This document shows positions 1 through 64,000 of a DNA stretch of 64,000 nucleotides, piece after piece. Numbering within the stretch: the first letter of the stretch is position 1; each line of letters begins with the position of its first letter. The stretch comes from Oryzisolibacter sp. LB2S (GTDB lineage Bacteria > Pseudomonadota > Gammaproteobacteria > Burkholderiales > Burkholderiaceae_C), in assembly GCF_040732315.1 (NCBI RefSeq), contig NZ_CP160388.1, forward strand, positions 3,438,494-3,502,493. The letters are read 5' to 3'. Both the position numbers and the translations under genes were made by a program. Below the pieces are notes generated by a model, which saw only the letters and a program-made list of their open reading frames with translations, ran no database searches and was not told where the DNA came from.

Positions 1-1686
1 GCCGTGCATCTCAGCGCCGAGCAGGCAGACGCCGCGGCCCAGGTGGATGCCAACCCCGGTCCGTTTCTGCTGTTCGGCAGCACCGGCAGCGGCAAGACCG
101 AGGTCTACATGCACTGCGTGGCGCGGGCGCTGGCCGCCAGCCCCCAGGCCCAGGCACTGGTGATGGTGCCGGAGATCAACCTCACGCCCCAGCTCGAGGA
201 GCGCTTTCGCGCGCGCTTTGCGCCGCTCTATGGCGCGGGCGCCGTGGTCAGCCTGCACAGCGGCATGACCAACCCGCAGCGCCTCAAAAGCTGGCTGGCC
301 GCGCACCAGGGCGCGGCGCGCATCGTGCTGGGCACGCGCATGGCGGTGTTTGCCAGCCTGCCGGGGCTCTCGCTCATCGTCGTGGACGAGGAGCATGACG
401 CGAGCTACAAGCAGCAGGAGGGCGCACGCTACTCGGCGCGCGACCTGGCCGTCTGGCGCGGGCGCGAGCAGGCGGCCAAGGTGATCCTGGGCAGCGCCAC
501 GCCGTCGCTCGAGAGCTGGCACGCGAGCAGCCCCGAGGTGGGCCGCTACCAGCGCCTTTGCATGCCCAGCCGCATAGGCTCGGGCCGGCTGCCGCGCCTG
601 CGCCTCGTGGACATGGGCCAGCAGCCGCGCGGCGCGGTGTTTGCGCCGCCGCTCCTGGCCGCCATCACCGAGCGGGTGGAACGCGGCGAGCAATGCCTGG
701 TGCTGCTCAACCGCCGCGGCTTTGCCCCGGTGCTGCACTGCCACGCCTGCGGCTGGAAGAGCGACTGCCCGCATTGCAGCGCGCACCAGGTGTTCCACAA
801 GGTGGACCGCACGCTGCGCTGCCACCACTGCGGCTTTGCCCAGCGCGTGCCGCGCGCCTGCCCCGCCTGTGGCAACCCCGACATCGCCCCCGTGGGCCGG
901 GGCACGGAGCAGCTCGAGGAGCAGCTGGCCGCGCTGCTCAGAAACGTCATCACCCCGGATCGCCGCGCCGCGCGCGTGGCGCGCATAGACGCCGACACCA
1001 CCAAACACAAGGGGGCGCTCGAGCAGCAGCTCGCCCAGGTACACGCGGGCGAGGTGGATGTGCTCGTGGGCACGCAGATGATCGCCAAGGGCCATGACTT
1101 TCGGCGCATCACGCTGGTGGCGGCCGTGCAGCCCGACGGCGCGCTGTTTTGCAGCGACTTTCGCGCGCCGGAACGCCTGTTTGCCCTCTTGATGCAGGCC
1201 GCGGGCCGCGCCGGGCGCGACGCGCGCTACGTGGCCAACCAGGAGAGCGCGCCCGAGATGTGGCTGCAGACCTGGCACCCGGACCACGCCGTCTACGCCG
1301 CGCTGCGCCGCCACGACTACCCAGCCTTTGCCACGCAGCAGCTGGCCGAGCGCCGCACGGCCGGCATGCCGCCCTTTGCCTACCAGGCCCTGGTGCGCGC
1401 CGACGCGCGCAGCCAGGAGACGGCCCAGGCCTTTTTGCAGGCCGCGGCCGAGGCCGCGCGCGCGACCGAGCTGCCGGGCATGGACCAGGTCTTCATCTTC
1501 CCGCCCGTGCCGCTGGCCGTGCAGCGCGTGGCCGATGTGGAGCGCGCCCAGATGCTGCTCGAGAGCCCAAGCCGCGCGGCGCTGCAGCGCTTTCTGGCGG
1601 CCTGGCAGGCGCTCTTGCACGCCGAGCGCGCCCGGCACAGGGGGCTGGTGCGCTGGCTGGTGGACGTGGACCCGCAGGCGATCTGA
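1..1686 (+). CDS. priA: Primosomal protein N' (replication restart helicase PriA), 5' end outside window
   Basis: PriA is the 3'-5' DNA helicase that recognises stalled forks and starts primosome assembly for replication restart. Seen here: Walker A motif GSTGSGKT near nt 76-99, the DEEH box at nt 385-396, four CxxC zinc pairs between nt 738 and 900 (CHACGWKSDCPHC, CHHCG, CPACG), and helicase motifs such as GTQMIAKGHDF and QAAGRAGR near nt 1070-1215. About 562 codons lie in the window. PriA of this group is usually about 700 residues, so the N-terminal 3'-DNA-binding domain lies upstream. The frame is open from base 1, so the first in-frame start codon in the window (GTG at nt 4) is not the true start. 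The gene ends about 110 bases before the asparaginase gene. Confidence 0.97.
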   Translation, partial: AVHLSAEQADAAAQVDANPGPFLLFGSTGSGKTEVYMHCVARALAASPQAQALVMVPEINLTPQLEERFRARFAPLYGAGAVVSLHSGMTNPQRLKSWLAAHQGAARIVLGTRMAVFASLPGLSLIVVDEEHDASYKQQEGARYSARDLAVWRGREQAAKVILGSATPSLESWHASSPEVGRYQRLCMPSRIGSGRLPRLRLVDMGQQPRGAVFAPPLLAAITERVERGEQCLVLLNRRGFAPVLHCHACGWKSDCPHCSAHQVFHKVDRTLRCHHCGFAQRVPRACPACGNPDIAPVGRGTEQLEEQLAALLRNVITPDRRAARVARIDADTTKHKGALEQQLAQVHAGEVDVLVGTQMIAKGHDFRRITLVAAVQPDGALFCSDFRAPERLFALLMQAAGRAGRDARYVANQESAPEMWLQTWHPDHAVYAALRRHDYPAFATQQLAERRTAGMPPFAYQALVRADARSQETAQAFLQAAAEAARATELPGMDQVFIFPPVPLAVQRVADVERAQMLLESPSRAALQRFLAAWQALLHAERARHRGLVRWLVDVDPQAI

Positions 1687-2916
<1,230 letters not shown>

Positions 2917-2938
2917 GCCGCGTGCAGGCCCTGACGAG

Positions 2939-2963
2939 AACGCCCCATTTGGGGCGTTTTTTT
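2939..2963 (+). terminator. Rho-independent terminator after the asparaginase gene
   Basis: Perfect 8-bp stem AACGCCCC / GGGGCGTT with an ATTT loop, followed by a run of T. It lies 22 bases after the asparaginase stop codon. Confidence 0.9.
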
Positions 2964-3026
2964 ACTTGCATCACATGACAGACAAGCGCAGGTGGTGTCC
3001 AGCGCATATTTGCCGTCTCTCGCGGA

Positions 3027-4004
3027 TCAGATCTCGCCGCGCAGACTGTCCAGAAACTTCAGCAGGTAGCGGTTGACCTCATCCGGGCACTCCATCTGCA
3101 CCATGTGGCCCGCGTTGGGAATCATCGCCACCTCGCGCAGATCAGGGAACTGGGCACGCATCAGCGAGATGGGATCGTCGCCGTGGAAGGCTTCGAGATC
3201 GATATCGCGTTCGCTGCCGATGAAGAATGCCGGCACCCGGCTCTGCACGCCCTCGTAGGGTTTGCGCTGGGACCATTTCAGGTCCATGGCGCGGTAGTAG
3301 TTCAATCCACCGGTGAAACCGGTGCGACTGTACTCGCTCACGAAATACTCCATCTCCAGATCGTTCATCCAGCGCCACGGCAGCGGCGGCGGTTCCGGCA
3401 GTGCGTCGAGATAGGTGGTGCCGGGCGGGTGCCTGAACACGGCGGCCATCTCGTAATCGCCGCTGAGCGCGTAGAACACCTTGTTGAGGAATTCCCGCGG
3501 CGCCGCGTTGAGCGCCGCATCCGCCGGGCCCGGCTCGCGGAAATATTCGATATGGAGGAAATGCTGCTTGGCGATCTCGGCGTACTCCGTCAACGGCGGC
3601 ACGTCGGGATTGTGGGGCGCGGCGGGATTCTCCAGCCCGATCACCGCGATCACGCGCTCGGGCGCGCGCAGCGCCAGGTCGTACACCGCGAAGGCGCCGA
3701 AATCCAGGCCGACGAATACCGCCCGCTGTTCGCCGATATGGTCGAGCAGCCCAAGCAGGTCGGCGACGATGGGGTCGACGCCATAGGCTTCGACCTCGGC
3801 GGGGGCGGAGGTCTGCCCCATGCCGCGCATATCCGGCGCGATCACCCGCCAGCCGGCCGCCGCCAGTGCCGCGATCTGATGGCGCCAGCTGAACCAGAGG
3901 TGAGGAAAACCATGGCACAACACCACCGGCACCCCTTCCCCCTGCTCCACGTAATGCATGTGAATGCCGTTGATGTCGGTGTGCCGGTGGGTCCACTCAA
4001 TCAT
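3027..4004 (-). CDS. Alpha/beta hydrolase, soluble epoxide hydrolase-like
   Basis: A 325-residue alpha/beta-hydrolase. The oxyanion-hole motif HGFP is at residues 31-34, the nucleophile motif GLDFG at 99-103 (Asp101) and the catalytic His near residue 300 (NAGHM). An aspartate nucleophile together with the lid segment GFTGGLNYYR is typical of epoxide hydrolases and fluoroacetate/haloalkane dehalogenases rather than esterases. The usual H-D-W-G nucleophile elbow is L-D-F-G here. Start: ATG preceded by GGAGAGAG. The frame stays open upstream to about 4280 but there only translates a REP repeat. It is isolated, with a remnant of another gene just upstream. Epoxide hydrolase is the best guess; dehalogenase is possible. 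Confidence 0.82.
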   Translation of the reverse strand: MIEWTHRHTDINGIHMHYVEQGEGVPVVLCHGFPHLWFSWRHQIAALAAAGWRVIAPDMRGMGQTSAPAEVEAYGVDPIVADLLGLLDHIGEQRAVFVGLDFGAFAVYDLALRAPERVIAVIGLENPAAPHNPDVPPLTEYAEIAKQHFLHIEYFREPGPADAALNAAPREFLNKVFYALSGDYEMAAVFRHPPGTTYLDALPEPPPLPWRWMNDLEMEYFVSEYSRTGFTGGLNYYRAMDLKWSQRKPYEGVQSRVPAFFIGSERDIDLEAFHGDDPISLMRAQFPDLREVAMIPNAGHMVQMECPDEVNRYLLKFLDSLRGEI

Positions 4005-4179
4005 TGTCTCTCTCCGCTGCACATTGTGGGCGCCTGCATGGGCATGGGCATGGGCGCGCTGCCGCGCACCCGGTTTATGGAGCGCATCGTACAAGGGATG
4101 CGACGGACTGCCACAGCCCAGCAGTGCGGCGCCTGCGAATGCGAACAGGGAGAATGAATGGCGGCCGGCCGCGGGCGGG

Positions 4180-4240
4180 TCACCGCTTCTTGGTGGCGTA
4201 GGCGGCCAAGTCGTCGTAGCGCTGGGTGATGAAGGGGAAC
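4180..4240 (-). pseudogene. 3' remnant of an unidentified gene, truncated by the REP doublet
   Basis: On the minus strand the bases next to the REP doublet encode a protein-like C-terminus, FPFITQRYDDLAAYATKKR, followed by TGA at 4180-4182. The codon choice (TAC, GAC, CAG, AAG) is that of a real gene. The frame runs directly into the repeat at 4241 and has no start. It looks like the last 20 or so codons of a gene whose remainder was deleted or displaced. I do not recognise the family. The rest of the 343-base gap (4005-4347) shows nothing else coding. Confidence 0.55.
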
Positions 4241-4329
4241 CCGTCATCCCCGCGCAAGCGGGGATCCAGGTGCCACACAAGCAGTTGCTTCGTCACTGCG
4301 GTGGATCCCCGCTTGCGCGGGGATGACGG
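4241..4329. repeat. 89-bp REP doublet (REPIN-like), copy 1
   Basis: Two 28-bp arms, 4241-4268 and 4302-4329, are perfect inverted repeats of each other, separated by 33 bp. Each arm is itself a hairpin: CCCCGC, tetraloop GCAA, GCGGGG, flanked by CCGTCAT and ATCCA. The same layout (28-33-28) recurs at 12324-12412. This fits a REP doublet (REPIN) of the kind mobilised in trans by RAYT transposases; no RAYT gene lies in the window. It abuts the gene remnant at 4180-4240. Confidence 0.88.
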
Positions 4330-4347
4330 TGGGTTTCGCAGGCATCG

Positions 4348-5163
4348 CTACTTGAGCCGTTTCTGAAGCACGCGACAGCCCAGCTGCCGCAGATCCTGCG
4401 CAAACGCATCGGACATCAGGTAGGCAAACTCCACGGGCCGCTGGCGGCCTATGGCGTCGCCCTCGACCTCGGCGGACGCGGGGTGGCACATGATCAGGCC
4501 GCCCTCGCCCATCTGGGCAAGCCAGGCGCGCATGTGCGCGCCGTAGGCCTCGGGGCTGGGCGCGTCAAAGCCGTAGACGCCGCCAAAGCCCTGGTTCATG
4601 GCCAGGCCCGCGCGGCGCAGCCTGCGTGTGGTCGTCCAGCCGCCCAGCAGCGCGATGACGCCGGCCTTGGGGTCGCGCCACAGCGCGCCCGCGGGCGCCG
4701 TGGAGCGCACCCAGGGCAGGTTCTGCGCCCCATAGCGCCGCCGCAGCTCGGCCAGCATGGCCGCGCGCACGCCGGGCAGTTGGTGCACATGCTGGTGGCC
4801 GTCGACATAGTCGGGCGGCGCACCGATCGCGTCCTCGAACGCGTCGAGCTGCGCGCGCCAGGCGTCCTGCACCCGCGCGGGCGCCAGGCGCCGCAGATAG
4901 GCCGCGGCCAGCAGCGGGCCGAGCGCGCGCGCCTCGCAGGCGCCGCCGTGGGACTCGGTAAGGTTGAAGTGCAGGCCCAGCTGCAGGCGCGCGCGCAGGG
5001 GCAAAAGCCGTGGCGCGGCGGCGCGCCAGCCGGGGGCGGTGGTCATGCAGCTCGTGGCCGACAGGCGGCCGGCCTCGGCCAGGCGCAGCACGGCCTCGTC
5101 CACCAGCGGATGCAGCGCGTAGTCGTCGGCGCAGAGGATCAGGCCGCGGCCGGCGCCGTTCAT
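4348..5163 (-). CDS. YdjC/ChbG/HpnK-family deacetylase (NaxD / LgmC-like)
   Basis: A 271-residue carbohydrate deacetylase of the YdjC-fold family. Metal-site motifs are present: CADDY near residue 11, HFNLTE near residue 65, and DGHQHVH near residue 120. Members remove N-acetyl groups from chito-oligosaccharides (ChbG), hopanoid glucosamine (HpnK) or undecaprenyl-phosphate hexosamine (Francisella NaxD, Bordetella LgmC). The neighbours decide between these: its ATG overlaps the stop of the gtrA-like gene (ATGA), and that gene is coupled to a GT2 synthase and a GT39 transferase. So deacetylation of a lipid-carrier-linked GlcNAc or GalNAc before transfer to lipid A is the favoured role. Family certain; substrate inferred from context. 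Confidence 0.87.
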   Translation of the reverse strand: MNGAGRGLILCADDYALHPLVDEAVLRLAEAGRLSATSCMTTAPGWRAAAPRLLPLRARLQLGLHFNLTESHGGACEARALGPLLAAAYLRRLAPARVQDAWRAQLDAFEDAIGAPPDYVDGHQHVHQLPGVRAAMLAELRRRYGAQNLPWVRSTAPAGALWRDPKAGVIALLGGWTTTRRLRRAGLAMNQGFGGVYGFDAPSPEAYGAHMRAWLAQMGEGGLIMCHPASAEVEGDAIGRQRPVEFAYLMSDAFAQDLRQLGCRVLQKRLK

Positions 5164-5576
5164 GCGCGCCTCCGAAAGGCCCAGAACTTGGCCAGCACAA
5201 AGGTGGCCAAGGCCACCAGCACCAGCACGCCGGCCAGGCTCCACAGGTAATGCCAGTGCAGCCAGTCGAGGGCGATGGCGTAGAGCAGCTCGTTGGCCAC
5301 GAAGGACAGGCAGGCCACGGCAAAGTAGCGCGCCACCACGCCCCAGCCGCGCGCACGCGCGCTGGCGAAGGTGAGCAGCGCGTGGCCGTTGTAGCTCACG
5401 ACGAAGGCCACGAGAAACGCCAGCACGTTGGCGACGAGCGGCGCCATGCGCGTGGCCTGCACGAGCAGCGCCACCACCGCCAGATGCGTGGCCGCCGCGC
5501 AGCCGCCCACGACCACGAACTGCAGCGGCTGGGGCAGCAGCGCCAGGCGCCGCGCCAGAAGGCTTGCCACGCTCAT
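5160..5576 (-). CDS. GtrA-family membrane protein (candidate polyprenyl-P-sugar flippase)
   Basis: A 138-residue protein with four hydrophobic helices, the size and layout of GtrA. The family is thought to flip polyprenyl-phosphate-linked sugars across the inner membrane. It ends in a short basic tail (FWAFRRR), as GtrA proteins do. The start codon overlaps the stop of the upstream GT2 gene by ATGA, and its own stop overlaps the start of the deacetylase gene the same way, so the four genes are translationally coupled. In the lipid A modification model it takes the place of ArnE/ArnF or Bordetella LgmD. Flippase activity of GtrA is inferred in the literature rather than proven. Confidence 0.85.
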   Translation of the reverse strand: MSVASLLARRLALLPQPLQFVVVGGCAAATHLAVVALLVQATRMAPLVANVLAFLVAFVVSYNGHALLTFASARARGWGVVARYFAVACLSFVANELLYAIALDWLHWHYLWSLAGVLVLVALATFVLAKFWAFRRRA

Positions 5577-6610
5577 GCGTCGCGCCAGGGGCTGCGGTCT
5601 TCGTCGCGCGCGACGACGTAGGTCGGGCGCTGCTTGACCTCGTCGTAGATGCGCCCGATGTACTCGCCCAGGATGCCGATGGACATGAGCTGCACGCCCG
5701 AGAACAGCATGATGCCGGCCGCCAGCGTGGGCCAGCCGGCCACGCTGACACCGAACAGCAGGGCGTCGAGCGCGATCCACAGGCCGTACAGCAGCGCCAG
5801 CGCGGCGACCATGGCGCCGACGATGCTCCACATGCGCAGCGGCAGCGTGGTGAACGATGTCAGGCCCAGCAGCGCCAGCGAGCCCAGGCTGCGCAGGCTG
5901 AAGCTCGACTGCCCGCCAGCGCGGTCGAGCGGCACGAATGGCAGGGCCACGGAGCGAAAGCCCACCCAGGCGTACAGCCCCTTCATGAAGCGGTGGTGCT
6001 CGGGCAGGGCGTTGAGGGCGTCGGCCACGCGCCGGTCCATCCAGCGGAAGTCGCCCGCATGGGGCGGCACCTTGACCTTCTTGCCGGCGTTGAGCAGGCC
6101 GTAGAACACACCCGTGCCCAGGCGCTTGGTGCCGCTCTCGGCGGCGCGGTCAGCGATCACGCCGTAGACCATGTCATAGCCCGCGAGCCACAGCTCGTGC
6201 ATCTGCGGCAGCAGCTCCAGCGGGTGCTGGAAGTCCGCATCGATGAGCAGCACGGCATTGCCGCGCGCATGCGCCAGTCCCGCGGACAGCGCCGCCTCCT
6301 TGCCGAAGTTGCGCGACAGGGCCAGGTAGCGCAGCGGCAGCTCGGCAGCCAGGCGCAGCGCGATATCGTGCGTGGCATCCCTGCTGCCGTCGTTGACGAC
6401 GATGATCTCGAACTCGGGCGTGAGCCGCTGCACCGCCTGCGCGAGCGCACGCACAAAGGCCTCGAGGGTGCTCTCCTCGTTGTGCGCGGGCACCACGCAG
6501 CTCAGGCGCAGGGGCGCACGCGGCAGCGGGGCCGGCGGCGCGGCCGGCGCGTATTCGGCGTAGTAGTCGCTGCGCGGTGTGACGCGGTAGGGGGCGGCGG
6601 ATTCGGTCAT
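5573..6610 (-). CDS. GT2-family glycosyltransferase (polyprenyl-phosphate sugar synthase, GtrB/ArnC-like)
   Basis: A 345-residue inner-membrane glycosyltransferase. An N-terminal Pro/Ala-rich tail of about 30 residues is followed by the GT-A fold opening VVPAHNEES (about 39-47), the nucleotide/metal motif DADFQHP (from residue 124), and two C-terminal transmembrane helices (about 235-255 and 270-295). This architecture matches GtrB, ArnC and DPM1-like enzymes, which load a sugar from a nucleotide donor onto undecaprenyl phosphate. Its start overlaps the stop of the GT39 gene (ATGA) and its stop overlaps the start of gtrA. With the deacetylase downstream, the donor is probably UDP-GlcNAc or UDP-GalNAc, but the sequence alone does not show it. 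Confidence 0.9.
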   Translation of the reverse strand: MTESAAPYRVTPRSDYYAEYAPAAPPAPLPRAPLRLSCVVPAHNEESTLEAFVRALAQAVQRLTPEFEIIVVNDGSRDATHDIALRLAAELPLRYLALSRNFGKEAALSAGLAHARGNAVLLIDADFQHPLELLPQMHELWLAGYDMVYGVIADRAAESGTKRLGTGVFYGLLNAGKKVKVPPHAGDFRWMDRRVADALNALPEHHRFMKGLYAWVGFRSVALPFVPLDRAGGQSSFSLRSLGSLALLGLTSFTTLPLRMWSIVGAMVAALALLYGLWIALDALLFGVSVAGWPTLAAGIMLFSGVQLMSIGILGEYIGRIYDEVKQRPTYVVARDEDRSPWRDA

Positions 6611-8238
6611 GGCGGCGATTGTCCCAAGGATTCTTCCAAGTCTTGACCCGCACTGGCGTGTGCGGGGGCGGCATCGACGTCATAGACCGCATAGGCCCAG
6701 GCCTGCGGGCGCGGAAAGCGCCAGCCGCTGCGCTGCAGCCGCAGCACATGGGGCCGTGGTGCCTGGCCGCGCGCGGCCAGCCAGTCCTGCGCCTGCCGCT
6801 GGCAATCGGTGGCCGGCTGCGGCGTGGCCACGGGCCCCAGCGGGCACAGGAGCAGGCCGTTGTCCCGCCGCCAGTCGCCCAGGGCCGACAGGCGCGCGAT
6901 GTCGGTATCGGGCAGGCCCGGTATGGTGAGCAGATGCGGCTGTGCGTAGAAGGCCAGCATGGCGTTCTCGGCCCAGTCGCCGCCCACCCAGGCCAGCCGC
7001 TGGCCGGGGTGGCGCGCCTGCCATTCCTGCACGATGGCGCGCGCGGCATCCTGCGTGGGCCGGTAGTAGCCCCTGTCGCCGCGCAACGCGCTCACCGTGG
7101 CCGCCACCACGCCCAGCAGCAGCACCACGGCCAGCACCGGCCACCAGGCGCGCGCCAGGCGCTCGCGCACCCGGTCGGCCGCCGCTGGCGCCTGCTGCTG
7201 CAGGTTGCGCAGCCACAGCAGCGCAAACGCATAGCCGATCGGTATCGCCCAGGGGGTGGACAGCTCCACCACGCCGGCCACGCCAAAGGCCAACGTCAGC
7301 GCCCAGGGCATGAAGGCGAGCCAGAACAGCACGTCGCTGCCGCCCTGCGGCCACCAGCTGCGCAGCAGCAGGCGCGCGGCCAGGCGCGGCCAGGGCGTGC
7401 CGTCGTGGCGCGCCTGCACGCGTGCCCAGACCAGGCACAGCGCAAGCCAGGCCGGCAGCCAGTAGAACAGCGGCGCGAGCGCAAAGCGCGCCACATAGCG
7501 CCAGGACGCACGCCCGCCGCCCTGGTCCATGGCATAGCCCAGCGGCGCCCAGTCGTGCGAGGCCACCCAGGCCAGATGGGGCCAGAGCGCCAGACCGAAC
7601 ACCGCCAGCGCCAGATAGGGCCGGGGCGTGGCCAGCCAGCGCCGGCCGTCCGGGTGCACAAGAATGGGCAGCAGAAAGCCCGCCAGGAACACCCCGCTGT
7701 AGTACTTGCTGAGCATGCAGGCCGCGGCCACCAGGCCCAGCCAGGCGCTGAACCAGGCGCCGCGCCAGCCGCGCTCCTGCCAACTTGCGAGCAGCAGCGC
7801 CGCGGCCCAGGGCCAGAGCGACAGCAGCTGGCTGTTGGCGTTGAACTTGCCCGCCAGATTCGTGTAGGGCAGGCTCCACAGCAGGAGCAGCGCACCCCAG
7901 GGCGCGAGCGCCCCGAGCTTCAGGCGTCGCCCCAGCGCCCACACGCCGAGCAGCCCCACGAACACGTTGGCGTAGGACAGCAGGCGGTAGGCCAGATCGT
8001 TCTGCGGCAAGAGCGCAAACCACAGCCCCACCACCCAGGCGAAGAACGGCGGGTGCTTGTGCGTGCCCCAGCGCAGCGGCTGGGACCAGGCGTAGTTCTC
8101 CAGCATGTCGTTGTAGCCGTCGAGGTTGGCGCTGGCCAGCCAGGACACGCCGGCCCAGACCAGACAGGCGCCGACAAGCCAGAACAGGACGCGGGGCGCG
8201 GGCGCGGCAGCAGTTGCCAGGGAAGCGGAGGAGGACAT
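6607..8238 (-). CDS. ArnT-like GT39/PMT family glycosyltransferase
   Basis: A 543-residue multi-spanning membrane protein with about 12 hydrophobic helices and a soluble C-terminal part. The first periplasmic loop carries the acidic, aromatic segment NLDGYNDMLENYAWS followed by WGTHKHPPFF, typical of the PMT_2/ArnT superfamily, whose catalytic residues lie in that loop. Such enzymes move a sugar from undecaprenyl phosphate onto lipid A, protein or glycan in the periplasm. It is the first gene of a four-gene ATGA-coupled operon, with a GT2 synthase, a flippase and a deacetylase after it. That set is what lipid A hexosamine modification needs (FlmK in Francisella, LgmB in Bordetella). Acceptor identity is inferred. 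Confidence 0.86.
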   Translation of the reverse strand: MSSSASLATAAAPAPRVLFWLVGACLVWAGVSWLASANLDGYNDMLENYAWSQPLRWGTHKHPPFFAWVVGLWFALLPQNDLAYRLLSYANVFVGLLGVWALGRRLKLGALAPWGALLLLWSLPYTNLAGKFNANSQLLSLWPWAAALLLASWQERGWRGAWFSAWLGLVAAACMLSKYYSGVFLAGFLLPILVHPDGRRWLATPRPYLALAVFGLALWPHLAWVASHDWAPLGYAMDQGGGRASWRYVARFALAPLFYWLPAWLALCLVWARVQARHDGTPWPRLAARLLLRSWWPQGGSDVLFWLAFMPWALTLAFGVAGVVELSTPWAIPIGYAFALLWLRNLQQQAPAAADRVRERLARAWWPVLAVVLLLGVVAATVSALRGDRGYYRPTQDAARAIVQEWQARHPGQRLAWVGGDWAENAMLAFYAQPHLLTIPGLPDTDIARLSALGDWRRDNGLLLCPLGPVATPQPATDCQRQAQDWLAARGQAPRPHVLRLQRSGWRFPRPQAWAYAVYDVDAAPAHASAGQDLEESLGQSPP

Positions 8239-8245
8239 TGGAATT

Positions 8246-9205
8246 TCAGGTCAGCAGCGCCACGGCCGCAGAAAAGCTGATGAAGGCCAGCGCCGTGGAC
8301 ACCATGATGATGCGTGCCACGCGCCCGCCATGCGCGCCAAAGCGCTCGACGAGCAGCGACACATTGCTCGCGCTCGGCAGGGCCGCGAGCAGCACCAGCA
8401 CGGCGAGCGTGAAGTCGGACAGCGGCGCACCCAGCGCCTGGGCCAGGCGCGCCACGGCCCAGACGAGCAGCGGATGCACGAGCAACTTGGCGAGCGCAAT
8501 CGGCACATACTGGCCCGGCGGCACATGTTCATGCTGGTTCATCTGCGAGCGCGCGAGCACCGCGCCAATCGTGAACAGCGCCACGGGCGAGGCCGCGCCC
8601 GCGAGCATGGCCACCGTCTGGTCCACGGGCGCGGGCAGCCGCCAGTGCAGCGCCGAGGCCAGGCCGCCCAGCGCAATGGCCCAGGGCATGGGGTTCACGG
8701 CCATGCCGCGCGCGGCGTTTCTGAGCGCCACGGCCACGCCATGCGCGCCCGCGCCCTCCAGGCGCGACAGCGCAATGCAGGCCGAGCTGGTGATCACCAG
8801 ATCCACCGTCAGCACCACGATCACGGTGCCGGCGCTGGCCTCGCCCATGAGCGCGACGAGCAGCGGCAGGCCCATGAAGCCGGTGTTGGGAAAGGCCGCC
8901 ACCAGGGCGCCGAAGGCGGCATCGTTCCAGCCCCTGCGGCGCAGCGTGAGGGCCACCGTGCCCGCCACCATGAGGCACGCGCACAGCAGGTAGACGCCGG
9001 CCGCCGCCGGGTCGAGCAGCCGGGCGATGGGCGTCTGCGCGCCGAAGCGGTAGAGCATGGCGGGCAGCGCGAAGTACAGCACAAAGCCGTTGAGCCCGCC
9101 GATGGCGGACGCGTGCAGCGCCCCGCCGCGCGTGGCCAGGTAGCCGCACAGCACGAGGGCGAAGAAGGGAAATGTGACCAACAGTACGGAGAGCACGGGC
9201 GGCAT
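8246..9205 (-). CDS. AEC-family transporter (auxin efflux carrier / MdcF-like)
   Basis: A 319-residue protein with about ten hydrophobic helices in the 5+5 pattern of the AEC family, including the helix-4 region FPNTGFMGLPLLVALMG with its conserved N-x-G-F-x-G-x-P and the C-terminal PSASNVSLL. Bacterial members move malonate, malate or other carboxylates or amino acids. Start taken at the ATG at 9205; the frame is open to 9262 but that extension lacks a credible N-terminus. It is divergent from the CitMHS gene, 56 bases apart, and its stop is 7 bases upstream of the GT39 start, so it could drive the glycosyltransferase operon transcriptionally. Substrate unknown. Confidence 0.87.
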   Translation of the reverse strand: MPPVLSVLLVTFPFFALVLCGYLATRGGALHASAIGGLNGFVLYFALPAMLYRFGAQTPIARLLDPAAAGVYLLCACLMVAGTVALTLRRRGWNDAAFGALVAAFPNTGFMGLPLLVALMGEASAGTVIVVLTVDLVITSSACIALSRLEGAGAHGVAVALRNAARGMAVNPMPWAIALGGLASALHWRLPAPVDQTVAMLAGAASPVALFTIGAVLARSQMNQHEHVPPGQYVPIALAKLLVHPLLVWAVARLAQALGAPLSDFTLAVLVLLAALPSASNVSLLVERFGAHGGRVARIIMVSTALAFISFSAAVALLT

Positions 9206-9261
9206 TCTCGCCGACGCGCCTTCCGCTACCATGCAAGCCTCGCCATCGTGGAGGGATCGCA

Positions 9262-10578
9262 ATGCTGACCACGCTCGCCTACACCATGATTCTGGTCTTC
9301 ATGGCGCTGATCATGACCAAGCGCCTGTCGGCGATGGTGGCGCTGATCCTCGTACCCATCGTGTTCGGCCTGCTCGGCGGGTTCGGCATGAGCCTGGGGC
9401 CGATGATGCTCGACGGCATCAAGAAGCTCGCACCCACGGGCGTGATGCTGATGTTCGCCATCCTCTACTTCGGCATCATGATCGACGCGGGCCTGTTCGA
9501 CCCGGTGGTCAGGCTGGTGCTGCGCATCGTGGGCGGCAGCCCGACCAAGATCGTCGTGGGCACCTTTCTGCTGGCCGCGGGCGTGTCGCTCGACGGCGAC
9601 GGCTCCACCACCTACATGATCACCTGCGCGGCCATGCTGCCGCTGTACCAGCGCCTGGGCCTCAACCGCCTGGTGCTGGCTTGTGTGGTGATGATGGCCG
9701 GCCAGCTCATGAACATCCTGCCCTGGGGCGGCCCGACGGCACGCGCGGTGAGCGCACTGAACGTGGAGATGGGCCAGGTCTTCGTGCCCATGATCGCGCC
9801 CATGGTGATCACGGCCGCATGGTGCACCTTCGTCGCCTTCATCCTGGGGCGGCGCGAGGCCCGGCGGCTGGGCGCCGTGAGCCTGGGCGACGCGCAGGTC
9901 AGCAGCCAGTCCATCGCCGAGGTCACGGGCGGCGACCCCACGCTGACGCGACCGCGGCTGCTGTGGGTCAACGCCCTGCTCACGCTCGCGCTCATGGTGC
10001 TGCTGGTCATGGACGTATTCCCGCTGCAGGTGCTGTTCATGGTGGCGTCGGCCATCGCGCTGATGCTCAACTACCCCAGCCTGCAGCAGCAGAAGGAGCG
10101 GCTCGAGACCCATGCCGTGAACATCGTTCCCGTGGTCTCGCTGATCTTTGCCGCCGGCATCTTCGTGGGCATTCTCTCGGGCACCAAGATGGTCGACGCC
10201 ATCGCCAACAGCGTGATCGCCATGGTGCCCGACTGGATGGGGCCGTACATGGCGGTGGTCACGGCGGTGCTCAGCATCCCGTTCACCTTCTTCATCTCCA
10301 ACGACGCCTTCTACTTCGGCATCCTGCCCATCCTTGCCAAGACGGCCGCGGTCTATGGCATTGGCGCGACCGAGATCGCGCGTGCCTCGCTCGTGGGCCA
10401 GCAGGTGCACCTGCTGAGCCCGCTCGTGGCCTCGACCTATCTGCTGGTGGGGCTGGCCGGCGTGGAGTTCGGTGACCACCAGCGCTTCACGCTGCTGTGG
10501 GCGCTGTCGGCCGCCTTCGTGATGCTGGCGGCCATGCTCGTCCTCGGCGTCATTCCACTGGTCGGGAGCGCACCATGA
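9262..10578 (+). CDS. CitMHS-family citrate-metal:H+ symporter
   Basis: A 438-residue inner-membrane transporter of the CitMHS family, which imports citrate complexed to Mg2+ or Ca2+ with protons. About 11-12 hydrophobic helices are visible. Characteristic stretches are LFDPVVRLVLRIVGGSPTK, the re-entrant DGDGSTTYMITCAAMLPLY, and ISNDAFYFGILPIL. Start is the ATG at 9262, preceded by GGAGGGATCGCA. The stop overlaps the start of a uspA-like gene (ATGA), and that gene overlaps a binding-protein gene the same way, giving a coupled three-gene operon. Citrate is the family substrate; other tricarboxylates are possible. Confidence 0.9.
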   Translation: MLTTLAYTMILVFMALIMTKRLSAMVALILVPIVFGLLGGFGMSLGPMMLDGIKKLAPTGVMLMFAILYFGIMIDAGLFDPVVRLVLRIVGGSPTKIVVGTFLLAAGVSLDGDGSTTYMITCAAMLPLYQRLGLNRLVLACVVMMAGQLMNILPWGGPTARAVSALNVEMGQVFVPMIAPMVITAAWCTFVAFILGRREARRLGAVSLGDAQVSSQSIAEVTGGDPTLTRPRLLWVNALLTLALMVLLVMDVFPLQVLFMVASAIALMLNYPSLQQQKERLETHAVNIVPVVSLIFAAGIFVGILSGTKMVDAIANSVIAMVPDWMGPYMAVVTAVLSIPFTFFISNDAFYFGILPILAKTAAVYGIGATEIARASLVGQQVHLLSPLVASTYLLVGLAGVEFGDHQRFTLLWALSAAFVMLAAMLVLGVIPLVGSAP

Positions 10579-11060
10579 ACCACGACATCCGCACCATCCT
10601 CTACGCATCCGATCTCGGCGAGGGCTGCGAGGCCGCGCTGGCCTACGCCATCGGCCTGGCCGACCGCCTGGGCGCGCGCCTGCGCGTGCTCACGGTGATC
10701 GAGGACCAGCGCGAGCGCTCGCTGATCGATCTCGAAGAGCATGTGCCGCAGCCCGCGCTCGATCGCTACCACGACCAGCGCGCGGTGCGCACATTGGCGC
10801 ACATCGAGGCGCAGATCGCCGAGTTCTACGCCGCGCGTGGCGGCGCCGCACCGCGCCAGCCCGTCACCGAACTCATAGTGCACGAGGGTGACGATGTGCC
10901 GCAGGCCATCCTGGACGAGGCCGACCGGGGCCATGCCGACCTGATCCTCATGGCCTCGCGCGGCAAGGGCGTGCTCGCCAGCCTGCTGCTGGGGTCGGCC
11001 ACGCAGGAGGTGCTGCGCCGCACGCGCAAGCCGCTGCTGCTCATACCCGTGGGGGAATGA
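10575..11060 (+). CDS. Universal stress protein (UspA family)
   Basis: A 161-residue single-domain Usp protein. It starts with the beta-strand RTILYASDL (the usual D-G-S is D-L-G) and ends with the ATP-binding signature: ASRGKG, then a loop to GSATQEVLRRTRKPLLLIP, matching G-2x-G-9x-G-[ST]. It is therefore predicted to bind ATP. It is sandwiched between a CitMHS transporter and an orphan binding protein, overlapping both by ATGA. Usp proteins fused to or paired with transporters often regulate them, so a role in gating or sensing for the transporter is possible but inferred. Confidence 0.9.
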   Translation: MNHDIRTILYASDLGEGCEAALAYAIGLADRLGARLRVLTVIEDQRERSLIDLEEHVPQPALDRYHDQRAVRTLAHIEAQIAEFYAARGGAAPRQPVTELIVHEGDDVPQAILDEADRGHADLILMASRGKGVLASLLLGSATQEVLRRTRKPLLLIPVGE

Positions 11061-12247
11061 TGCGCAGCCGCCCGGCCCACCTCTCCCGCCGCGCCATGCT
11101 GGGCCATGCCCTCGGCGGCATGACGACGCTCGGCCTGTCGCCCCTGGCAGCACTCGCGCAGGCCGAGAACGAGCTGCTCCACTACGCCCCGCGCGCCAGA
11201 CCACCCGCGGGCTACCCGGCCGCCTACGCCACCACCGTGCGCGCCGCCGAGGACGAGGGCAGCCTGATCGTGCATTCCACCACCGACGAGCGCGCGGCCG
11301 CGCCCCTCGTCGCGGACTTCCGGCGCCTGTACCCGCGCGTCTCCGTCAGCTACGAGGACCTGGGCAGCACCGAGCTCTACCACCGCTTCATCGCCGAAAA
11401 CCAGCTCGGCCGCGAGGCCGCGGACGTGCTCTGGAGCTCGGCCATGGACCACATGGTGGCGCTTGCCACGGCCGGGCACGCGCTGGCCTACGACTCGCCC
11501 GAGCGGGCCCACCTGCCCGCCTGGGCGCAGTGGCAGGGCCGCCTGTGGGCCACCACCTACGAGCCCGTGGTCTTCGCCCACCACAAACCATCCCTGCCCG
11601 AGGCCGAGGCGCCGCGCAGCCACGCGGCGCTGGCGCCGTGGCTGGCAGGGCAGAGGGACATGGCGGGCAGCGTGGTGAGCTACGACATCCAGAAATCCGG
11701 CCTGGGCTACTTCCTCGCGACGCAGGACGCGGCCGCCGACGGCAACACCTTTTGGGCCACGGCCCAGGCCCTGGGGGCCTCGCGGCCGCACCTGCTGCTG
11801 ACCACCGCCGCCATGGTGCGCCAGCTCTCCACGGGCCGCGCGCGCTTCGGCATGAACCTGCTGGGCGCCTATACCGTGGCGCAGGCGCACGACGAGCCCG
11901 CGCTGGGCGTGGTCTTTCCGGAGGACTACACGCTGGTCACCTCGCGCGTGCTGCTGCTCAACGCCCGCGCCGCCCACCCCAACGCCGCGCGCCTGTGGCT
12001 GGACTATCTGCTGTCGCAGCGCGGGCAGTCGGTGATGGCCAGTGCCTCGCGCCTCTACGCGCTGCGCGAGGACGCCAGGGGCGAGACCACCGGCGCGGCG
12101 CTGCGCAAGCTGCTGGGCGCGCGCGCCCGTCCCGTGGCACTGGCACCGGAGCTGGCGGCACCTCTGGCCAACGCCGCGTACCGCGACTTCATCCTGCGCT
12201 GGCGGGCGGCCATGGGGGTGAGGGGGCCGGGGCCGGGGCGGGGATAA
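11057..12247 (+). CDS. Periplasmic solute-binding protein, iron(III)-type (SBP_bac_1/AfuA-like), orphan
   Basis: A 396-residue exported protein. The N-terminus carries a twin-arginine-like motif (SRRAMLG, residues 10-16) and a hydrophobic stretch ending ALAQA. The mature part begins like Fe3+- and polyamine-type binding proteins (DEGSLIVHSTTDERAAAPLV) and has VSVSYEDLGSTELYHRF and ADVLWSSAMDHM, as in the AfuA/FbpA cluster. No ABC permease or ATPase lies nearby. Instead it is the last gene of a coupled CitMHS-usp operon (ATGA overlap). Stand-alone proteins of this type in betaproteobacteria can act as extracytoplasmic sensors for two-component systems controlling tricarboxylate uptake; that role is inference. 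No terminator is obvious; a REP doublet follows 76 bases later. Confidence 0.8.
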   Translation: MMRSRPAHLSRRAMLGHALGGMTTLGLSPLAALAQAENELLHYAPRARPPAGYPAAYATTVRAAEDEGSLIVHSTTDERAAAPLVADFRRLYPRVSVSYEDLGSTELYHRFIAENQLGREAADVLWSSAMDHMVALATAGHALAYDSPERAHLPAWAQWQGRLWATTYEPVVFAHHKPSLPEAEAPRSHAALAPWLAGQRDMAGSVVSYDIQKSGLGYFLATQDAAADGNTFWATAQALGASRPHLLLTTAAMVRQLSTGRARFGMNLLGAYTVAQAHDEPALGVVFPEDYTLVTSRVLLLNARAAHPNAARLWLDYLLSQRGQSVMASASRLYALREDARGETTGAALRKLLGARARPVALAPELAAPLANAAYRDFILRWRAAMGVRGPGPGRG

Positions 12248-12323
12248 TCGCGGGTTTCGCCCGATTCTTCTTTGGGCTCAGGTAGCGACATCCGTTGATT
12301 GCGCCCCATACTTGGACAGCCGG

Positions 12324-12412
12324 CCGTCATCCCCGCGAAGGCGGGGATCCACAGCAGTGACAAACCAAGGATTGGGGTGACGCCTGGATCCCCGCCTTCG
12401 CGGGGATGACGG
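12324..12412. repeat. 89-bp REP doublet (REPIN-like), copy 2
   Basis: Arms 12324-12351 and 12385-12412 are perfect 28-bp inverted repeats with a 33-bp spacer, the same dimensions as the copy at 4241-4329. Each arm folds as CCCCGC, GAAG, GCGGGG. The spacer, read on the opposite strand, matches the first copy's spacer at 22 of 33 positions, including a shared GTCACTGC, so this is a second copy of the same element in the other orientation. It lies between the binding-protein gene and rep. The other bases of the 206-base gap show no gene. Confidence 0.9.
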
Positions 12413-12453
12413 GAACCAACAGACATTGCCACTTCAGCCTTTCCTGTTCTCCC

Positions 12454-14517
12454 ATGTCCGGTCTCAATCTCGCCCAGCTCCAAGCCGTGCACTACACCGA
12501 AGGCCCCTGCCTGGTGCTCGCCGGGGCGGGTTCGGGCAAGACGCGCGTGATCACGCACAAGATCGCGCGCCTGATCGAGACGGGCCTGCAGCCGCGGCGC
12601 ATCGCCGCCATCACCTTCACCAACAAGGCCGCGGCCGAGATGCGTGAGCGCGCCGCCGGGCTCATAGGCCGCCAGGCCAAGGACGTGCTGGTCTGCACCT
12701 TCCACGCGCTGGGCGTGCGCATGGTGCGCGAGGACGGCCATGTGCTGGGCCTGAAGCCGTCTTTCAGCATCCTGGACCAGGACGACGTGACAGGCATCCT
12801 CAAGGACTGCGCGGGCGGCACCGCCGACGTGGCCACGGCACGCCAATGGCAGTGGACGATCAGCAACTGGAAGAATCAGGGCTGGGACGCGCGCCGTGCG
12901 CTGGCCATGGCCCAGGACGACCACGAGCGCAGCATCGCCCTCATCATGCAGCGCTACGAGGAGCGCCTCACGGCCTACCAGAGCGTGGACTTCGACGACC
13001 TGATCGGCATGCCCATGCGCCTGCTGCGCGGCCACGCCGAGGTGCGTGAAAAATGGCAGCGCCTCCTGGGCCATGTGCTCGTCGACGAATACCAGGACAC
13101 CAATGCCACGCAGTACGAGCTCTTGAAGCTGCTCGTGGGCGAGCGCGCGCGCTTCACGGCCGTGGGCGATGACGACCAGAGCATCTACGGCTGGCGCGGC
13201 GCGACACTGGACAACCTGAAGAAGCTGCCGGTGGACTTCCCCGCGCTCAAGGTCATCAAGCTCGAGCAGAACTACCGCTCCACCTCGGCCATTCTGCGCG
13301 CGGCCAACAACGTCATCGGCCCCAATCCCAAGCTGTTTCCCAAGACCTTGTTCAGCGAACTCGGCGAGGGCGAGCCCGTGCGCGTGGTGGATTGCGACAA
13401 CGAGGAGCACGAGGCCGAGCGCGCCGTGGCCCGCATCCAGGGCCTGCGCGCCGGCTCCAACCCGCCGCCGGCGTGGAAGAACTTCGCCATCCTCTACCGC
13501 GCCAACCATCAGGCCAAGCCGTTCGAGAAAGCCCTTCGCCGCGCCAACATCCCGTACAAGGTCTCGGGCGGCACGAGTTTCTTCGACCGCGCCGAAATCA
13601 AGGATCTGTGCGCCTGGTTTCGCCTGTGGATCAACAACGACGACGACCCGGCCTTTCTGCGCGCCATCACCAGCCCGCGCCGCGGCGTGGGCCACACCAC
13701 GCTGGGGGCGCTGGGCGAGTTCGCCACCCAGCACAAGCAAAGCATGTTCGGCGCGCTGTTCAACGCCATGCTGCCGGCCGTGATACCGAAGCGTGGCATG
13801 GACGGGCTGCACGAGTTCGGCCGCCTCATCAACGACCTGGAGCACCGTGCGCGCCACACCCATGGGGCCGAGGACGCGCGCGCCTTCCTCGCCGACTGGC
13901 TCAAGGAAATCGGCTACGAGCAGCACATCTACGACAGCGAGGACAGCGAGAAGGTCGCCGCCGCGCGCTGGAGCAATGTGCTGGAGTTCTGCGACTGGAT
14001 GGCCCAGCGCGCGGGCGGCCAGATCGACGACACGGCCGCCACCACGATGACGCCGACCAAGAGCCTGCTCGAGGTCGCGCAGACCATCGCCCTGCTGTCC
14101 ACTATTCAAGAGCGCGAGCAGGAACAGGACATGGTGGTGCTGTCCACGCTGCACGCCAGCAAGGGCCTGGAATGGCCGCATGTGGTGCTGGTCGGCGTGA
14201 CCGAGGGCATGCTGCCCTTCAAGCTCGACGACGACGAGGGCCGCCAGCAAAAGGTGACGGACGACATCGCCGCACGCCTGCAGGAGGAGCGCCGCCTGAT
14301 GTACGTGGGCATCACGCGCGCCCAGCGCACGCTGGCCGTGAGCTGGACCAAGAAGCGCAAGAAGGGCCGCGAGATGGTGGCCTGCCAGCCGAGCCGCTTC
14401 ATCGCCGAGATGAAGCTCGACGCCGCCACCAGCCGCGAAGACCCGCGCGAAAAACTGCGCAAGCTGCGCGCCGAATTTGCCGCCAAGGCCCAGGCCGCGC
14501 CCGCGGCCAATCCCTGA
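12454..14517 (+). CDS. rep: ATP-dependent DNA helicase Rep (UvrD/Rep family, SF1A)
   Basis: A 687-residue superfamily 1A helicase. It begins LNLAQLQAVHYTEGPCLVLA, the Q-motif region of Rep, then has Walker A GAGSGKT (about 23-29), motif Ia ITFTNKAAAEM, Walker B VDEYQDTN (nt 13082-13105), motif III GDDDQSIYGWRGA, motif IV QNYRST, motif V STLHASKGLEW and motif VI EERRLMYVGITRAQ. Length and the N-terminal start match Rep (about 670-690 residues) better than UvrD (about 720-780). Rep helps forks pass bound proteins. The ATG at 12454 was chosen; the frame extends into the REP doublet upstream, which is not coding. The downstream gene starts 4 bases after the stop. Confidence 0.94.
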   Translation: MSGLNLAQLQAVHYTEGPCLVLAGAGSGKTRVITHKIARLIETGLQPRRIAAITFTNKAAAEMRERAAGLIGRQAKDVLVCTFHALGVRMVREDGHVLGLKPSFSILDQDDVTGILKDCAGGTADVATARQWQWTISNWKNQGWDARRALAMAQDDHERSIALIMQRYEERLTAYQSVDFDDLIGMPMRLLRGHAEVREKWQRLLGHVLVDEYQDTNATQYELLKLLVGERARFTAVGDDDQSIYGWRGATLDNLKKLPVDFPALKVIKLEQNYRSTSAILRAANNVIGPNPKLFPKTLFSELGEGEPVRVVDCDNEEHEAERAVARIQGLRAGSNPPPAWKNFAILYRANHQAKPFEKALRRANIPYKVSGGTSFFDRAEIKDLCAWFRLWINNDDDPAFLRAITSPRRGVGHTTLGALGEFATQHKQSMFGALFNAMLPAVIPKRGMDGLHEFGRLINDLEHRARHTHGAEDARAFLADWLKEIGYEQHIYDSEDSEKVAAARWSNVLEFCDWMAQRAGGQIDDTAATTMTPTKSLLEVAQTIALLSTIQEREQEQDMVVLSTLHASKGLEWPHVVLVGVTEGMLPFKLDDDEGRQQKVTDDIAARLQEERRLMYVGITRAQRTLAVSWTKKRKKGREMVACQPSRFIAEMKLDAATSREDPREKLRKLRAEFAAKAQAAPAANP

Positions 14518-14520
14518 AAC

Positions 14521-14949
14521 ATGTTTAGAACTTCTATTTTGATAGCTGTCAGCGCTTGCCTGATAAGTGCCTGCGCCCAAAATCATTCAAAATCCGCGCG
14601 CCCCACCTGCCCCACGGCGACGCAGATGGAGCAGCCCGAGCTCATAGGCCGCTGGCAGGCCGACATGCCCGGCCAGAGCGGCCCCATCGTGCTCGAGCTC
14701 GCGCCCCATCCCGAGTGGGACGGCACGGTCAAGGGCCGCATCCTGCGCCCGGGCTACAGCGCCATCGTGGTCGGCGACGTACACCAGGGCCAGCTGACCA
14801 TGGAGGAGTCGCGCGACGGCACGCACGTCAGCGGCAACTGGTTCGGCGACGTCGTCGAGGGCAGCTGCGCGCGCGAGATCCGCGGCGAATGGACCGACGA
14901 GGCCGACCGCCCGTTTGCCTTCACGCTGCGCAAGCTCGACCGACCATGA
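14521..14949 (+). CDS. Small predicted lipoprotein of unknown function
   Basis: A 142-residue protein. The N-terminus (about residues 4-18) is a signal peptide with a lipobox-like ISAC ending at Cys18. The mature domain is small and beta-rich: PELIGRWQADM, IVLELAPHPEWDGTVKGRI, VSGNWFGDVVEG. It resembles a compact lipocalin-like or beta-barrel fold, but I do not recognise the family. The coding sequence for the signal peptide is AT-richer than its surroundings and coincides with a copy of the dispersed GATAGCTG repeat (14537-14592). There is no clear ribosome site before the ATG. An internal ATG at 14626 (MEQPELIG) would give a cytoplasmic form. Its stop overlaps the pldA start (ATGA), so the two are coupled, suggesting an envelope role. 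Confidence 0.75.
   Translation: MFRTSILIAVSACLISACAQNHSKSARPTCPTATQMEQPELIGRWQADMPGQSGPIVLELAPHPEWDGTVKGRILRPGYSAIVVGDVHQGQLTMEESRDGTHVSGNWFGDVVEGSCAREIRGEWTDEADRPFAFTLRKLDRP
14537..14592 (+). repeat. GATAGCTG dispersed hairpin repeat, copy inside a coding sequence
   Basis: The stretch beginning TTTTGATAGCTGTCAGCGCT and ending near CCCAAAATCATTCAAAA aligns with the copy at 22561: both share TTGATAGCTG, a GCGC core, ATAAG(T/C)GCC and GCCCA. It starts 16 bases inside the small lipoprotein gene and encodes most of its signal peptide and lipobox. Confidence 0.75.
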
Positions 14950-16088
14950 GGCGCGCACTCATCCCCACCCTGCTGGGCGCCACCATGGCGCTGCCCGCCC
15001 TGGCGCAGGAGCCCGCGGCGCATGGCGACGCCGGCTGGCGCCAATGCAGCGCCCTTGCCGACGGCCAGGCGCGGCTCGCGTGCTTCGACCAATGGGCGGG
15101 CCGCCAGGCATGGCAGGCCCCCGCGGCCTCGGCCCAGGATCACCCGCCGAGCGCCAGCCCCGCGGCACCCGTGCAGCTGGCCACCCAGGCCGCGCCGCCC
15201 GTGCCCCCGGAAGACGAGGGCGAGGGCTGCCGTGGCACGGCCCACACCACCATGTCGCGTTTCTGGGAGCTGGAGTCGGGCACCGACTGCGGCACGCTGC
15301 GCTTTCGCGGCTACCGGCCCATGAGCGTGTCCGTGGTCCATGGCAGCAGCGTGAACCGGCAGCCCCGCTCGTCCAACCCGATCAACAACGCCAGCAGCAC
15401 GGTGGACTACCGCAGGACCGAGATGCGCGTGCAGCTGTCGGTGCGCACCAAGCTCGCCAAGGGCCTGCTGCCGCACCCGGATCCCGAGGCGCGCGACTCG
15501 CTCTGGTTCGGCTACACCCAGCAGTCCTACTGGCAGCTGTTCAGCCCCGGGATCTCGCGCCCGTTTCGCACCACCGACCACGAGCCCGAGATCGTCTACG
15601 TCTACCCCACCACGGCCAACCTGCCCTGGGGCTGGCGCTGGCGCTACAGCGGCCTGGGCCTGGTGCACCAGTCCAATGGCCAGAGCCTGCCGCTGTCGCG
15701 CAGCTGGAACCGCGTCTACCTGATGACCGGCATCGAGCAGGGCGACCGCTGGCGCCTCTCGGGCCGCATCTGGAAGCGCATCCCCGAGGGCGCCGCCGAC
15801 GACGACAACCCCGGCATCAGCGGCTACATCGGCCGCGCCGAGCTGTCCCTGGCCTGGAACCCCAACCCCGACAACACCCTGTCGCTGACGGCACGCCACT
15901 CGCTGGGCTCGGTGGCGCGCGGCTCGGTGCGCCTGGAATGGCTGCAGACCCTGGGCAGCAGCCTGCTGGGCAAACCAAGCAACCTGCGCCTGCACACGCA
16001 GCTGTTCTCGGGCTATGGCGACAGCCTGGTGGACTACAACCGCCGCCGCACCATGTTCAGCGTGGGCGTGAGCCTGGTGGACTTCTGA
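14946..16088 (+). CDS. pldA: Outer membrane phospholipase A (OMPLA)
   Basis: A 380-residue outer-membrane beta-barrel phospholipase that removes misplaced phospholipids from the outer leaflet. The catalytic triad is visible with canonical spacing: His241, Ser243 and Asn255 in HQSNGQ...SRSWNRVY, identical to the H142/S144/N156 spacing of E. coli PldA. A signal peptide occupies residues 1-20 (ALPALAQ). It is followed by a Cys-containing segment (CSALADGQARLACFDQWAG), common in the betaproteobacterial form, and a Pro/Ala-rich linker to about residue 85. The barrel follows and ends in a C-terminal Phe (VSLVDF), the usual outer-membrane signal. The start overlaps the stop of the lipoprotein gene. 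Confidence 0.95.
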   Translation: MRRALIPTLLGATMALPALAQEPAAHGDAGWRQCSALADGQARLACFDQWAGRQAWQAPAASAQDHPPSASPAAPVQLATQAAPPVPPEDEGEGCRGTAHTTMSRFWELESGTDCGTLRFRGYRPMSVSVVHGSSVNRQPRSSNPINNASSTVDYRRTEMRVQLSVRTKLAKGLLPHPDPEARDSLWFGYTQQSYWQLFSPGISRPFRTTDHEPEIVYVYPTTANLPWGWRWRYSGLGLVHQSNGQSLPLSRSWNRVYLMTGIEQGDRWRLSGRIWKRIPEGAADDDNPGISGYIGRAELSLAWNPNPDNTLSLTARHSLGSVARGSVRLEWLQTLGSSLLGKPSNLRLHTQLFSGYGDSLVDYNRRRTMFSVGVSLVDF

Positions 16089-16318
16089 GCCTCCCGGCCC
16101 CGCGTGCGGGCCGGGCCCCCAAAATGCTCGACATGTCATTGGCGCGCCCCCTGGCGAGCCCGATGAGCATGCCCATGACGCCGCTGTGGGACAGGAAGTC
16201 GGTGAACAATCGCCCCCCTCGGCCCGGGCCACTTACGCCGCCCACGCTCCCTGTTGATGCGCTCGTCGGACGTCCTCCGGTGTCCGGTGACTGTTTTTCT
16301 ACCCCAGGAGTTTTCTAC

Positions 16319-17497
16319 GTGCTGACCGATCGCCAACGCGCCATTGTCCAATCCACCGTTCCCCTGCTGGAGACTGGAGGCGAGGCACTGATCAACCATT
16401 TCTACAAGACCATGCTGGGCGAGTACCCCGAGGTGCGCCCGCTCTTCAACTCCGCGCACCAGCAAAGCGGCGCCCAGCCACGCGCGCTGGCCCACAGCGT
16501 GCTGATGTACGCCAAGCACATCGACCGCCTGGAGGCCCTGGGCAACCTGCCCGCGCAGATCGTGAACAAGCATGTCGCGCTGCAGGTGCTGCCCGAGCAT
16601 TACCCCATCGTGGGCACCTGTCTGCTGCGCGCGATCCGCGAGGTGCTGGGCGCCGAGGTGGCCACCGACGAGGTCATCGATGCCTGGGGTGCGGCCTACC
16701 AGCAACTGGCCGACATCCTGATCGCCGCCGAGGCGCGGGCCTATGACAGCAATGCCGCGGCCGAGGGCGGCTGGCGCGGCGAGCGCAGCTTCGTGGTCGA
16801 GAAGAAGGTGGAGGAAAGCTCCGAGATCACCTCGCTCTATCTGGTGCCCGCCGATGGCGGCGCCGTGGTGAGACACCAGCCGGGCCAATACATCGGCCTG
16901 CGGCTGTACATCGACGGCCAGGAGCAGCGCCGCAACTACTCGCTGTCGGCCCCGGCCAACGGCAAGAGCCTGCGCATCAGCGTCAAGCGCGAGCCCGGCG
17001 GGAAGGCCTCGAACTATCTGCACGACCAGGTCCATGTGGGCGACCGGCTGCAGGTCTTTCCGCCGGCCGGCCACTTCACGCTCAAGGAAGGCGACCGGCC
17101 GGTGGTGCTGATCAGCGGCGGCGTGGGCATCACCCCCACCCTGCCCATGCTGGCCGCGGCCCTGCCCAGCGAGCGTCCGGTGGTGTTCATCCACTGCGCG
17201 CGCGAGCGTGCGGTGCACGCCTTCCGCGAGCGCATCGACCAGCTCGCCGAACAGCACCCGCAGCTCACGCGCTACTACTGCTATGACCGCGCCGAATCAG
17301 GAGACGACGTGGACGCCGAGGGTTATCTCACCACACAGCGCCTGGGCGAATGGCTACCCACGTCACGCGACGCCGATGTGTACTTCCTGGGCCCGCGCCC
17401 CTTCATGCGCTCGGTCAAGCAGTCGCTCAAGGCCCTGGGCGTTCCCGACAGCCAGGTGCACTACGAGTTCTTCGGCCCCGCCGAGGCGCTGGCCTGA
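16319..17497 (+). CDS. hmp: Flavohemoprotein (nitric oxide dioxygenase)
   Basis: A 392-residue flavohemoglobin that oxidises NO to nitrate using O2 and NAD(P)H. The globin domain (1-140) has Tyr29, Gln53 and the proximal His85, matching the heme-pocket positions of E. coli Hmp. The reductase domain follows, with the FAD motif RNYSLS (about 208-213) and NAD motifs GGVGITPTL and FLGPRPFM. The start is a GTG at 16319 with AGGAG 8 bases upstream; family proteins begin MLTxxQRAIVxxTVPLLE, exactly as here. An in-frame ATG at 16124 would add an unlikely 65-residue extension. The 230-base upstream gap holds a GC-rich hairpin (16094-16118) but no operator I can defend. Confidence 0.95.
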   Translation: MLTDRQRAIVQSTVPLLETGGEALINHFYKTMLGEYPEVRPLFNSAHQQSGAQPRALAHSVLMYAKHIDRLEALGNLPAQIVNKHVALQVLPEHYPIVGTCLLRAIREVLGAEVATDEVIDAWGAAYQQLADILIAAEARAYDSNAAAEGGWRGERSFVVEKKVEESSEITSLYLVPADGGAVVRHQPGQYIGLRLYIDGQEQRRNYSLSAPANGKSLRISVKREPGGKASNYLHDQVHVGDRLQVFPPAGHFTLKEGDRPVVLISGGVGITPTLPMLAAALPSERPVVFIHCARERAVHAFRERIDQLAEQHPQLTRYYCYDRAESGDDVDAEGYLTTQRLGEWLPTSRDADVYFLGPRPFMRSVKQSLKALGVPDSQVHYEFFGPAEALA

Positions 17498-17620
17498 GCA
17501 TTCAAGAAGCTCTGCGCCCCGCGGCGCCGACATCAGAGTCGATTTGGCCCCGGTTTTGCTCGGTTCTCAGCGCTTTGCGCGCGGGCCCTTCCCGCCACAA
17601 TGCCGGCGAAGGAGGAGACC

Positions 17621-18007
17621 ATGGACCTGCGTTACGAGCTCAAGGCCGGCAGCTACTGCCTGTACGACATGCGCGAGGCGCCCAGCACCGTCACGGGTGA
17701 GCGCCGCTGCAGGCTCAGGACCGAGAGCGTGGCCATTGCCTTCGACCGGCGCACGGGCCAGATGCACCAGCATGGCAGCCCCGCGCGCATCCAGTCCTGG
17801 GCGGCGCACCAGCGCCGGCGCCTGCGCGCCGCGGGCGCGCTCGAGGAGGCCAACGGCATCGTCGTCGTCTCGGGCCCGCTGCCCGTGGACGAGCTCAACA
17901 AATGCCTGTGGATCAGCGGCTACTGCGCACGCCTGTTCGCGCGCCTGGCCAGCCTGCCGCACGGCAAGCTGCAGCGCGGCGCGGAGCAATGGAGAAAAGC
18001 GGCCTGA
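17621..18007 (+). CDS. Conserved hypothetical protein, 128 aa
   Basis: A small soluble protein without signal peptide or membrane helix. It begins MDLRYELKAGSYCLYDMREA and has two Cys in the second half (NKCLWISGYCARLFARLA). Start chosen at the ATG at 17621 because a strong GGAGGAG lies 4 to 10 bases upstream; the ATG at 17600 has none. It follows hmp by about 120 bases on the same strand and converges on the uspA gene. I do not recognise the family. Confidence 0.7.
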   Translation: MDLRYELKAGSYCLYDMREAPSTVTGERRCRLRTESVAIAFDRRTGQMHQHGSPARIQSWAAHQRRRLRAAGALEEANGIVVVSGPLPVDELNKCLWISGYCARLFARLASLPHGKLQRGAEQWRKAA

Positions 18008-18068
18008 AGGACTCCACCGCCTTCACCACCGTGGCTGCCCGCTTTCGCGGGATTGACCATTCGAGGCG

Positions 18069-18557
18069 TCACGCCGCCTCATCCTCGTCTTCACCCTCGT
18101 CGTCCTCATCGGGCAGCTCCTGCGGCTCGGCGTGCTTGACCACGGTGACGGGCACCGGGCTGTGGTGTACCAGGTCCTGCGACACCGAGCCCAGCCAGGC
18201 GCCGCGCAGCCCGCCCATGCCGCGCGCGCCGACGATGAGCGCATCGCAGCCGCAGCGCTCCACCATGTCCACCAGCGTGGCGGCCGGCGAGCCCAGGCCG
18301 ATCTCGGTCTCGTAGGGCACGCCCGCGGCCTCGACCAGCGCCACGGCGGAGGCGAGCAGGTCCTGCCCGGCCTCGACGCTGGCGGCGGCCACCATGTCGG
18401 CGCCGCGCGTGGCCAGCTCCATGAAGCTGGCCTCCTCCTGCACATGGCCCAGCACCAGCGTGGCCTGCAGGCCGCCGCGGCGCATCAGCATCAGGGCGTG
18501 GCGCACGGCATCGAGCGCCAGTTCGGAGCCGTCGACGGCAATCATGATTCTCAGCAT
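18069..18557 (-). CDS. Universal stress protein with acidic C-terminal tail
   Basis: A 162-residue Usp protein. It begins MLRIMIAVDGSELALDAVRH with the canonical D-G-S, and the ATP-binding signature is GARGMGGLRGAWLGSVSQD followed by LVHHSPVPVTVVK. The family form would have K or R-V-x-x-x-A/S after the glycines and looks intact. The last 19 residues (EPQELPDEDDEGEDEDEAA) form a highly acidic tail beyond the domain, not typical of the family. Start: ATG preceded by AAGGAGAGG. It is divergent from tgt, 79 bases apart. Function in stress survival is by family only. Confidence 0.9.
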   Translation of the reverse strand: MLRIMIAVDGSELALDAVRHALMLMRRGGLQATLVLGHVQEEASFMELATRGADMVAAASVEAGQDLLASAVALVEAAGVPYETEIGLGSPAATLVDMVERCGCDALIVGARGMGGLRGAWLGSVSQDLVHHSPVPVTVVKHAEPQELPDEDDEGEDEDEAA

Positions 18558-18597
18558 GGCGATCCTCTCCTTGGGGACTTCAATGCGTTCAGTGTAG

Positions 18598-19809
<1,212 letters not shown>

Positions 19810-19994
19810 CCGAAAGCGCCCCAATTGCGCAAAATGCGCGGTTTGATCTGACGCCACCTCTTGCATCCCGGCCGGCGCTCGCCTGGATGCCCCTGCTGCC
19901 GACGGACCATGCCTCCCCCTCTCCCACCCGCCATCGAGACCCGCCGCCCCTGCATGCGCCGCCAGGGCCGGGCGTGGCCGCCTGTGGAGCGCTG

Positions 19995-21455
19995 ATGCCG
20001 GAACGCACAGCCCCCGCCCTTGCAGCGCCGCCCGCCACGCAGTCGCTGTGGCGCGCGCAGCTGCTGCTCGCGGGCTGTGTCTTTCTGGCCAGTCTGGTGG
20101 GGATCTTCAGCCGCCCCATCAACTACCTGTCGGCCTTCTGGCCGGCCAACGCCATCCTGCTGGGGTTGCTGCTGCGCCACCCGCGCTGGGCGGCAGCGCC
20201 CGGCACCTGGCTCTGGTCGCTCGCGGCCTTTGTGGCGGCCGACATGATCACCGGCACCTCATGGCAGAAGGCCCTGGCGCTCAACCTGGGCAACCTGGCG
20301 GGCGTGCTGGCGGGCTGGCTCTACCTGTCGCGCCTGCCCGAGGCGGTCGTGCATCTGCGCCACCAGCGTTCGGTGCTGCACCTGCTCGCGGGCTGCACCG
20401 TAGCCGCAACGGGGTGCGCGCTGGTCGGCGGGCCCGCGGGCAGCCATTTCCTGAATATCTCGCTGGTCGAGTCCGCGGCCATGTGGATGTTCTCGGAGTT
20501 CTTCAACTTCATCCTGGTCACGCCCGTGCTGCTGGCCGCCCCGCGGGGCTGGCCCTGGCAATGGCGTCTGCAGGACGCCATGCTGCCGCTGCGCGGGCGC
20601 CCCAGACCACCGCTGATGCCGCTGCTGGCGCTGCTGGTGTCGGAGGTCGTGACGGTGCTGGTGGGCGGGCCGGGCTCGCTGGGCTTCGTCATGCCGGCCC
20701 TGGTCTGGTGCGCCATGGCCTATGGGGTGTTTCCCATCACGGTGCTGAACCTGCTGCTCTATGGCTGGAAGACGGCCTTCGCGGCGCTGGGCGCGCTCTC
20801 GTTCACGCACAACCACCTGTGGGAGGTGGTGTCGCTGCGCATGGGCATGGGGCTGCTGTCGGTGGCGCCGCTGGCGGTGGCCTGCGCCTACGCGCTGCGG
20901 CTGCAGGCGCTGGAAAAGCTCAACCACGCCGTCAATCACGATTTCCTCACGGGCACGCTGGGGCGCCGTGCGCTCATGGAGCGCGGCGACCGCATGCTGG
21001 AGCGGCTGCGTGAGGAAGGCGCGAGCGTCGCCGTCCTGATGCTCGATCTGGACCATTTCAAGCAGATCAACGACCGCCATGGCCACGCCCAGGGCGACGC
21101 GGTGCTGCAGCAATTCGCCGCCATGGCCCAGCAGCATCTGCGCCCGCAGGATCTGTTCGGTCGACTGGGGGGCGAGGAGTTCGCCGTGTTCCTGCCCCAT
21201 CTTTCCCACGCCCAGGCGCTGGCCGTGGGCGAACGCCTGCGCGAGCAGCTCAAGGCCGAGCGCTTTGCCCTGCCCGAGGGGGGCGCGTTGCAGGTCACGC
21301 TCAGCGCCGGCCTGTACCAGGTGCGGCGCGTCGGCGCGGAGGACAGCCTCGAGCGGCTGCTGTCGCGGGCCGACAAGGCGCTGTACGGCGCCAAGGCCGC
21401 AGGGCGCGACCAGGTGCGCCCCTATGTGGACATGCGGGAGGCCGCGCCCGTCTGA
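19995..21455 (+). CDS. MASE1-domain diguanylate cyclase
   Basis: A 486-residue membrane-anchored enzyme that makes cyclic di-GMP. An N-terminal MASE1-type sensor of about eight helices (residues 15-290, containing NYLSAFWPANAILLGLLL) precedes a GGDEF domain. The domain opens DFLTGTLGRRAL and has MLDLDHFKQINDRHGHAQGD. The active loop is GGEEF (about 392-396), a catalytically competent variant, and an inhibitory I-site RPQD lies five residues before it, so product feedback is expected. Start placed at 19995 (GTGGAG upstream); the frame is open to 19887. The 3' end overlaps the convergent zinc-ribbon gene by 34 bases. The HD-GYP gene at 57742 could be one opposing hydrolase. Confidence 0.92.
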   Translation: MPERTAPALAAPPATQSLWRAQLLLAGCVFLASLVGIFSRPINYLSAFWPANAILLGLLLRHPRWAAAPGTWLWSLAAFVAADMITGTSWQKALALNLGNLAGVLAGWLYLSRLPEAVVHLRHQRSVLHLLAGCTVAATGCALVGGPAGSHFLNISLVESAAMWMFSEFFNFILVTPVLLAAPRGWPWQWRLQDAMLPLRGRPRPPLMPLLALLVSEVVTVLVGGPGSLGFVMPALVWCAMAYGVFPITVLNLLLYGWKTAFAALGALSFTHNHLWEVVSLRMGMGLLSVAPLAVACAYALRLQALEKLNHAVNHDFLTGTLGRRALMERGDRMLERLREEGASVAVLMLDLDHFKQINDRHGHAQGDAVLQQFAAMAQQHLRPQDLFGRLGGEEFAVFLPHLSHAQALAVGERLREQLKAERFALPEGGALQVTLSAGLYQVRRVGAEDSLERLLSRADKALYGAKAAGRDQVRPYVDMREAAPV

Positions 21456-22534
21456 GGCCGCGGCTCTGCCGGCCCGCCATGGCCTGCGTCCTTGGCCGCG
21501 TCCTCCTGCGCCGCGCCGCAGCGAAAGCAAAACCGCGTGAAGGCGCTCTTGCGCGCGCCGCAGCTGCCGCAGGCCACATGCAGGCCTATGCCGCAATGCG
21601 GGCAGAAGTCCGTCGCCCCGTCCTTCAGGTCCACGGGCCGCTCGCAGCCCGGGCACACGCCCTTGGCCAGGCGCGCCAGCGCCACGTCGTAGCCGAGCTC
21701 CTTGCGCCGCTCGCGCTCGGGCAGGGCCTCGGCCTGCTTCTGGCGCTCCAGGTAACGGTTGAGCGCCACGATGGCGTAGCGCCCCACGAGCGCCGTGAGC
21801 GCGATGCCGACGATGTAGCGCACATAGCCGCCGTAGCTCGGCAGGTAGGGCACGAGCTCGACGAAGAAGGCAAACAGCGCGAAGAAGATGAAGCCCCAGA
21901 CGAAGGGCCAGTACATGCCCTTGCGCTTCTTCACGAACAGCCAGCCGGCCACGATCAGCAGCGGCAGCGTGAGCGCCAGGCGGTAGAGAAACACGCGCAG
22001 CTCCACGCGATGGCGCTCGGCGGTGAGCCGTTCCCGGCCCGCGCGCTCCATCTCGCCCAGGCGCTGGCGCGCGGCCTGGGCGCTCTGGCGCGCGTCGAGC
22101 TGCGCCTGCTGCTCGGCCTGCACGGCCTGCTGGGCCTTGTGCTCGGCGGCCTTGAGAGCGTCGAGCGCGCGCGTGCGCGCGATCACCTCGGGGTCATGCT
22201 CGGCGCGCTGCGTGGCGCTGCGCGCGGCCAGCCAGTTGGCATAGCCCTCGCGCTCGGCCTGGGTGTCGCTGCGTGCCTTGGCATGCTGCAGCCGCGCCTG
22301 CTCCAGCGCCGCCTGGGCGGCCTGCTCGGCCTCGCCCGCGTCCCGGACCTGCTGGCGCAGCCGCTCGGCCGCCGGCTTGTCGAGGAAGTCGTCGAGCTGC
22401 AGGGGCCGCTCCACCCGCGGCAGGTCGCCCACGATGGTGCCGCCCAGCCCGATCAGAAAGCTGGCGAACACCAGCGCCACCAGCCACAGGCCGCGGCGAA
22501 ACCATTTTTCCGACAGACGCAATGCCTTGCTCAT
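21422..22534 (-). CDS. Membrane protein with coiled coil and C-terminal zinc ribbons, function unknown
   Basis: A 370-residue protein. A transmembrane helix (about 14-34) is followed by a long Ala/Gln/Glu-rich coiled coil (about 60-185), then three closely spaced helices (about 195-275), then a double zinc ribbon: CPGC, CPHC, CGSC and CFRC between residues 300 and 345. The tail is Ala/Gly-rich. Start: ATG preceded by GGGAAGG. It is convergent with the diguanylate cyclase and their ends overlap by 34 bases. I do not recognise a named family. The layout suggests a membrane scaffold with a cytoplasmic double zinc ribbon. Confidence 0.78.
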   Translation of the reverse strand: MSKALRLSEKWFRRGLWLVALVFASFLIGLGGTIVGDLPRVERPLQLDDFLDKPAAERLRQQVRDAGEAEQAAQAALEQARLQHAKARSDTQAEREGYANWLAARSATQRAEHDPEVIARTRALDALKAAEHKAQQAVQAEQQAQLDARQSAQAARQRLGEMERAGRERLTAERHRVELRVFLYRLALTLPLLIVAGWLFVKKRKGMYWPFVWGFIFFALFAFFVELVPYLPSYGGYVRYIVGIALTALVGRYAIVALNRYLERQKQAEALPERERRKELGYDVALARLAKGVCPGCERPVDLKDGATDFCPHCGIGLHVACGSCGARKSAFTRFCFRCGAAQEDAAKDAGHGGPAEPRPQTGAASRMST

Positions 22535-22560
22535 AGTGCCTTCCCACTTGATAACTACTG

Positions 22561-22616
22561 AATTGATAGCTGCCTGCGCACTATACATAAGCGCCAGAGC
22601 CCATTTTTATCTAAAT
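22561..22616. repeat. GATAGCTG dispersed hairpin repeat
   Basis: AT-rich 56-base copy starting AATTGATAGCTGCCTGCGCA with the second half ATAAGCGCCAGAGCCCATTTTT. It sits in the divergent gap between the zinc-ribbon gene and the PAS gene, the only copy between two start codons. Confidence 0.8.
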
Positions 22617-22647
22617 ATCTGCATGACACCCGGGCGCCGCGCGCACA

Positions 22648-23070
22648 ATGGCCGTCATGAGCACGGAACCCACCCCCACCATCCCCTGGGAGCGCATCGT
22701 CGCCGACGTGGCCGACGCGCTGATCTACGCCGACCGCGACGGCATCATCCGGGCCTGGAACCCGGCCGCCGCGGCGCTGTTCGGCTTTGGCGCCGACGAG
22801 GCGCTGGGCCAGAGCCTGGACCTGATCATCCCCGAGCACCTGCGCGAGGCCCATTGGCGCGGCTACGACCGGGCGCTGGCGCGCGGCCACTGCGGCCGCG
22901 AGGTGCGCACCACGCGCGGCAGGCACAAGGACGGGCGCAAGCTCTACGTGGACATGAGCTTTTGCGTGGTCACCGACGGTGCCGGCCAGACGCTGGGCTC
23001 GGCCGCCATGGCGCGCGACGTGACCGAGCGCTACCTGGCCGAGCTCGCGCGGCGCAAGGCGGGCGGGTAA
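22648..23070 (+). CDS. Single PAS-domain protein
   Basis: A 140-residue cytoplasmic protein consisting of one PAS domain: DALIYADRDGIIRAWNPAAAALFGF (split: the conserved I-x-x-W-N-P and A-x-x-L-F-G-F) and the C-terminal MARDVTERYLAE that normally links PAS to an output domain. No kinase, GGDEF or helix-turn-helix follows, so it may work in trans or as a small sensor. Two possible starts, 22648 and 22657; neither has a strong ribosome site. The next gene is convergent, 19 bases away. Confidence 0.8.
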   Translation: MAVMSTEPTPTIPWERIVADVADALIYADRDGIIRAWNPAAAALFGFGADEALGQSLDLIIPEHLREAHWRGYDRALARGHCGREVRTTRGRHKDGRKLYVDMSFCVVTDGAGQTLGSAAMARDVTERYLAELARRKAGG

Positions 23071-23089
23071 GTCCTGCACGCCGCGGCCC

Positions 23090-23878
23090 CTACTGCACCA
23101 GCCGCTGCGGCGCGCCGGCCAGGCGCGCGGCCTGCAGCCAGGCCAGGGCCGAATCGACGGTGACGGTCTCGATGCGGTCGGCAAAGCGCTTCTCGTTCGG
23201 GTGGTCGTCGAAGGCCACGTTCGCCGCCGTCATGCGCCCGCCCAGCCGCGTGAGCGGCCCGATGCGCAGCGCCGAGGGCGCATAGCCCTTGAAGCGCAGC
23301 CAGGCCTGGGCCTGCGCGCGCGTGCGCACGGTCTCGGGCTCCATGGCCGCGGCCAGCGTCTCCAGCGCCCATTGGTTGGACTGCTGGTAGCGCAGCCCCC
23401 AGGCGTAGCTGACCATGCTGTAGGGCGCATGCTGCAGCAGCGTGGTGCGTGCGCCGTCCTGCAACAGGGCCAGCAGGCGCTGCTGCACCTCGGGCGTGGG
23501 CACGGCCCAGACGGCCTCGTAGCGCCACAGGTCGTCGAGAAAGAACTCCCCCAGGCCCTGGCGGTAGAGGTGGCCGCTGGCCGTGCCGCAGTCGTTGAGC
23601 TTGTGCGCCACGCGCCACAGGCCATCGTCCGTCCTGTAGGCCCAGCCCAGGTGCGAATAGCGCAGGCCGTAGGCCGACAGGTCCTGCCCGGCGCGCGCGA
23701 GCAGCACCACGCGCGCGCCGCTGGCGTCGAGCGCGCGGGCCGTGCCGCTCGCAAGCTGCATGCCGCGCTCTATGGTTTGCACGCTGGGCTTGCGCTGCTC
23801 GCACGAGCGCCCCGCCTGCGCCGCCCCGGCCGCCAGCAGCATGGCGGCGACCCAGATCACACGATGCACGGTACGCAT
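23090..23878 (-). CDS. DUF2145 family exported protein
   Basis: A 262-residue protein with a signal peptide (residues 1-20, AAGAAQAG) and a first mature segment GRSCEQRKPSVQTIERGM. Recognisable DUF2145 stretches include SHLGWAYR, WRVAHKLNDCGT, LYRQGLGEFFLDDL and PYSMVSYAWGLRYQQSNQW. The His/Asn/Cys/Gln pattern resembles a papain-like or NlpC-like peptidase fold, but that is only an impression. Start placed at ATG 23878 with AAAGG upstream. It follows a gene for another small exported protein by 2 bases, so the pair is an operon. Function unknown. Confidence 0.8.
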   Translation of the reverse strand: MRTVHRVIWVAAMLLAAGAAQAGRSCEQRKPSVQTIERGMQLASGTARALDASGARVVLLARAGQDLSAYGLRYSHLGWAYRTDDGLWRVAHKLNDCGTASGHLYRQGLGEFFLDDLWRYEAVWAVPTPEVQQRLLALLQDGARTTLLQHAPYSMVSYAWGLRYQQSNQWALETLAAAMEPETVRTRAQAQAWLRFKGYAPSALRIGPLTRLGGRMTAANVAFDDHPNEKRFADRIETVTVDSALAWLQAARLAGAPQRLVQ

Positions 23879-23880
23879 GG

Positions 23881-24336
23881 TCACAGCCTTTCGTTGTAGA
23901 GCAGCGCCCGGCCCAGGGCATTGGGCACAAAGGCCAGCACCTCGCCCGCGGCCGACAGGATGACGCCCGTGCCTATCACGCTGCAGGCGACCACCGTGCC
24001 CACGCCGTGGACGGCGGATGTGGCGGCGCGGCCCGATACCTCGACACTCACGCGCGCCCCGTCCGATGCGCGCTCGAGCACATACACGGTGGCGTTGGCC
24101 GACACCTCAACGGCCTGCACCGTGAGCACGGCGCCGGCCACCGACAGCGCCGCGGGCAGCACCACCGCCGCTCCGGCTGCCGCCGAGGCCGCCCCGGTGG
24201 ACGCGACCACCGAGGCCACGGGCATCAGCGACAGCGCGGCCGAGGCCTCGCTCTGCGCCCTGGCGGGCAGGCCCCAGGCCAGGCCGCAGGCCAGGGCCGC
24301 GGCCATCAGGGTCTTGCGCAAGTCATGCAGGGTCAT
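23881..24336 (-). CDS. Small exported hypothetical protein, partner of the DUF2145 gene
   Basis: A 151-residue protein with a signal peptide (residues 1-27, ending LPARAQ) and an Ala/Val-rich mature region with two hydrophobic stretches (about 40-75 and 110-140) around a short polar, beta-rich middle (ATVYVLERASDGARVSVEV). It may insert in or lie against the membrane. Start: ATG with AAGGAGACGATC upstream. First gene of a two-gene operon with the DUF2145 gene. No family recognised. Confidence 0.7.
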   Translation of the reverse strand: MTLHDLRKTLMAAALACGLAWGLPARAQSEASAALSLMPVASVVASTGAASAAAGAAVVLPAALSVAGAVLTVQAVEVSANATVYVLERASDGARVSVEVSGRAATSAVHGVGTVVACSVIGTGVILSAAGEVLAFVPNALGRALLYNERL

Positions 24337-24365
24337 GATCGTCTCCTTGTGGACTGTGGATGGGC

Positions 24366-24857
24366 TCAGGCGTCGCGGTCGCTGTCTCGGGCGGCTTCGC
24401 GGGCAGCCTCGCGGCGGCCCGCGAGGCGCGCCTCGAACAGGTCGGCCTCATGGCGGTCGCGCAGCATCTTGGCCAGGGTGAAGGCGCTGGTGATGAGGTA
24501 GAGCCAGCTCACGCCCAGAAAGGCCTTGTAGGTCGGGTTGATGGCCATGCCCCACAGGCCCCAGCCGGTCAGGCCCATGGCCGTGGCAAAGCCGCCCCAG
24601 ACCACGAGCTTCCACAGCGGCGTGTCGCCGGCGCCGCGGGCCGCGCCGCCCTGGTTGTCGCGCACGAACTTGGCCAGCGCAAAGGCCGTGGACAGGCAGA
24701 ACACATAGCCCATGAACATGAAGGCCCGCGCCAGCGGCTCGCCCGGCAGCCAGGCCAGGCCGACGGCGCACAGCACGAGGGCAATGCCGAACGAGGCCCA
24801 GACCTGGAGCTGCCAGGCGCGGGTGTCACGTGGGGGGATGGAGGAGAGGTTTTGCAT
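24366..24857 (-). CDS. YiaA/YiaB-type inner membrane protein
   Basis: A 163-residue protein with two YiaAB two-helix units, giving four helices: about 15-35 and 45-65, then 85-105 and 110-130. Each unit pairs W/F-x-x-F-G or W-G-G-F-A with a second helix containing F-M-G-Y-x-F-C or L-G-V-S-W-L-Y. A charged tail of about 30 residues (RRxAAREAARDSDRDA) follows. Start is uncertain: ATG 24857 (MQNLSS) or ATG 24893; neither has a clear ribosome site. Stress-related in E. coli by association only. Confidence 0.75.
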   Translation of the reverse strand: MQNLSSIPPRDTRAWQLQVWASFGIALVLCAVGLAWLPGEPLARAFMFMGYVFCLSTAFALAKFVRDNQGGAARGAGDTPLWKLVVWGGFATAMGLTGWGLWGMAINPTYKAFLGVSWLYLITSAFTLAKMLRDRHEADLFEARLAGRREAAREAARDSDRDA

Positions 24858-25013
24858 GGCAGCGGCACTCAGTGGGTTGAACATGGGCGCCATGGTGCCG
24901 CGCAGGCCGGCCGAAGCCGGCTGATTTTTGCACTTGATCTATGAATTCATGCCATCAGTATCGTTTGAAGATACTTCTCACCCGGCCATGGCCATGCCAT
25001 CAACCCAGAGCCA

Positions 25014-26916
25014 TCAACCCAGCTCCAGCAGAGCCGCCACGCGCTCGCGCAGCGCATGGGGCTGCACGCTGGCCGCGGCCAGGGGCTCGCCCACGTTCAG
25101 CCCCACGCGATTCCAGAACCCGCGCCTGAACGGCCGCACCATGGCCCCGCCCTGCTCTATGCGGCTGAAGAACGAGCCCCAGAGATGGGTCAGCGCCATG
25201 GGCACCACGGGCGCATCCACGCCATCGGCGCGCGCGCGCTCGATGATCTTCATGATGCCGCCCTTGAACTCCTGCAGCTGCCCGTCGCGCGTGATGCCGC
25301 CCTCGGGGAAGATGGCGAGCAGGTCGCCCTCGCGCAGCACCTGGGCGGCGCGCTCGAACGCGGCCTCGTAGGTCGCGGGGTCTTCCTTCTGCGGCGCCAC
25401 GGGTATGGCCTTGGCCAGCCTGAAGATCGCCCCCAGCACCGGGATGCGGAAGATGCGGTGGTCCATGAGGAAGTAGATGGGCCGGGGGCTCGCGGCCATG
25501 AGCAGCACGGCGTCGATGAAGCTCACATGGTTGCAGGCCAGGATGGCCGCGCCCTGCGTTGGCAGATGCTCGTCGCCGCGCACCCTGAAGCGGTAGATGC
25601 AGCGCGACAGCACCCACGAGAAGAAGCGCAGCAGGTATTCGGGCACCAGCATGAAGATGTAGAAGGCCACGATGGCGTTGGCAATGGCCGTGAACAGGAA
25701 CACCTGCGGCACAGTGAAACCCGCCGACAGCAGCGCGCCGGCCAGCACGGCGCTGGCGATCATGAACAGCGCATTCAGTATGTTGTTGGCGGCGATGATG
25801 CGCGCGCGGTGCGTGCTCTGGCTGCGCATCTGGATCAGCGCGTACATGGGCACGCTGTACAGGCCCGCAAACAGCGAGAGCAGCAGCAAGTCCAGCATCA
25901 CGCGCCAATGCGCGCCCTGGGCCAGGAACGCGGCCAGGCCCATGGTGGGCCGCGCCGGCAGGCCGCGCGAGGCGAAGTACAGGTCGATGGCAAACACGCT
26001 CATGCCGATGGCGCCCAGCGGCACCAGGCCTATCTCCACATGGCGGCGCGAGAGCACCTCGCACAGCAGCGAGCCCACGCCTATGCCCACCGAGAACACC
26101 ACGAGCAGCAGCGAGGCCACCTGCTCGTCACCATGCAGCACCTCCTTGGCAAAGCTCGGGAACTGGGAGAGGAACACCGCGCCGAAGAACCACATCCAGC
26201 TGATGCCCAGCAGCGAGCGGAAGACCACGATGTTCTCGTGCGCCAACTTGAGGTTGCGCCAGGTCTCGCTCACCGGGTTCCAGTTGATGGTGAGGCCCGG
26301 GTCGGTGGCGGGCGCGCGCGGGATGAACTGCGCCACCAGCCGCCCGGCCAGCGCCAGCGCCAGACAGGCCGCGGCCACGGCGCCATGGCCCACGTCCGGC
26401 AGCGCGACGAGCAGGCCACCGGCCACATTGCCCAGCAGGATGGCGACGAAGGTGCCCATCTCCACCATGCCGTTGCCGCCCGTGAGCTCGCGCTCGTTCA
26501 GGGCCTGCGGCAGATAGGCGAACTTGACCGGCCCGAACAGCGTGGAATGCAGCCCCATGAGGAACACGCAGGCCAGCAGCACGGCCGCGCTGCCCGCCAT
26601 GAAGCCCGCGCCCGCCAGCAGCATGATGGCGATCTCCAGGTTCTTCACGAAGCGGAATGCGCGTCTTCTCGATCTTGTCCGTGATCTGCCCGGCCGTGGC
26701 CGAGAACAGCAGGAACGGCAGGATGAACAGCGCGCCAATCACCAGCCCCGCCATGGCCGGCGGCAGCCACGCCACCTGCAGCTGGTAGGTGACCATGACC
26801 GTGAAGGCGAACTTGAACAGGTTGTCGTTCGCCGCGCCGGCAAACTGCGTCCAGAAGAACGGGGCGAAGCGGCGCTGGCCGAGCAGCGCAAACTGGTTGG
26901 AATGGGTGTCGCTCAT
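25014..26916 (-). pseudogene. LplT-like MFS / PlsC acyltransferase fusion, interrupted by a frameshift
   Basis: Lysophospholipid transporter-acyltransferase fusion. The N-terminal part (MSDTHSNQFALLGQRRFAPF, from ATG 26916) is an LplT-type major-facilitator domain. The C-terminal part is a PlsC-type acyltransferase with NHVSFID and FPEGGITRDG. Such proteins take up or flip lysophospholipids and re-acylate them. The two halves lie in different frames. Coding passes from one to the other at 26659-26664, where ITDKIEKTR should continue as AFRFVKNLE. Restoring one GC in the CGCGC run gives a continuous 634-residue protein. So it is a two-base contraction of a GC repeat, real or a sequencing error. 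A 14-base tandem duplication covers the stop region. Confidence 0.85.
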
Positions 26917-27010
26917 GAAGGGCTGCCGGTGTCGAAGTGCAGCGCATTGTGCGCAAAAAGCCCGGACAACGCCGCAGCTTGTGGGACTTTGTGGCTTGAA
27001 CCACACTCGT

Positions 27011-27029
27011 GGTATCACCACTTGATACC
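27011..27029. promoter_or_regulatory. Candidate operator palindrome upstream of the XRE regulator
   Basis: Perfect inverted hexamers GGTATC and GATACC with a 7-base spacer, 10 bases before the regulator's ATG and in the divergent gap to the LplT-PlsC gene. The position suits autorepression. Inference only. Confidence 0.4.
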
Positions 27030-27038
27030 CACCCCGGC

Positions 27039-27776
27039 ATGAGCACCACCGCAGACCTGATCAAGGCCCTGAAAAAAGAACTCAAGGCCGCCCACATGAC
27101 CTATGCCGACCTGGCCCAGGCCCTGGGCATGGCCGAATCCAGCGTCAAGCGCATGCTCGCGCGCGGCGACATGCCGCTGTCGCGCATAGACGCCATCTGC
27201 CGCGCGCTCCGGCTGGACTTTGCCGACCTCGCGCGGCGCGTGGCCGACAGCCAGCCGCTGCTGGCCGAGCTGAGCCAGGAGCAGGAGCGCGCCGTGGTGG
27301 CCGACAAGAAGCTGCTGCTCATGGCCATCTGCGTGCTGAGCCAGTGGACGCTCGAGCAGATCACCGCCGCCTACCGCCTGAGCGAGGCCGAGGCCGTGAA
27401 ATACCTCGCCCAGCTCGACCGCATCGGCATCATCGAACTGCGCCCGCTCAACCGCTACCGCCTCAAGCTCGCCAAGACCTTTCGCTGGCGCCCGCACGGC
27501 CCGGTGATGGAGTTCTTTCGCGAGCACGCGCTGCTCGACTACTTCGGCGGCGGCTTCGACGGCGCCGGCGAGGGCCTGATGCTGGTGCATGGCTCCATCG
27601 CCCGCAGCCTGGCGCCCGCGCTGGTCGAGCGCCTGCAGCGCGTGGCCCAGGACTTTGCCCAGCAGCACCTGGCCGACCAGCGCCTGCCCGAGCAGGAGCG
27701 CGAAGGCTACACGCTGCTGCTGGCCATGCGCAGCTGGGAATTTGCGGCCTTCGCGCAGATGCGGCGCGCAGGCTGA
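27039..27776 (+). CDS. XRE-family helix-turn-helix transcriptional regulator
   Basis: A 245-residue regulator. The N-terminal helix-turn-helix (about 5-60) reads MTYADLAQALGMAESSVKRMLARGDMPLSRIDAIC in sense: LAQALGMAESSVKRML is the recognition unit and LSRIDAICRAL the following helix. The C-terminal part (about 90-240) is a winged or ligand domain (ITAAYRLSEAEAVKYLAQLDRIGIIEL looks like a second winged helix) ending in EFAAFAQMRR. Start at 27039 fits a typical MSTTADLIK N-terminus; a palindrome sits just upstream. It is divergent from the LplT-PlsC fusion gene and may regulate it. Confidence 0.85.
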   Translation: MSTTADLIKALKKELKAAHMTYADLAQALGMAESSVKRMLARGDMPLSRIDAICRALRLDFADLARRVADSQPLLAELSQEQERAVVADKKLLLMAICVLSQWTLEQITAAYRLSEAEAVKYLAQLDRIGIIELRPLNRYRLKLAKTFRWRPHGPVMEFFREHALLDYFGGGFDGAGEGLMLVHGSIARSLAPALVERLQRVAQDFAQQHLADQRLPEQEREGYTLLLAMRSWEFAAFAQMRRAG

Positions 27777-27785
27777 CACCGCACC

Positions 27786-28220
27786 TTATCGGGGCAGCGC
27801 GCATTCGAGCGCGGTCTGCTCGTCGGCCCCCTTGCCGCATGCCAGATGGTTCTGCAGCTCGATGACGCGGTTGCGCGTGAGCTCGGCAAGGCAGTTGTTC
27901 AGGTTCATCGCGTGAATGCTGCCGCCCATGGTCCCTGCCGTGGTGAAGGCGCATTCGGCATCGCGAAACTCGATCCACCGGCGCTGCGCCTCGGTCAGGC
28001 GCTGGCGCATCTTGTCATCACCCTTGAGCCGGCCCTGCATCTGCTGGTACAGGCGGTTGAGCTCCTGATCGTTGCGCCTGAGCGCGTCGGCCGCGCAGGC
28101 CGTCAACTGCGTCTGGGTCTGGGCCTTCTCAAAGCACAGGTCATCGGCCGCACGGGCCTGCGGCGCGACGCCGACAGAAACAAGCATTGCTGCAGCGCAG
28201 GCAAACAGGGCTTTCTGCAT
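27786..28220 (-). CDS. DUF1311 / LprI-like exported protein
   Basis: A 144-residue periplasmic protein. The signal peptide ends near residue 24 (APQARAAD). The LprI-type domain has paired cysteines (DDLCFEKAQTQTQLTACAADAL), the core helix LNRLYQQMQGRL, and the hallmark AQRRWIEFRDAECAF, with two further Cys near the end. Family members include a mycobacterial lysozyme inhibitor. Two adjacent ATGs occur; the second (28220) lies 5 bases after AGGAG and is preferred. It converges on the XRE regulator, with 9 bases between the stops. Confidence 0.85.
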   Translation of the reverse strand: MQKALFACAAAMLVSVGVAPQARAADDLCFEKAQTQTQLTACAADALRRNDQELNRLYQQMQGRLKGDDKMRQRLTEAQRRWIEFRDAECAFTTAGTMGGSIHAMNLNNCLAELTRNRVIELQNHLACGKGADEQTALECALPR

Positions 28221-28330
28221 CATCACTCCTCGGTTGAACCATGTTGACAACGACTCGACCCGGGCGTCGGGCAGGCTCGCGCACATGGCCCGCGCGAGCC
28301 GCGGGGCGCGGCCGCGCACCCTCCAATACT

Positions 28331-28380
28331 ATTGTTTGTATAGCTGCAAGCGCTTTATGGACGGGCACTGGATGCCAAAA
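28331..28380. repeat. GATAGCTG dispersed hairpin repeat
   Basis: Copy reading TTTGTATAGCTGCAAGCGCT then TTATGGACGGGCACTGGATGCC and A-rich DNA. It lies 18 bases beyond the FIST stop codon, between the FIST and LprI genes, as most copies lie after stop codons. Confidence 0.75.
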
Positions 28381-28398
28381 ACACCCCAAAAAAACCGC

Positions 28399-29664
28399 TC
28401 ACACGGCAGCCCCGGCGAACACCGTGAGGACGCCGGTGTAGCCGTAGAGGCAATGCCCGGCGATCTCGCCCGAGGCAAAGAAGCCCGCCAGCGGCACGTC
28501 GCCCAACGCATTGCGCACGATCTGCAGCTCCGCGCTCGGCCCGCCGAAATGGCGCCCGCTGCGGCCCGAGCAGCTCACGTAGATGGCGCCGCAGATGCGG
28601 CGCGCGCCCGGCGCTCTCGCGGCCGCCCGGCCCCCGTCGCCCTGCCCTTGCCGCGTCGGCGGCGCGGACTGTAGCTCCTCCCGGATCTCGGTGCAGATGC
28701 GGGTGAGGTCGGCGCGCGCCGCCGCCACATGGCGCTGGCAGAAGGTCAGGTGCATTCCGGCCTCCACGCGCTCGGCCAGGGCCACACCGCCGCGCGACAC
28801 GTCCAGGCCCACGATGTGGCGCACGCGCGTGTCGGCGTCGAAATGGCCCGTGCGCTTCTGCGCGGGCGTGTCCGCATCCGTCAGGCCCGCGAGCGTGGCC
28901 CGCACGCTGCGCAGCGCACGCTGCATGTCGCCACCCAGGCTCACGCTCAGGGTCTGCAGGAGCACGTCGAGCGCCGGCTCGCCATCGAGCCGCAGCACTA
29001 CATTGCCCTGCGCCTCGGTGATCACGGCCTGCGGCCCAATGGGCTGGCTGTCCTGCGTCACGCGGCTGACCAGATCGACGCCCTCGGCAAAGGCCACGCC
29101 CGAGAGCCCGCCCGAGAGCACGCCGCTCGCCCCGCTGGCGCTGCCCGCATGGCGCGCAAAGGCGACGCTGGTGCCGCGGCTGGCCGCCACGCCGCCAAAC
29201 AGGCTGCCGGTTGCCGTGCGGCCGGCCATCTCCATGAGCAGCTCCGCCAGATCGGGCGTGTGGCCATCGGCATGCACCAGCGCCGTATGGGCGACAAACG
29301 GCCTCTGCCCCGCACTCGCCGCCGCAGGCAGCGGCGCCCTGCCGGAGAACACGCGGTAGCGCTCGGGCGGCACATCGCACAGCATGACGGACAGCGCGGG
29401 CTCGTCGAAATACTCCACGTTGTTGCCGACGACGCCGACGCCGACCGTGCCGCTCCAGTCGGTCACCGAGGGCAGCTGCTGCGCGAGGAAATGCAGCAGC
29501 GCCGCGGCGTCATCGACGTAGTGATCGGTGATGTAGAGCAAGCCCAGCGTGGGCTGGCGCGCGTACTGCTGCCAGGCCATCTGCGCCTGCAGCTGCGCAA
29601 GCACCAGCGCCGCGGCCATGCGCCATTGCGGGTGGGTGGCATGGGCGCTGGGAAAGAGCTTCAT
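28399..29664 (-). CDS. FIST-domain sensory protein
   Basis: A 421-residue cytoplasmic protein with FIST_N (about 30-210) and FIST_C (about 225-400) domains. Typical elements are a DHYVDD-type acidic turn, VGVGVVGNNVE, a G-G rich segment (GSLFGGVAASRG, GVLSGGLSGVAF), ISCSG-like YVSCSGRSGRHFGGPSAE and the FIST_C ending GFFASGEIAG. FIST domains are proposed to bind small ligands such as amino acids and are usually linked to signalling modules; none is fused or adjacent here. It ends 18 bases before the 28331 repeat and is followed by the lprI-like gene. Confidence 0.9.
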   Translation of the reverse strand: MKLFPSAHATHPQWRMAAALVLAQLQAQMAWQQYARQPTLGLLYITDHYVDDAAALLHFLAQQLPSVTDWSGTVGVGVVGNNVEYFDEPALSVMLCDVPPERYRVFSGRAPLPAAASAGQRPFVAHTALVHADGHTPDLAELLMEMAGRTATGSLFGGVAASRGTSVAFARHAGSASGASGVLSGGLSGVAFAEGVDLVSRVTQDSQPIGPQAVITEAQGNVVLRLDGEPALDVLLQTLSVSLGGDMQRALRSVRATLAGLTDADTPAQKRTGHFDADTRVRHIVGLDVSRGGVALAERVEAGMHLTFCQRHVAAARADLTRICTEIREELQSAPPTRQGQGDGGRAAARAPGARRICGAIYVSCSGRSGRHFGGPSAELQIVRNALGDVPLAGFFASGEIAGHCLYGYTGVLTVFAGAAV

Positions 29665-29684
29665 GGTTCACCCGTGGCCGGCCA

Positions 29685-30551
29685 TTACCGGGGCGCACGC
29701 GGCGCGGCGGCCTTCTTCGCGGCACCTGCCGACTTGCGCGGCGCCGATCGCGGCTTGGCCTGCTCCTGCGCCGGCGCTTCGGGCGCGGGCTTGGCCGCGG
29801 CCTTCGGCGCCGCCTTGGGGACGGCGGCGCTGGCCTGCTTGGCGACGGCCGCCGCTCCCTGGATGCCCTGCGCCGCCATCTGTGCCGCCATGTCGGTGGC
29901 GGTCTTCAACGCGCCGCTGGCCATCTCGCGCGTGGCCTCGAAGGCCGCGCGCTGCGCCGTCGCATCCTTCATGGCGTTGGCGGCCAGCTGCTGGAACTGG
30001 TTGGTGAGCGCGCCCCACCACTGCATGGGGTCGACCATGCCCGCGGCTGCGCCCTCGGCCTTGGCCTGAGGCTGTGCCTGGCCGGCATCGGGCGCGGCCG
30101 CGGCATCGGGCTGCGCGGCCTTCGCATCCTTGGGTGAGGCCTTGGGCTGCGGCGCATCGGCCGGTGCGGGCGCTGGACTCACGCCGGGCCATGTCTGCGT
30201 CTGCGCCTGCGCCTTCGGCTCGGGTGCCTGCCGGGCCGCTGCGCCCATCGCGCCCACCATGTCGCCCATGGCCACGTTCATGCCCTGCAGCGTGGCCAAG
30301 GTCATCTTCTGAACCTCGAGCGCCTGCACCGTGGCCGTGAGTGCGCGGGCGTTCTGCTCCAGCCAGAACTGCACGGCCTTGAGCTCCTGGATGCGCTTGT
30401 CGAGCTCTTCCACACTCAGGGTCGGCGCGACCCAGCCCGAGAGCGTGGCGGGCATGGCCGGCATGCCGGCCGCGGCGCCCTTGGCAAGGTTTTGCAGGAA
30501 GTCAAAGCCCGGGACGAAGCGTCCAAAGCCAAAGGGAGTCGTATCGCTCAT
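29685..30551 (-). CDS. phaM: PHA granule multifunctional regulatory protein PhaM
   Basis: A 288-residue protein that binds PHB synthase and the nucleoid and controls the number and segregation of storage granules. The N-terminal core is diagnostic: FGRFVPGFDFLQNLAKGA, then LSVEELDKRIQELKAVQFWL and NARALTATVQALEVQKMTL. A Pro/Ala/Gln-rich linker (about 105-165) follows, then a second helical block (MQWWGALTNQFQQLAANAMK). The last 45 residues are a Lys/Ala/Pro tail (KSAGAAKKAAAPRAPR) like histone H1, used to bind DNA. It starts 20 bases upstream of the FIST gene on the same strand and is divergent from an HU-like gene. Confidence 0.92.
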   Translation of the reverse strand: MSDTTPFGFGRFVPGFDFLQNLAKGAAAGMPAMPATLSGWVAPTLSVEELDKRIQELKAVQFWLEQNARALTATVQALEVQKMTLATLQGMNVAMGDMVGAMGAAARQAPEPKAQAQTQTWPGVSPAPAPADAPQPKASPKDAKAAQPDAAAAPDAGQAQPQAKAEGAAAGMVDPMQWWGALTNQFQQLAANAMKDATAQRAAFEATREMASGALKTATDMAAQMAAQGIQGAAAVAKQASAAVPKAAPKAAAKPAPEAPAQEQAKPRSAPRKSAGAAKKAAAPRAPR

Positions 30552-30783
30552 GCTCGCACCTCATCGAATGGAAACGGGAAAACAGCCCTTCGCAAGCTTA
30601 CTGCCAATGCCTGCGCTTGCACATCGACAGGCCCGTGGCGCGCCGCCCGGGCGCGTGTTTTTCTGGTAATCCCCAAGCATCGAGCTCCATTGACCCAGCG
30701 ACCTGCGCCGGCACACGCTCTAGAATCGCGCAGCCAGCGCCGCTGGCGCGCTTTGATACCTCCAGAAATCCAATCCATCCATC

Positions 30784-31194
30784 ATGGCAACTGCAAAGAA
30801 AACCGCCGCTTCCCCCAAGACCGCCGCCGCCAAGCCCGCGGCAGCCAAGAAGGCCGCCGCACCTGCGGCAGCGGCCCTCAAGCCCATCAAGGAGCCCTTC
30901 ACCAAGACGGCGCTGATCGCCCACCTGGCCACCCAGGCCGGCGTCGAGCCCAAGGCCGCCAAGGCCGTGCTGGCCGCGCTGGAGACGGCCATCCTGGGCG
31001 CGGTGCACAAGAAGGGCTGCGGCGAGTTCACGCTGCCCGGCCTTCTCAAGATCGGCCTGCAGCAGGTCCCCGCGAAGAAGAAGCGCTTCGGCAAGGACCC
31101 GTTCACCGGCGAAGAGCGCTGGTTCCCGGCCAAGCCCGCGTCCGTCAAGATCAAGACGCGCGCACTCAAGAAGCTCAAGGACGCAACCGCCTGA
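30784..31194 (+). CDS. HU-family DNA-binding protein with Lys/Ala-rich N-terminal tail
   Basis: A 136-residue nucleoid protein. Residues 1-38 are a low-complexity tail of Lys, Ala, Pro and Thr (AKKTAASPKTAAAKPAAAKK). The HU fold follows: FTKTALIAHLATQAGVEPKAAKAV, LPGLLKIGLQQVPAKKKRFG and the DNA-grasping arm GKDPFTGEERWFPAKPASVK. Normal HU is about 90 residues and lacks the tail. The terminator at 31218 follows directly, so the gene is monocistronic. It is divergent from phaM, another Lys/Ala-tailed nucleoid binder. Confidence 0.9.
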   Translation: MATAKKTAASPKTAAAKPAAAKKAAAPAAAALKPIKEPFTKTALIAHLATQAGVEPKAAKAVLAALETAILGAVHKKGCGEFTLPGLLKIGLQQVPAKKKRFGKDPFTGEERWFPAKPASVKIKTRALKKLKDATA

Positions 31195-31217
31195 GCGCAC
31201 TCCGGCACCCGCGAAGA

Positions 31218-31241
31218 AGCAGCCCCCGGGCTGCTTTTTTT
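31218..31241 (+). terminator. Rho-independent terminator after the HU-like gene
   Basis: Inverted repeat AGCAGCCC / GGGCTGCT with a very short CC centre, followed by seven T. It lies 23 bases past the stop codon. Confidence 0.88.
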
Positions 31242-31249
31242 CATGGGCC

Positions 31250-32005
31250 TCAGCTGCTGGCGGGCGACTGCAGGTACAGATCCGCCAGGCGCCTGCGCGC
31301 CGCATCGCCCACCCCCAGGCTGCGCTCCAGGTACGACGGCACGCCGCCATGGTCGCGCTCGACGGCCTGCAGCGCCGCCTCCAGAAAGCCCTCCTGCACG
31401 GTCCAGATCACGTCCAGCACCTCGTCGGGGGTAGAGCTGCCGACGGCGGCAGGGCGCCGATACAGCCGGTTGGTGAGCAGGTAGTCCTCCATCACGGTCG
31501 AGCGCGGCACACCGAGCGCCAGCAGGATCAATGCCGCGGCAAAGCCCGTCCTGTCCTTGCCCGCGGTGCAGTGAAACACGAGCGGCGTGTCCTCGGACAG
31601 CAGTTGCTCGAACAGCCCCGCGAACTGCCGCGCATTGTCCGAGACGAAGGCGCGGTAGGTGTCCTGCATCCACTCGACCGCCACCGATGCCGTCATGCGC
31701 TGGCCGGCCTGCGCCATCTCCCGGGCCCGCTCGGCCACGACGGGCTCGATGGGAAGCGCCTGGTAGCGCACATGGGGCAGCTCGTAGGCCAGGGCCGCGC
31801 TCTCGGCCCGGCCGCGCAGATCCACCGCACGCTGCAGCCCCAGGGAGGCCAGCACATCCCTGTCCCGCGGCGTGAGCGTGGCCAGATGATCGGACCGGAA
31901 GATCGTGCGCCAGCGCACCACGCGGCCGTCGGCGGCCCGGTAGCCGCCGAGGTCACGGAAGTTGGAGGCGCCCGTCAGCAAATGCGATCGCGAGAAATCA
32001 TTCAT
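31250..32005 (-). CDS. Tyrosine/serine protein phosphatase (Y_phosphatase3 family)
   Basis: A 251-residue dual-specificity-type phosphatase. The P-loop is HCTAGKDRTG with the catalytic Cys near residue 146. The N-terminal signature TGASNFRDLGGYRAADGR and the FRSDHLATLT that follows are typical of this family, which also acts on phosphoinositides in some bacteria (LipA-like). Start ATG 32005; a GTG six bases earlier is possible. No signal peptide is visible. It converges on the HU terminator. The HsdS remnant lies 45 bases upstream on the same strand. Confidence 0.88.
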   Translation of the reverse strand: MNDFSRSHLLTGASNFRDLGGYRAADGRVVRWRTIFRSDHLATLTPRDRDVLASLGLQRAVDLRGRAESAALAYELPHVRYQALPIEPVVAERAREMAQAGQRMTASVAVEWMQDTYRAFVSDNARQFAGLFEQLLSEDTPLVFHCTAGKDRTGFAAALILLALGVPRSTVMEDYLLTNRLYRRPAAVGSSTPDEVLDVIWTVQEGFLEAALQAVERDHGGVPSYLERSLGVGDAARRRLADLYLQSPASS

Positions 32006-32050
32006 GGTCACGACTGTAGTGCGTTGCGCGAATCGACATCCGGCCCGCCA

Positions 32051-32200
32051 TCAGCCCGCGCAGGACGCATCCACCAGCGCCTGCGCCAGGCGGGACTGGG
32101 TGGCCTGCGCATCGGCCAGGCGCTGGCGCAGCTCGGCGCACAGGGCGCGCAGCTCGGTGACGCGGGCGACGATGCGGGATTGTTCGGGGAGGGGTGCCCC
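32051..32200 (-). pseudogene. C-terminal remnant of a type I restriction specificity subunit (HsdS)
   Basis: In the minus-strand frame ending at TGA 32051-32053 the translation reads PLPEQSRIVARVTELRALC, then AELRQRLADAQATQSRLA and QALVDASCAG. This is the last ~45 residues of a type I S subunit: the conserved P-L-P-x-x-E-Q-x-R-I-V segment after the second recognition domain, and the coiled-coil spacer with A-x-Q-S-R-L. No start codon, no recognition domains and no hsdM or hsdR are present. Upstream (to about 32315) the DNA has no recognisable coding. It lies between the phosphatase gene and tRNA-fMet, the classic place for an integrated island that has since decayed. This fragment and the hairpin at 32316 are all I see in the 32006-32357 gap. 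Confidence 0.7.
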
Positions 32201-32315
32201 CCGAAACGGTGCGTGTGGTAGCCAATACCCCGGCTGACGCCATGTGCAGGGACCATCTCACCGGTTGCCGGGCATGGCCCCGATTGCAGCAAACCTGCAG
32301 CGAGAATTCGTGGAG

Positions 32316-32349
32316 AACAAAAAAGGCCTGGCATTTGTGCCAGGCCTTT
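32316..32349 (-). terminator. Rho-independent terminator downstream of tRNA-fMet
   Basis: Perfect 12-bp stem (AAAGGCCTGGCA / TGCCAGGCCTTT, 32322-32333 and 32338-32349) with a 4-base loop and a following T run on the minus strand. It probably ends the whole spc-alpha-tRNA transcript. Confidence 0.9.
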
Positions 32350-32357
32350 GATTGTTT

Positions 32358-32434
<77 letters not shown>

Positions 32435-32458
32435 GTAGACCGAAATTATATCACTGAT

Positions 32459-32848
32459 TTAGGCTTCTGCGCTGGAAGTATCGGCAACTTCGGGGCGATC
32501 CACCAATTCGACAAACGCCATTGGCGCATTGTCACCCACGCGAAAACCCATCTTCAGGATACGGGTGTAGCCACCGGGACGTGCCTTGAAGCGGGGCCCG
32601 AGGTCATTGAAGAGCTTGGTCACGCTGTCGCGGTCGCGCAGGCGGTTGAATGCCAGGCGGCGGTTGGCGACGGTGTCCTCCTTGGCCAGCGTGATCATGG
32701 GCTCGATGACGCGGCGCAGTTCCTTGGCCTTGGGGAGCGTGGTCTTGATGGCCTCGTGCTCGATGAGCGAGTTCATCATGTTCTGCAGCATCGCAAGGCG
32801 ATGCGAGCTTGTGCGGTTGAGCTTACGAAGGCCGTGTCCGTGGCGCAT
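32459..32848 (-). CDS. rplQ: 50S ribosomal protein L17
   Basis: A 129-residue large-subunit protein, last protein gene of the alpha operon. It begins [20 protein letters not shown], the universal L17 N-terminus, and has [20 protein letters not shown]. The tail after residue 115 (DTSSAEA) is short and acidic. It follows rpoA by 87 bases and precedes tRNA-fMet by 24. Confidence 0.98.
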
Positions 32849-32935
32849 GGTGCTTTCCTTATGAAAAATTAAATCGAGCAGCCGTATCAGGTACTGCCCG
32901 AGGCGCTGGCTCAAAAATGAGCCGGGAATTATAAC

Positions 32936-33931
32936 TTAACGCTTTTCGAGCCCGGCGGGCGGCCAGTTCTCGAGCTTCATGCCGAGCGTCAGGCCGCGGG
33001 ATGCCAGGACTTCCTTGATCTCGTTGAGAGACTTGCGGCCCAGATTCGGCGTCTTGAGCAGCTCGTTCTCGGTGCGCTGGATGAGATCACCGATGTAGTA
33101 GATGTTCTCGGCCTTGAGGCAGTTGGCCGAACGCACGGTGAGTTCGAGCTCGTCCACGGGACGCAGCAGGATGGGATCAAACGTGGCACCACCGGCCGCG
33201 CGAGGACCATCGGTGCCCGCACCGGGAATCTCGCCGCCATCGAGCTGCGCGAAGACGGCCAGCTGTTCGACCAGGATCTTGGCCGAAGCGCGCACGGCTT
33301 CCTCGGCGGTGATGGCGCCATTGGTTTCGATCTCCAGGACCAGCTTGTCCAGATCGGTACGCTGTTCGACGCGGGCGCTTTCCACCGTGTAGCTCACGCG
33401 CTTGACGGGGGAGAACGAGGCATCCAGCACGATGCGACCAATCGACTTGGTCGCCTCGTCGGCATAGCGACGCAGATTGCCCGGCACGTAGCCGCGCCCC
33501 TTCTCCACCTTGATCTGCATGTCCAGCTTGGCGCCAGCGGACAGGCTCGCGATCACATGGTCAGGGTTGATGATTTCCACATCGTGCGGCGTTTGAATGT
33601 CGCGCGCGGTGACGATGCCTTCGCCATCCTTGCGCAGGCTCAGCGTGACCTCGTCACGGTTGTGCAGCTTGAACACCACGCCCTTGAGGTTCAACAGGAT
33701 GTTGACCACATCCTCCTGAACGCCATCGATGGATGAGTATTCGTGCAGGACACCCGCGATGGTCACTTCGGTTGCTGCATAACCCACCATGGACGAGAGC
33801 AGAACACGCCGAATGGCGTTGCCCAAGGTGTGACCATAGCCTCGCTCGAAAGGCTCCAGTTCGACCTTGGCACGGTTGTGACCAAGTTGCTCGACATTGA
33901 TGGCCTTGGGTTTCAGCAAATTCGTTTGCAT
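32936..33931 (-). CDS. rpoA: DNA-directed RNA polymerase subunit alpha
   Basis: A 331-residue alpha subunit. The N-terminal domain (1-235) drives polymerase assembly: [20 protein letters not shown] is the signature. The C-terminal domain (about 250-320) contacts UP elements and activators and contains [14 protein letters not shown] and the helix-hairpin-helix [17 protein letters not shown] Gly/Ala-rich linker ([11 protein letters not shown]) joins them. It lies in the alpha operon between rpsD (113-base gap) and rplQ. Confidence 0.98.
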
Positions 33932-34044
33932 GCAGACTTCCTTCTCAATGCCCCCAGCTCGTTACACCGGTAAGGCTGATGCAGCGCCTAAACCGCGATG
34001 CCTCGCGGTTCAGGAGCAGATTACGCTAACAGTGATGTCAAGGA

Positions 34045-34668
34045 TTAACGCGAGTACAACTCAACGATCAGCGATTCGTTGATGTCTGCGCCAAACTGGT
34101 CGCGATCGGGCACTTGCTTGAACGTGCCTTCGACTTTGTCGACACTCACCTCGACCCACGAGGGCATGCCAACCTGCTGCGCCAGTTGCAGTGCTTCGAC
34201 GATGCGCGCTTGCTTCTTGGACTTTTCGCGCACGGCCACCACGTCACCTGCCTTGACCATGTAGGAGGCGATGTTCACGCTTTGGCCATTGACGGTAATG
34301 GCCTTGTGCGACACCAGCTGGCGTGCCTCGGCGCGCGTGGAGCCAAAACCCATGCGATACACGACGTTGTCCAGACGCGATTCAAGCAGTGCCAGCAGAT
34401 TGGCACCGGTGTTGCCGCGGCGGCGCTCGGCCTCGGCAAAGTAGCGGCGGAACTGCTTTTCCAGCACGCCATACATGCGCTTGACCTTCTGCTTTTCGCG
34501 CAGCTGCAGGCCGTAGTCCGACGTGCGCGAGCCCGACGTGCGGCCGTGCTGGCCGGGCTTGGAGTCGAACTTGGCCTTGTCGGCGATGGAGCGACGAGCG
34601 CTCTTCAGGAACAGGTCGGTGCCTTCACGGCGGGAGAGTTTGGCCTTGGGGCCGAGGTATCGTGCCAC
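34045..34668 (-). CDS. rpsD: 30S ribosomal protein S4
   Basis: A 207-residue primary 16S-binding protein. It begins [20 protein letters not shown] and contains the S4 RNA-binding domain ([28 protein letters not shown]). No zinc cysteines occur in the N-terminal region, as in the C-minus form. In other bacteria S4 represses its own alpha operon at the translational level; I see no specific leader motif. Confidence 0.98.
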
Positions 34669-34758
34669 TTGTATTTCCTTGAATTGTCAACTACCGCAGC
34701 AGGCTGCGGGAGCCACCATCGCACCAGGCGATCGGTGGCGGTGGGCTTACTGAAAGAA

Positions 34759-35163
34759 TCAGATACGGCGACGCTTCTGGGGGCGGCAGCCGTTGTGCGG
34801 GACCGGGGTCACGTCCGAGATGGAGGTGATGCGGATGCCCAGTGCGCCCAGAGCGCGCACCGACGACTCGCGACCAGGACCGGGGCCCTTGATTTCCACG
34901 TCGAGGTTCTTGATGCCCTGCTCCATGGCAGCGCGACCAGCGACTTCGGAAGCGACCTGTGCGGCAAAAGGCGTCGACTTGCGCGAGCCCTTGAAGCCCT
35001 GGCCACCCGAAGAAGCCCAGGACAAGGCATTGCCCTGGCGATCGGTGATCGTGATGATGGTGTTGTTGAAGGAGGCATGCACGTGGGCGATGCCGTCCGA
35101 GACGTTCTTGCGAACCTTCTTGCGCACGCGAGCGGCGGCGTTGTTGGCGGGAGACTTGGCCAT
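34759..35163 (-). CDS. rpsK: 30S ribosomal protein S11
   Basis: A 134-residue protein of the small-subunit platform. Characteristic stretches are [18 protein letters not shown] and the C-terminal [20 protein letters not shown]. The N-terminus is Lys/Ala-rich. It starts 15 bases after rpsM ends, and its 90-base gap to rpsD is empty. Confidence 0.98.
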
Positions 35164-35178
35164 AGTGTTCTCTCAGTC

Positions 35179-35544
35179 TTACTTCTTCAGTGCCGCTGCA
35201 CCCTTGCGCGGGCCCTTGCGGGTGCGGGCGTTGGTGCGCGTACGCTGGCCGCGCATCGGCAGACCACGGCGATGACGGAAACCGCGATAGCAACCGATGT
35301 CCATCAGGCGCTTGATGTTCATCGTGGTTTCGCGGCGCAGGTCACCTTCGATGGTGAACTGTGCGATCTGGTCGCGAATCTTCTCCAGATCAGCGTCGGT
35401 CAATTCCTTGACCTTCTTGGAATAAGCAATGCCGCAAGCCTCGCAGATCTTGCGAGCGCGGGTACGCCCGATCCCGTAGATGGCCGTCAGACCAATCTCG
35501 GTGTGCTGATGGGGCGGGATATTGATACCAGCAATACGTGCCAT
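35179..35544 (-). CDS. rpsM: 30S ribosomal protein S13
   Basis: A 121-residue small-subunit head protein at the A-B bridges. It begins [20 protein letters not shown] and ends with the basic [19 protein letters not shown]. First S-protein of the alpha operon, 23 bases after rpmJ. Confidence 0.98.
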
Positions 35545-35567
35545 GTGCGTCCTCTAATAATTCCCAA

Positions 35568-35681
35568 TCAACCTTGGCGCTGCTTGTGACGCTGATCCGT
35601 GCAGATCACGCGCACCACGCCCTTGCGGCGGATGATTTTGCAGTTGCGGCAGATTTTCTTGACAGAAGCCGAAACTCTCAT
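35568..35681 (-). CDS. rpmJ: 50S ribosomal protein L36
   Basis: A 37-residue protein, [20 protein letters not shown] then [17 protein letters not shown]. It has the zinc set C11, C14, C27 and H32, so it is the zinc-binding (C+) paralogue that folds into 23S rRNA. It lies between secY and rpsM. Many bacteria have infA here as well; the 156-base gap to secY contains none. Confidence 0.97.
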
Positions 35682-35837
35682 TGCATTCTCCTAAACTCTT
35701 GTCCAATCGTTCCGGCCACTTACTCGATGCGCGCGGAACACAAAATCAGTGCCCGCGATGGATCGAAGGGCATCAACAAACCGTTGCTCCTCAGGGGAAC
35801 CCGCGACTATAACGCATTCGCCCAAGGCATGTCGGTA

Positions 35838-37157
35838 TCAGGTACCTGGTGTCGTCTTGAAGTTGGCCTTCTTCAGCAGTGACTCGTACTGCTGCGACAT
35901 CATGTAATTCTGCACCTGGGCCATGAAGTCCATCGTCACCACCACGATGATCAGCAACGAGGTGCCGCCGAAATAGAACGGCACGTTGTACTTCAGGATC
36001 AGGAACTCGGGCAGCAGGCACACGAAGGTGATGTAGATGGCACCAGCCAGCGTCAGTCGCACGAGGATCTTGTCGATGTAGCGCGCCGTGTGCTCACCTG
36101 GACGAATGCCGGGGATGAAGGCCCCGCTCTTCTTCAGGTTGTCTGCCGTCTCGCGGCTGTTGAAGACCAACGCCGTATAGAAGAAGCAGAAGAACACGAT
36201 GGCGGCCGCGTACAGGATCACATACACGGGTTGCCCGGGCGTCAGCGCGGCGGAGATGTCGCGCAACCAACGCATGGACTCACCGGCGCTGAACCAGTTC
36301 ACGATCGTTGCAGGCAGCAGGATGATGGACGAGGCGAAGATCGGGGGGATCACGCCCGCCATGTTGAGCTTCAGGGGCAGGTGGGACGATTGCCCGCCAT
36401 ACACCTTGTTGCCCACCTGACGACGCGCATAGTTCACCAGGATCTTGCGCTGACCACGCTCGACAAACACCACGAAGTAGGTCACCAGACCGACGACGAT
36501 GACGATGAAGATGGCCGCCAGAATGCTCATCGCACCCGTGCGCACCAACTCCAGCAGACCGCCGATGGAGCTTGGCAGCCCGGCCGCGATGCCCGCGAAG
36601 ATCAGGATCGAGATGCCGTTGCCCAGCCCGCGCTCGGTGATCTGCTCGCCCAGCCACATCAGGAACATGGTGCCCGCGGTCAGACTCACCACGGCGGTCA
36701 GGCGGAAGCCAAAGCCCGGTGCGAGCACCAGGCCAGCGGAGCTTTCCAGCGCAACCGCAATGCCGAGCGACTGGAAGATCGCCAGACCCAGCGTGCCGTA
36801 GCGGGTGTACTGCGTGATCTTGCGACGGCCGGCCTCCCCTTCCTTCTTCAACTGCTCGAACGTCGGGAGGACGTAGGTCATCAGCTGCATGATGATCGAT
36901 GCCGAGATGTACGGCATGATGCCCAGCGCGAAGACCGTGAAGCGCGACAGCGCCCCACCCGAGAACATGTTGAACAGGTTGAGAATGCCGCCCTGCTGGC
37001 CGCTGAACAGCTGCTGCAACTGCGCGGGGTCGATTCCCGGGACGGGAATATGTGCCCCCACGCGGTACACCACCAACGCGAGCAACAAGAACACCAGTCG
37101 TCGGCGCAGGTCGCCGAACTTTCCGGTTTTTGCCAGTTGAGCTGCGTTAGTAGCCAC
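35838..37157 (-). CDS. secY: Protein translocase subunit SecY
   Basis: The 439-residue central channel of the Sec translocon, with ten hydrophobic helices. The N-terminal plug region is [20 protein letters not shown]; the loop [12 protein letters not shown] and C-terminal loops [20 protein letters not shown] (here with L-K-K-S) are typical. It follows rplO in the spc operon, as is universal, 23 bases after its stop. A long reversed, His-rich open frame on the plus strand is a composition artefact. Confidence 0.98.
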
Positions 37158-37180
37158 AGATGCCTTTCGTCAGAACCAAA

Positions 37181-37612
37181 TCAGGCCAGGCTGCCGCCAG
37201 CCGCCTCGATCGCTGCCTTTGCGCCGGCGGTCGCGCCGATGCCCGTCAGCTTGACGGCACGACTCAGCTCGCCGCTCTTGATCACCTTGACCACCTGGGC
37301 CAGGGCCGGCACGAGGCCAGCCTGCTTCAGAGCAAGGAGGTCGATCTCGGCCAGTTCCAGCGCATTCAGCGCCGACAGAGTGACCTCTGCGTTGAACTTG
37401 AGCGACTGCGACTTGAAGCCACGCTTGGGCAGGCGACGCTGCAAGGGCATTTGACCGCCCTCGAAGCCCACCTTGTGGTAGCCGCCGGAGCGCGACTTCT
37501 GGCCCTTGTGACCACGACCTGCCGTCTTGCCCAGGCCGGAACCGATGCCGCGACCGACGCGGCGCTTGGCGTGCTTGGCTCCTGCTGCGGGCTTGATGCT
37601 ATTGAGTTCCAT
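37181..37612 (-). CDS. rplO: 50S ribosomal protein L15
   Basis: A 143-residue protein that binds 23S rRNA late in assembly. The N-terminal glycine/arginine-rich [20 protein letters not shown] is the signature. Start chosen at ATG 37612, six bases after GAGG; an ATG three bases earlier exists. It lies 10 bases after rpmD. Confidence 0.97.
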
Positions 37613-37622
37613 CATCAACCTC

Positions 37623-37805
37623 TCAGAGGACTTTGACCAGATAGCTGATCTTGTTAATCATGCCGCGCACTTCGGGCGTGTCCTTGAGCTCGCTCACGCT
37701 GTTGAGCTTGCGCAGGCCCAGGCCACGCACGGTGGCGCGATGCGATTCCTTGGTGCCGATGGGGCTGCGCACCAGTTGAATCTTGATCGTTTGTTGCGTT
37801 GTCAT
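37623..37805 (-). CDS. rpmD: 50S ribosomal protein L30
   Basis: A 60-residue protein beginning [20 protein letters not shown] and containing [12 protein letters not shown]. The ATG at 37805 lies just after GGAGG. It follows rpsE by 14 bases in the spc operon. Confidence 0.97.
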
Positions 37806-37819
37806 TGATCGCCTCCCAA

Positions 37820-38341
37820 TCAAACGGCAAACAGGTCTTCGACCGACTTGCCGCGCTTGGCTGCCACTTCCGCCGGAGTGGTGGAATTGGCCAGAGCGTC
37901 GAAGGTGGCGCGGACCATGTTGTAGGGATTCGACGAACCATGGCTCTTGGCCACGATGTCGGTGATGCCCATGACTTCGAACACGGCGCGCATCGGGCCA
38001 CCGGCGATGATGCCGGTACCCTTGGGGGCCGGAGCCATCTGCACCACGGCGGCACCATGGTGGCCGGTCACGTTGTGGTGAATGGTGCCGTTCTTGAGCG
38101 ACACCTTCACCATGTTGCGACGAGCCTCTTCCATGGCCTTCTGCACGGCAGCGGGCACTTCCTTGGACTTGCCCTTGCCCATGCCGACACGGCCATCACC
38201 GTCGCCAACCACGGTCAGTGCAGCGAAGCCGAGGATACGACCGCCCTTCACGACCTTGGTCACGCGGTTGACCGCGATCATTTTTTCGCGCAGACCGTCG
38301 TCACGACCTTCGTCTTGCACCTTGGGGGTAAATTTAGCCAT
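37820..38341 (-). CDS. rpsE: 30S ribosomal protein S5
   Basis: A 173-residue protein involved in decoding accuracy and helicase activity at the mRNA entry. It contains [38 protein letters not shown] and [18 protein letters not shown]. Position between rplR and rpmD is standard. Confidence 0.98.
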
Positions 38342-38356
38342 TTCTATCCGCTCCGC

Positions 38357-38722
38357 TTAGAACTGCAGACCTGCTTCGCGGGCTGCGTCAGCCAGGGCCT
38401 TGACGCGGCCGTGGTAGGCAAAACCTGCGCGGTCGAAAGCCACCTTCTCAATGCCGGCAGCCTTTGCCTTTTCGGCAATGCGCTTGCCGATCAGCGTCGC
38501 AGCCGCGGTGTTGCCACCCTTGCCCGCTGCGCCCAGCTGGGAGCGCACCTCGGCTTCGACGGTGGACGCAGAGGCCAGCACCTTGGTGCCGCAGCCAGAG
38601 ATGACGGAGGCGTAGATGTGCAGATTGGTACGGTTCACCGACAGACGCGCAATGCCTTGCTGGGCAATACGGATGCGGGTCTGACGGGCACGACGGAGAC
38701 GCTGCTCTTTCTTGGTCAACAT
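38357..38722 (-). CDS. rplR: 50S ribosomal protein L18
   Basis: A 121-residue 5S rRNA-binding protein. It has [29 protein letters not shown], and the C-terminal [20 protein letters not shown] that closes every L18. It lies 11 bases after rplF. Confidence 0.98.
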
Positions 38723-38733
38723 GCTGCAGCTCC

Positions 38734-39267
38734 TTACTTCTTCTTGGTCTCTTTGATCACGACCTTCTCATCCGCATAGCGGATGCCCTTGCCCTTGTAG
38801 GGCTCGGGAGGACGAACGGCGCGAATCTCGGCAGCCAGCTGGCCCACCACCTGGCGGTCGGCACCCTTGATCACGATTTCGGTCGGGGTCGGGGTGGCGA
38901 CGGTGATGCCGGCGGGCATGTCGAAGTTCACGGGATGCGAGAAACCGACATTCAGGTTCAGCTTGGAGCCGGAGGCTGCGGCCTTGAAGCCCACGCCGAT
39001 CAGCGTGAGCTTCTTCTCGAAGCCCTTGCTGACGCCCAGCACCATGTTGTTCACCAGTTGGCGCACGGTACCGCTCATGGCATTGGCTTCGCGCGAGTCG
39101 TTCACGGGCTCGAAGCTCAGCTTGCCTTCGTTGCTGGAGACCTTCACGAGTGCGTTGCGGGCCAGCGACAGCGAGCCGCCTGCACCCTTGACACTGATCT
39201 GGTCGTCCTTGATGGACACATCCACGCCTGCGGGGATGGTCACCGGGGTCTTTGCTACACGGGACAT
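38734..39267 (-). CDS. rplF: 50S ribosomal protein L6
   Basis: A 177-residue protein near the sarcin-ricin loop, two repeated domains. It begins [20 protein letters not shown] and ends [20 protein letters not shown], the L6 signature. It follows rpsH by 24 bases. Confidence 0.98.
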
Positions 39268-39291
39268 TTCAGTCTTCTCCTCAATGCCACG

Positions 39292-39687
39292 TTAGGCGAC
39301 GTAGCAAAGCACCTCGCCACCGACACCGGTAGCACGCGCCTTGCGGTCCGTCATCACGCCCTTGGGCGTCGTGACAATTGCCACGCCCAGGCCGTTCATG
39401 ACCTGGGGAATGGAATCACGGCCCTTGTACACGCGCAGGCCGGGGCGGCTGACGCGCTCGATGCGCTCGATCACGGGGCGACCGGCGTAGTACTTCAGGG
39501 CGATTTGCAGTTCAGACTTGCCACCTTCGGTCTTCACTTCGAAGCCGTCGATGTAACCCTCGTCCTTCAGCACCTGCGCGATGGCGACCTTCACCTTGGA
39601 GGAAGGAACCGACACGGAGGCCTTGGACACCATTTGCGCATTGCGAATGCGGGTCAGCAAGTCAGCGATGGGATCACTCATGCTCAT
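39292..39687 (-). CDS. rpsH: 30S ribosomal protein S8
   Basis: A 131-residue 16S central-domain binder; in E. coli it is the translational repressor of the spc operon. It begins [20 protein letters not shown] and ends with [11 protein letters not shown]. Two starts are possible (39687, 39681); the longer matches the family. 21 bases from rpsN. Confidence 0.98.
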
Positions 39688-39708
39688 GTTGTATCTCTCC
39701 TGCTGCGC

Positions 39709-40014
39709 TTACCAGCTGGCCTTGGCGACACCGGGGATGTCGCCGGCAAATGCCAGTTCACGGATCTTGGCGCGGCCCAGACCGAATTGACGGAAGGTGC
39801 CACGGGGACGACCGGTGATTTCGCAACGGTTGCGCTGACGCGTGGGGTTGGCGTTGCGGGGCAACTTCTGCAGGCCCAGACGAGCGGCCTCGCGCTCTTC
39901 GTCGCTGCGCTTGGCATCGCCGGCAATTGCCTTCAGTTCCGCATACTTGGCAGCGTACTTGGCGGCCAGTTTTTCGCGCTTGAGTTCGCGCTGGATCAAA
40001 GCTACTTTAGCCAT
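39709..40014 (-). CDS. rpsN: 30S ribosomal protein S14 (zinc-free form)
   Basis: A 101-residue S14 of the long type without the CxxC zinc ribbon. It begins [20 protein letters not shown] and ends [20 protein letters not shown]. The only Cys is in [12 protein letters not shown]. It follows rplE by 10 bases. Confidence 0.98.
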
Positions 40015-40024
40015 TGCGCTGCCT

Positions 40025-40564
40025 TTAGTTCTTGAACGGGAAACGGAAACCAGCCAGGAGAGCCTTGGCCTCCTCGTCGGTCTTGGCCGTCGTGGTGATG
40101 CTGATGTTGAGGCCGCGCAAGGCATCCACCTTGTCGTACTCGATCTCAGGGAAGATGATCTGTTCTTTGACGCCGATGTTGTAGTTGCCACGGCCGTCGA
40201 AGGCGCGGCCGGAAATACCACGGAAGTCACGCACGCGCGGCAGGGCCACGGTCACGAAACGATCCAGGAATTCGTACATGCGGGCGCCGCGCAGCGTCAC
40301 CATGCAGCCAATGGCCTGGCCTTCGCGGATCTTGAAACCGGCGATGGCCTTCTTCGCCTTGGTGACCACAGGCTTCTGGCCGGCGATCTTGGTCAGATCG
40401 CCCACGGCGTTGTCCATGATCTTCTTGTCGGCCACGGCCTCGCTCACACCCATGTTCAGGGTGATCTTGGTCAGGCGCGGGACTTCCATGGTGGACTTGT
40501 AGCCGAACTTTTCCTTCAGTTCAGCGGCGATCTTTTCGCGATAGAGTTTTTGCAGTCGTGCCAT
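40025..40564 (-). CDS. rplE: 50S ribosomal protein L5
   Basis: A 179-residue 5S-binding protein. Key stretches are [39 protein letters not shown] and [15 protein letters not shown]. Third gene of the spc operon, 10 bases after rplX. Confidence 0.98.
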
Positions 40565-40574
40565 GTGCTACTCC

Positions 40575-40895
40575 TCAGGCGGCCTTGATTTCGGCGCCGC
40601 TGGACTTGTACACGCGCACGCGCGTGCCGTCGGCCTGCACCTTGATGCCCACGCGATCGGCCTTGCCGGTGGCGGCATTGAAGATGGCCACGTTGGACTG
40701 GTGGATCGGCATGGCCTTTTCCACGATGCCGCCGGTGGTGCCCTTCATGGGGTTCGGCTTGACGTGCTTCTTGACCAGATTGATGCCATCGATGACCAGA
40801 TGGGAGTCATCCTTGCGCAGCGTGACGGTGCCACGCTTGCCCTTGTCACGACCGGCGATGACGATGATCTCGTCGCCCTTGCGGATCTTGTTCAT
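40575..40895 (-). CDS. rplX: 50S ribosomal protein L24
   Basis: A 106-residue assembly-initiating protein with a KOW motif: [20 protein letters not shown]. It lies between rplN (9 bases) and rplE. Confidence 0.97.
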
Positions 40896-40904
40896 GGCGC
40901 TTCC

Positions 40905-41273
40905 TTAGAGAACTTCAGGAGCCAGGGACACGATCTTCATGAAGCGCTCGGTACGCAGTTCACGCGTCACGGGGCCGAAGATGCGGGTGCCGATGGGCTC
41001 CAGCTTGGCGTTGAGCAGCACGGCTGCATTGCCATCGAATTTGACGAGCGAGCCGTCGCCACGGCGAATACCCTTCGCCGTACGAACCACCACCGCACTG
41101 TAGATCTCGCCCTTCTTGACGCGACCACGCGGAGCAGCCTCTTTCACGCTCACCTTGATGATGTCGCCAACGCTTGCATAACGACGCTTGGAGCCGCCGA
41201 GCACCTTGATGCACAGGACGGACTTGGCGCCGGTATTGTCGGCAACCTCTAACCGAGATTCTGTTTGGATCAT
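40905..41273 (-). CDS. rplN: 50S ribosomal protein L14
   Basis: A 122-residue protein, first gene of the spc operon. It begins [20 protein letters not shown], the universal L14 N-terminus, so the start is ATG 41273. Normally rpsQ and the S10 operon precede it directly; here the upstream gene is glpD and a promoter of its own lies at 41437-41465, so the S10 and spc blocks are separated in this genome. Confidence 0.98.
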
Positions 41274-41436
41274 TTCAATATTCCCAACTTGCTCCAGCAC
41301 ATCCCAACAGCCCCAGAGAACCTCTCAAGGGCCGCGAGCAGCCAGTCAGTCTTGGGCCCGTCGTCCACACCGCAAACCATTTTGCGGCGCTTAACCGTCT
41401 GGGCAGAAACCTCGCGCATTTAACGCGAAGCCTGCG

Positions 41437-41465
41437 ATTGTCGTTGCACTCTCAGGAAAAGTCAA
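41437..41465 (-). promoter_or_regulatory. Sigma-70 promoter for the spc-alpha ribosomal operon
   Basis: On the minus strand: -35 TTGACT (41465-41460), a 17-base spacer, -10 GACAAT (41442-41437), about 165 bases before rplN. Five of six -35 bases match TTGACA and spacing is ideal. The -35 box overlaps the glpD stop codon (41462-41464). No other good promoter is seen before rplN. Confidence 0.7.
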
Positions 41466-43078
41466 GCGCCTGCACGATCGGCGTATCCGGGCAGCTGGCT
41501 GTACTGCTGCGCCAGCGCCACGAAGGCGGACAGCTGCGGGTCGCGGCCCAGCTCCTCCTGCAGGATGGCGGCCACGCGCGGCGCGAGCTCGGCGGCCCTG
41601 CGGGCGTCGAGGAACAGCAGACGGCTGCGGCGCGCCAGCATGTCCTCGACGGTGCGCGCGTATTCGAACCGGGCGGCAAAGCGCACCATGGCCTCGCTCA
41701 GTCCATCGGCCAGCCACTGATCGGCGCCGGGCAACTGCTGCACGCATGCCGCGTCGGCGCCGTAGGAATGCAGCCCCTGCGCATCGCACATGCGCTTGCG
41801 CTGCGGCTGCGCCGGGGCACCCACCAGCGCCAGCTGCTGCGTGACGCCGGCCGGACGCGCGGGCAACAGCTGCGCATCGAAGCATTTCTGGAGTACGTCC
41901 TCGGCCATCGCGCGGTAGGTGGTCCATTTGCCGCCGGTGACGGTGATCAGGCCGCTGCTGCTCACCAGCACCGTGTGCTCGCGGCTGATGGCCTTGGTGT
42001 TGCCGCCCTCGTCGTCCTGCGGCTTGACGAGCGGGCGCAGGCCCACCCAGATGCTGCGCACGTCCGAAGCAGCGGGCGCGCGGCGCAGGTATTTGGCGGA
42101 TTCGCTGAGGATGAAGTCCACCTCCTCCTTGAACGCCAGCGGCTCGCGCGCGAGGTCGTGGCGCGGACTGTCGGTGGTCCCCAGGATGAGCTTGCCCAGC
42201 CAGGGCACGGCAAACAGCACGCGCCCGTCGGCCGTCTTGGGCACGAGCAGCGCATGGTCGGAGGGCAGGAAGTCGCGGTCCACGACGATGTGCACACCCT
42301 GGCTGGGCGCAACCATGGGGCGCACGCTCTTGCCCAGGGCCTGGCCGTCCTGCTGGCGCAGCTCGTCCACCCAGACGCCCGTGGCATTGACCACGGCGCG
42401 CGCACGCAGCTCGAAGCGCCGGCCGGACTCCGCGTCCTCGCAGACCAGACCGACCAGCTTGCCCGCCTCGTGCAGCAGGCCGCGCGCGGGGCAGTAGTTG
42501 ACGAGCAGCGCGCCGCGGCCCGCGGCCGTGCGCGCAAGGGCCAGGGCCAGCCGCGCATCGTCGAACTGGCCGTCCCAGTACTTGACGCCACCCTTGAGCC
42601 CATCGGCACGCACCGTGGGCAGGCAGCGCAGGGTCTCCATGCGGCCCAGGAACTCGGTGGAGCCCAGACCCGCCTTGCCGGCCAGCGCGTCGTACATCTT
42701 GAGGCCCACGCCGTAGAACGGCGTCTCCCACAGCCTGTAGGAGGGCATGACGAAGGCCAGCGGCTGGGCCAGATGCGGGGCGTTGTGCAGCAGCGTGGTG
42801 CGCTCGTGCAAGGCCTCGCGCACCAGGGCGATGTTGCCCTGGGCCAGATAGCGCACGCCACCGTGCACGAGCTTGGTGGCGCGCGAGGAGGTGCCCTTGG
42901 CAAAGTCATGCGACTCCACCAGCACCACGGAAAAGCCCCGCGCCGCGGCGTCCAGCGCCACGCCCAGGCCCGTGGCACCACCGCCGATGACGGCGACGTC
43001 ATAGGTCTGCGGCTGGGCCAGGCGCGCCAGCAATGCGGCGCGGTCGGTGGCAGAGGGGGCTTCGGAATCGGTGGTCAT
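41462..43078 (-). CDS. glpD: Aerobic glycerol-3-phosphate dehydrogenase
   Basis: A 538-residue FAD-dependent inner-membrane enzyme that oxidises glycerol-3-phosphate to dihydroxyacetone phosphate and passes electrons to ubiquinone. The FAD-binding Rossmann motif is VAVIGGGATGLGVALDAAAR (about 28-47), followed by SHDFAKGTSSRATKLVHGG and RYLAQGN. The C-terminal domain contains the usual DLGPVLGADL-type loops. It lies on the same strand as, and 124 bases after, glpV, so it can be the last gene of the glycerol importer operon, but a palindrome at 43114 suggests its own promoter. Its stop overlaps the spc promoter. Confidence 0.96.
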   Translation of the reverse strand: MTTDSEAPSATDRAALLARLAQPQTYDVAVIGGGATGLGVALDAAARGFSVVLVESHDFAKGTSSRATKLVHGGVRYLAQGNIALVREALHERTTLLHNAPHLAQPLAFVMPSYRLWETPFYGVGLKMYDALAGKAGLGSTEFLGRMETLRCLPTVRADGLKGGVKYWDGQFDDARLALALARTAAGRGALLVNYCPARGLLHEAGKLVGLVCEDAESGRRFELRARAVVNATGVWVDELRQQDGQALGKSVRPMVAPSQGVHIVVDRDFLPSDHALLVPKTADGRVLFAVPWLGKLILGTTDSPRHDLAREPLAFKEEVDFILSESAKYLRRAPAASDVRSIWVGLRPLVKPQDDEGGNTKAISREHTVLVSSSGLITVTGGKWTTYRAMAEDVLQKCFDAQLLPARPAGVTQQLALVGAPAQPQRKRMCDAQGLHSYGADAACVQQLPGADQWLADGLSEAMVRFAARFEYARTVEDMLARRSRLLFLDARRAAELAPRVAAILQEELGRDPQLSAFVALAQQYSQLPGYADRAGA

Positions 43079-43107
43079 GGTGCGTGATTGTCCTCTGCTT
43101 CGCGAAA

Positions 43108-43131
43108 AATATCAGGGTTAACCCTAGGTAT
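43108..43131. promoter_or_regulatory. Palindromic candidate operator upstream of glpD
   Basis: A perfect 12-base palindrome AGGGTTAACCCT (43114-43125) is extended by outer matches AAATA and TATTT, 36-47 bases upstream of the glpD start codon. It has the size and place of a repressor site. Which regulator is not visible; it does not resemble the TGTTCR boxes at 49440. Confidence 0.45.
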
Positions 43132-43202
43132 TTTCACGATATCCACGGGGAGCAACAAAGGTTTGCCCGGGCCGCAGGGCCGGCTGGCGGCCCCGCATGG
43201 CC

Positions 43203-44936
<1,734 letters not shown>

Positions 44937-45007
44937 TGCTGTCTCCTCAGTTCAGACTCCCCTGGGGTGAATGGGCGCATGACCTCGGGGGAGGATCGGG
45001 TCAGCCC

Positions 45008-45115
45008 TTTTACTATCACTTTGATAGCTTGCCGCGGTTGGTACACGCCAGGTGCGAACAATTTCGCATTGAAACTGCCGCATACCAAGTGCAAGCAGCT
45101 ATCGTTTTCATATCA
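45008..45115. repeat. Long form of the GATAGCTG repeat with inverted ends (glpU-glpV gap)
   Basis: About 108 bases. The left end ACTTTGATAGCTTGC and the right end GCAAGCAGCTATCGTTTT are imperfect inverted repeats; the interior continues partly symmetric (GGTTGGTACA ... ATACCAAGTGC). On the minus strand the glpU stop codon lies at its edge. AT-rich compared with the flanking genes. Confidence 0.75.
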
Positions 45116-45421
45116 ACCCTTGCGCATCAGCAGCGCGAGGACCGCCATGGAGAGCACGAAGCTGATCCACACCGTGGGCTCGGCCTCGAGGTCGAACCAT
45201 TCCTGCATCTTCTCGCCCAGGCCCACCCAGATGAGGTTGATGTAGGCGGCCGTCAGCAGGCCGATGAACAGGCGGTCGCCGCGCGTGGTCGCAATCGGCA
45301 GCCAGCCCTTGCGCTCCATGGTGGGCGACTTGATTTCCCACACCGTCATGCCGACGAGCATGAGAGCGATGCAGATGAAGAACACGGCCACCGGTGTGGT
45401 CCAGGCCATCCAGGCAAACAT
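45113..45421 (-). CDS. glpU: DUF2160 membrane protein of the glycerol importer
   Basis: A 102-residue protein with three hydrophobic helices (about 5-27, 50-72, 80-98). It begins MFAWMAWTTPVAVFFICIAL and contains WEIKSPTMERKGWLPIATTRG. This small protein always sits between the permease and binding-protein genes of glpSTPQUV operons; its task in the transporter is not established. It lies 9 bases after glpQ, and its stop codon touches the edge of a repeat. Confidence 0.88.
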   Translation of the reverse strand: MFAWMAWTTPVAVFFICIALMLVGMTVWEIKSPTMERKGWLPIATTRGDRLFIGLLTAAYINLIWVGLGEKMQEWFDLEAEPTVWISFVLSMAVLALLMRKG

Positions 45422-45430
45422 GTCAGCTCC

Positions 45431-46235
45431 TTACACGCGGCCCATCGCAAAGCCCTTTGCGATGTAGTGGCGCACAAACCAGATCACGATGGCGCCGGGC
45501 ACGATGGTCAGCACGCCCGCGGCGGCCAGCGTTGCCCAGTCCATACCCGAGGCGCTCACGGTGCGCGTCATCGTGGCCACGATGGGCTTGGCGTTGACGC
45601 TGGTGAGCGTGCGCGCCAGGAGCAGCTCGACCCATGAAAACATGAAGCAGAAGAACGCCGCCACGCCCACGCCGGCCTTGATCAGCGGCAGGAAGATGGT
45701 GAGGAAGAAGCGCGGGAACGAGTAGCCGTCGATGTAGGCCGTCTCGTCGATCTCGCGCGGGATGCCGCTCATGAAGCCCTCGAGAATCCACACCGCCAGC
45801 GGCACGTTGAACAAGAGGTGCGCCAGCGCCACGGCGATGTGCGTGTCCATCAGCCCCACGGTGGTGTAGAGCTGGAAGAACGGCAGCAGAAACACGGCCG
45901 GCGGCGTCATGCGGTTGGTCAGCAGCCAGAAGAACACATGCTTGTCGCCCAGGAAGCGGTAGCGGCTGAAGGCATAGGCCGCGGGCAGCGCCACGGTGAG
46001 CGAGATCACCATGTTGATGCCCACGTAGATCAGGCTGTTGATGTAGCCCGAATACCAGCTCTCGTCGGTGAAGATGGTCCGGTAGTTGGCCCAGGTGAAA
46101 TGCTGGGGCCAGAGGGAGAAGGTCGAGAGGATCTCCTCGTTGGTCTTGAAGCTCATGTTCACCATCCAGTAGATCGGCAGGATGGCGAACACCAGGTAGG
46201 CGATGAGAAACAGCGTGCGTTTCTGAAAGCGCGGT

Positions 46236-46243
<8 letters not shown>
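45431..46243 (-). CDS. glpQ: Glycerol ABC transporter, permease 2 (MalG type)
   Basis: A 270-residue inner-membrane permease with six helices. The cytoplasmic EAA loop is EGFMSGIPREIDETAYIDGYSFPRFF, where E-x-x-x-x-D-G is the ATPase contact. Typical MalG-like N-terminus (RTLFLIAYLVFAILPIYWMV). Its start overlaps the end of glpP by 8 bases, so the two permeases are coupled. Not the E. coli glpQ phosphodiesterase; naming follows the rhizobial glycerol importer. Confidence 0.92.
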
Positions 46244-47132
<889 letters not shown>

Positions 47133-47214
47133 GGTGTCCCCCACACTCGGCACTGCGTGTCCTCGCTGCCCCCCAAGGGGGCGCGAGCTTGCTTGAAGCG
47201 GTTCTCCGCTACGC

Positions 47215-48285
<1,071 letters not shown>

Positions 48286-48287
48286 GG

Positions 48288-49370
48288 TCACTGCCCTCCC
48301 GCGCGCGCGGCGCGCCGCGGCGCAAGTGCCAGGGCGCCGCTGGCGTCAAACACATAGGCATCGCCGGGCTGCAGGTGCAGGGTGACCTGGCTGCCCAGCG
48401 CCAGATGGTTCACGCCCGGGACCTGCGCCACCAGCTCGCCCCAGGGCGTCTCGGCGTGCACAAAGGTGTCCGAGCCCGAGATTTCCGACAGCTGCACGCG
48501 CGCGCCCAGCGCCACATCGCCGGGCTGGGCCTGCAGGCGCAGGGCACTGGCGCGCAGGCCCAGCGTCACGCCGCCGGCCAGCCCCGCCGGCAGGGCCAGC
48601 GCCAGCGTCTGGCCGCCGGGCAGGACCAGGCCCGGGCCGCCCGCCTCGGCCGGCACCAGGTTCATCGGCGGGTCACTGAAGGCACGCGCCACACGCAGCG
48701 AACAAGGCGCGTGAAAGACCTCGGCCGTGGGCCCGTACTGCAGCAGCTCGCCCTCGTGCAGCACGGCCGTGTAGCCACCGAGCAGCAACGCCTCACCGGG
48801 CTCAGTGGTGGCATAGACGACGGTGGAGTCGCCTGCGGCAAACAGCTGGGTGAGTTCGTCGCGCAACTCCTCGCGCAGCTTGTAGTCCAGGTTGACCAGG
48901 GGCTCATCGAGCAGCATCAGCGGCGCGCCCTTGGCCAGGGCGCGCGCCAGCGCCACGCGCTGCTGCTGGCCACCGGAGAGCTCGGCCGGCAGGCGATCGA
49001 GGAACATGTCGATATGCAGGCGCTCGGCGATCTGGCGCACGCGCTGCTCCACGTTCGTCTCGCCGCGCAGCTTCAAAGGCGAGGCGATGTTGTCCGCCAC
49101 CGTGAGCGAGGGGTAGTTGATGAACTGCTGGTACACCATGGCCACGTTGCGCTCGCGCACCGGCATTCCGGTCACGTCGCGGCCATCGACACGCACACGC
49201 CCTTCGGTGGGCACATCCAGCCCCGCCATGATGCGCATCAGGCTGGTCTTGCCCGCCTGCGTGGCGCCCAGCAGCACGGTCACGGCGCCACTGTGCAAGG
49301 CCATGTCCATGGGATAGAGCCAGGTCTCGGGCCCTACCCGCTTGACGATGGCATCCAAAGCCAGTTGCAT
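48288..49370 (-). CDS. glpS: Glycerol ABC transporter, ATPase 1
   Basis: A 360-residue ATPase. Walker A is GATQAGKT, the Q-loop lies in [10 protein letters not shown], the signature is a perfect LSGGQQQR, and Walker B is [12 protein letters not shown]. The H-loop His is missing: [13 protein letters not shown] has Thr where other importers have His. A TOBE-like C-terminal domain follows. Start ATG 49370 after GGAAGGG; an earlier ATG at 49421 is possible. First gene of the minus-strand importer operon and divergent from glpR. Its stop lies at 48288, so glpS and glpT nearly touch (the alternative glpT GTG would overlap). Confidence 0.9.
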
Positions 49371-49439
49371 TGTTCCCTTCCTATCGCCCGCGCGGGGCCC
49401 CTCGTGAATTGCTGCGCTCATGGTCTGATCGCGCGAATC

Positions 49440-49507
49440 TGTTCATTGTTGTTCGATTTTGATCGAATCAACCAAGGGATTACCCTCGATATGTTCGTTT
49501 CTGTTCG
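49440..49507. promoter_or_regulatory. Putative GlpR operator array between glpS and glpR
   Basis: Four TGTTCR boxes on the plus strand at 49440, 49450, 49492 and 49502; within each pair the boxes are 10 bases apart, one helical turn. A perfect inverted repeat TTCGAT-TTTG-ATCGAA spans 49452-49467, and TTGAACAA follows at 49523. E. coli GlpR half-sites are built on TGTTCG, so these are plausible sites for control of both the importer operon and glpR-glpK. Confidence 0.65.
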
Positions 49508-49590
49508 CTTTTACAGTGCAATTGAACAAACAACGGCTTCCTTCGCGCCCTGGCGGCGACAATCCCATCCCCGCGCCGTCTCATCCGCCC

Positions 49591-50364
49591 ATGTACACCC
49601 ACAACCCACGCCAACTGCAACTGCTCCAGGTTCTGCGCCAGCGCCACAGCGCCAGCGTCGAGGCGCTGGCCGAACAACTGGGCGTCACGCTGCAGACCGT
49701 GCGCCGCGACGTGCAGCGGCTGGCCGAGGAGGGCCTGGTCACGCGCTTTCACGGCGGCGTGCGCATGCCCGGCTCCACGGTGGAGAACCTGGCCCACACC
49801 CAGCGCGAGAACCTCAACGCCGAGGGCAAGGCGCGCATCGCACGCGCGGTGGCGGCCCAGGTGCCCCAGGGCTGCTCGCTGATACTGAACATCGGCACGA
49901 CCACCGAGGCCATTGCGCGCGCGCTCCTGCAGCACCGGGGGCTGCGCGTCATCACCAACAACCTCAACGTGGCCGCCATCCTCTGCGCCAACCCGGACTG
50001 CGAGGTCATCGTCGCCGGCGGCGTGGTGCGCGCGCGCGACCGCGCCATCGTGGGCGAGGCGGCGGTGGACTTCATGCGCCAGTTCCGCGTGGACATCGCC
50101 GTGATCGGCATCTCCGGCATCGAGAGCGACGGCACGCTGCGCGACTTCGATCTGCGCGAGGTGAAGGTGGCGCAGACCATCATCGCCCAGGCGCGCGAGG
50201 TCTGGCTGGCCGCCGACCACAGCAAGTTCGGCCGGCCGGCCATGGTGCAGCTCGCCACGCTGGCGCAGATCGACCGGCTGTTCACCGACGCGCCGCCGCC
50301 CGAGCCCTTCCCCGCCTTGCTGCACGATGCGGCCGTGGAATGCACGGTCGCGCAGCCCCATTGA
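49591..50364 (+). CDS. glpR: DeoR-family glycerol regulator GlpR
   Basis: A 257-residue repressor. The N-terminal helix-turn-helix is [22 protein letters not shown] with the DeoR signature [19 protein letters not shown]. The C-terminal DeoR sugar-phosphate domain (about 75-235) holds the conserved [22 protein letters not shown] and DHSKFGR. Start ATG 49591 gives the normal N-terminus ([19 protein letters not shown]); the frame runs on upstream into operator DNA. Divergent from the importer and followed by glpK 26 bases later. Glycerol-3-phosphate is the expected inducer. Confidence 0.9.
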
Positions 50365-50390
50365 TCCGAACCACCGACCCGCCGCCCACC

Positions 50391-51890
50391 ATGACCTATC
50401 TGCTCGCCCTCGACCAAGGCACCTCCAGCTCGCGCAGCATCGTCTTCGACACCCGGGGCCACATCGTGGCGCTGGCGCAGCAGGAGCTGCCGCAGATCTA
50501 CCCCCAGCCCGGCTGGGTCGAGCATGACCCGATGGAGATCTGGCGCACCCAGCTGGCCACGGCGCGCCAGGCGCTGGCGCAGGCGGGCATAACCGCCGCG
50601 CAGGTGCGCGCCATAGGCATCACCAACCAGCGCGAGACCACCGTGCTGTGGCACCGCAGGACGGGCCAGCCCCTGCACCACGCCATCGTCTGGCAGGACC
50701 GGCGCGCCGAGCCCACCTGCGCGCGCCTGCGCGAGGCCGGCCACGCGGCCACCATCGCGGCCAAGACCGGGCTGCTCGTCGACGCCTATTTCTCCGCCAC
50801 CAAGCTGCAGTGGCTGCTCGACCATGTGCCCGGCGCGCGCGCCCAGGCCGAGCGCGGCGAGCTCGCCTTCGGCACCGTGGACAGCTGGCTCATCTGGCAG
50901 CTCACGGGCGGGCGGCGCCATGTCACTGACGTCTCCAACGCCAGCCGCACCATGCTGCTGGACGTGCACCGCAACCAGTGGGACGACGAGCTGCTCGGGC
51001 TCCTGAACATCCCGCGCAGCCTGATGCCCGAGGTGCTGCCCTCGGCCAGCGACTTCGGCCACACCCAGGCCGACCTGCTCGGCGGCGCCATCGCCATCGG
51101 TGGCGTGGCCGGCGACCAGCAGGCCGCGCTGTTCGGCCAGGCCTGCTTCTCGGCGGGCATGGCCAAGAACACCTATGGAACGGGCTGCTTCATGCTCATG
51201 CACACGGGCGGGCAGTTCCAGGCCAGCGAAAACGGCCTCATCACGACCAGCGCGGCCCAGCCCGACGCGGCGCCGGCATATGCGCTCGAGGGCAGCGTCT
51301 TCGTCGGCGGCGCCGTGGTGCAATGGCTGCGCGACGGGCTCAACGCGATTCGCGCGAGCAGCGAGGTGCAGCAGCTCGCGCAAAGCGTGCCCGACTCGGG
51401 CGGCGTGATGCTGGTGCCGGCCTTCACCGGCCTGGGCGCGCCCTATTGGAAGCCCGACGCGCGCGGCACCATCACGGGCCTGACGCGCGGCACCACGCTC
51501 GCCCACATCGCACGCGCGGCGCTCGAATCGATTGCCTACCAGAGCGCGGCCCTGCTCGGCGCCATGAGCCGCGACGCCGTGGCCGCGGGCGGCGCCCCCG
51601 TGTCCGAGCTGCGCGTGGACGGCGGCGCCTGCGTGAACGACCTGTTGATGCAATTCCAGGCCGACCTGCTCGGCATCCCCGTCGTGCGCCCGGCCTGCGT
51701 GGAGACCACGGCCCTGGGCGCGGCCTATCTCGCGGGACTGTCCTGCGGCATCTACGCCAGCCAGGAGGAGCTGACCCGCCTGTGGCGCGCCGAGCGCCAG
51801 TTCGTGCCCACCCTGCCCCGGGACCAGGCCCTGGCCCTCATGGCGCGCTGGGAGCATGCGGTGGCGCAGACGGTGCTGCCCACGCCATGA
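50391..51890 (+). CDS. glpK: Glycerol kinase
   Basis: A 499-residue FGGY-family kinase that makes glycerol-3-phosphate from glycerol and ATP. It begins [20 protein letters not shown] (phosphate loop), has [23 protein letters not shown], the FGGY signature regions [14 protein letters not shown] and [17 protein letters not shown], and the C-terminal [19 protein letters not shown]. Traps imported glycerol; GlpD next oxidises the product. Co-oriented with glpR. A 96-base repeat follows the stop. Confidence 0.97.
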
Positions 51891-51898
51891 CGGCGCCA

Positions 51899-51994
51899 CA
51901 AAAAGCATAGCTGCCAGCGCCCATCACACGGTCGTTTCAATGACAAATGCCTTTGAAACGGCCAACTACGGGCGTGAGCAGCTATTCCTTTTGA
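51899..51994. repeat. Long form of the GATAGCTG repeat with inverted ends (after glpK)
   Basis: About 96 bases. The left end AAAAAGCATAGCTGCCAGCGCCC and the right end GGGCGTGAGCAGCTATTCC are imperfect inverted repeats, and the middle holds GTTTCAA ... TTTGAAAC. It begins 9 bases after the glpK stop and is much AT-richer than either neighbour. Could end the glpRK transcript as a hairpin. Confidence 0.75.
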
Positions 51995-52061
51995 CAGTCC
52001 GCACGGGCGCACAATTGGAGCTGACGTACATCAAACCATCGCCCCAACCCAGCTACCGACC

Positions 52062-52898
<837 letters not shown>

Positions 52899-52931
52899 GC
52901 GTGGCTTGGGAGCGGCGCCCCCGGCCGCCGC

Positions 52932-53801
52932 TCAGCGCAGCGCAAACCCCAGCGCCACGCCCGCGAAGATGGCCACGCCAATCCAGTGGCTCTTGCTGAA
53001 GGCGACGAAGCAGCCCTCGCGCGTGCGGCCGCGGATCAGCGTGTAGTGCCACGCCACCTGCGCCGCCGCCACGGCCAGGCCCAGCCACAGCGGCCAGCCC
53101 AGGCCCAGGGGCGCGAGCACCGCGGCCGTGAGCGCCAGGCACAGCACGAAGAACAGCATGATGGCCGCCACGTCGAAGCGCCCGAGCGTGATGGCCGAGG
53201 TCTTCATGCCGATCTTGAGATCGTCGTCGCGGTCCACCATGGCGTACTCGGTGTCATAGGCCAGCACCAGAAACATGTTGGCCAGCCACAGCACCCAGGC
53301 CTGGCCCGGCACGCGGCCCAGCACGGCGGCAAAGGCAATCACGATGCCGAAGTTGAACGCAATGCCCAGAAAGGCCTGGGGCATGGCGAAGAAGCGCTTG
53401 GTGAACGGGTAGAGGATGGTGAAGGCCACGGCCGGCACCGACCAGGCCACGGCCTCCCAGCGCGTGGTCAGCACCAGCGCCAGGGCGACGAGCGCCAGCA
53501 CCGCGCCGACCAGCGCCGCCTCCTTCACGCCGAGCTGACCGCTGGTGATGGGCCGCTCGGTGGTGCGCTTGACATGGCGGTCGAAGTCGCGGTCGGCAAT
53601 GTCGTTGATGCAGCAGCCGGCGCTGCGCATGAGCACCGTGCCGGCCACGAACACGATCAGCAGATGCCAGCCCGGAAAGCCCCCGGCCGCCACCCACAGC
53701 GCCACCAGCGTGGGCCACACCAGCACCAGCCAGCCGGCCGGGCGGTTGAAGCGGATCAGGTCGAGATAGAGGGACAGGCGGCTGCGCGGGGTGGAGGACA
53801 T
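52932..53801 (-). CDS. ubiA: 4-hydroxybenzoate polyprenyltransferase
   Basis: A 289-residue inner-membrane prenyltransferase that attaches the polyprenyl tail to 4-hydroxybenzoate in ubiquinone synthesis. Eight or nine helices are visible. The two Asp-rich motifs are [15 protein letters not shown] (about 66-80) and [17 protein letters not shown] (about 180-196). UbiC is not adjacent, so it may lie elsewhere. It follows the dps gene on the same strand, after the terminator at 53815. Confidence 0.95.
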
Positions 53802-53809
53802 GGGCTGGT

Positions 53810-53863
53810 CAAAAGCAAAAAAGGGCCGAAGCCCTTGTGTATGAAGCGCTGGAAGCTATCAAT
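53810..53863 (-). terminator. Terminator embedded in a GATAGCTG repeat, after dps
   Basis: On the minus strand a repeat copy reads ATTGATAGCTTCCAGCGCTT and runs into the hairpin AAGGGC-TTCG-GCCCTT (53821-53836) with a T run. The TGA of dps is the first part of the repeat (ATTGATAG). This is the clearest case of the repeat supplying a rho-independent terminator. Confidence 0.85.
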
Positions 53864-54398
53864 CTTCTAGCAGCGAGCGCAGCATCCACGCCGTCTGCTC
53901 GTGCACCGTCATGCGCTGGGTGAGCAGGTCGGCCGTGGGCTCGTCGCAGGCCTTGTCGGCCAGCGGGAAGAGCTCGCGCGCGGTGCGGGCCACGGCCTCG
54001 TGGCCAAGCACCAGGATGCGCACCATCTCCAGTGCCTTGGGCGGCTCGGCGGGCGCGTCGGCGATGGAGGCGAGCTTGCCGAACGCCGCATAGGAGCCCG
54101 GCGCCACATGGCCCAGCGCGCGGATGCGCTCGGCGATCGGGTCGGCCGCGTTCCACAGCTCGGTGTACTGCTCCATAAACATGGTGTGCAGGGTGTTGAA
54201 CATGGGCCCCGTCACGTTCCAGTGGAAGTTGTGCGTGGTCAGGTACAGCGTGTAGGTGTCGGCCAGCAGGCGCGACAGCCCCTGTGCGATGGCGGCGCGG
54301 TCCTTGTCGCTGATGCCGATGCGGATGCCGGGTGCGGCGATGCCCTGTTCGGCGGCGGAGGTCTTGGGTGCCTTGGTGGTTTTTGTGGCTTTGGCCAT
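53859..54398 (-). CDS. dps: Dps-family DNA-binding ferritin
   Basis: A 179-residue protein that stores iron and shields DNA during oxidative stress. A Lys/Thr/Ala-rich tail (residues 1-18) may bind DNA. The Dps core has the ferroxidase motif [20 protein letters not shown] and [19 protein letters not shown], with the His and acidic residues in place. It lies downstream of oxyR (95 bases, same strand), and E. coli dps is OxyR-activated. Start ATG follows AAGGAGTGAACA. Confidence 0.93.
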
Positions 54399-54493
54399 TG
54401 TTCACTCCTTGGTTGACATGCAACAACTGTAGCGCACTGACGTGGCCGCGCCATGACTTGTGGCAATCACCGGCATAGCCATCGACGGCCCGA

Positions 54494-55459
54494 TCAGCTC
54501 AGGCGCTTGACGCCCGGCAGCTCGCAGGCATAGATGGCGTTGCGCAGCGCGGCGATGGCCTCGTAGCGCGTGAAGCTGCGCCGCCACACCAGCACCACGC
54601 GGCGCATGGGCGGGGCGCTGCCGTCGGTCTCGACCACGGGCAGGTAGCGGATATGCGCGTCGTCACTCTTGCGCCGGCGCGCGCCCGTATGCAGCGCGTC
54701 GCGCGGCACGGACAGGCGCGGCACCAGTGTCACGCCCATGCCGGCCGAGACCATGTGCTTGATGGTCTCGAGCGACGAACCCTCGAAGGTGCGGCGTATG
54801 CCCTCGGCATTGCTCGCAAAACGCGCGAACTCGGGGCAGACCTCGAGCACATGGTCGCGAAAGCAGTGTCCCGCGCCGAGCAGCAGCATGGTCTCGTTCT
54901 TGAGCTCCAGCGCCGACACCGACCTGCGCTCGGCCAGCGGGTGGCTGGCGGGCACGGCCGCGAGAAAGGGCTCGTCATACAGCGGCGCGATGGCCAGGCC
55001 CGTGTCGGGAAAGGGCTCGGCGAGGATGGCGCAGTCGATCTCTCCCGTGCGCAGCATCTCCAGCAGCTTGACCGTGAAGTTCTCCTGCAGCATCAGCGGC
55101 ATCTGCGGCGTGCGCGCGATGGAGTGGCGCACGAGCTCGGGCAGCAGATAGGGGCCTATGGTGTAGATCACGCCCAGCGTCAGCGGGCCGGCCAGCGGGT
55201 CCTTGCCGCGCTTGGCGATCTCCTTGATCTCGGCCGCCTGCTCCAGCACGCTCTGCGCCTGGCGCACGATCTCCTCGCCCAGCGCCGTCACCGAGACATC
55301 GCCCGCGCTGCGCTCGAAGATCTTCACGTCGAGCTCGTCCTCGAGCTTTTTCACGGCCACCGACAGCGTCGGCTGCGAGACATAGCAGGCGTCGGCCGCA
55401 CGGCCGAAATGCTTTTCGCGCGCGACGGCGACGATGTACTTGAGTTCTGTGAGCGTCAT
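54494..55459 (-). CDS. oxyR: Hydrogen-peroxide-sensing regulator OxyR
   Basis: A 321-residue LysR-family regulator. The helix-turn-helix spans about 5-60 (LKYIVAVAREKHFGRAADAC, QPTLSVAVKKLEDEL). The redox pair is Cys199 and Cys208 in GHCFRDHVLEVC, the very numbering of E. coli OxyR, so it should sense peroxide. Start chosen at MTLTELKYIVAV; the frame extends 23 codons upstream. It is followed by dps and preceded by recG (82 bases), both on the same strand, a common arrangement in this group. Confidence 0.96.
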   Translation of the reverse strand: MTLTELKYIVAVAREKHFGRAADACYVSQPTLSVAVKKLEDELDVKIFERSAGDVSVTALGEEIVRQAQSVLEQAAEIKEIAKRGKDPLAGPLTLGVIYTIGPYLLPELVRHSIARTPQMPLMLQENFTVKLLEMLRTGEIDCAILAEPFPDTGLAIAPLYDEPFLAAVPASHPLAERRSVSALELKNETMLLLGAGHCFRDHVLEVCPEFARFASNAEGIRRTFEGSSLETIKHMVSAGMGVTLVPRLSVPRDALHTGARRRKSDDAHIRYLPVVETDGSAPPMRRVVLVWRRSFTRYEAIAALRNAIYACELPGVKRLS

Positions 55460-55541
55460 GGGATGTTGGGCCGGCTGGGTCGGATCATTGCGCTGTACCG
55501 GGCTGTGGTGCACCACGGCCGCAGACACATTACACCTTCAA

Positions 55542-57659
55542 TCACGCCTTCAGGTAGTCCGATTTTCCACCGAGCCAGCGCTGGACATGCCGCTCGGCCA
55601 GCTGCGGGTGGCGGTCGAGCATCACGGGCGCGACCTCGCGCGCCCAGTCGAGCAGCAGCGTATCGGTGGCCAGGTCGGCAAAGCGCAGCAGCGCGTCGCC
55701 CGACTGGCGCGCGCCCAAAAATTCGCCCGGCCCGCGGATGTCGAGGTCGCGCCGCGCGATCTCGAAGCCGTCATTGGTCTCGGCCATGGCCTTGAGGCGG
55801 TCGCGCGCGGTCTCGCCCAGGCGGCCCGAGTCGCCCGTGGAGTACAGCAGCACGCAGGCCGAGGCCGCCGCGCCGCGCCCCACGCGCCCGCGCAGCTGGT
55901 GCAGCTGCGACAGGCCGAAGCGCTCGGCATGCTCGATGACCATGAGCGAGGCATTGGGCACATCCACGCCGACCTCGATGACGGTGGTGGAGACCAGCAC
56001 GCCCATGGTCCCGCTCTTGAATTCCTCCATCACGGCCTTTTTCTCGGCCGTGGGCATGCGCGAGTGCAGCAGGCCCACGCTCACGCCCTGCAGGGCCTCG
56101 GCCAGCTCCGCATGCGTGGCCGTGGCGTTGGACAGGTCCAGCGCCTCGCTCTCCTCGATGAGTGGGCAGACCCAGTACACCTGCCGGCCCGCGGCCACCT
56201 GCGCGCCTATGCGTTCGACGACCTCGTGCCGGCGGCTGTCGGCGATGAGCTTGGTGACCACGGGCGTGCGCCCGGGCGGCAGTTCGTCGATGGTGGACAC
56301 GTCCAGATCCGCGTAGTAGCTCATGGCCAGGGTGCGCGGAATCGGCGTGGCGCTCATCATCAGCATGTGCGGCTCCATGGCGTCGCTGCTGCCGTCGCTG
56401 TGCAGCTTCTGCCGCAGCGCCAGGCGCTGGGCCACGCCGAAGCGGTGCTGCTCGTCGATCACGGCCAGCGCCAGGTTCTTGAAGCGCACCTGCTCCTGGA
56501 TCACCGCATGCGTGCCCACGACCAGGGCCGCGCTGCCGCTCTCGATCCGCTCGAGCATGGCGGCGCGCTCCTTCTTCTTCTGCCCGCCGACGAGCCAGGC
56601 CACCTGCTGGCCGCGCACGGCCAGGAGCGGCTCGAGCCAGCCTATGAGCTTGGCGAAATGCTGCTCGGCCAGGATCTCGGTCGGCGCCATCAGCGCGCAT
56701 TGCCAGCCCGCGTCGATGCACACGGTGGCCGCGAGCGCCGCGACCACGGTCTTGCCCGAGCCCACGTCGCCCTGCAGCAGCCGGTGCATGGGCACGGCCC
56801 GCGCGAGGTCGCGCGCGATCTCCTCGCAGACGCGGCGCTGCGCGGCCGTGAGGTCAAACGGCAGCCGGGCCAGCAGCTGCTCGTGCAGCGCGCCGGCGCC
56901 GGCCTCGGGCCGCGGGCGCAGCACCGGGGCGCGCAGGCGCGCGCGCTCGCGCTTGGCCGTGAGCTGCGAGAGCTGCTGCGCGAGCAGTTCCTCGGCCTTC
57001 AGGCGTTGCCAGGCCGGGTGGCTGTGGTCCTGCAGCGTGGCCAGCGCCACATCGGGCGTGGGGTGATGCAAAAACAATAGCGATTCGCGCAGACTCCACG
57101 GGCGCTGCAGGCCATTTGTTCTATCAAACCGCGCGAGCGGCGGCTCCAGGCCCGGCGGCAGGGTCTCGGGCAGCTGCACGCGTGAGAGCGCCGTGGCAAT
57201 GGCGCGGCGCAGATAGGCCTGGGGCAGCTGCGCCACCGTGGGGTAGACGGGCGTGAGCGCCGCGGGCAGCTCCCCTTCGGCCTTGCGGAACGCCGGGTGC
57301 ACCATCTGCCGGCCCCAGAAGCCGCCGCGCACCTCGCCGCGCACGCGCAGGCGCGCGCCCACGGCCAGGGTCTTCTGGTGCGAGGGGTAGAAGCTGAAGA
57401 AGCGCAGTTCGCAGCTGCCCGTGCCGTCCTCCACCGTCACCACGAGCTGGCGGCGCGGGCGCAGCTGCACCTCGCTGGCCGTGACCGTGGCCTCGATCTG
57501 CACCGTCTCGCCCTCGCGCGCGCTCCTGATCGGCGTGATGCGGGTTTCGTCCTCGTAGCGCAACGGCAGGTGCAGGGCCAGGTCGATGTCGCGCGTCAGA
57601 CCCAGCTTGACCAGGGCCTGCTGGGCGGGGCTCTTGCGCTCCGTCATCGCCGCCGCCAT
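55542..57659 (-). CDS. recG: ATP-dependent DNA helicase RecG
   Basis: A 705-residue helicase that remodels stalled forks and Holliday junctions. The N-terminal wedge domain holds the OB fold (about 70-160). Walker A GDVGSGKT and DEQH (AVIDEQHRFGVAQR) are followed by motifs MMSATPIPRTLAM, STTVIEVGVDVPNASLMVIE and QLHQLRGRVGRG. Start is ATG 57659 (MAAAMTERK) or 57647. A copy of the dispersed repeat (57067-57124) lies in frame in the wedge-to-helicase linker (NGLQRPWSLRESLLFL). Operon with oxyR is possible (82-base gap). Confidence 0.95.
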   Translation of the reverse strand: MAAAMTERKSPAQQALVKLGLTRDIDLALHLPLRYEDETRITPIRSAREGETVQIEATVTASEVQLRPRRQLVVTVEDGTGSCELRFFSFYPSHQKTLAVGARLRVRGEVRGGFWGRQMVHPAFRKAEGELPAALTPVYPTVAQLPQAYLRRAIATALSRVQLPETLPPGLEPPLARFDRTNGLQRPWSLRESLLFLHHPTPDVALATLQDHSHPAWQRLKAEELLAQQLSQLTAKRERARLRAPVLRPRPEAGAGALHEQLLARLPFDLTAAQRRVCEEIARDLARAVPMHRLLQGDVGSGKTVVAALAATVCIDAGWQCALMAPTEILAEQHFAKLIGWLEPLLAVRGQQVAWLVGGQKKKERAAMLERIESGSAALVVGTHAVIQEQVRFKNLALAVIDEQHRFGVAQRLALRQKLHSDGSSDAMEPHMLMMSATPIPRTLAMSYYADLDVSTIDELPPGRTPVVTKLIADSRRHEVVERIGAQVAAGRQVYWVCPLIEESEALDLSNATATHAELAEALQGVSVGLLHSRMPTAEKKAVMEEFKSGTMGVLVSTTVIEVGVDVPNASLMVIEHAERFGLSQLHQLRGRVGRGAAASACVLLYSTGDSGRLGETARDRLKAMAETNDGFEIARRDLDIRGPGEFLGARQSGDALLRFADLATDTLLLDWAREVAPVMLDRHPQLAERHVQRWLGGKSDYLKA
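57067..57124. repeat. GATAGCTG dispersed repeat inside recG (divergent copy)
   Basis: AAAAACAATAGC, then 20 bases, then GCGCTGCAGGCCATTTGTT matches the copy at 61101 in order and spacing, about 35 of 50 bases identical. It is in frame in recG and encodes part of the linker before the helicase domain. AT-richer than the surrounding coding DNA. Confidence 0.5.
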
Positions 57660-57741
57660 GGCGCAGGCGCCGGCGCTGCCGCCTCTGATACACAGCAACA
57701 ATTAAAATATCTGGTTACCAACTTCATTGTGACCAAGCTTC

Positions 57742-59007
57742 ATGCTCAAGCGCATCGACGTGCGGCATCTCAGTCTGGGAATGTACCTGCACGAGTTCTG
57801 CGGCTCATGGATAGAGCACCCGTTCTGGCGGACGCGCTTCCTGCTGGAGGATGCGCAGGATCTGGCACGCATACGCGAGACGCAGATCCGGGAGGTGTGG
57901 ATAGACACGGACAAGGGCCTGGACCTGCCCGAGAGCGCCACGCCTGCCGCTGCGACCGCCCCCACGGCGGCCAAGACACCGGTCCACGGCGATGACGCCC
58001 AGCCAGCCCCGCCGCCCACGCCCTCACCTGCGCCTCTCCCCGCAGCCGCAGAGCCCGCGACGCTGCACGAGGAGCTGCACCGCGCGGCCGCCATCTGCGC
58101 CCATGCCAAGGAGGCCGTCATCTCCATGTTTGCCGAGGCGCGCATGGGCCAGGCCATAGACCTCGCGGGCGCGCAGGATCTGGTCAACGACATCTCCGAC
58201 TCGGTGCGGCGCCACCCCCATGCGCTGCTGAGCCTGGCGCGCGTCAAGACGGCGGACGAGTACACCTACATGCACTCGGTGGCGGTGAGCGCGCTGATGG
58301 TGGCGCTGACGCGGCAGATCGGCCTGGACGAGGACGGCTGCCGCATGGCGGGCCTGGCCGGCCTGCTGCACGACCTGGGCAAGGCCCAGATTCCGCTGGA
58401 GATACTGAACAAGCCCGGCAGGCTCACCGACGAGGAGTTCGCCATCGTGCGCTGCCATCCCGCGATCGGCCACGCCATGCTGCAGGGCAACGGCGTGCCC
58501 CCTCCCGTGCTCGACGCCTGTCTGCACCACCACGAGAAGATCGACGGCACGGGCTATCCGGACCGGCTCGCCCAGGACGACATCGGCACGCTGGCGCGCA
58601 TGACGGCGATCTGCGACGTGTACGACGCCGTCACCTCCCACCGCCCGTACAAGCGCGGCTGGGACCCTGCCGAGGCGCTGCGCCGCATGGCGGAGTGGAC
58701 GCGCGGCCATCTGGACAGCCGGCTGTTCCAGGCCTTTGTCAAAAGCCTGGGCATCTACCCCGTGGGCTCGCTGCTGCGCCTGAGCTCGGGACGCCTGGCG
58801 GTCGTCACGCGGCAAAGCGATGAGTCCCTCACCACGCCCCATGTGCGCGTGTTCTTCTCCACGCGCTCGGGCATGCGCATCCCACCCTACGAGCTCGACC
58901 TGTCGGCACCCGACTGCAGGGAGCGCATAGCGGGGCGCGAAGACCCCGAGCGCTGGCAGTTCCCCGATCTGGACCGGCTCTGGGCCGATACCCCGCACCC
59001 GCCCTGA
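57742..59007 (+). CDS. HD-GYP c-di-GMP phosphodiesterase with DUF3391 N-terminus
   Basis: A 421-residue cytoplasmic signalling enzyme that should hydrolyse cyclic di-GMP. The DUF3391-type N-terminus (1-60, MLKRIDVRHLSLGMYLHEFC) leads to a Pro/Ala linker (about 68-105). The HD-GYP domain follows: HSVAVSALMVALTRQIG, HDLGK (from about residue 209), HHHEKIDGTGYP and DVYDAVTSHRPYK. All metal-binding residues appear to be present. Divergent from recG, 82 bases apart, and followed by queA. It may act against the diguanylate cyclase at 19995. Confidence 0.93.
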   Translation: MLKRIDVRHLSLGMYLHEFCGSWIEHPFWRTRFLLEDAQDLARIRETQIREVWIDTDKGLDLPESATPAAATAPTAAKTPVHGDDAQPAPPPTPSPAPLPAAAEPATLHEELHRAAAICAHAKEAVISMFAEARMGQAIDLAGAQDLVNDISDSVRRHPHALLSLARVKTADEYTYMHSVAVSALMVALTRQIGLDEDGCRMAGLAGLLHDLGKAQIPLEILNKPGRLTDEEFAIVRCHPAIGHAMLQGNGVPPPVLDACLHHHEKIDGTGYPDRLAQDDIGTLARMTAICDVYDAVTSHRPYKRGWDPAEALRRMAEWTRGHLDSRLFQAFVKSLGIYPVGSLLRLSSGRLAVVTRQSDESLTTPHVRVFFSTRSGMRIPPYELDLSAPDCRERIAGREDPERWQFPDLDRLWADTPHPP

Positions 59008-59085
59008 CGGGCGCAGGGTACCGCGGGATTTGGGACAATCGCCGGCTTCTTCTTGGAACGGGCCCGTCCGGCCCTCAAGCAACGC

Positions 59086-60183
59086 ATGTCCTCCCCATCC
59101 CACCCGTTCACGCTCAGCGACTTCGACTTCGCGCTGCCCGAATCCCTCATTGCCCAGCATCCCGCGCCCGAGCGCAGCGCCTCGCGCCTGCTCGACGCGC
59201 GCAGGCATCCGCCCACCGACCGCATCTTTCGCGAGCTGCCCGAGCTGCTCGCGCCCGGCGACCTCGTCGTCTTCAACGACACGCGCGTGCTCAAGGCGCG
59301 CTTGTTCGGCGAGAAGGCCAGCGGCGGCCGGCTGGAGCTGCTCATCGAGCGCGTGCTCACGCCCGGCGAGGTCGTGGCCCACATGAAGGTCAGCAAGAAG
59401 CCGCTGCCCGGCGCCACCGTGCACCTGGCCGGCGGCCTGGCCGCGGGAGGGTTCGACGCGCGCCTGCTCGGGCGCTGGCCCGACGCCGACGGCCCGCTGT
59501 TTCGCTTCGAGCTGCAGGGCCCGGCGGGCGAGAGCGCCTGGGAGCTCATGCAGCGCCACGGCCACCTGCCGCTGCCGCCCTACATAGAGCGCCAGCAGAA
59601 CGCCGCTCACGACCCCGACGCGGCCGAGGACGCCGAGCGCTACCAGACGGTGTTTGCGCGCACGCCCGGCGCCGTGGCCGCGCCCACGGCCGCGCTGCAT
59701 TTCGACCAGGGGGTGCTGGATGCGCTGGACGCGCGCGGCATCGAACGCGCCAGCGTCACCCTGCATGTGGGTGCGGGCACCTTCCAGCCCGTCAAGACCG
59801 AGAACCTGGCCGAGCACCGCATGCACAGCGAGTGGTACGACATCCCTGCGGCCACGCTGGCCGCCCTGGAGCGCTGCCGCGCGCGCGGCGGGCGCGTGGT
59901 GGCCGTGGGCACGACCACGGTGCGCACGCTCGAGTCCTGGGCCCAGACCGGCCGGACCACGGGCGACACCAGCATCTTCATCACGCCGGGCTTCGGCTTC
60001 CGGGTCGTGGATCTGCTCATCACCAACTTCCACCTGCCCAAGAGCACGCTGATGATGCTGGTCAGCGCCTTCGCGGGCTACGAGCAGGTGATGGCGCTGT
60101 ACCGCCACGCCATCGCCGAGCAGTACCGCTTCTTCAGCTACGGCGACGCCATGCTGCTCGAGCGCCAGGGCGAGCGCGCATGA
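59086..60183 (+). CDS. queA: S-adenosylmethionine:tRNA ribosyltransferase-isomerase
   Basis: A 365-residue enzyme that turns preQ1 in tRNA into epoxyqueuosine. It begins [20 protein letters not shown] and has [37 protein letters not shown] and [19 protein letters not shown]. Start at ATG 59086. Acts after Tgt, whose gene is at 18637 and not linked here. An EamA transporter follows 31 bases later. Confidence 0.96.
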
Positions 60184-60214
60184 GCCCCGGGCCCGCCAAG
60201 CCCCTGCGGTGGCG

Positions 60215-61099
60215 ATGACGCGCGCCGACCATCGCGGCACGGCCCTGGCGGGCATCGCGCTCACCGTGGGCGCATGCGCCTGCTTTGCGCTGCTCGACAC
60301 CTCCACCAAGCTCGTGAGCGCAACCACGCCGCTGGTGCTGGCCCTGTGGCTGCGCTACCTGTTCCAGTCGCTGTTCACCTGCGCCTACGTGCTGCCGCGC
60401 ACCGGCTGGCGCTGGCCGCGCACGGCCCACCCGCGCTTTCAGGTGCTGCGCGCGCTGCTGTTTGGCGCAACCAGCCTGTTCGGCATCTTCAGCATCCATG
60501 TCATGCCGCTGGCCGAGTTCACCGCCGTCGTCGCCGCCACGCCGCTGTGCGTGACGCTGGTGGCCGCGCTCTGGCTGCGCCAGCCCGTGAGCGCGCTGCG
60601 CTGGCTGCTCGTGGCCACGGGCCTGGCCAGCGTGCTGCTGATACTGCGCCCGGGCGGCGGGGGTGCCGGCGCCGGCTGGGCCCTGGTGCTGCCGCTGTGC
60701 ATGCTGGCCTGCGGCACGGGCTACCAGATCCTGAGCAGCCGCATGGCCACCCGGGAAGAGCCCGCCACCACGCAGTTCTACACAAGCTGGATCGCCGCGG
60801 CGCTGATGACGCTGACCGCGCCCTTCGTGTGGACGGCCATCACCAGCGCCTGGGTCTGGCTGGGCCTCGCGCTCATGGGACTGTCGAGCGCACTCGGCCA
60901 CATGCTGCTGCTCAGGGCCTACGCGCTCGCGACGCCGGCCACCATCGCCCCGTTTCTCTACAGCCAGATCGCGTTCGCCATGCTCGCGGGCTGGGCCGTG
61001 TACGGCCACATGCCCGACCACTGGTCCCTGCTGGGCATGGGCCTGATCGCGGCCAGCGGTGCGGCGAGCACCTGGCTGACCGTGCGCGAGACGCGTTGA
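60215..61099 (+). CDS. EamA-family DMT transporter
   Basis: A 294-residue inner-membrane protein with ten hydrophobic helices and two EamA repeats, (about 10-140 and 150-285). Typical of metabolite or amino-acid exporters of the DMT superfamily; substrate unknown. Start ATG 60215 or GTG 60209. The gene closely follows queA. A strong hairpin repeat follows the stop and should end the transcript. Confidence 0.88.
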   Translation: MTRADHRGTALAGIALTVGACACFALLDTSTKLVSATTPLVLALWLRYLFQSLFTCAYVLPRTGWRWPRTAHPRFQVLRALLFGATSLFGIFSIHVMPLAEFTAVVAATPLCVTLVAALWLRQPVSALRWLLVATGLASVLLILRPGGGGAGAGWALVLPLCMLACGTGYQILSSRMATREEPATTQFYTSWIAAALMTLTAPFVWTAITSAWVWLGLALMGLSSALGHMLLLRAYALATPATIAPFLYSQIAFAMLAGWAVYGHMPDHWSLLGMGLIAASGAASTWLTVRETR

Positions 61100-61100
61100 G

Positions 61101-61156
61101 CATCAAAAACAATAGCTGCCAGCGCTTTATGCACAAGCGCTGGAGGCTATTTTTAC
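61101..61156. repeat. GATAGCTG dispersed hairpin repeat acting as terminator
   Basis: Best-formed copy: AATAGCTGCCAGCGCTT, loop TATGCAC, AAGCGCTGGAGGCTATTTTT. The 17-base arms pair with two mismatches and a T run follows, so it should terminate the EamA transcript, one base after whose stop it starts. The reverse strand also has a T-rich end (AAAAAC), so it may work both ways. Confidence 0.9.
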
Positions 61157-61208
61157 CTCACATCCAGAGCGGTTGACGGCCTGGGGGCGCAGGCCTATCG
61201 TGCAGACC

Positions 61209-64000
61209 ATGGCTGCCCGCATGTCCACACGCTCGGCGCCGGAGCAGCTGCGGCGCGACGAACGCGCGGCGATCCTGCGTCGCCGGCGCCGGGCCGGCTT
61301 TGACAATGCGCGCGCACGCCAGCTGCCCACCGTGGGGCTGGCGCTGTCGGGCGGGGGCGTGCGCAGCGCCACCTTCGGCCTGGGCCTGCTGCGCGGGCTC
61401 GCGGCGCAGGAGCTGCTCACGCGCGTGGACTACCTGTCCACGATCTCGGGCGGCGGCTATGTGGGCGCCATGCTCGGGCGGCTGATAGCGGCGCTGGGCC
61501 TCGAGGCGGCGCAGCAGCGGCTCGCCGAGGGCAACTCGCAGGTGCTCGACTGGCTGCGCAGCAATGGCCGCTACCTCACGCCGGCGGGCTCGCGCGACGT
61601 CGGCGTCCTCATCGTGAGCTATCTGCGCGCCTTCCTGGCCGTGCACATCGAGGCCTTCTTCGCCCTCATGCCCGTGGCCCTGCTGCTCACGCTGCCGCAC
61701 CTGCTGCAGCTGCACCTGGACCTGCTCGACGCCACGGCCTGGGACGGCTGGCCCTCGCCCTGGCTGGCGCTGGCCCTGCTGTGGGCCGCGGCCCTGCTGC
61801 CCGGCCTGCTTGTGGGCTACTGGGCCGCGCCCGAGACGCGCAGCCCCGAGCTCGGCGGCCGCCGCCTCTACCCGGCCGACAGCCTTTTGCTCGCGGCGCT
61901 CATCGCCCTGGCGCTGTTCGTGAGCCTGCTGCCGGGCAAGCCGCCGCTGCTTCAGGCCTGGCGCCTGGCCCATCCCGTCGTGCCGCTGCTGGCGCTGGCG
62001 CTGTGGTCGGCGGCGCTGGGCCATGCGGGCGCCATGGTCTGGCTGGCGCGCGCGCACGAGGTCCGAGCCCTGGCCGTGGCCAGGCTGCGCCACCGCCTCA
62101 CCTACGGGCTGCGCGCCGCGCTGCTGGGCACCGTGCTGCTGGCCTGCGCTGGCGTGCTGGACTGGCTCAGCTGGCAGCTGCTGCTGATGCTCTCGAGCGC
62201 CGCGCCGCCGCAATGGGTGTGGGGCGGGCTGGGCCTGGGCGGCGCGCTGCTCTTGGCGCTGCGCGCCCTGGCGCCGGTGCTGCAGCAGCTGGCCATCCAG
62301 GCGCAGGCCCGCCACACGCTGGCGCCGGGCCCGGTGGTCCTGAACGCAGCCGGCCACCTCGGGGCCGTGGTGCTGCTGCTGGCGTGGCTGCTGGCCGTGC
62401 AGTGGTGGGTGTTCGCCCCGGACCCGCTGGAGGTGCTGGGCGACTGGCCGGCCTGGCTGCGCTGGGCCCTGCTGGCCGTGCTGGCGCTGGCCTGGTGGCT
62501 GACCACGGGGCGGCTGCCGCAGGCGGCCAATGCCTCGTCGCTCTCGGGCTTCTACCAGGCGCGGCTGGTGCGCGCCTGGATGGCCGTGGGCAACCCGCGC
62601 CGCGGCCTGTGCACGCCGTTCACGCCGGCCGACGAGCGTCTGCGCAACGTGACCGAGGTGGCCGAGGACGACGACATCGCCCTCACCGCGCACCGCCCGG
62701 AGCTGCGCGGCGGCCCGCTGCACCTGATAGGCGCCTGCCTGAACCAGACGCGCAGCGACGCCTCGGGCCTGTTCAACGCCGACCGCAAGGGGCTGCTGAC
62801 CATCGCCTCGGCCCGCGCGCTAGAGGTCGGGCCGCAAGAGGTGGTGCGCTGGGAGGCGGGCGACATGGCAGGCCCCGCGGCCCGCAGCGCCGGCACGCTC
62901 GGGCGCTGGGTGGCCGTCTCGGGCGCCGCGGCCGCGCCGGGCGCGGGCGCCTACACCTCGCGCGGCTGGGCGCTGGTGATGTTTCTGCTGGGCATACGCC
63001 TGGGGCACTGGATCGCCTCGCCCCTGCCGCAGTCCCTGCCACGCCTGAAGTCCTGGCTCTGGCGGCATGCCGCCAAGCCGCTGATGCTGTGGAGCGAGGC
63101 CCGCGCCACCTTCTTCGGCCCCGCGCGGCCCTGGTGGTATCTGTCCGACGGCGGCCACTTCGACAACACGGGCGTGTACGCGCTGATCAAGCGCGAGTGC
63201 GACTTCATCATCCTCGCCGACGCCAGCGCCGACCCCGAGTACCGCTTTGCCGACATCGAGAACCTGGTGCGCAAGGCGCGCATCGACCTGGACGCGGAGA
63301 TCGAGTTCTACTCGCGCCAGGAGGCCGCGCGCCTGCTGAGCCTGTCGGGCGACGGCCTGACCGTGCTCTCGCCCGACGAGCTGGTCGACAACAGCACGCG
63401 CCGCGGCGTGCTGCTCGCGCGCATACGCTACCGCCGCAGCGACCCCGCCCATGGCGAGCGCGAGGCCACGCTGCTCGTCATCAAGCCCAATCTGCATGTG
63501 GGGCTGGACCTGGACCTGCTGGCCTACGCGCAGCGCCATCCGCGCTTTCCGCATGAGTCCACGGGCGACCAGTTCTTCGACGAGGCGCAGTGGGAGAGCT
63601 ACCAGCGCCTGGGCCAGGACATGGGCCTGGCGCTCTATGACCGCTGGCTGGGCCAGCTGCCCGGCTGGGACCGGGTGCAGCTGCACCGGCTGGCGCAGAC
63701 CGCGCGCCTGTACCGGCCGCCCGAGGTCCAGCCACCGCAGCCCGCGGACGCCCAGGCCGGCGTGCCACGCTGGCGCCGCGGCGTGGGCGCGGCAGCGATA
63801 GGCACCTCGGTGGGTCTGGGCGTGACGGGCACGCTGCTGCTGTCACTGTGGCAGGTACAGGAGCAGCTCAACCGCGCGGCCGACAGCGAGCAGGCCGCCA
63901 TGCGCCAGCTGCTCGGCGACGCCTCCAGGGAGCTGCTGGCCGCGGCCGGCAGCTGTGTGCGCGTGGGCGCGCAGACGCTGGGCCATGTGGAGCAGCTGCG
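61209..64000 (+). CDS. Patatin-like phospholipase with internal membrane domain, 3' end outside window
   Basis: At least 930 residues of an open frame that runs off the window. Patatin elements: the oxyanion motif GGGVRSATFGLGLLR (about 49-63), the nucleophile Ser in STISGGGYVGAMLG (near residue 80), and the dyad Asp in LSDGGHFDNTGVY (nt 63145-63183, near residue 650). Between them lie about 8-10 hydrophobic helices (nt 61620-62520), so the catalytic halves flank a membrane domain. A further helix (nt 63785-63850) precedes a coiled tail. Start ATG 61209 or 61221. The nucleophile turn is I-S-G-G-G, not G-x-S-x-G, as in some large bacterial patatins. Acts on lipids by family; substrate unknown. 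Confidence 0.85.
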   Translation, partial: MAARMSTRSAPEQLRRDERAAILRRRRRAGFDNARARQLPTVGLALSGGGVRSATFGLGLLRGLAAQELLTRVDYLSTISGGGYVGAMLGRLIAALGLEAAQQRLAEGNSQVLDWLRSNGRYLTPAGSRDVGVLIVSYLRAFLAVHIEAFFALMPVALLLTLPHLLQLHLDLLDATAWDGWPSPWLALALLWAAALLPGLLVGYWAAPETRSPELGGRRLYPADSLLLAALIALALFVSLLPGKPPLLQAWRLAHPVVPLLALALWSAALGHAGAMVWLARAHEVRALAVARLRHRLTYGLRAALLGTVLLACAGVLDWLSWQLLLMLSSAAPPQWVWGGLGLGGALLLALRALAPVLQQLAIQAQARHTLAPGPVVLNAAGHLGAVVLLLAWLLAVQWWVFAPDPLEVLGDWPAWLRWALLAVLALAWWLTTGRLPQAANASSLSGFYQARLVRAWMAVGNPRRGLCTPFTPADERLRNVTEVAEDDDIALTAHRPELRGGPLHLIGACLNQTRSDASGLFNADRKGLLTIASARALEVGPQEVVRWEAGDMAGPAARSAGTLGRWVAVSGAAAAPGAGAYTSRGWALVMFLLGIRLGHWIASPLPQSLPRLKSWLWRHAAKPLMLWSEARATFFGPARPWWYLSDGGHFDNTGVYALIKRECDFIILADASADPEYRFADIENLVRKARIDLDAEIEFYSRQEAARLLSLSGDGLTVLSPDELVDNSTRRGVLLARIRYRRSDPAHGEREATLLVIKPNLHVGLDLDLLAYAQRHPRFPHESTGDQFFDEAQWESYQRLGQDMGLALYDRWLGQLPGWDRVQLHRLAQTARLYRPPEVQPPQPADAQAGVPRWRRGVGAAAIGTSVGLGVTGTLLLSLWQVQEQLNRAADSEQAAMRQLLGDASRELLAAAGSCVRVGAQTLGHVEQL

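Follow-up and report, generated by a model that had tools for sequence, protein, structure and literature searches.

A YdjC-linked operon of Oryzisolibacter sp. LB2S, predicted to make an undecaprenyl-phosphate amino sugar, carries a glycosyltransferase outside the LgmB/ArnT family

Four adjoining genes of Oryzisolibacter sp. LB2S, found in a stretch of 64,000 nucleotides analysed as a whole (hereafter, the window), raise the question of whether they encode a lipid A hexosamine pathway of the NaxD/Lgm type, as the initial annotation proposed, or whether a similar sugar donor is delivered to another acceptor. The description of these genes (GT39, GT2, GtrA and YdjC) as co-directional and joined by three ATGA overlaps was borne out: all three junctions (3/3) are exact and all four genes lie on the minus strand. 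Their Pfam scores are all well above cut-off. The features of the locus are the following:

4348..5163, minus strand: predicted YdjC-family (LgmC/NaxD/ChbG-like) deacetylase, 271 aa, Pfam YdjC 186 bits
5160..5576, minus strand: GtrA-type small membrane protein, predicted lipid-linked-sugar flippase, 138 aa, Pfam GtrA_DPMS_TM 79 bits
5573..6610, minus strand: predicted GT2 polyprenyl-phosphate hexosaminyl transferase of the LgmA-type clade, 345 aa, Pfam Glycos_transf_2 110 bits
6607..8238, minus strand: GT-C glycosyltransferase (GT39) of the 'KHPP' family (PMT_2), 543 aa, Pfam PMT_2 77 bits
8246..9262, minus strand: AEC-family transporter (Mem_trans, Pfam), upstream of the GT-C gene
4242-4267 and 4303-4328, no strand: 26-bp inverted repeat pair, an exact inverted pair just beyond the 3' end of the operon

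The host genome is complete (3.84 Mb) and encodes a single YdjC gene. At the operon locus, its closest named relatives are Alicycliphilus, Comamonas, Acidovorax/Paracidovorax and Delftia, which places the host very probably in the Comamonadaceae. The gene order GT2-GtrA-YdjC is repeated in Comamonadaceae, Methylophilaceae and others, and the arrangement is therefore not due to chance; among the relatives read, all three ATGA overlaps are kept only in one locus (L020), conservation being partial otherwise. The AEC gene ends 7 bp before the start of the GT39 gene and could be the first gene of the operon transcript. Most Comamonadaceae loci keep it in synteny regardless of the GT-C type, although about 400-500 bp separate the two genes in some relatives. 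The inverted repeat pair at 4242-4328, for which shuffled sequences give an expectation of 0, could be a terminator or a REP element. A second 26-bp inverted repeat pair is present at 12325-12411; the two pairs represent the repeat CGTCATCCCCGCGCAAGCGGGGATCC and a copy with 2 mismatches (0 expected by chance), and both are REP/BIME-like and sited at gene ends.

The donor half of the operon has its nearest counterparts in YdjC-linked loci. Indeed, a tree of 94 GT2 proteins, of a quick type and with long outgroup branches, gathers the 83 GT2s from YdjC-linked loci in a single clade (SH-aLRT 99), which includes the window GT2, those of the lgm-type loci of Achromobacter and Bordetella genomosp. 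13, and those of Methylophilaceae, while E. coli YfdH, sll0501 and ArnC fall outside. The 'lgm' label of these Achromobacter and Bordetella loci is based on species, gene order and the ArnT gene of B. holmesii, a 1590-bp gene of the lgm locus of that species (PMC5454989), and not on a B. pertussis sequence. The window GT2 thus groups with LgmA-kind enzymes, as had been anticipated. Against the PDB, its best match is GtrB sll0501 (5ekp; 2.5e-79, 270 bits), ArnC being more distant (6e-39, 137 bits), so that in its first label, 'ArnC/GtrB-like', GtrB is the nearer relative.

YdjC proteins include a chitooligosaccharide deacetylase and HpnK. The YdjC protein of the operon was aligned to Klebsiella ChbG (7vi8), and its residues D13, D14, H65, H123 and H227 correspond to D10, D11, H61, H125 and H206 of ChbG, of which D11, H61 and H125 are metal ligands and D10 and H206 are the proposed base and acid (PMC9402603). 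All five active-site residues (5/5) are therefore kept in this YdjC/LgmC-type deacetylase, and they are invariant in 105 homologues. The N-terminus of the protein (MNGAGRGLILCADDYALH) has no apparent signal peptide, which suggests that deacetylation would be cytoplasmic and would precede flipping. The GtrA gene is missing or antisense in some relatives, and for this reason its role is assigned by family only, as a putative flippase of the lipid-linked sugar. In the lgm-type loci of Achromobacter and Bordetella, an antisense GtrA-like gene lies between the LgmB-type gene and YdjC (7557-7990 in L058; most Achromobacter), an odd arrangement for one pathway.

The GT2 clade and the intact YdjC active site, taken together, make a donor route from Und-P-HexNAc to Und-P-HexN, followed by flipping, likely. 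In brief, the operon could act as follows: (i) the GT2 would load an N-acetylhexosamine from a UDP-sugar onto undecaprenyl phosphate, (ii) the YdjC protein would N-deacetylate this sugar in the cytoplasm, so that a cationic hexosamine results, (iii) the GtrA protein would flip the lipid-linked sugar, and (iv) the KHPP-family GT-C would transfer the hexosamine onto an envelope acceptor, LPS in the proposed scheme. Steps (i) to (iii) correspond to the donor half of Lgm/NaxD systems. It is considered probable that an amino sugar is built on undecaprenyl phosphate by the enzymes of the operon and then joined, in the periplasm, to a molecule of the envelope. The chemistry would be the same as that of FlmF2, NaxD and FlmK in Francisella. 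Among the papers covered by the literature search, none mentioned YdjC, GtrA and a glycosyltransferase together.

The nearest known systems share this logic and differ in their components. The Bordetella lgmABC(D) genes, which add glucosamine to lipid A and have relatives in Achromobacter, have a GT2 and a YdjC protein from the same clades as the operon and the same sequence of Und-P-HexNAc formation, deacetylation and GT-C transfer; however, gene order differs, GtrA is on the same strand in the window operon and antisense in the Achromobacter and Bordetella loci, and a KHPP-family GT-C takes the place of the LgmB-type GT-C, which is absent from the host genome (no match in a profile search). 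The Arn system of E. coli (ArnC, ArnD, ArnT, ArnEF) likewise combines a GT2 loader, a deacylase, a flippase and an ArnT-fold GT-C, whereas the window operon has YdjC for ArnD, GtrA for ArnEF, no arnA or arnB, and a GT-C without the RYA and YFxKP motifs. Membership of Arn was rejected, as PF02366 (PMT) has no Pfam match anywhere in the host genome. The operon would thus work like Lgm and Arn, and its membership of Lgm fails at LgmB.

Indeed, the window GT39 matches Pfam PMT_2 only, without a match to PF02366, which is matched both by E. coli ArnT and by the LgmB-type proteins of Achromobacter and Bordetella. The KHPP family is characterized by the invariant residues D44, E47, K61-H62-P63, N133, N135 and K178-Y179 (alignment A1). 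In hhalign comparisons, the window type and the KHPP types form one family (score 181, versus 64-67 with LgmB), the LgmB-only family scores 237 with ArnT, and the window/KHPP family has no detectable similarity to E. coli ArnT alone. Searches of the PDB gave only chance antibody matches for the window GT39 as a single sequence (phmmer) and no chain for the KHPP profile A1, whereas the LgmB-type profile A2 found ArnT (5ezm) at 1.8e-80; this profile included one E. coli ArnT row, which favours the ArnT match, and the hhalign result is independent of that row. RYA and YFEKP are functional motifs of ArnT (PMC5377068). The RYA/YFxKP motifs are present, in the forms RYx and [YF]FHKP, in 16/16 rows of the LgmB type; 0/31 KHPP rows have them, K-H-P being found instead. 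The expected grouping of GT39 with LgmB is thus contradicted, its nearest kin being the KHPP family.

The fold is better preserved than the sequence. The AlphaFold2 model of the window GT39 (pLDDT 86) has ArnT (5f15) as its best PDB match (TM 0.54, E 2.6e-07), ahead of oligosaccharyltransferases, compared with TM 0.76 and E 3.8e-22 against ArnT for the model of an LgmB-type protein (pLDDT 87). As ArnT is the top structural match, the fold of a polyprenyl-phosphate-sugar transferase is retained in the KHPP GT-C. The first label of GT39, 'ArnT-like', therefore holds at the level of the fold, that is, of the ArnT-fold GT-C superfamily, and not at that of the ArnT (PF02366) family with its motifs. 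As judged from sequences and a predicted model, the KHPP GT-C is a family separate from LgmB/ArnT with an ArnT-like fold.

The proposed NaxD/Lgm-type pathway consequently stands for its undecaprenyl-phosphate amino-sugar logic (GT2 clade and YdjC site) and is not supported for an LgmB-kind last enzyme (motifs, profile and hhalign). An Lgm/FlmK-kind pathway that places hexosamine on lipid A phosphates, with the KHPP enzyme in the role of LgmB and cationic-peptide resistance as its outcome, is nevertheless conceivable, though we hold it with some doubt. The donor half is common to the operon and the lgm-type loci, ArnT is the nearest fold to the KHPP GT-C, and the host genome has KHPP and no LgmB, so that KHPP could replace LgmB here. 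Furthermore, glucosamine is found on Achromobacter lipid A (PMC9927164), and several clinical isolates of Delftia, a cassette-bearing genus, are listed as colistin-resistant, an older isolate being susceptible (PMC12857265). However, KHPP lies outside the LgmB/ArnT family by sequence, motif and fold score, and the distribution of the two enzymes described below is not that expected under plain replacement. An LPS core or another acceptor seems about as likely as lipid A. A search of the literature for lipid A structures of Comamonadaceae found nothing helpful.

Among 151 genomes of the host's family, YdjC is present in 54, a KHPP GT-C in 36 and an LgmB-type GT-C in 39, with cut-offs (KHPP >200 bits, LgmB-type >400 bits) that were chosen after the tables had been viewed and with a natural gap at 136-216 bits. 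YdjC is present in 34/36 genomes with KHPP (p 2e-17; 1e-15 with one genome per genus, the only way in which phylogeny is handled in these p values) and in 38/39 genomes with LgmB. Profile A1 derives from YdjC-linked loci, which biases it toward YdjC-linked members; when genomes with KHPP near YdjC were removed, a test that lessens this bias and leaves some of it, YdjC was still present in 20/22 (p 4e-11). By comparison, YdjC is present in 0/12 genomes that have only weaker PMT_2 relatives. Outside the host's family, YdjC is found in 4/6 KHPP genomes versus 28/208 others (p 0.005).

KHPP and LgmB-type GT-Cs are both encoded in 25 genomes, and KHPP is therefore probably no simple stand-in for LgmB. 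In several of these, a single YdjC is flanked by both KHPP and LgmB-type genes (G021/L108, G031/L109, G112 and G125), likewise in G157, where the LgmB-type match is weaker, and a sister species of the host (G005) has an operon of the window type, its LgmB-type gene lying elsewhere in the genome. All of this is unexpected if the KHPP enzyme merely took the role of LgmB on lipid A. As one YdjC is flanked by both genes, the two enzymes probably draw on the same deacetylated donor.

The cassette relatives of the operon carry GT-Cs of several types: the window type (GT39w), KHPP25, KHPP16, Mb62 and the LgmB/ArnT type. A careful tree of 37 Comamonadaceae-type cassettes, based on concatenated GT2, GtrA and YdjC, is not tracked by the GT-C types. 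Indeed, the AU test rejects a single origin of KHPP25 (p 0.0002), well supported branches requiring at least 4 changes, and does not reject a single origin of GT39w (p 0.06). Exchange of the GT-C, or ancient duplication with losses, would either of them give this pattern. The Mb62-type GT-C, a weak PMT_2 match found with GT2-GtrA-YdjC in L062-L097 (Methylophilaceae, Azoarcus, Thauera and Methyloversatilis), is not detectably similar to ArnT or to the GT39 of the window.

A constant donor module with an exchangeable GT-C is a trait that these cassettes share with gtr-type systems, and a constant donor with a variable transferase, two transferases being present in one genome, fits an acceptor or site specificity residing in the GT-C. 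The operon could therefore serve a Gtr-like decoration of the LPS core or O-antigen, in which GT2, GtrA and YdjC would be the constant module and the GT-C the acceptor-specific part; we regard this as a reasonable possibility, at somewhat less than even confidence. The constancy of GT2-GtrA-YdjC beside the five GT-C types, the repeated changes of KHPP25 and the two GT-Cs alongside one donor set are consistent with it, as is the high score of the GT2 against the PHROG GtrB of O-antigen conversion (320 bits). The gtr operon of E. coli phages and prophages (YfdG-YfdH-YfdI, of the O-antigen glucosylation type) also combines GtrA, a GtrB-like GT2 and an adjoining variable GT-C. Unlike it, the window operon adds a YdjC deacetylase, its GT2 falls outside the YfdH (GtrB) clade, and its GT-C is unlike YfdI, the only gtr transferase compared (hhalign probability 0.2%), homology to which was rejected. 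In addition, no phage or serotype context was seen at the locus, and the unlinked KHPP genes have no conserved neighbours that could name an acceptor.

Attachment of the amino sugar to another envelope molecule, namely a phospholipid, a hopanoid or a protein, is rather improbable. The best NCBIfam match of the YdjC protein is the hopanoid-associated HpnK, far under cut-off, but no hopanoid genes were noticed beside the operon in the ORF lists. Protein glycosyltransferases are among the GT-C folds, although ArnT is placed above oligosaccharyltransferases in the structural matches. As for phospholipids, glucosaminyl phosphatidylglycerol is known in Pseudomonas (PMC12713373), and gpgSDF of Pseudomonas and hexSDF of Clostridioides resemble the operon in that sugar transfer is followed by deacetylation to give a cationic lipid; gpgSDF nevertheless has no GT-C, and its enzymes belong to other, unrelated families (GT4, COG3233, AglD2-type), for which reason homology of the operon to gpgSDF was rejected (PMC12713373).

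A more novel reading, put forward tentatively and at not quite even confidence, is that of a hitherto undescribed envelope decoration in many Comamonadaceae and some other Burkholderiales, in which one donor set (GT2, YdjC and flippase) would supply Und-P-hexosamine to at least two exchangeable GT-Cs, the site of KHPP being different from that of LgmB (Kdo or some other sugar of the LPS core, for instance, or else a second position on lipid A). The KHPP transfer step most likely uses a different acceptor or attachment site than LgmB/ArnT. If this decoration is real, the charging of Gram-negative surfaces with amino sugars would be modular: the donor would be shared, the transferases that determine the target could be swapped, and a genome annotation as 'ArnT/Lgm-like' need not imply modified lipid A. 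With the KHPP GT-C, a family of enzymes linked to YdjC in Burkholderiales now has a name and can be tested. The operon type is common in the host's family; the dissociation of donor and transferase can be tested and would correct routine annotation.

Two further observations concern the host genome. Its second PMT_2 gene lies in an exosortase-A-type polysaccharide cluster (L105, 3240000-3256000), which also contains wecB, wecC, a PEP_O_lig_1 ligase and a polysaccharide-deacetylase-like protein. Within the window, the GC content falls from about 0.70 to 0.60-0.63 at 32001-42000, where a cluster of the ribosomal-protein/rpoA/secY type is located (ORFs judged by eye).

Follow-up and report, generated by a model that had tools for sequence, protein, structure and literature searches.

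One hydrophobic reading frame of a palindromic, REP/MITE-like repeat has very probably been exapted repeatedly as a Sec signal in this genome and its relatives. The repeat shares descent with the N-terminal coding DNA of a small predicted lipoprotein gene in the window (the whole 64,000-nucleotide stretch analysed here) and of mltB, dsbD and gspD elsewhere in the same genome, and the resulting signal is conserved across genera and tracks genome-wide repeat content. The repeat may be mobile. The likeliest course is that copies situated at the 5′ ends of genes, or inserted close to them, with the hydrophobic frame a few codons after the ATG, were taken over as Sec signals.

The repeat and its coding copy

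The repeat is palindromic and about 60 nt long, with the consensus ctattaTTTTGATAGCTGCTcGCGCTTGcCgGACAAGCGCTGGAGGCcnATTTgaCTcnAAA; in a profile of 41 other copies from the same genome, information extends from about –11 to +50 around TGATAGC. With its palindromic core and its many copies dispersed over the genome it is REP/MITE-like: the exact sequence TTTTGATAGCTGNNNGCGCTTG occurs at 20 sites in the genome (none for a reversed-pattern control) and TGATAGCTGNNNGCGCTTG, with up to two mismatches allowed, at 270 sites (one for the control). The 8-mer GATAGCTG, by which the first-pass annotation had recognized the repeat, proved to be a poor marker: it has four sites in the window against 0.99 expected, and two of the four, at 37640 and 45096, are chance matches rather than copies of the repeat, so that its use alone was dropped. 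Only one of the six frames of the repeat is strongly hydrophobic, reading roughly T-x-L/F-L-I-A-A-S-A-C-L-x-S-A-x-G/A-Q-N-x-S-K; another opens with TGA TAG.

The coordinates of the lipoprotein gene, its neighbours and the repeat copies are collected in Table 1. Translation from 14521 gives the N-terminus MFRTSILIAVSACLISACAQNHSKS, in which inspection finds the features of a lipoprotein, namely a short N-region, a hydrophobic core and a lipobox with an invariant Cys. The product matched no family in Pfam or NCBIfam. Structure prediction yields an 8-stranded beta barrel for the mature part (mean pLDDT 90), which among the best 50 matches listed weakly resembles lipocalin-like barrels and the PvdP barrel domain (query TM at most 0.55). 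Over positions 14537–14585 the gene agrees with the repeat consensus at 38 of 49 positions, compared with 25–26 in three shuffled windows. It had been proposed that the first ~24 codons coincide with the repeat; this stands for codons ~4 to 24, and only M1–R3 fall outside the copy, the hydrophobic core, lipobox and first seven mature residues all being repeat-derived. The accompanying statement that the repeat otherwise sits between genes describes most copies, but several others are coding.

Table 1. Features of the window and repeat-encoded signals elsewhere in the same genome (C1 coordinates)
Feature	Position	Strand	Basis
Rep-type DNA helicase gene, 5′ neighbour, synteny marker	12406..14517	+	
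Small lipoprotein gene (predicted), 142 aa	14521..14949	+	ORF, start ATG 14521
Predicted signal peptide MFRTSILIAVSACLISA	14521..14571	+	sequence; kept in genus and sister genera
Repeat copy encoding codons ~4–24 (signal core, lipobox, first mature residues)	14529..14592	+	profile of 41 other copies and consensus scan
Cys18 codon, predicted lipidated Cys of lipobox ISA-C	14572..14574	+	invariant in own genus, g9 and g123
Internal ATG (Met36)	14626..14628	+	in frame; rejected as start
pldA-like phospholipase A1 gene, 3′ neighbour, ATGA overlap	14946..16088	+	PF02253, 6.5e–85
Intergenic repeat copy, eroded; same site filled in six relatives	22561..22609	+	consensus scan
Intergenic repeat copy	28335..28383	+	consensus scan
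Repeat copy	53816..53864	–	consensus scan
Repeat copy, palindrome intact, then T run	61107..61155	+	consensus scan, folding
mltB, repeat-encoded signal	C1:1087265	–	
dsbD, repeat-encoded signal	C1:3432131		
gspD, repeat-encoded signal	C1:3191441		

The intact copy at 61107 folds strongly (z –4.84), while the coding copy (z –1.45) has lost the palindrome hairpin, and the eroded intergenic copies at 22561 and 28335 likewise fail to fold as a palindrome. With an A run before its strong hairpin and a T run after it, the copy at 61107–61155 resembles a two-way terminator. Rfam matched no known RNA at the repeat sites. Elsewhere in the window, the Bcj11 small RNA (RF02835) was matched at 26136–26257 with 101.8 bits, and an inverted pair of 90-nt sequences 8 kb apart (4240–4329 and 12324–12413, 83% complementary) probably represents a second dispersed repeat family.

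Orthologues and genome-wide repeat content

Orthologues of the lipoprotein were found in 98 of 301 genomes of the family, and at the 89 loci examined the helicase lies upstream in 81 cases and pldA is present in 58. The first-pass annotation had held that the repeat supplies both signal peptide and lipobox, and its suggested comparison of orthologues bears this out: in the genus itself and the sister genera g9 and g123 the N-terminus is kept in the same synteny, the repeat-derived signal is retained and Cys18 is invariant (lipobox variants ISAC, VSAC and ASAC), and the lipoprotein signal of g17, whose genomes are without the repeat, is GC-rich and unrelated. The repeat frame also ends in a lipobox in g14 and g86, and in an A-x-A-type sequence without Cys in g108, g122 and g77. 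In the G003 orthologue (L035, G003:C1:3152020-3152424) the stretch before the repeat has been replaced by other sequence, and there is no ATG near.

We scored the N-terminal DNA of orthologues against the repeat, taking as null 2000 synonymous recodings with the codon usage of the locus itself; in about 30 orthologues no more than one of these recodings did as well. A harsher null of 1000 recodings drew its codon usage from the repeat-like 5′ regions of other genera, and 17 orthologues from eight genera, scoring at least 42 (42–74, the window copy included), were equalled by at most 25 of the 1000. All 17 come from genomes with at least 110 repeat copies. Chance or convergence, by which AT-rich codons at the 5′ end, together with a hydrophobic signal of common type, would mimic the repeat, could account for scores of 26–38, which are partly ambiguous under the harsher null built on AT-rich 5′ codon usage, but as a general explanation it is scarcely credible: the window copy was reached by one of 1000 recodings under the harsher null and none of 2000 under the ordinary one, 16 other orthologues join it in the 42–74 range, and a control, the start region of the downstream gene, had a median score of 16.5 and never exceeded 28.

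Repeat likeness is moreover confined to repeat-rich genomes, 28 of 34 of which have a repeat-like lipoprotein signal against 1 of 46 repeat-poor genomes; copy number and repeat-likeness of the signal correlate across 80 genomes (Spearman 0.72). Two sets of close relatives flip jointly in both respects: in g116, G121 has 246 copies versus 2–3 in G270 and G204, and in g65, G070 and G237 have 38–58 versus 0–1 in G297 and G164. In three exceptions (G136, G214 and G010) the repeat is in the genome and the lipoprotein signal is not repeat-like. When mapped on a tree of the linked Rep helicase, the state of the repeat requires 10 changes, which fits one ancient gain per gene as well as several gains; about 5 of 7 independent pairs on this tree agree and 0.5 disagree, an association with copy number that is not significant alone.

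The same repeat frame in other genes

Matches to an HMM of the repeat-encoded peptide were traced to the DNA, with domains confirmed by Pfam. The same frame was found at the N-terminus of MltB (SLT_2), DsbD (DsbD_N) and GspD (N0 and secretin N). Under the ordinary synonymous null, and with the repeat-poor sample being small, repeat-like starts were found for mltB in 13 of 19 repeat-rich versus none of 10 repeat-poor genomes, for dsbD in 19 of 24 versus 1 of 5, and for gspD in 19 of 25 versus none of 5.

Single instances were also seen. A cytochrome c in G019 (L262, G019:C1:1000826) and a polysaccharide deacetylase in G113 (L283, G113:C1:855364) each have a repeat-encoded signal in one genome. 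The frame forms an N-terminal extension of an Hsp70-like protein (L358, G000:C1:3395439) and of an ABC-type permease-like protein (L356, C1:663713), where a signal peptide is not expected. In-frame copies lie inside the gene for a RecQ-like helicase (L295 and L347, G000:C1:142282-142341), with the RQC and HRDC domains after the copy, and inside a YgiQ-like radical SAM gene (L305, G006:C14:231505).

Probable signal recruitment, its rivals and known elements

That the repeat is untranslated and the protein cytosolic, translation starting at 14626 as the first-pass annotation had offered as an alternative, is very improbable. The ATG there is in frame, and a strongly conserved block begins near it. 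We nonetheless reject this start because Cys30, which lies upstream of Met36, never varies among 66 orthologues, and neither does Cys116; the shorter protein would lose Cys30 along with the whole conserved N-terminus. Orthologues without the repeat also have a signal at the same place, and the N-terminus with Cys18 is under more constraint than an intergenic copy. Across seven genomes, identity is 87% in the coding copy, with 33 of 47 columns invariant, compared with 67% (16 of 47) for an intergenic copy at one shared site in the same genomes. Within the coding copy, codon positions 1 and 2 are 90% and position 3 80% identical, the values for the mature part being 91% and 75%.

This codon pattern bears equally on the idea that the repeat DNA itself is kept near gene starts, as a protein-binding, processing or terminator motif, with the encoded peptide merely tolerating it. 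Nucleotide likeness does follow genome-wide repeat abundance, an intact copy does fold strongly, and the ATAGCT...GCGC core is the best-kept part even in an eroded intergenic copy. We consider this reading unlikely, since the coding copy lacks the hairpin, its codon positions 1 and 2 are the best kept, and in four of four genes (the lipoprotein gene, mltB, dsbD and gspD) the repeat frame is uninterrupted and follows in phase from a nearby ATG. Under the preferred reading, recruitment of the repeat as a signal, copies would have been placed by insertion rather than by exchange of ready-made signals between genes, and the repeat-encoded peptide would direct export and be cleaved off. In the lipoprotein gene, point changes would have turned the end of the frame from S-A-G/R to the lipobox S-A-C, with signal peptidase II then acting and Cys18 becoming lipidated.

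A further possibility, which we hold only tentatively and think rather doubtful, is that in repeat-rich genomes conversion or DNA-level selection keeps the nucleotide sequence of signal-coding copies matched to the repeat family of their genome, and that such copies revert to ordinary codons where the family is lost. It is suggested because gspD of the repeat-poor G137 keeps the peptide LHSIAASTLLLCAG in the ordinary codons ATT GCC GCC AGC ACC CTG; gspD in repeat-rich genomes retains ATA GCT. Among Ile codons in the genes of the window 5.7% are ATA, and among Ala codons 2.4% are GCT. The retention of ATA GCT would be compatible with conversion among copies, with DNA-level selection and with recency.

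Coding sequence derived from repeats is already known from Rickettsia palindromic elements (RPE) and RU-1/RU-2. One such case in Yersinia is a partial signal peptide: the RU-2/YPAL MITE contributes to that of YPO1552 (Delihas 2007, PMC2759123, PMC2229807). That element is 168 bp long and affects a single gene, which is conserved within Yersinia and of unknown function, whereas the present repeat is ~60 nt and would serve four or more conserved exported proteins in many genera. The comparison with RPE is one of principle, that of palindromes read in frame within conserved protein genes, here at the starts of mltB, dsbD and gspD and internally in recQ and the YgiQ-like gene; RPE are 105–150 bp and no signal-peptide role is described for them in the RPE literature examined, whereas recruitment here centres on N-terminal signals. 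The beta-proteobacterial repeat element (BRE), which occurs in Bordetella and Comamonadaceae, is likewise dispersed and mostly intergenic with some copies within ORFs (PMC3110155). As described (~90 bp with 69% GC, in no more than 29 copies and a single one in Acidovorax JS42; PMC3110155), it differs from the present repeat, which is shorter, AT-richer and present in hundreds of copies in related genomes; disagreeing in length, composition and copy number, the two are unlikely to be the same family. In the open-access literature, searches with the sequence of the present repeat gave only unrelated matches, searches by topic found no description of it in Comamonadaceae, and we found no report of one repeat recruited for the signals of several unrelated conserved genes. 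That such recruitment recurs in four conserved genes and in many genera thus appears to be new.

Signal peptides evolve fast, and to our knowledge the origin of new ones is poorly documented. In the present case the signals of a lipoprotein, a murein hydrolase, a disulfide-exchange protein and a type II secretin can be traced to one repeat family as their raw material. The system makes it possible to test directly how repeats turn into functional parts of proteins and whether the repeat family retains its hold on them afterwards. If signal codons are indeed maintained together with the repeat family, several core export genes would have their signal peptides shaped jointly by the spread and upkeep of one repeat.
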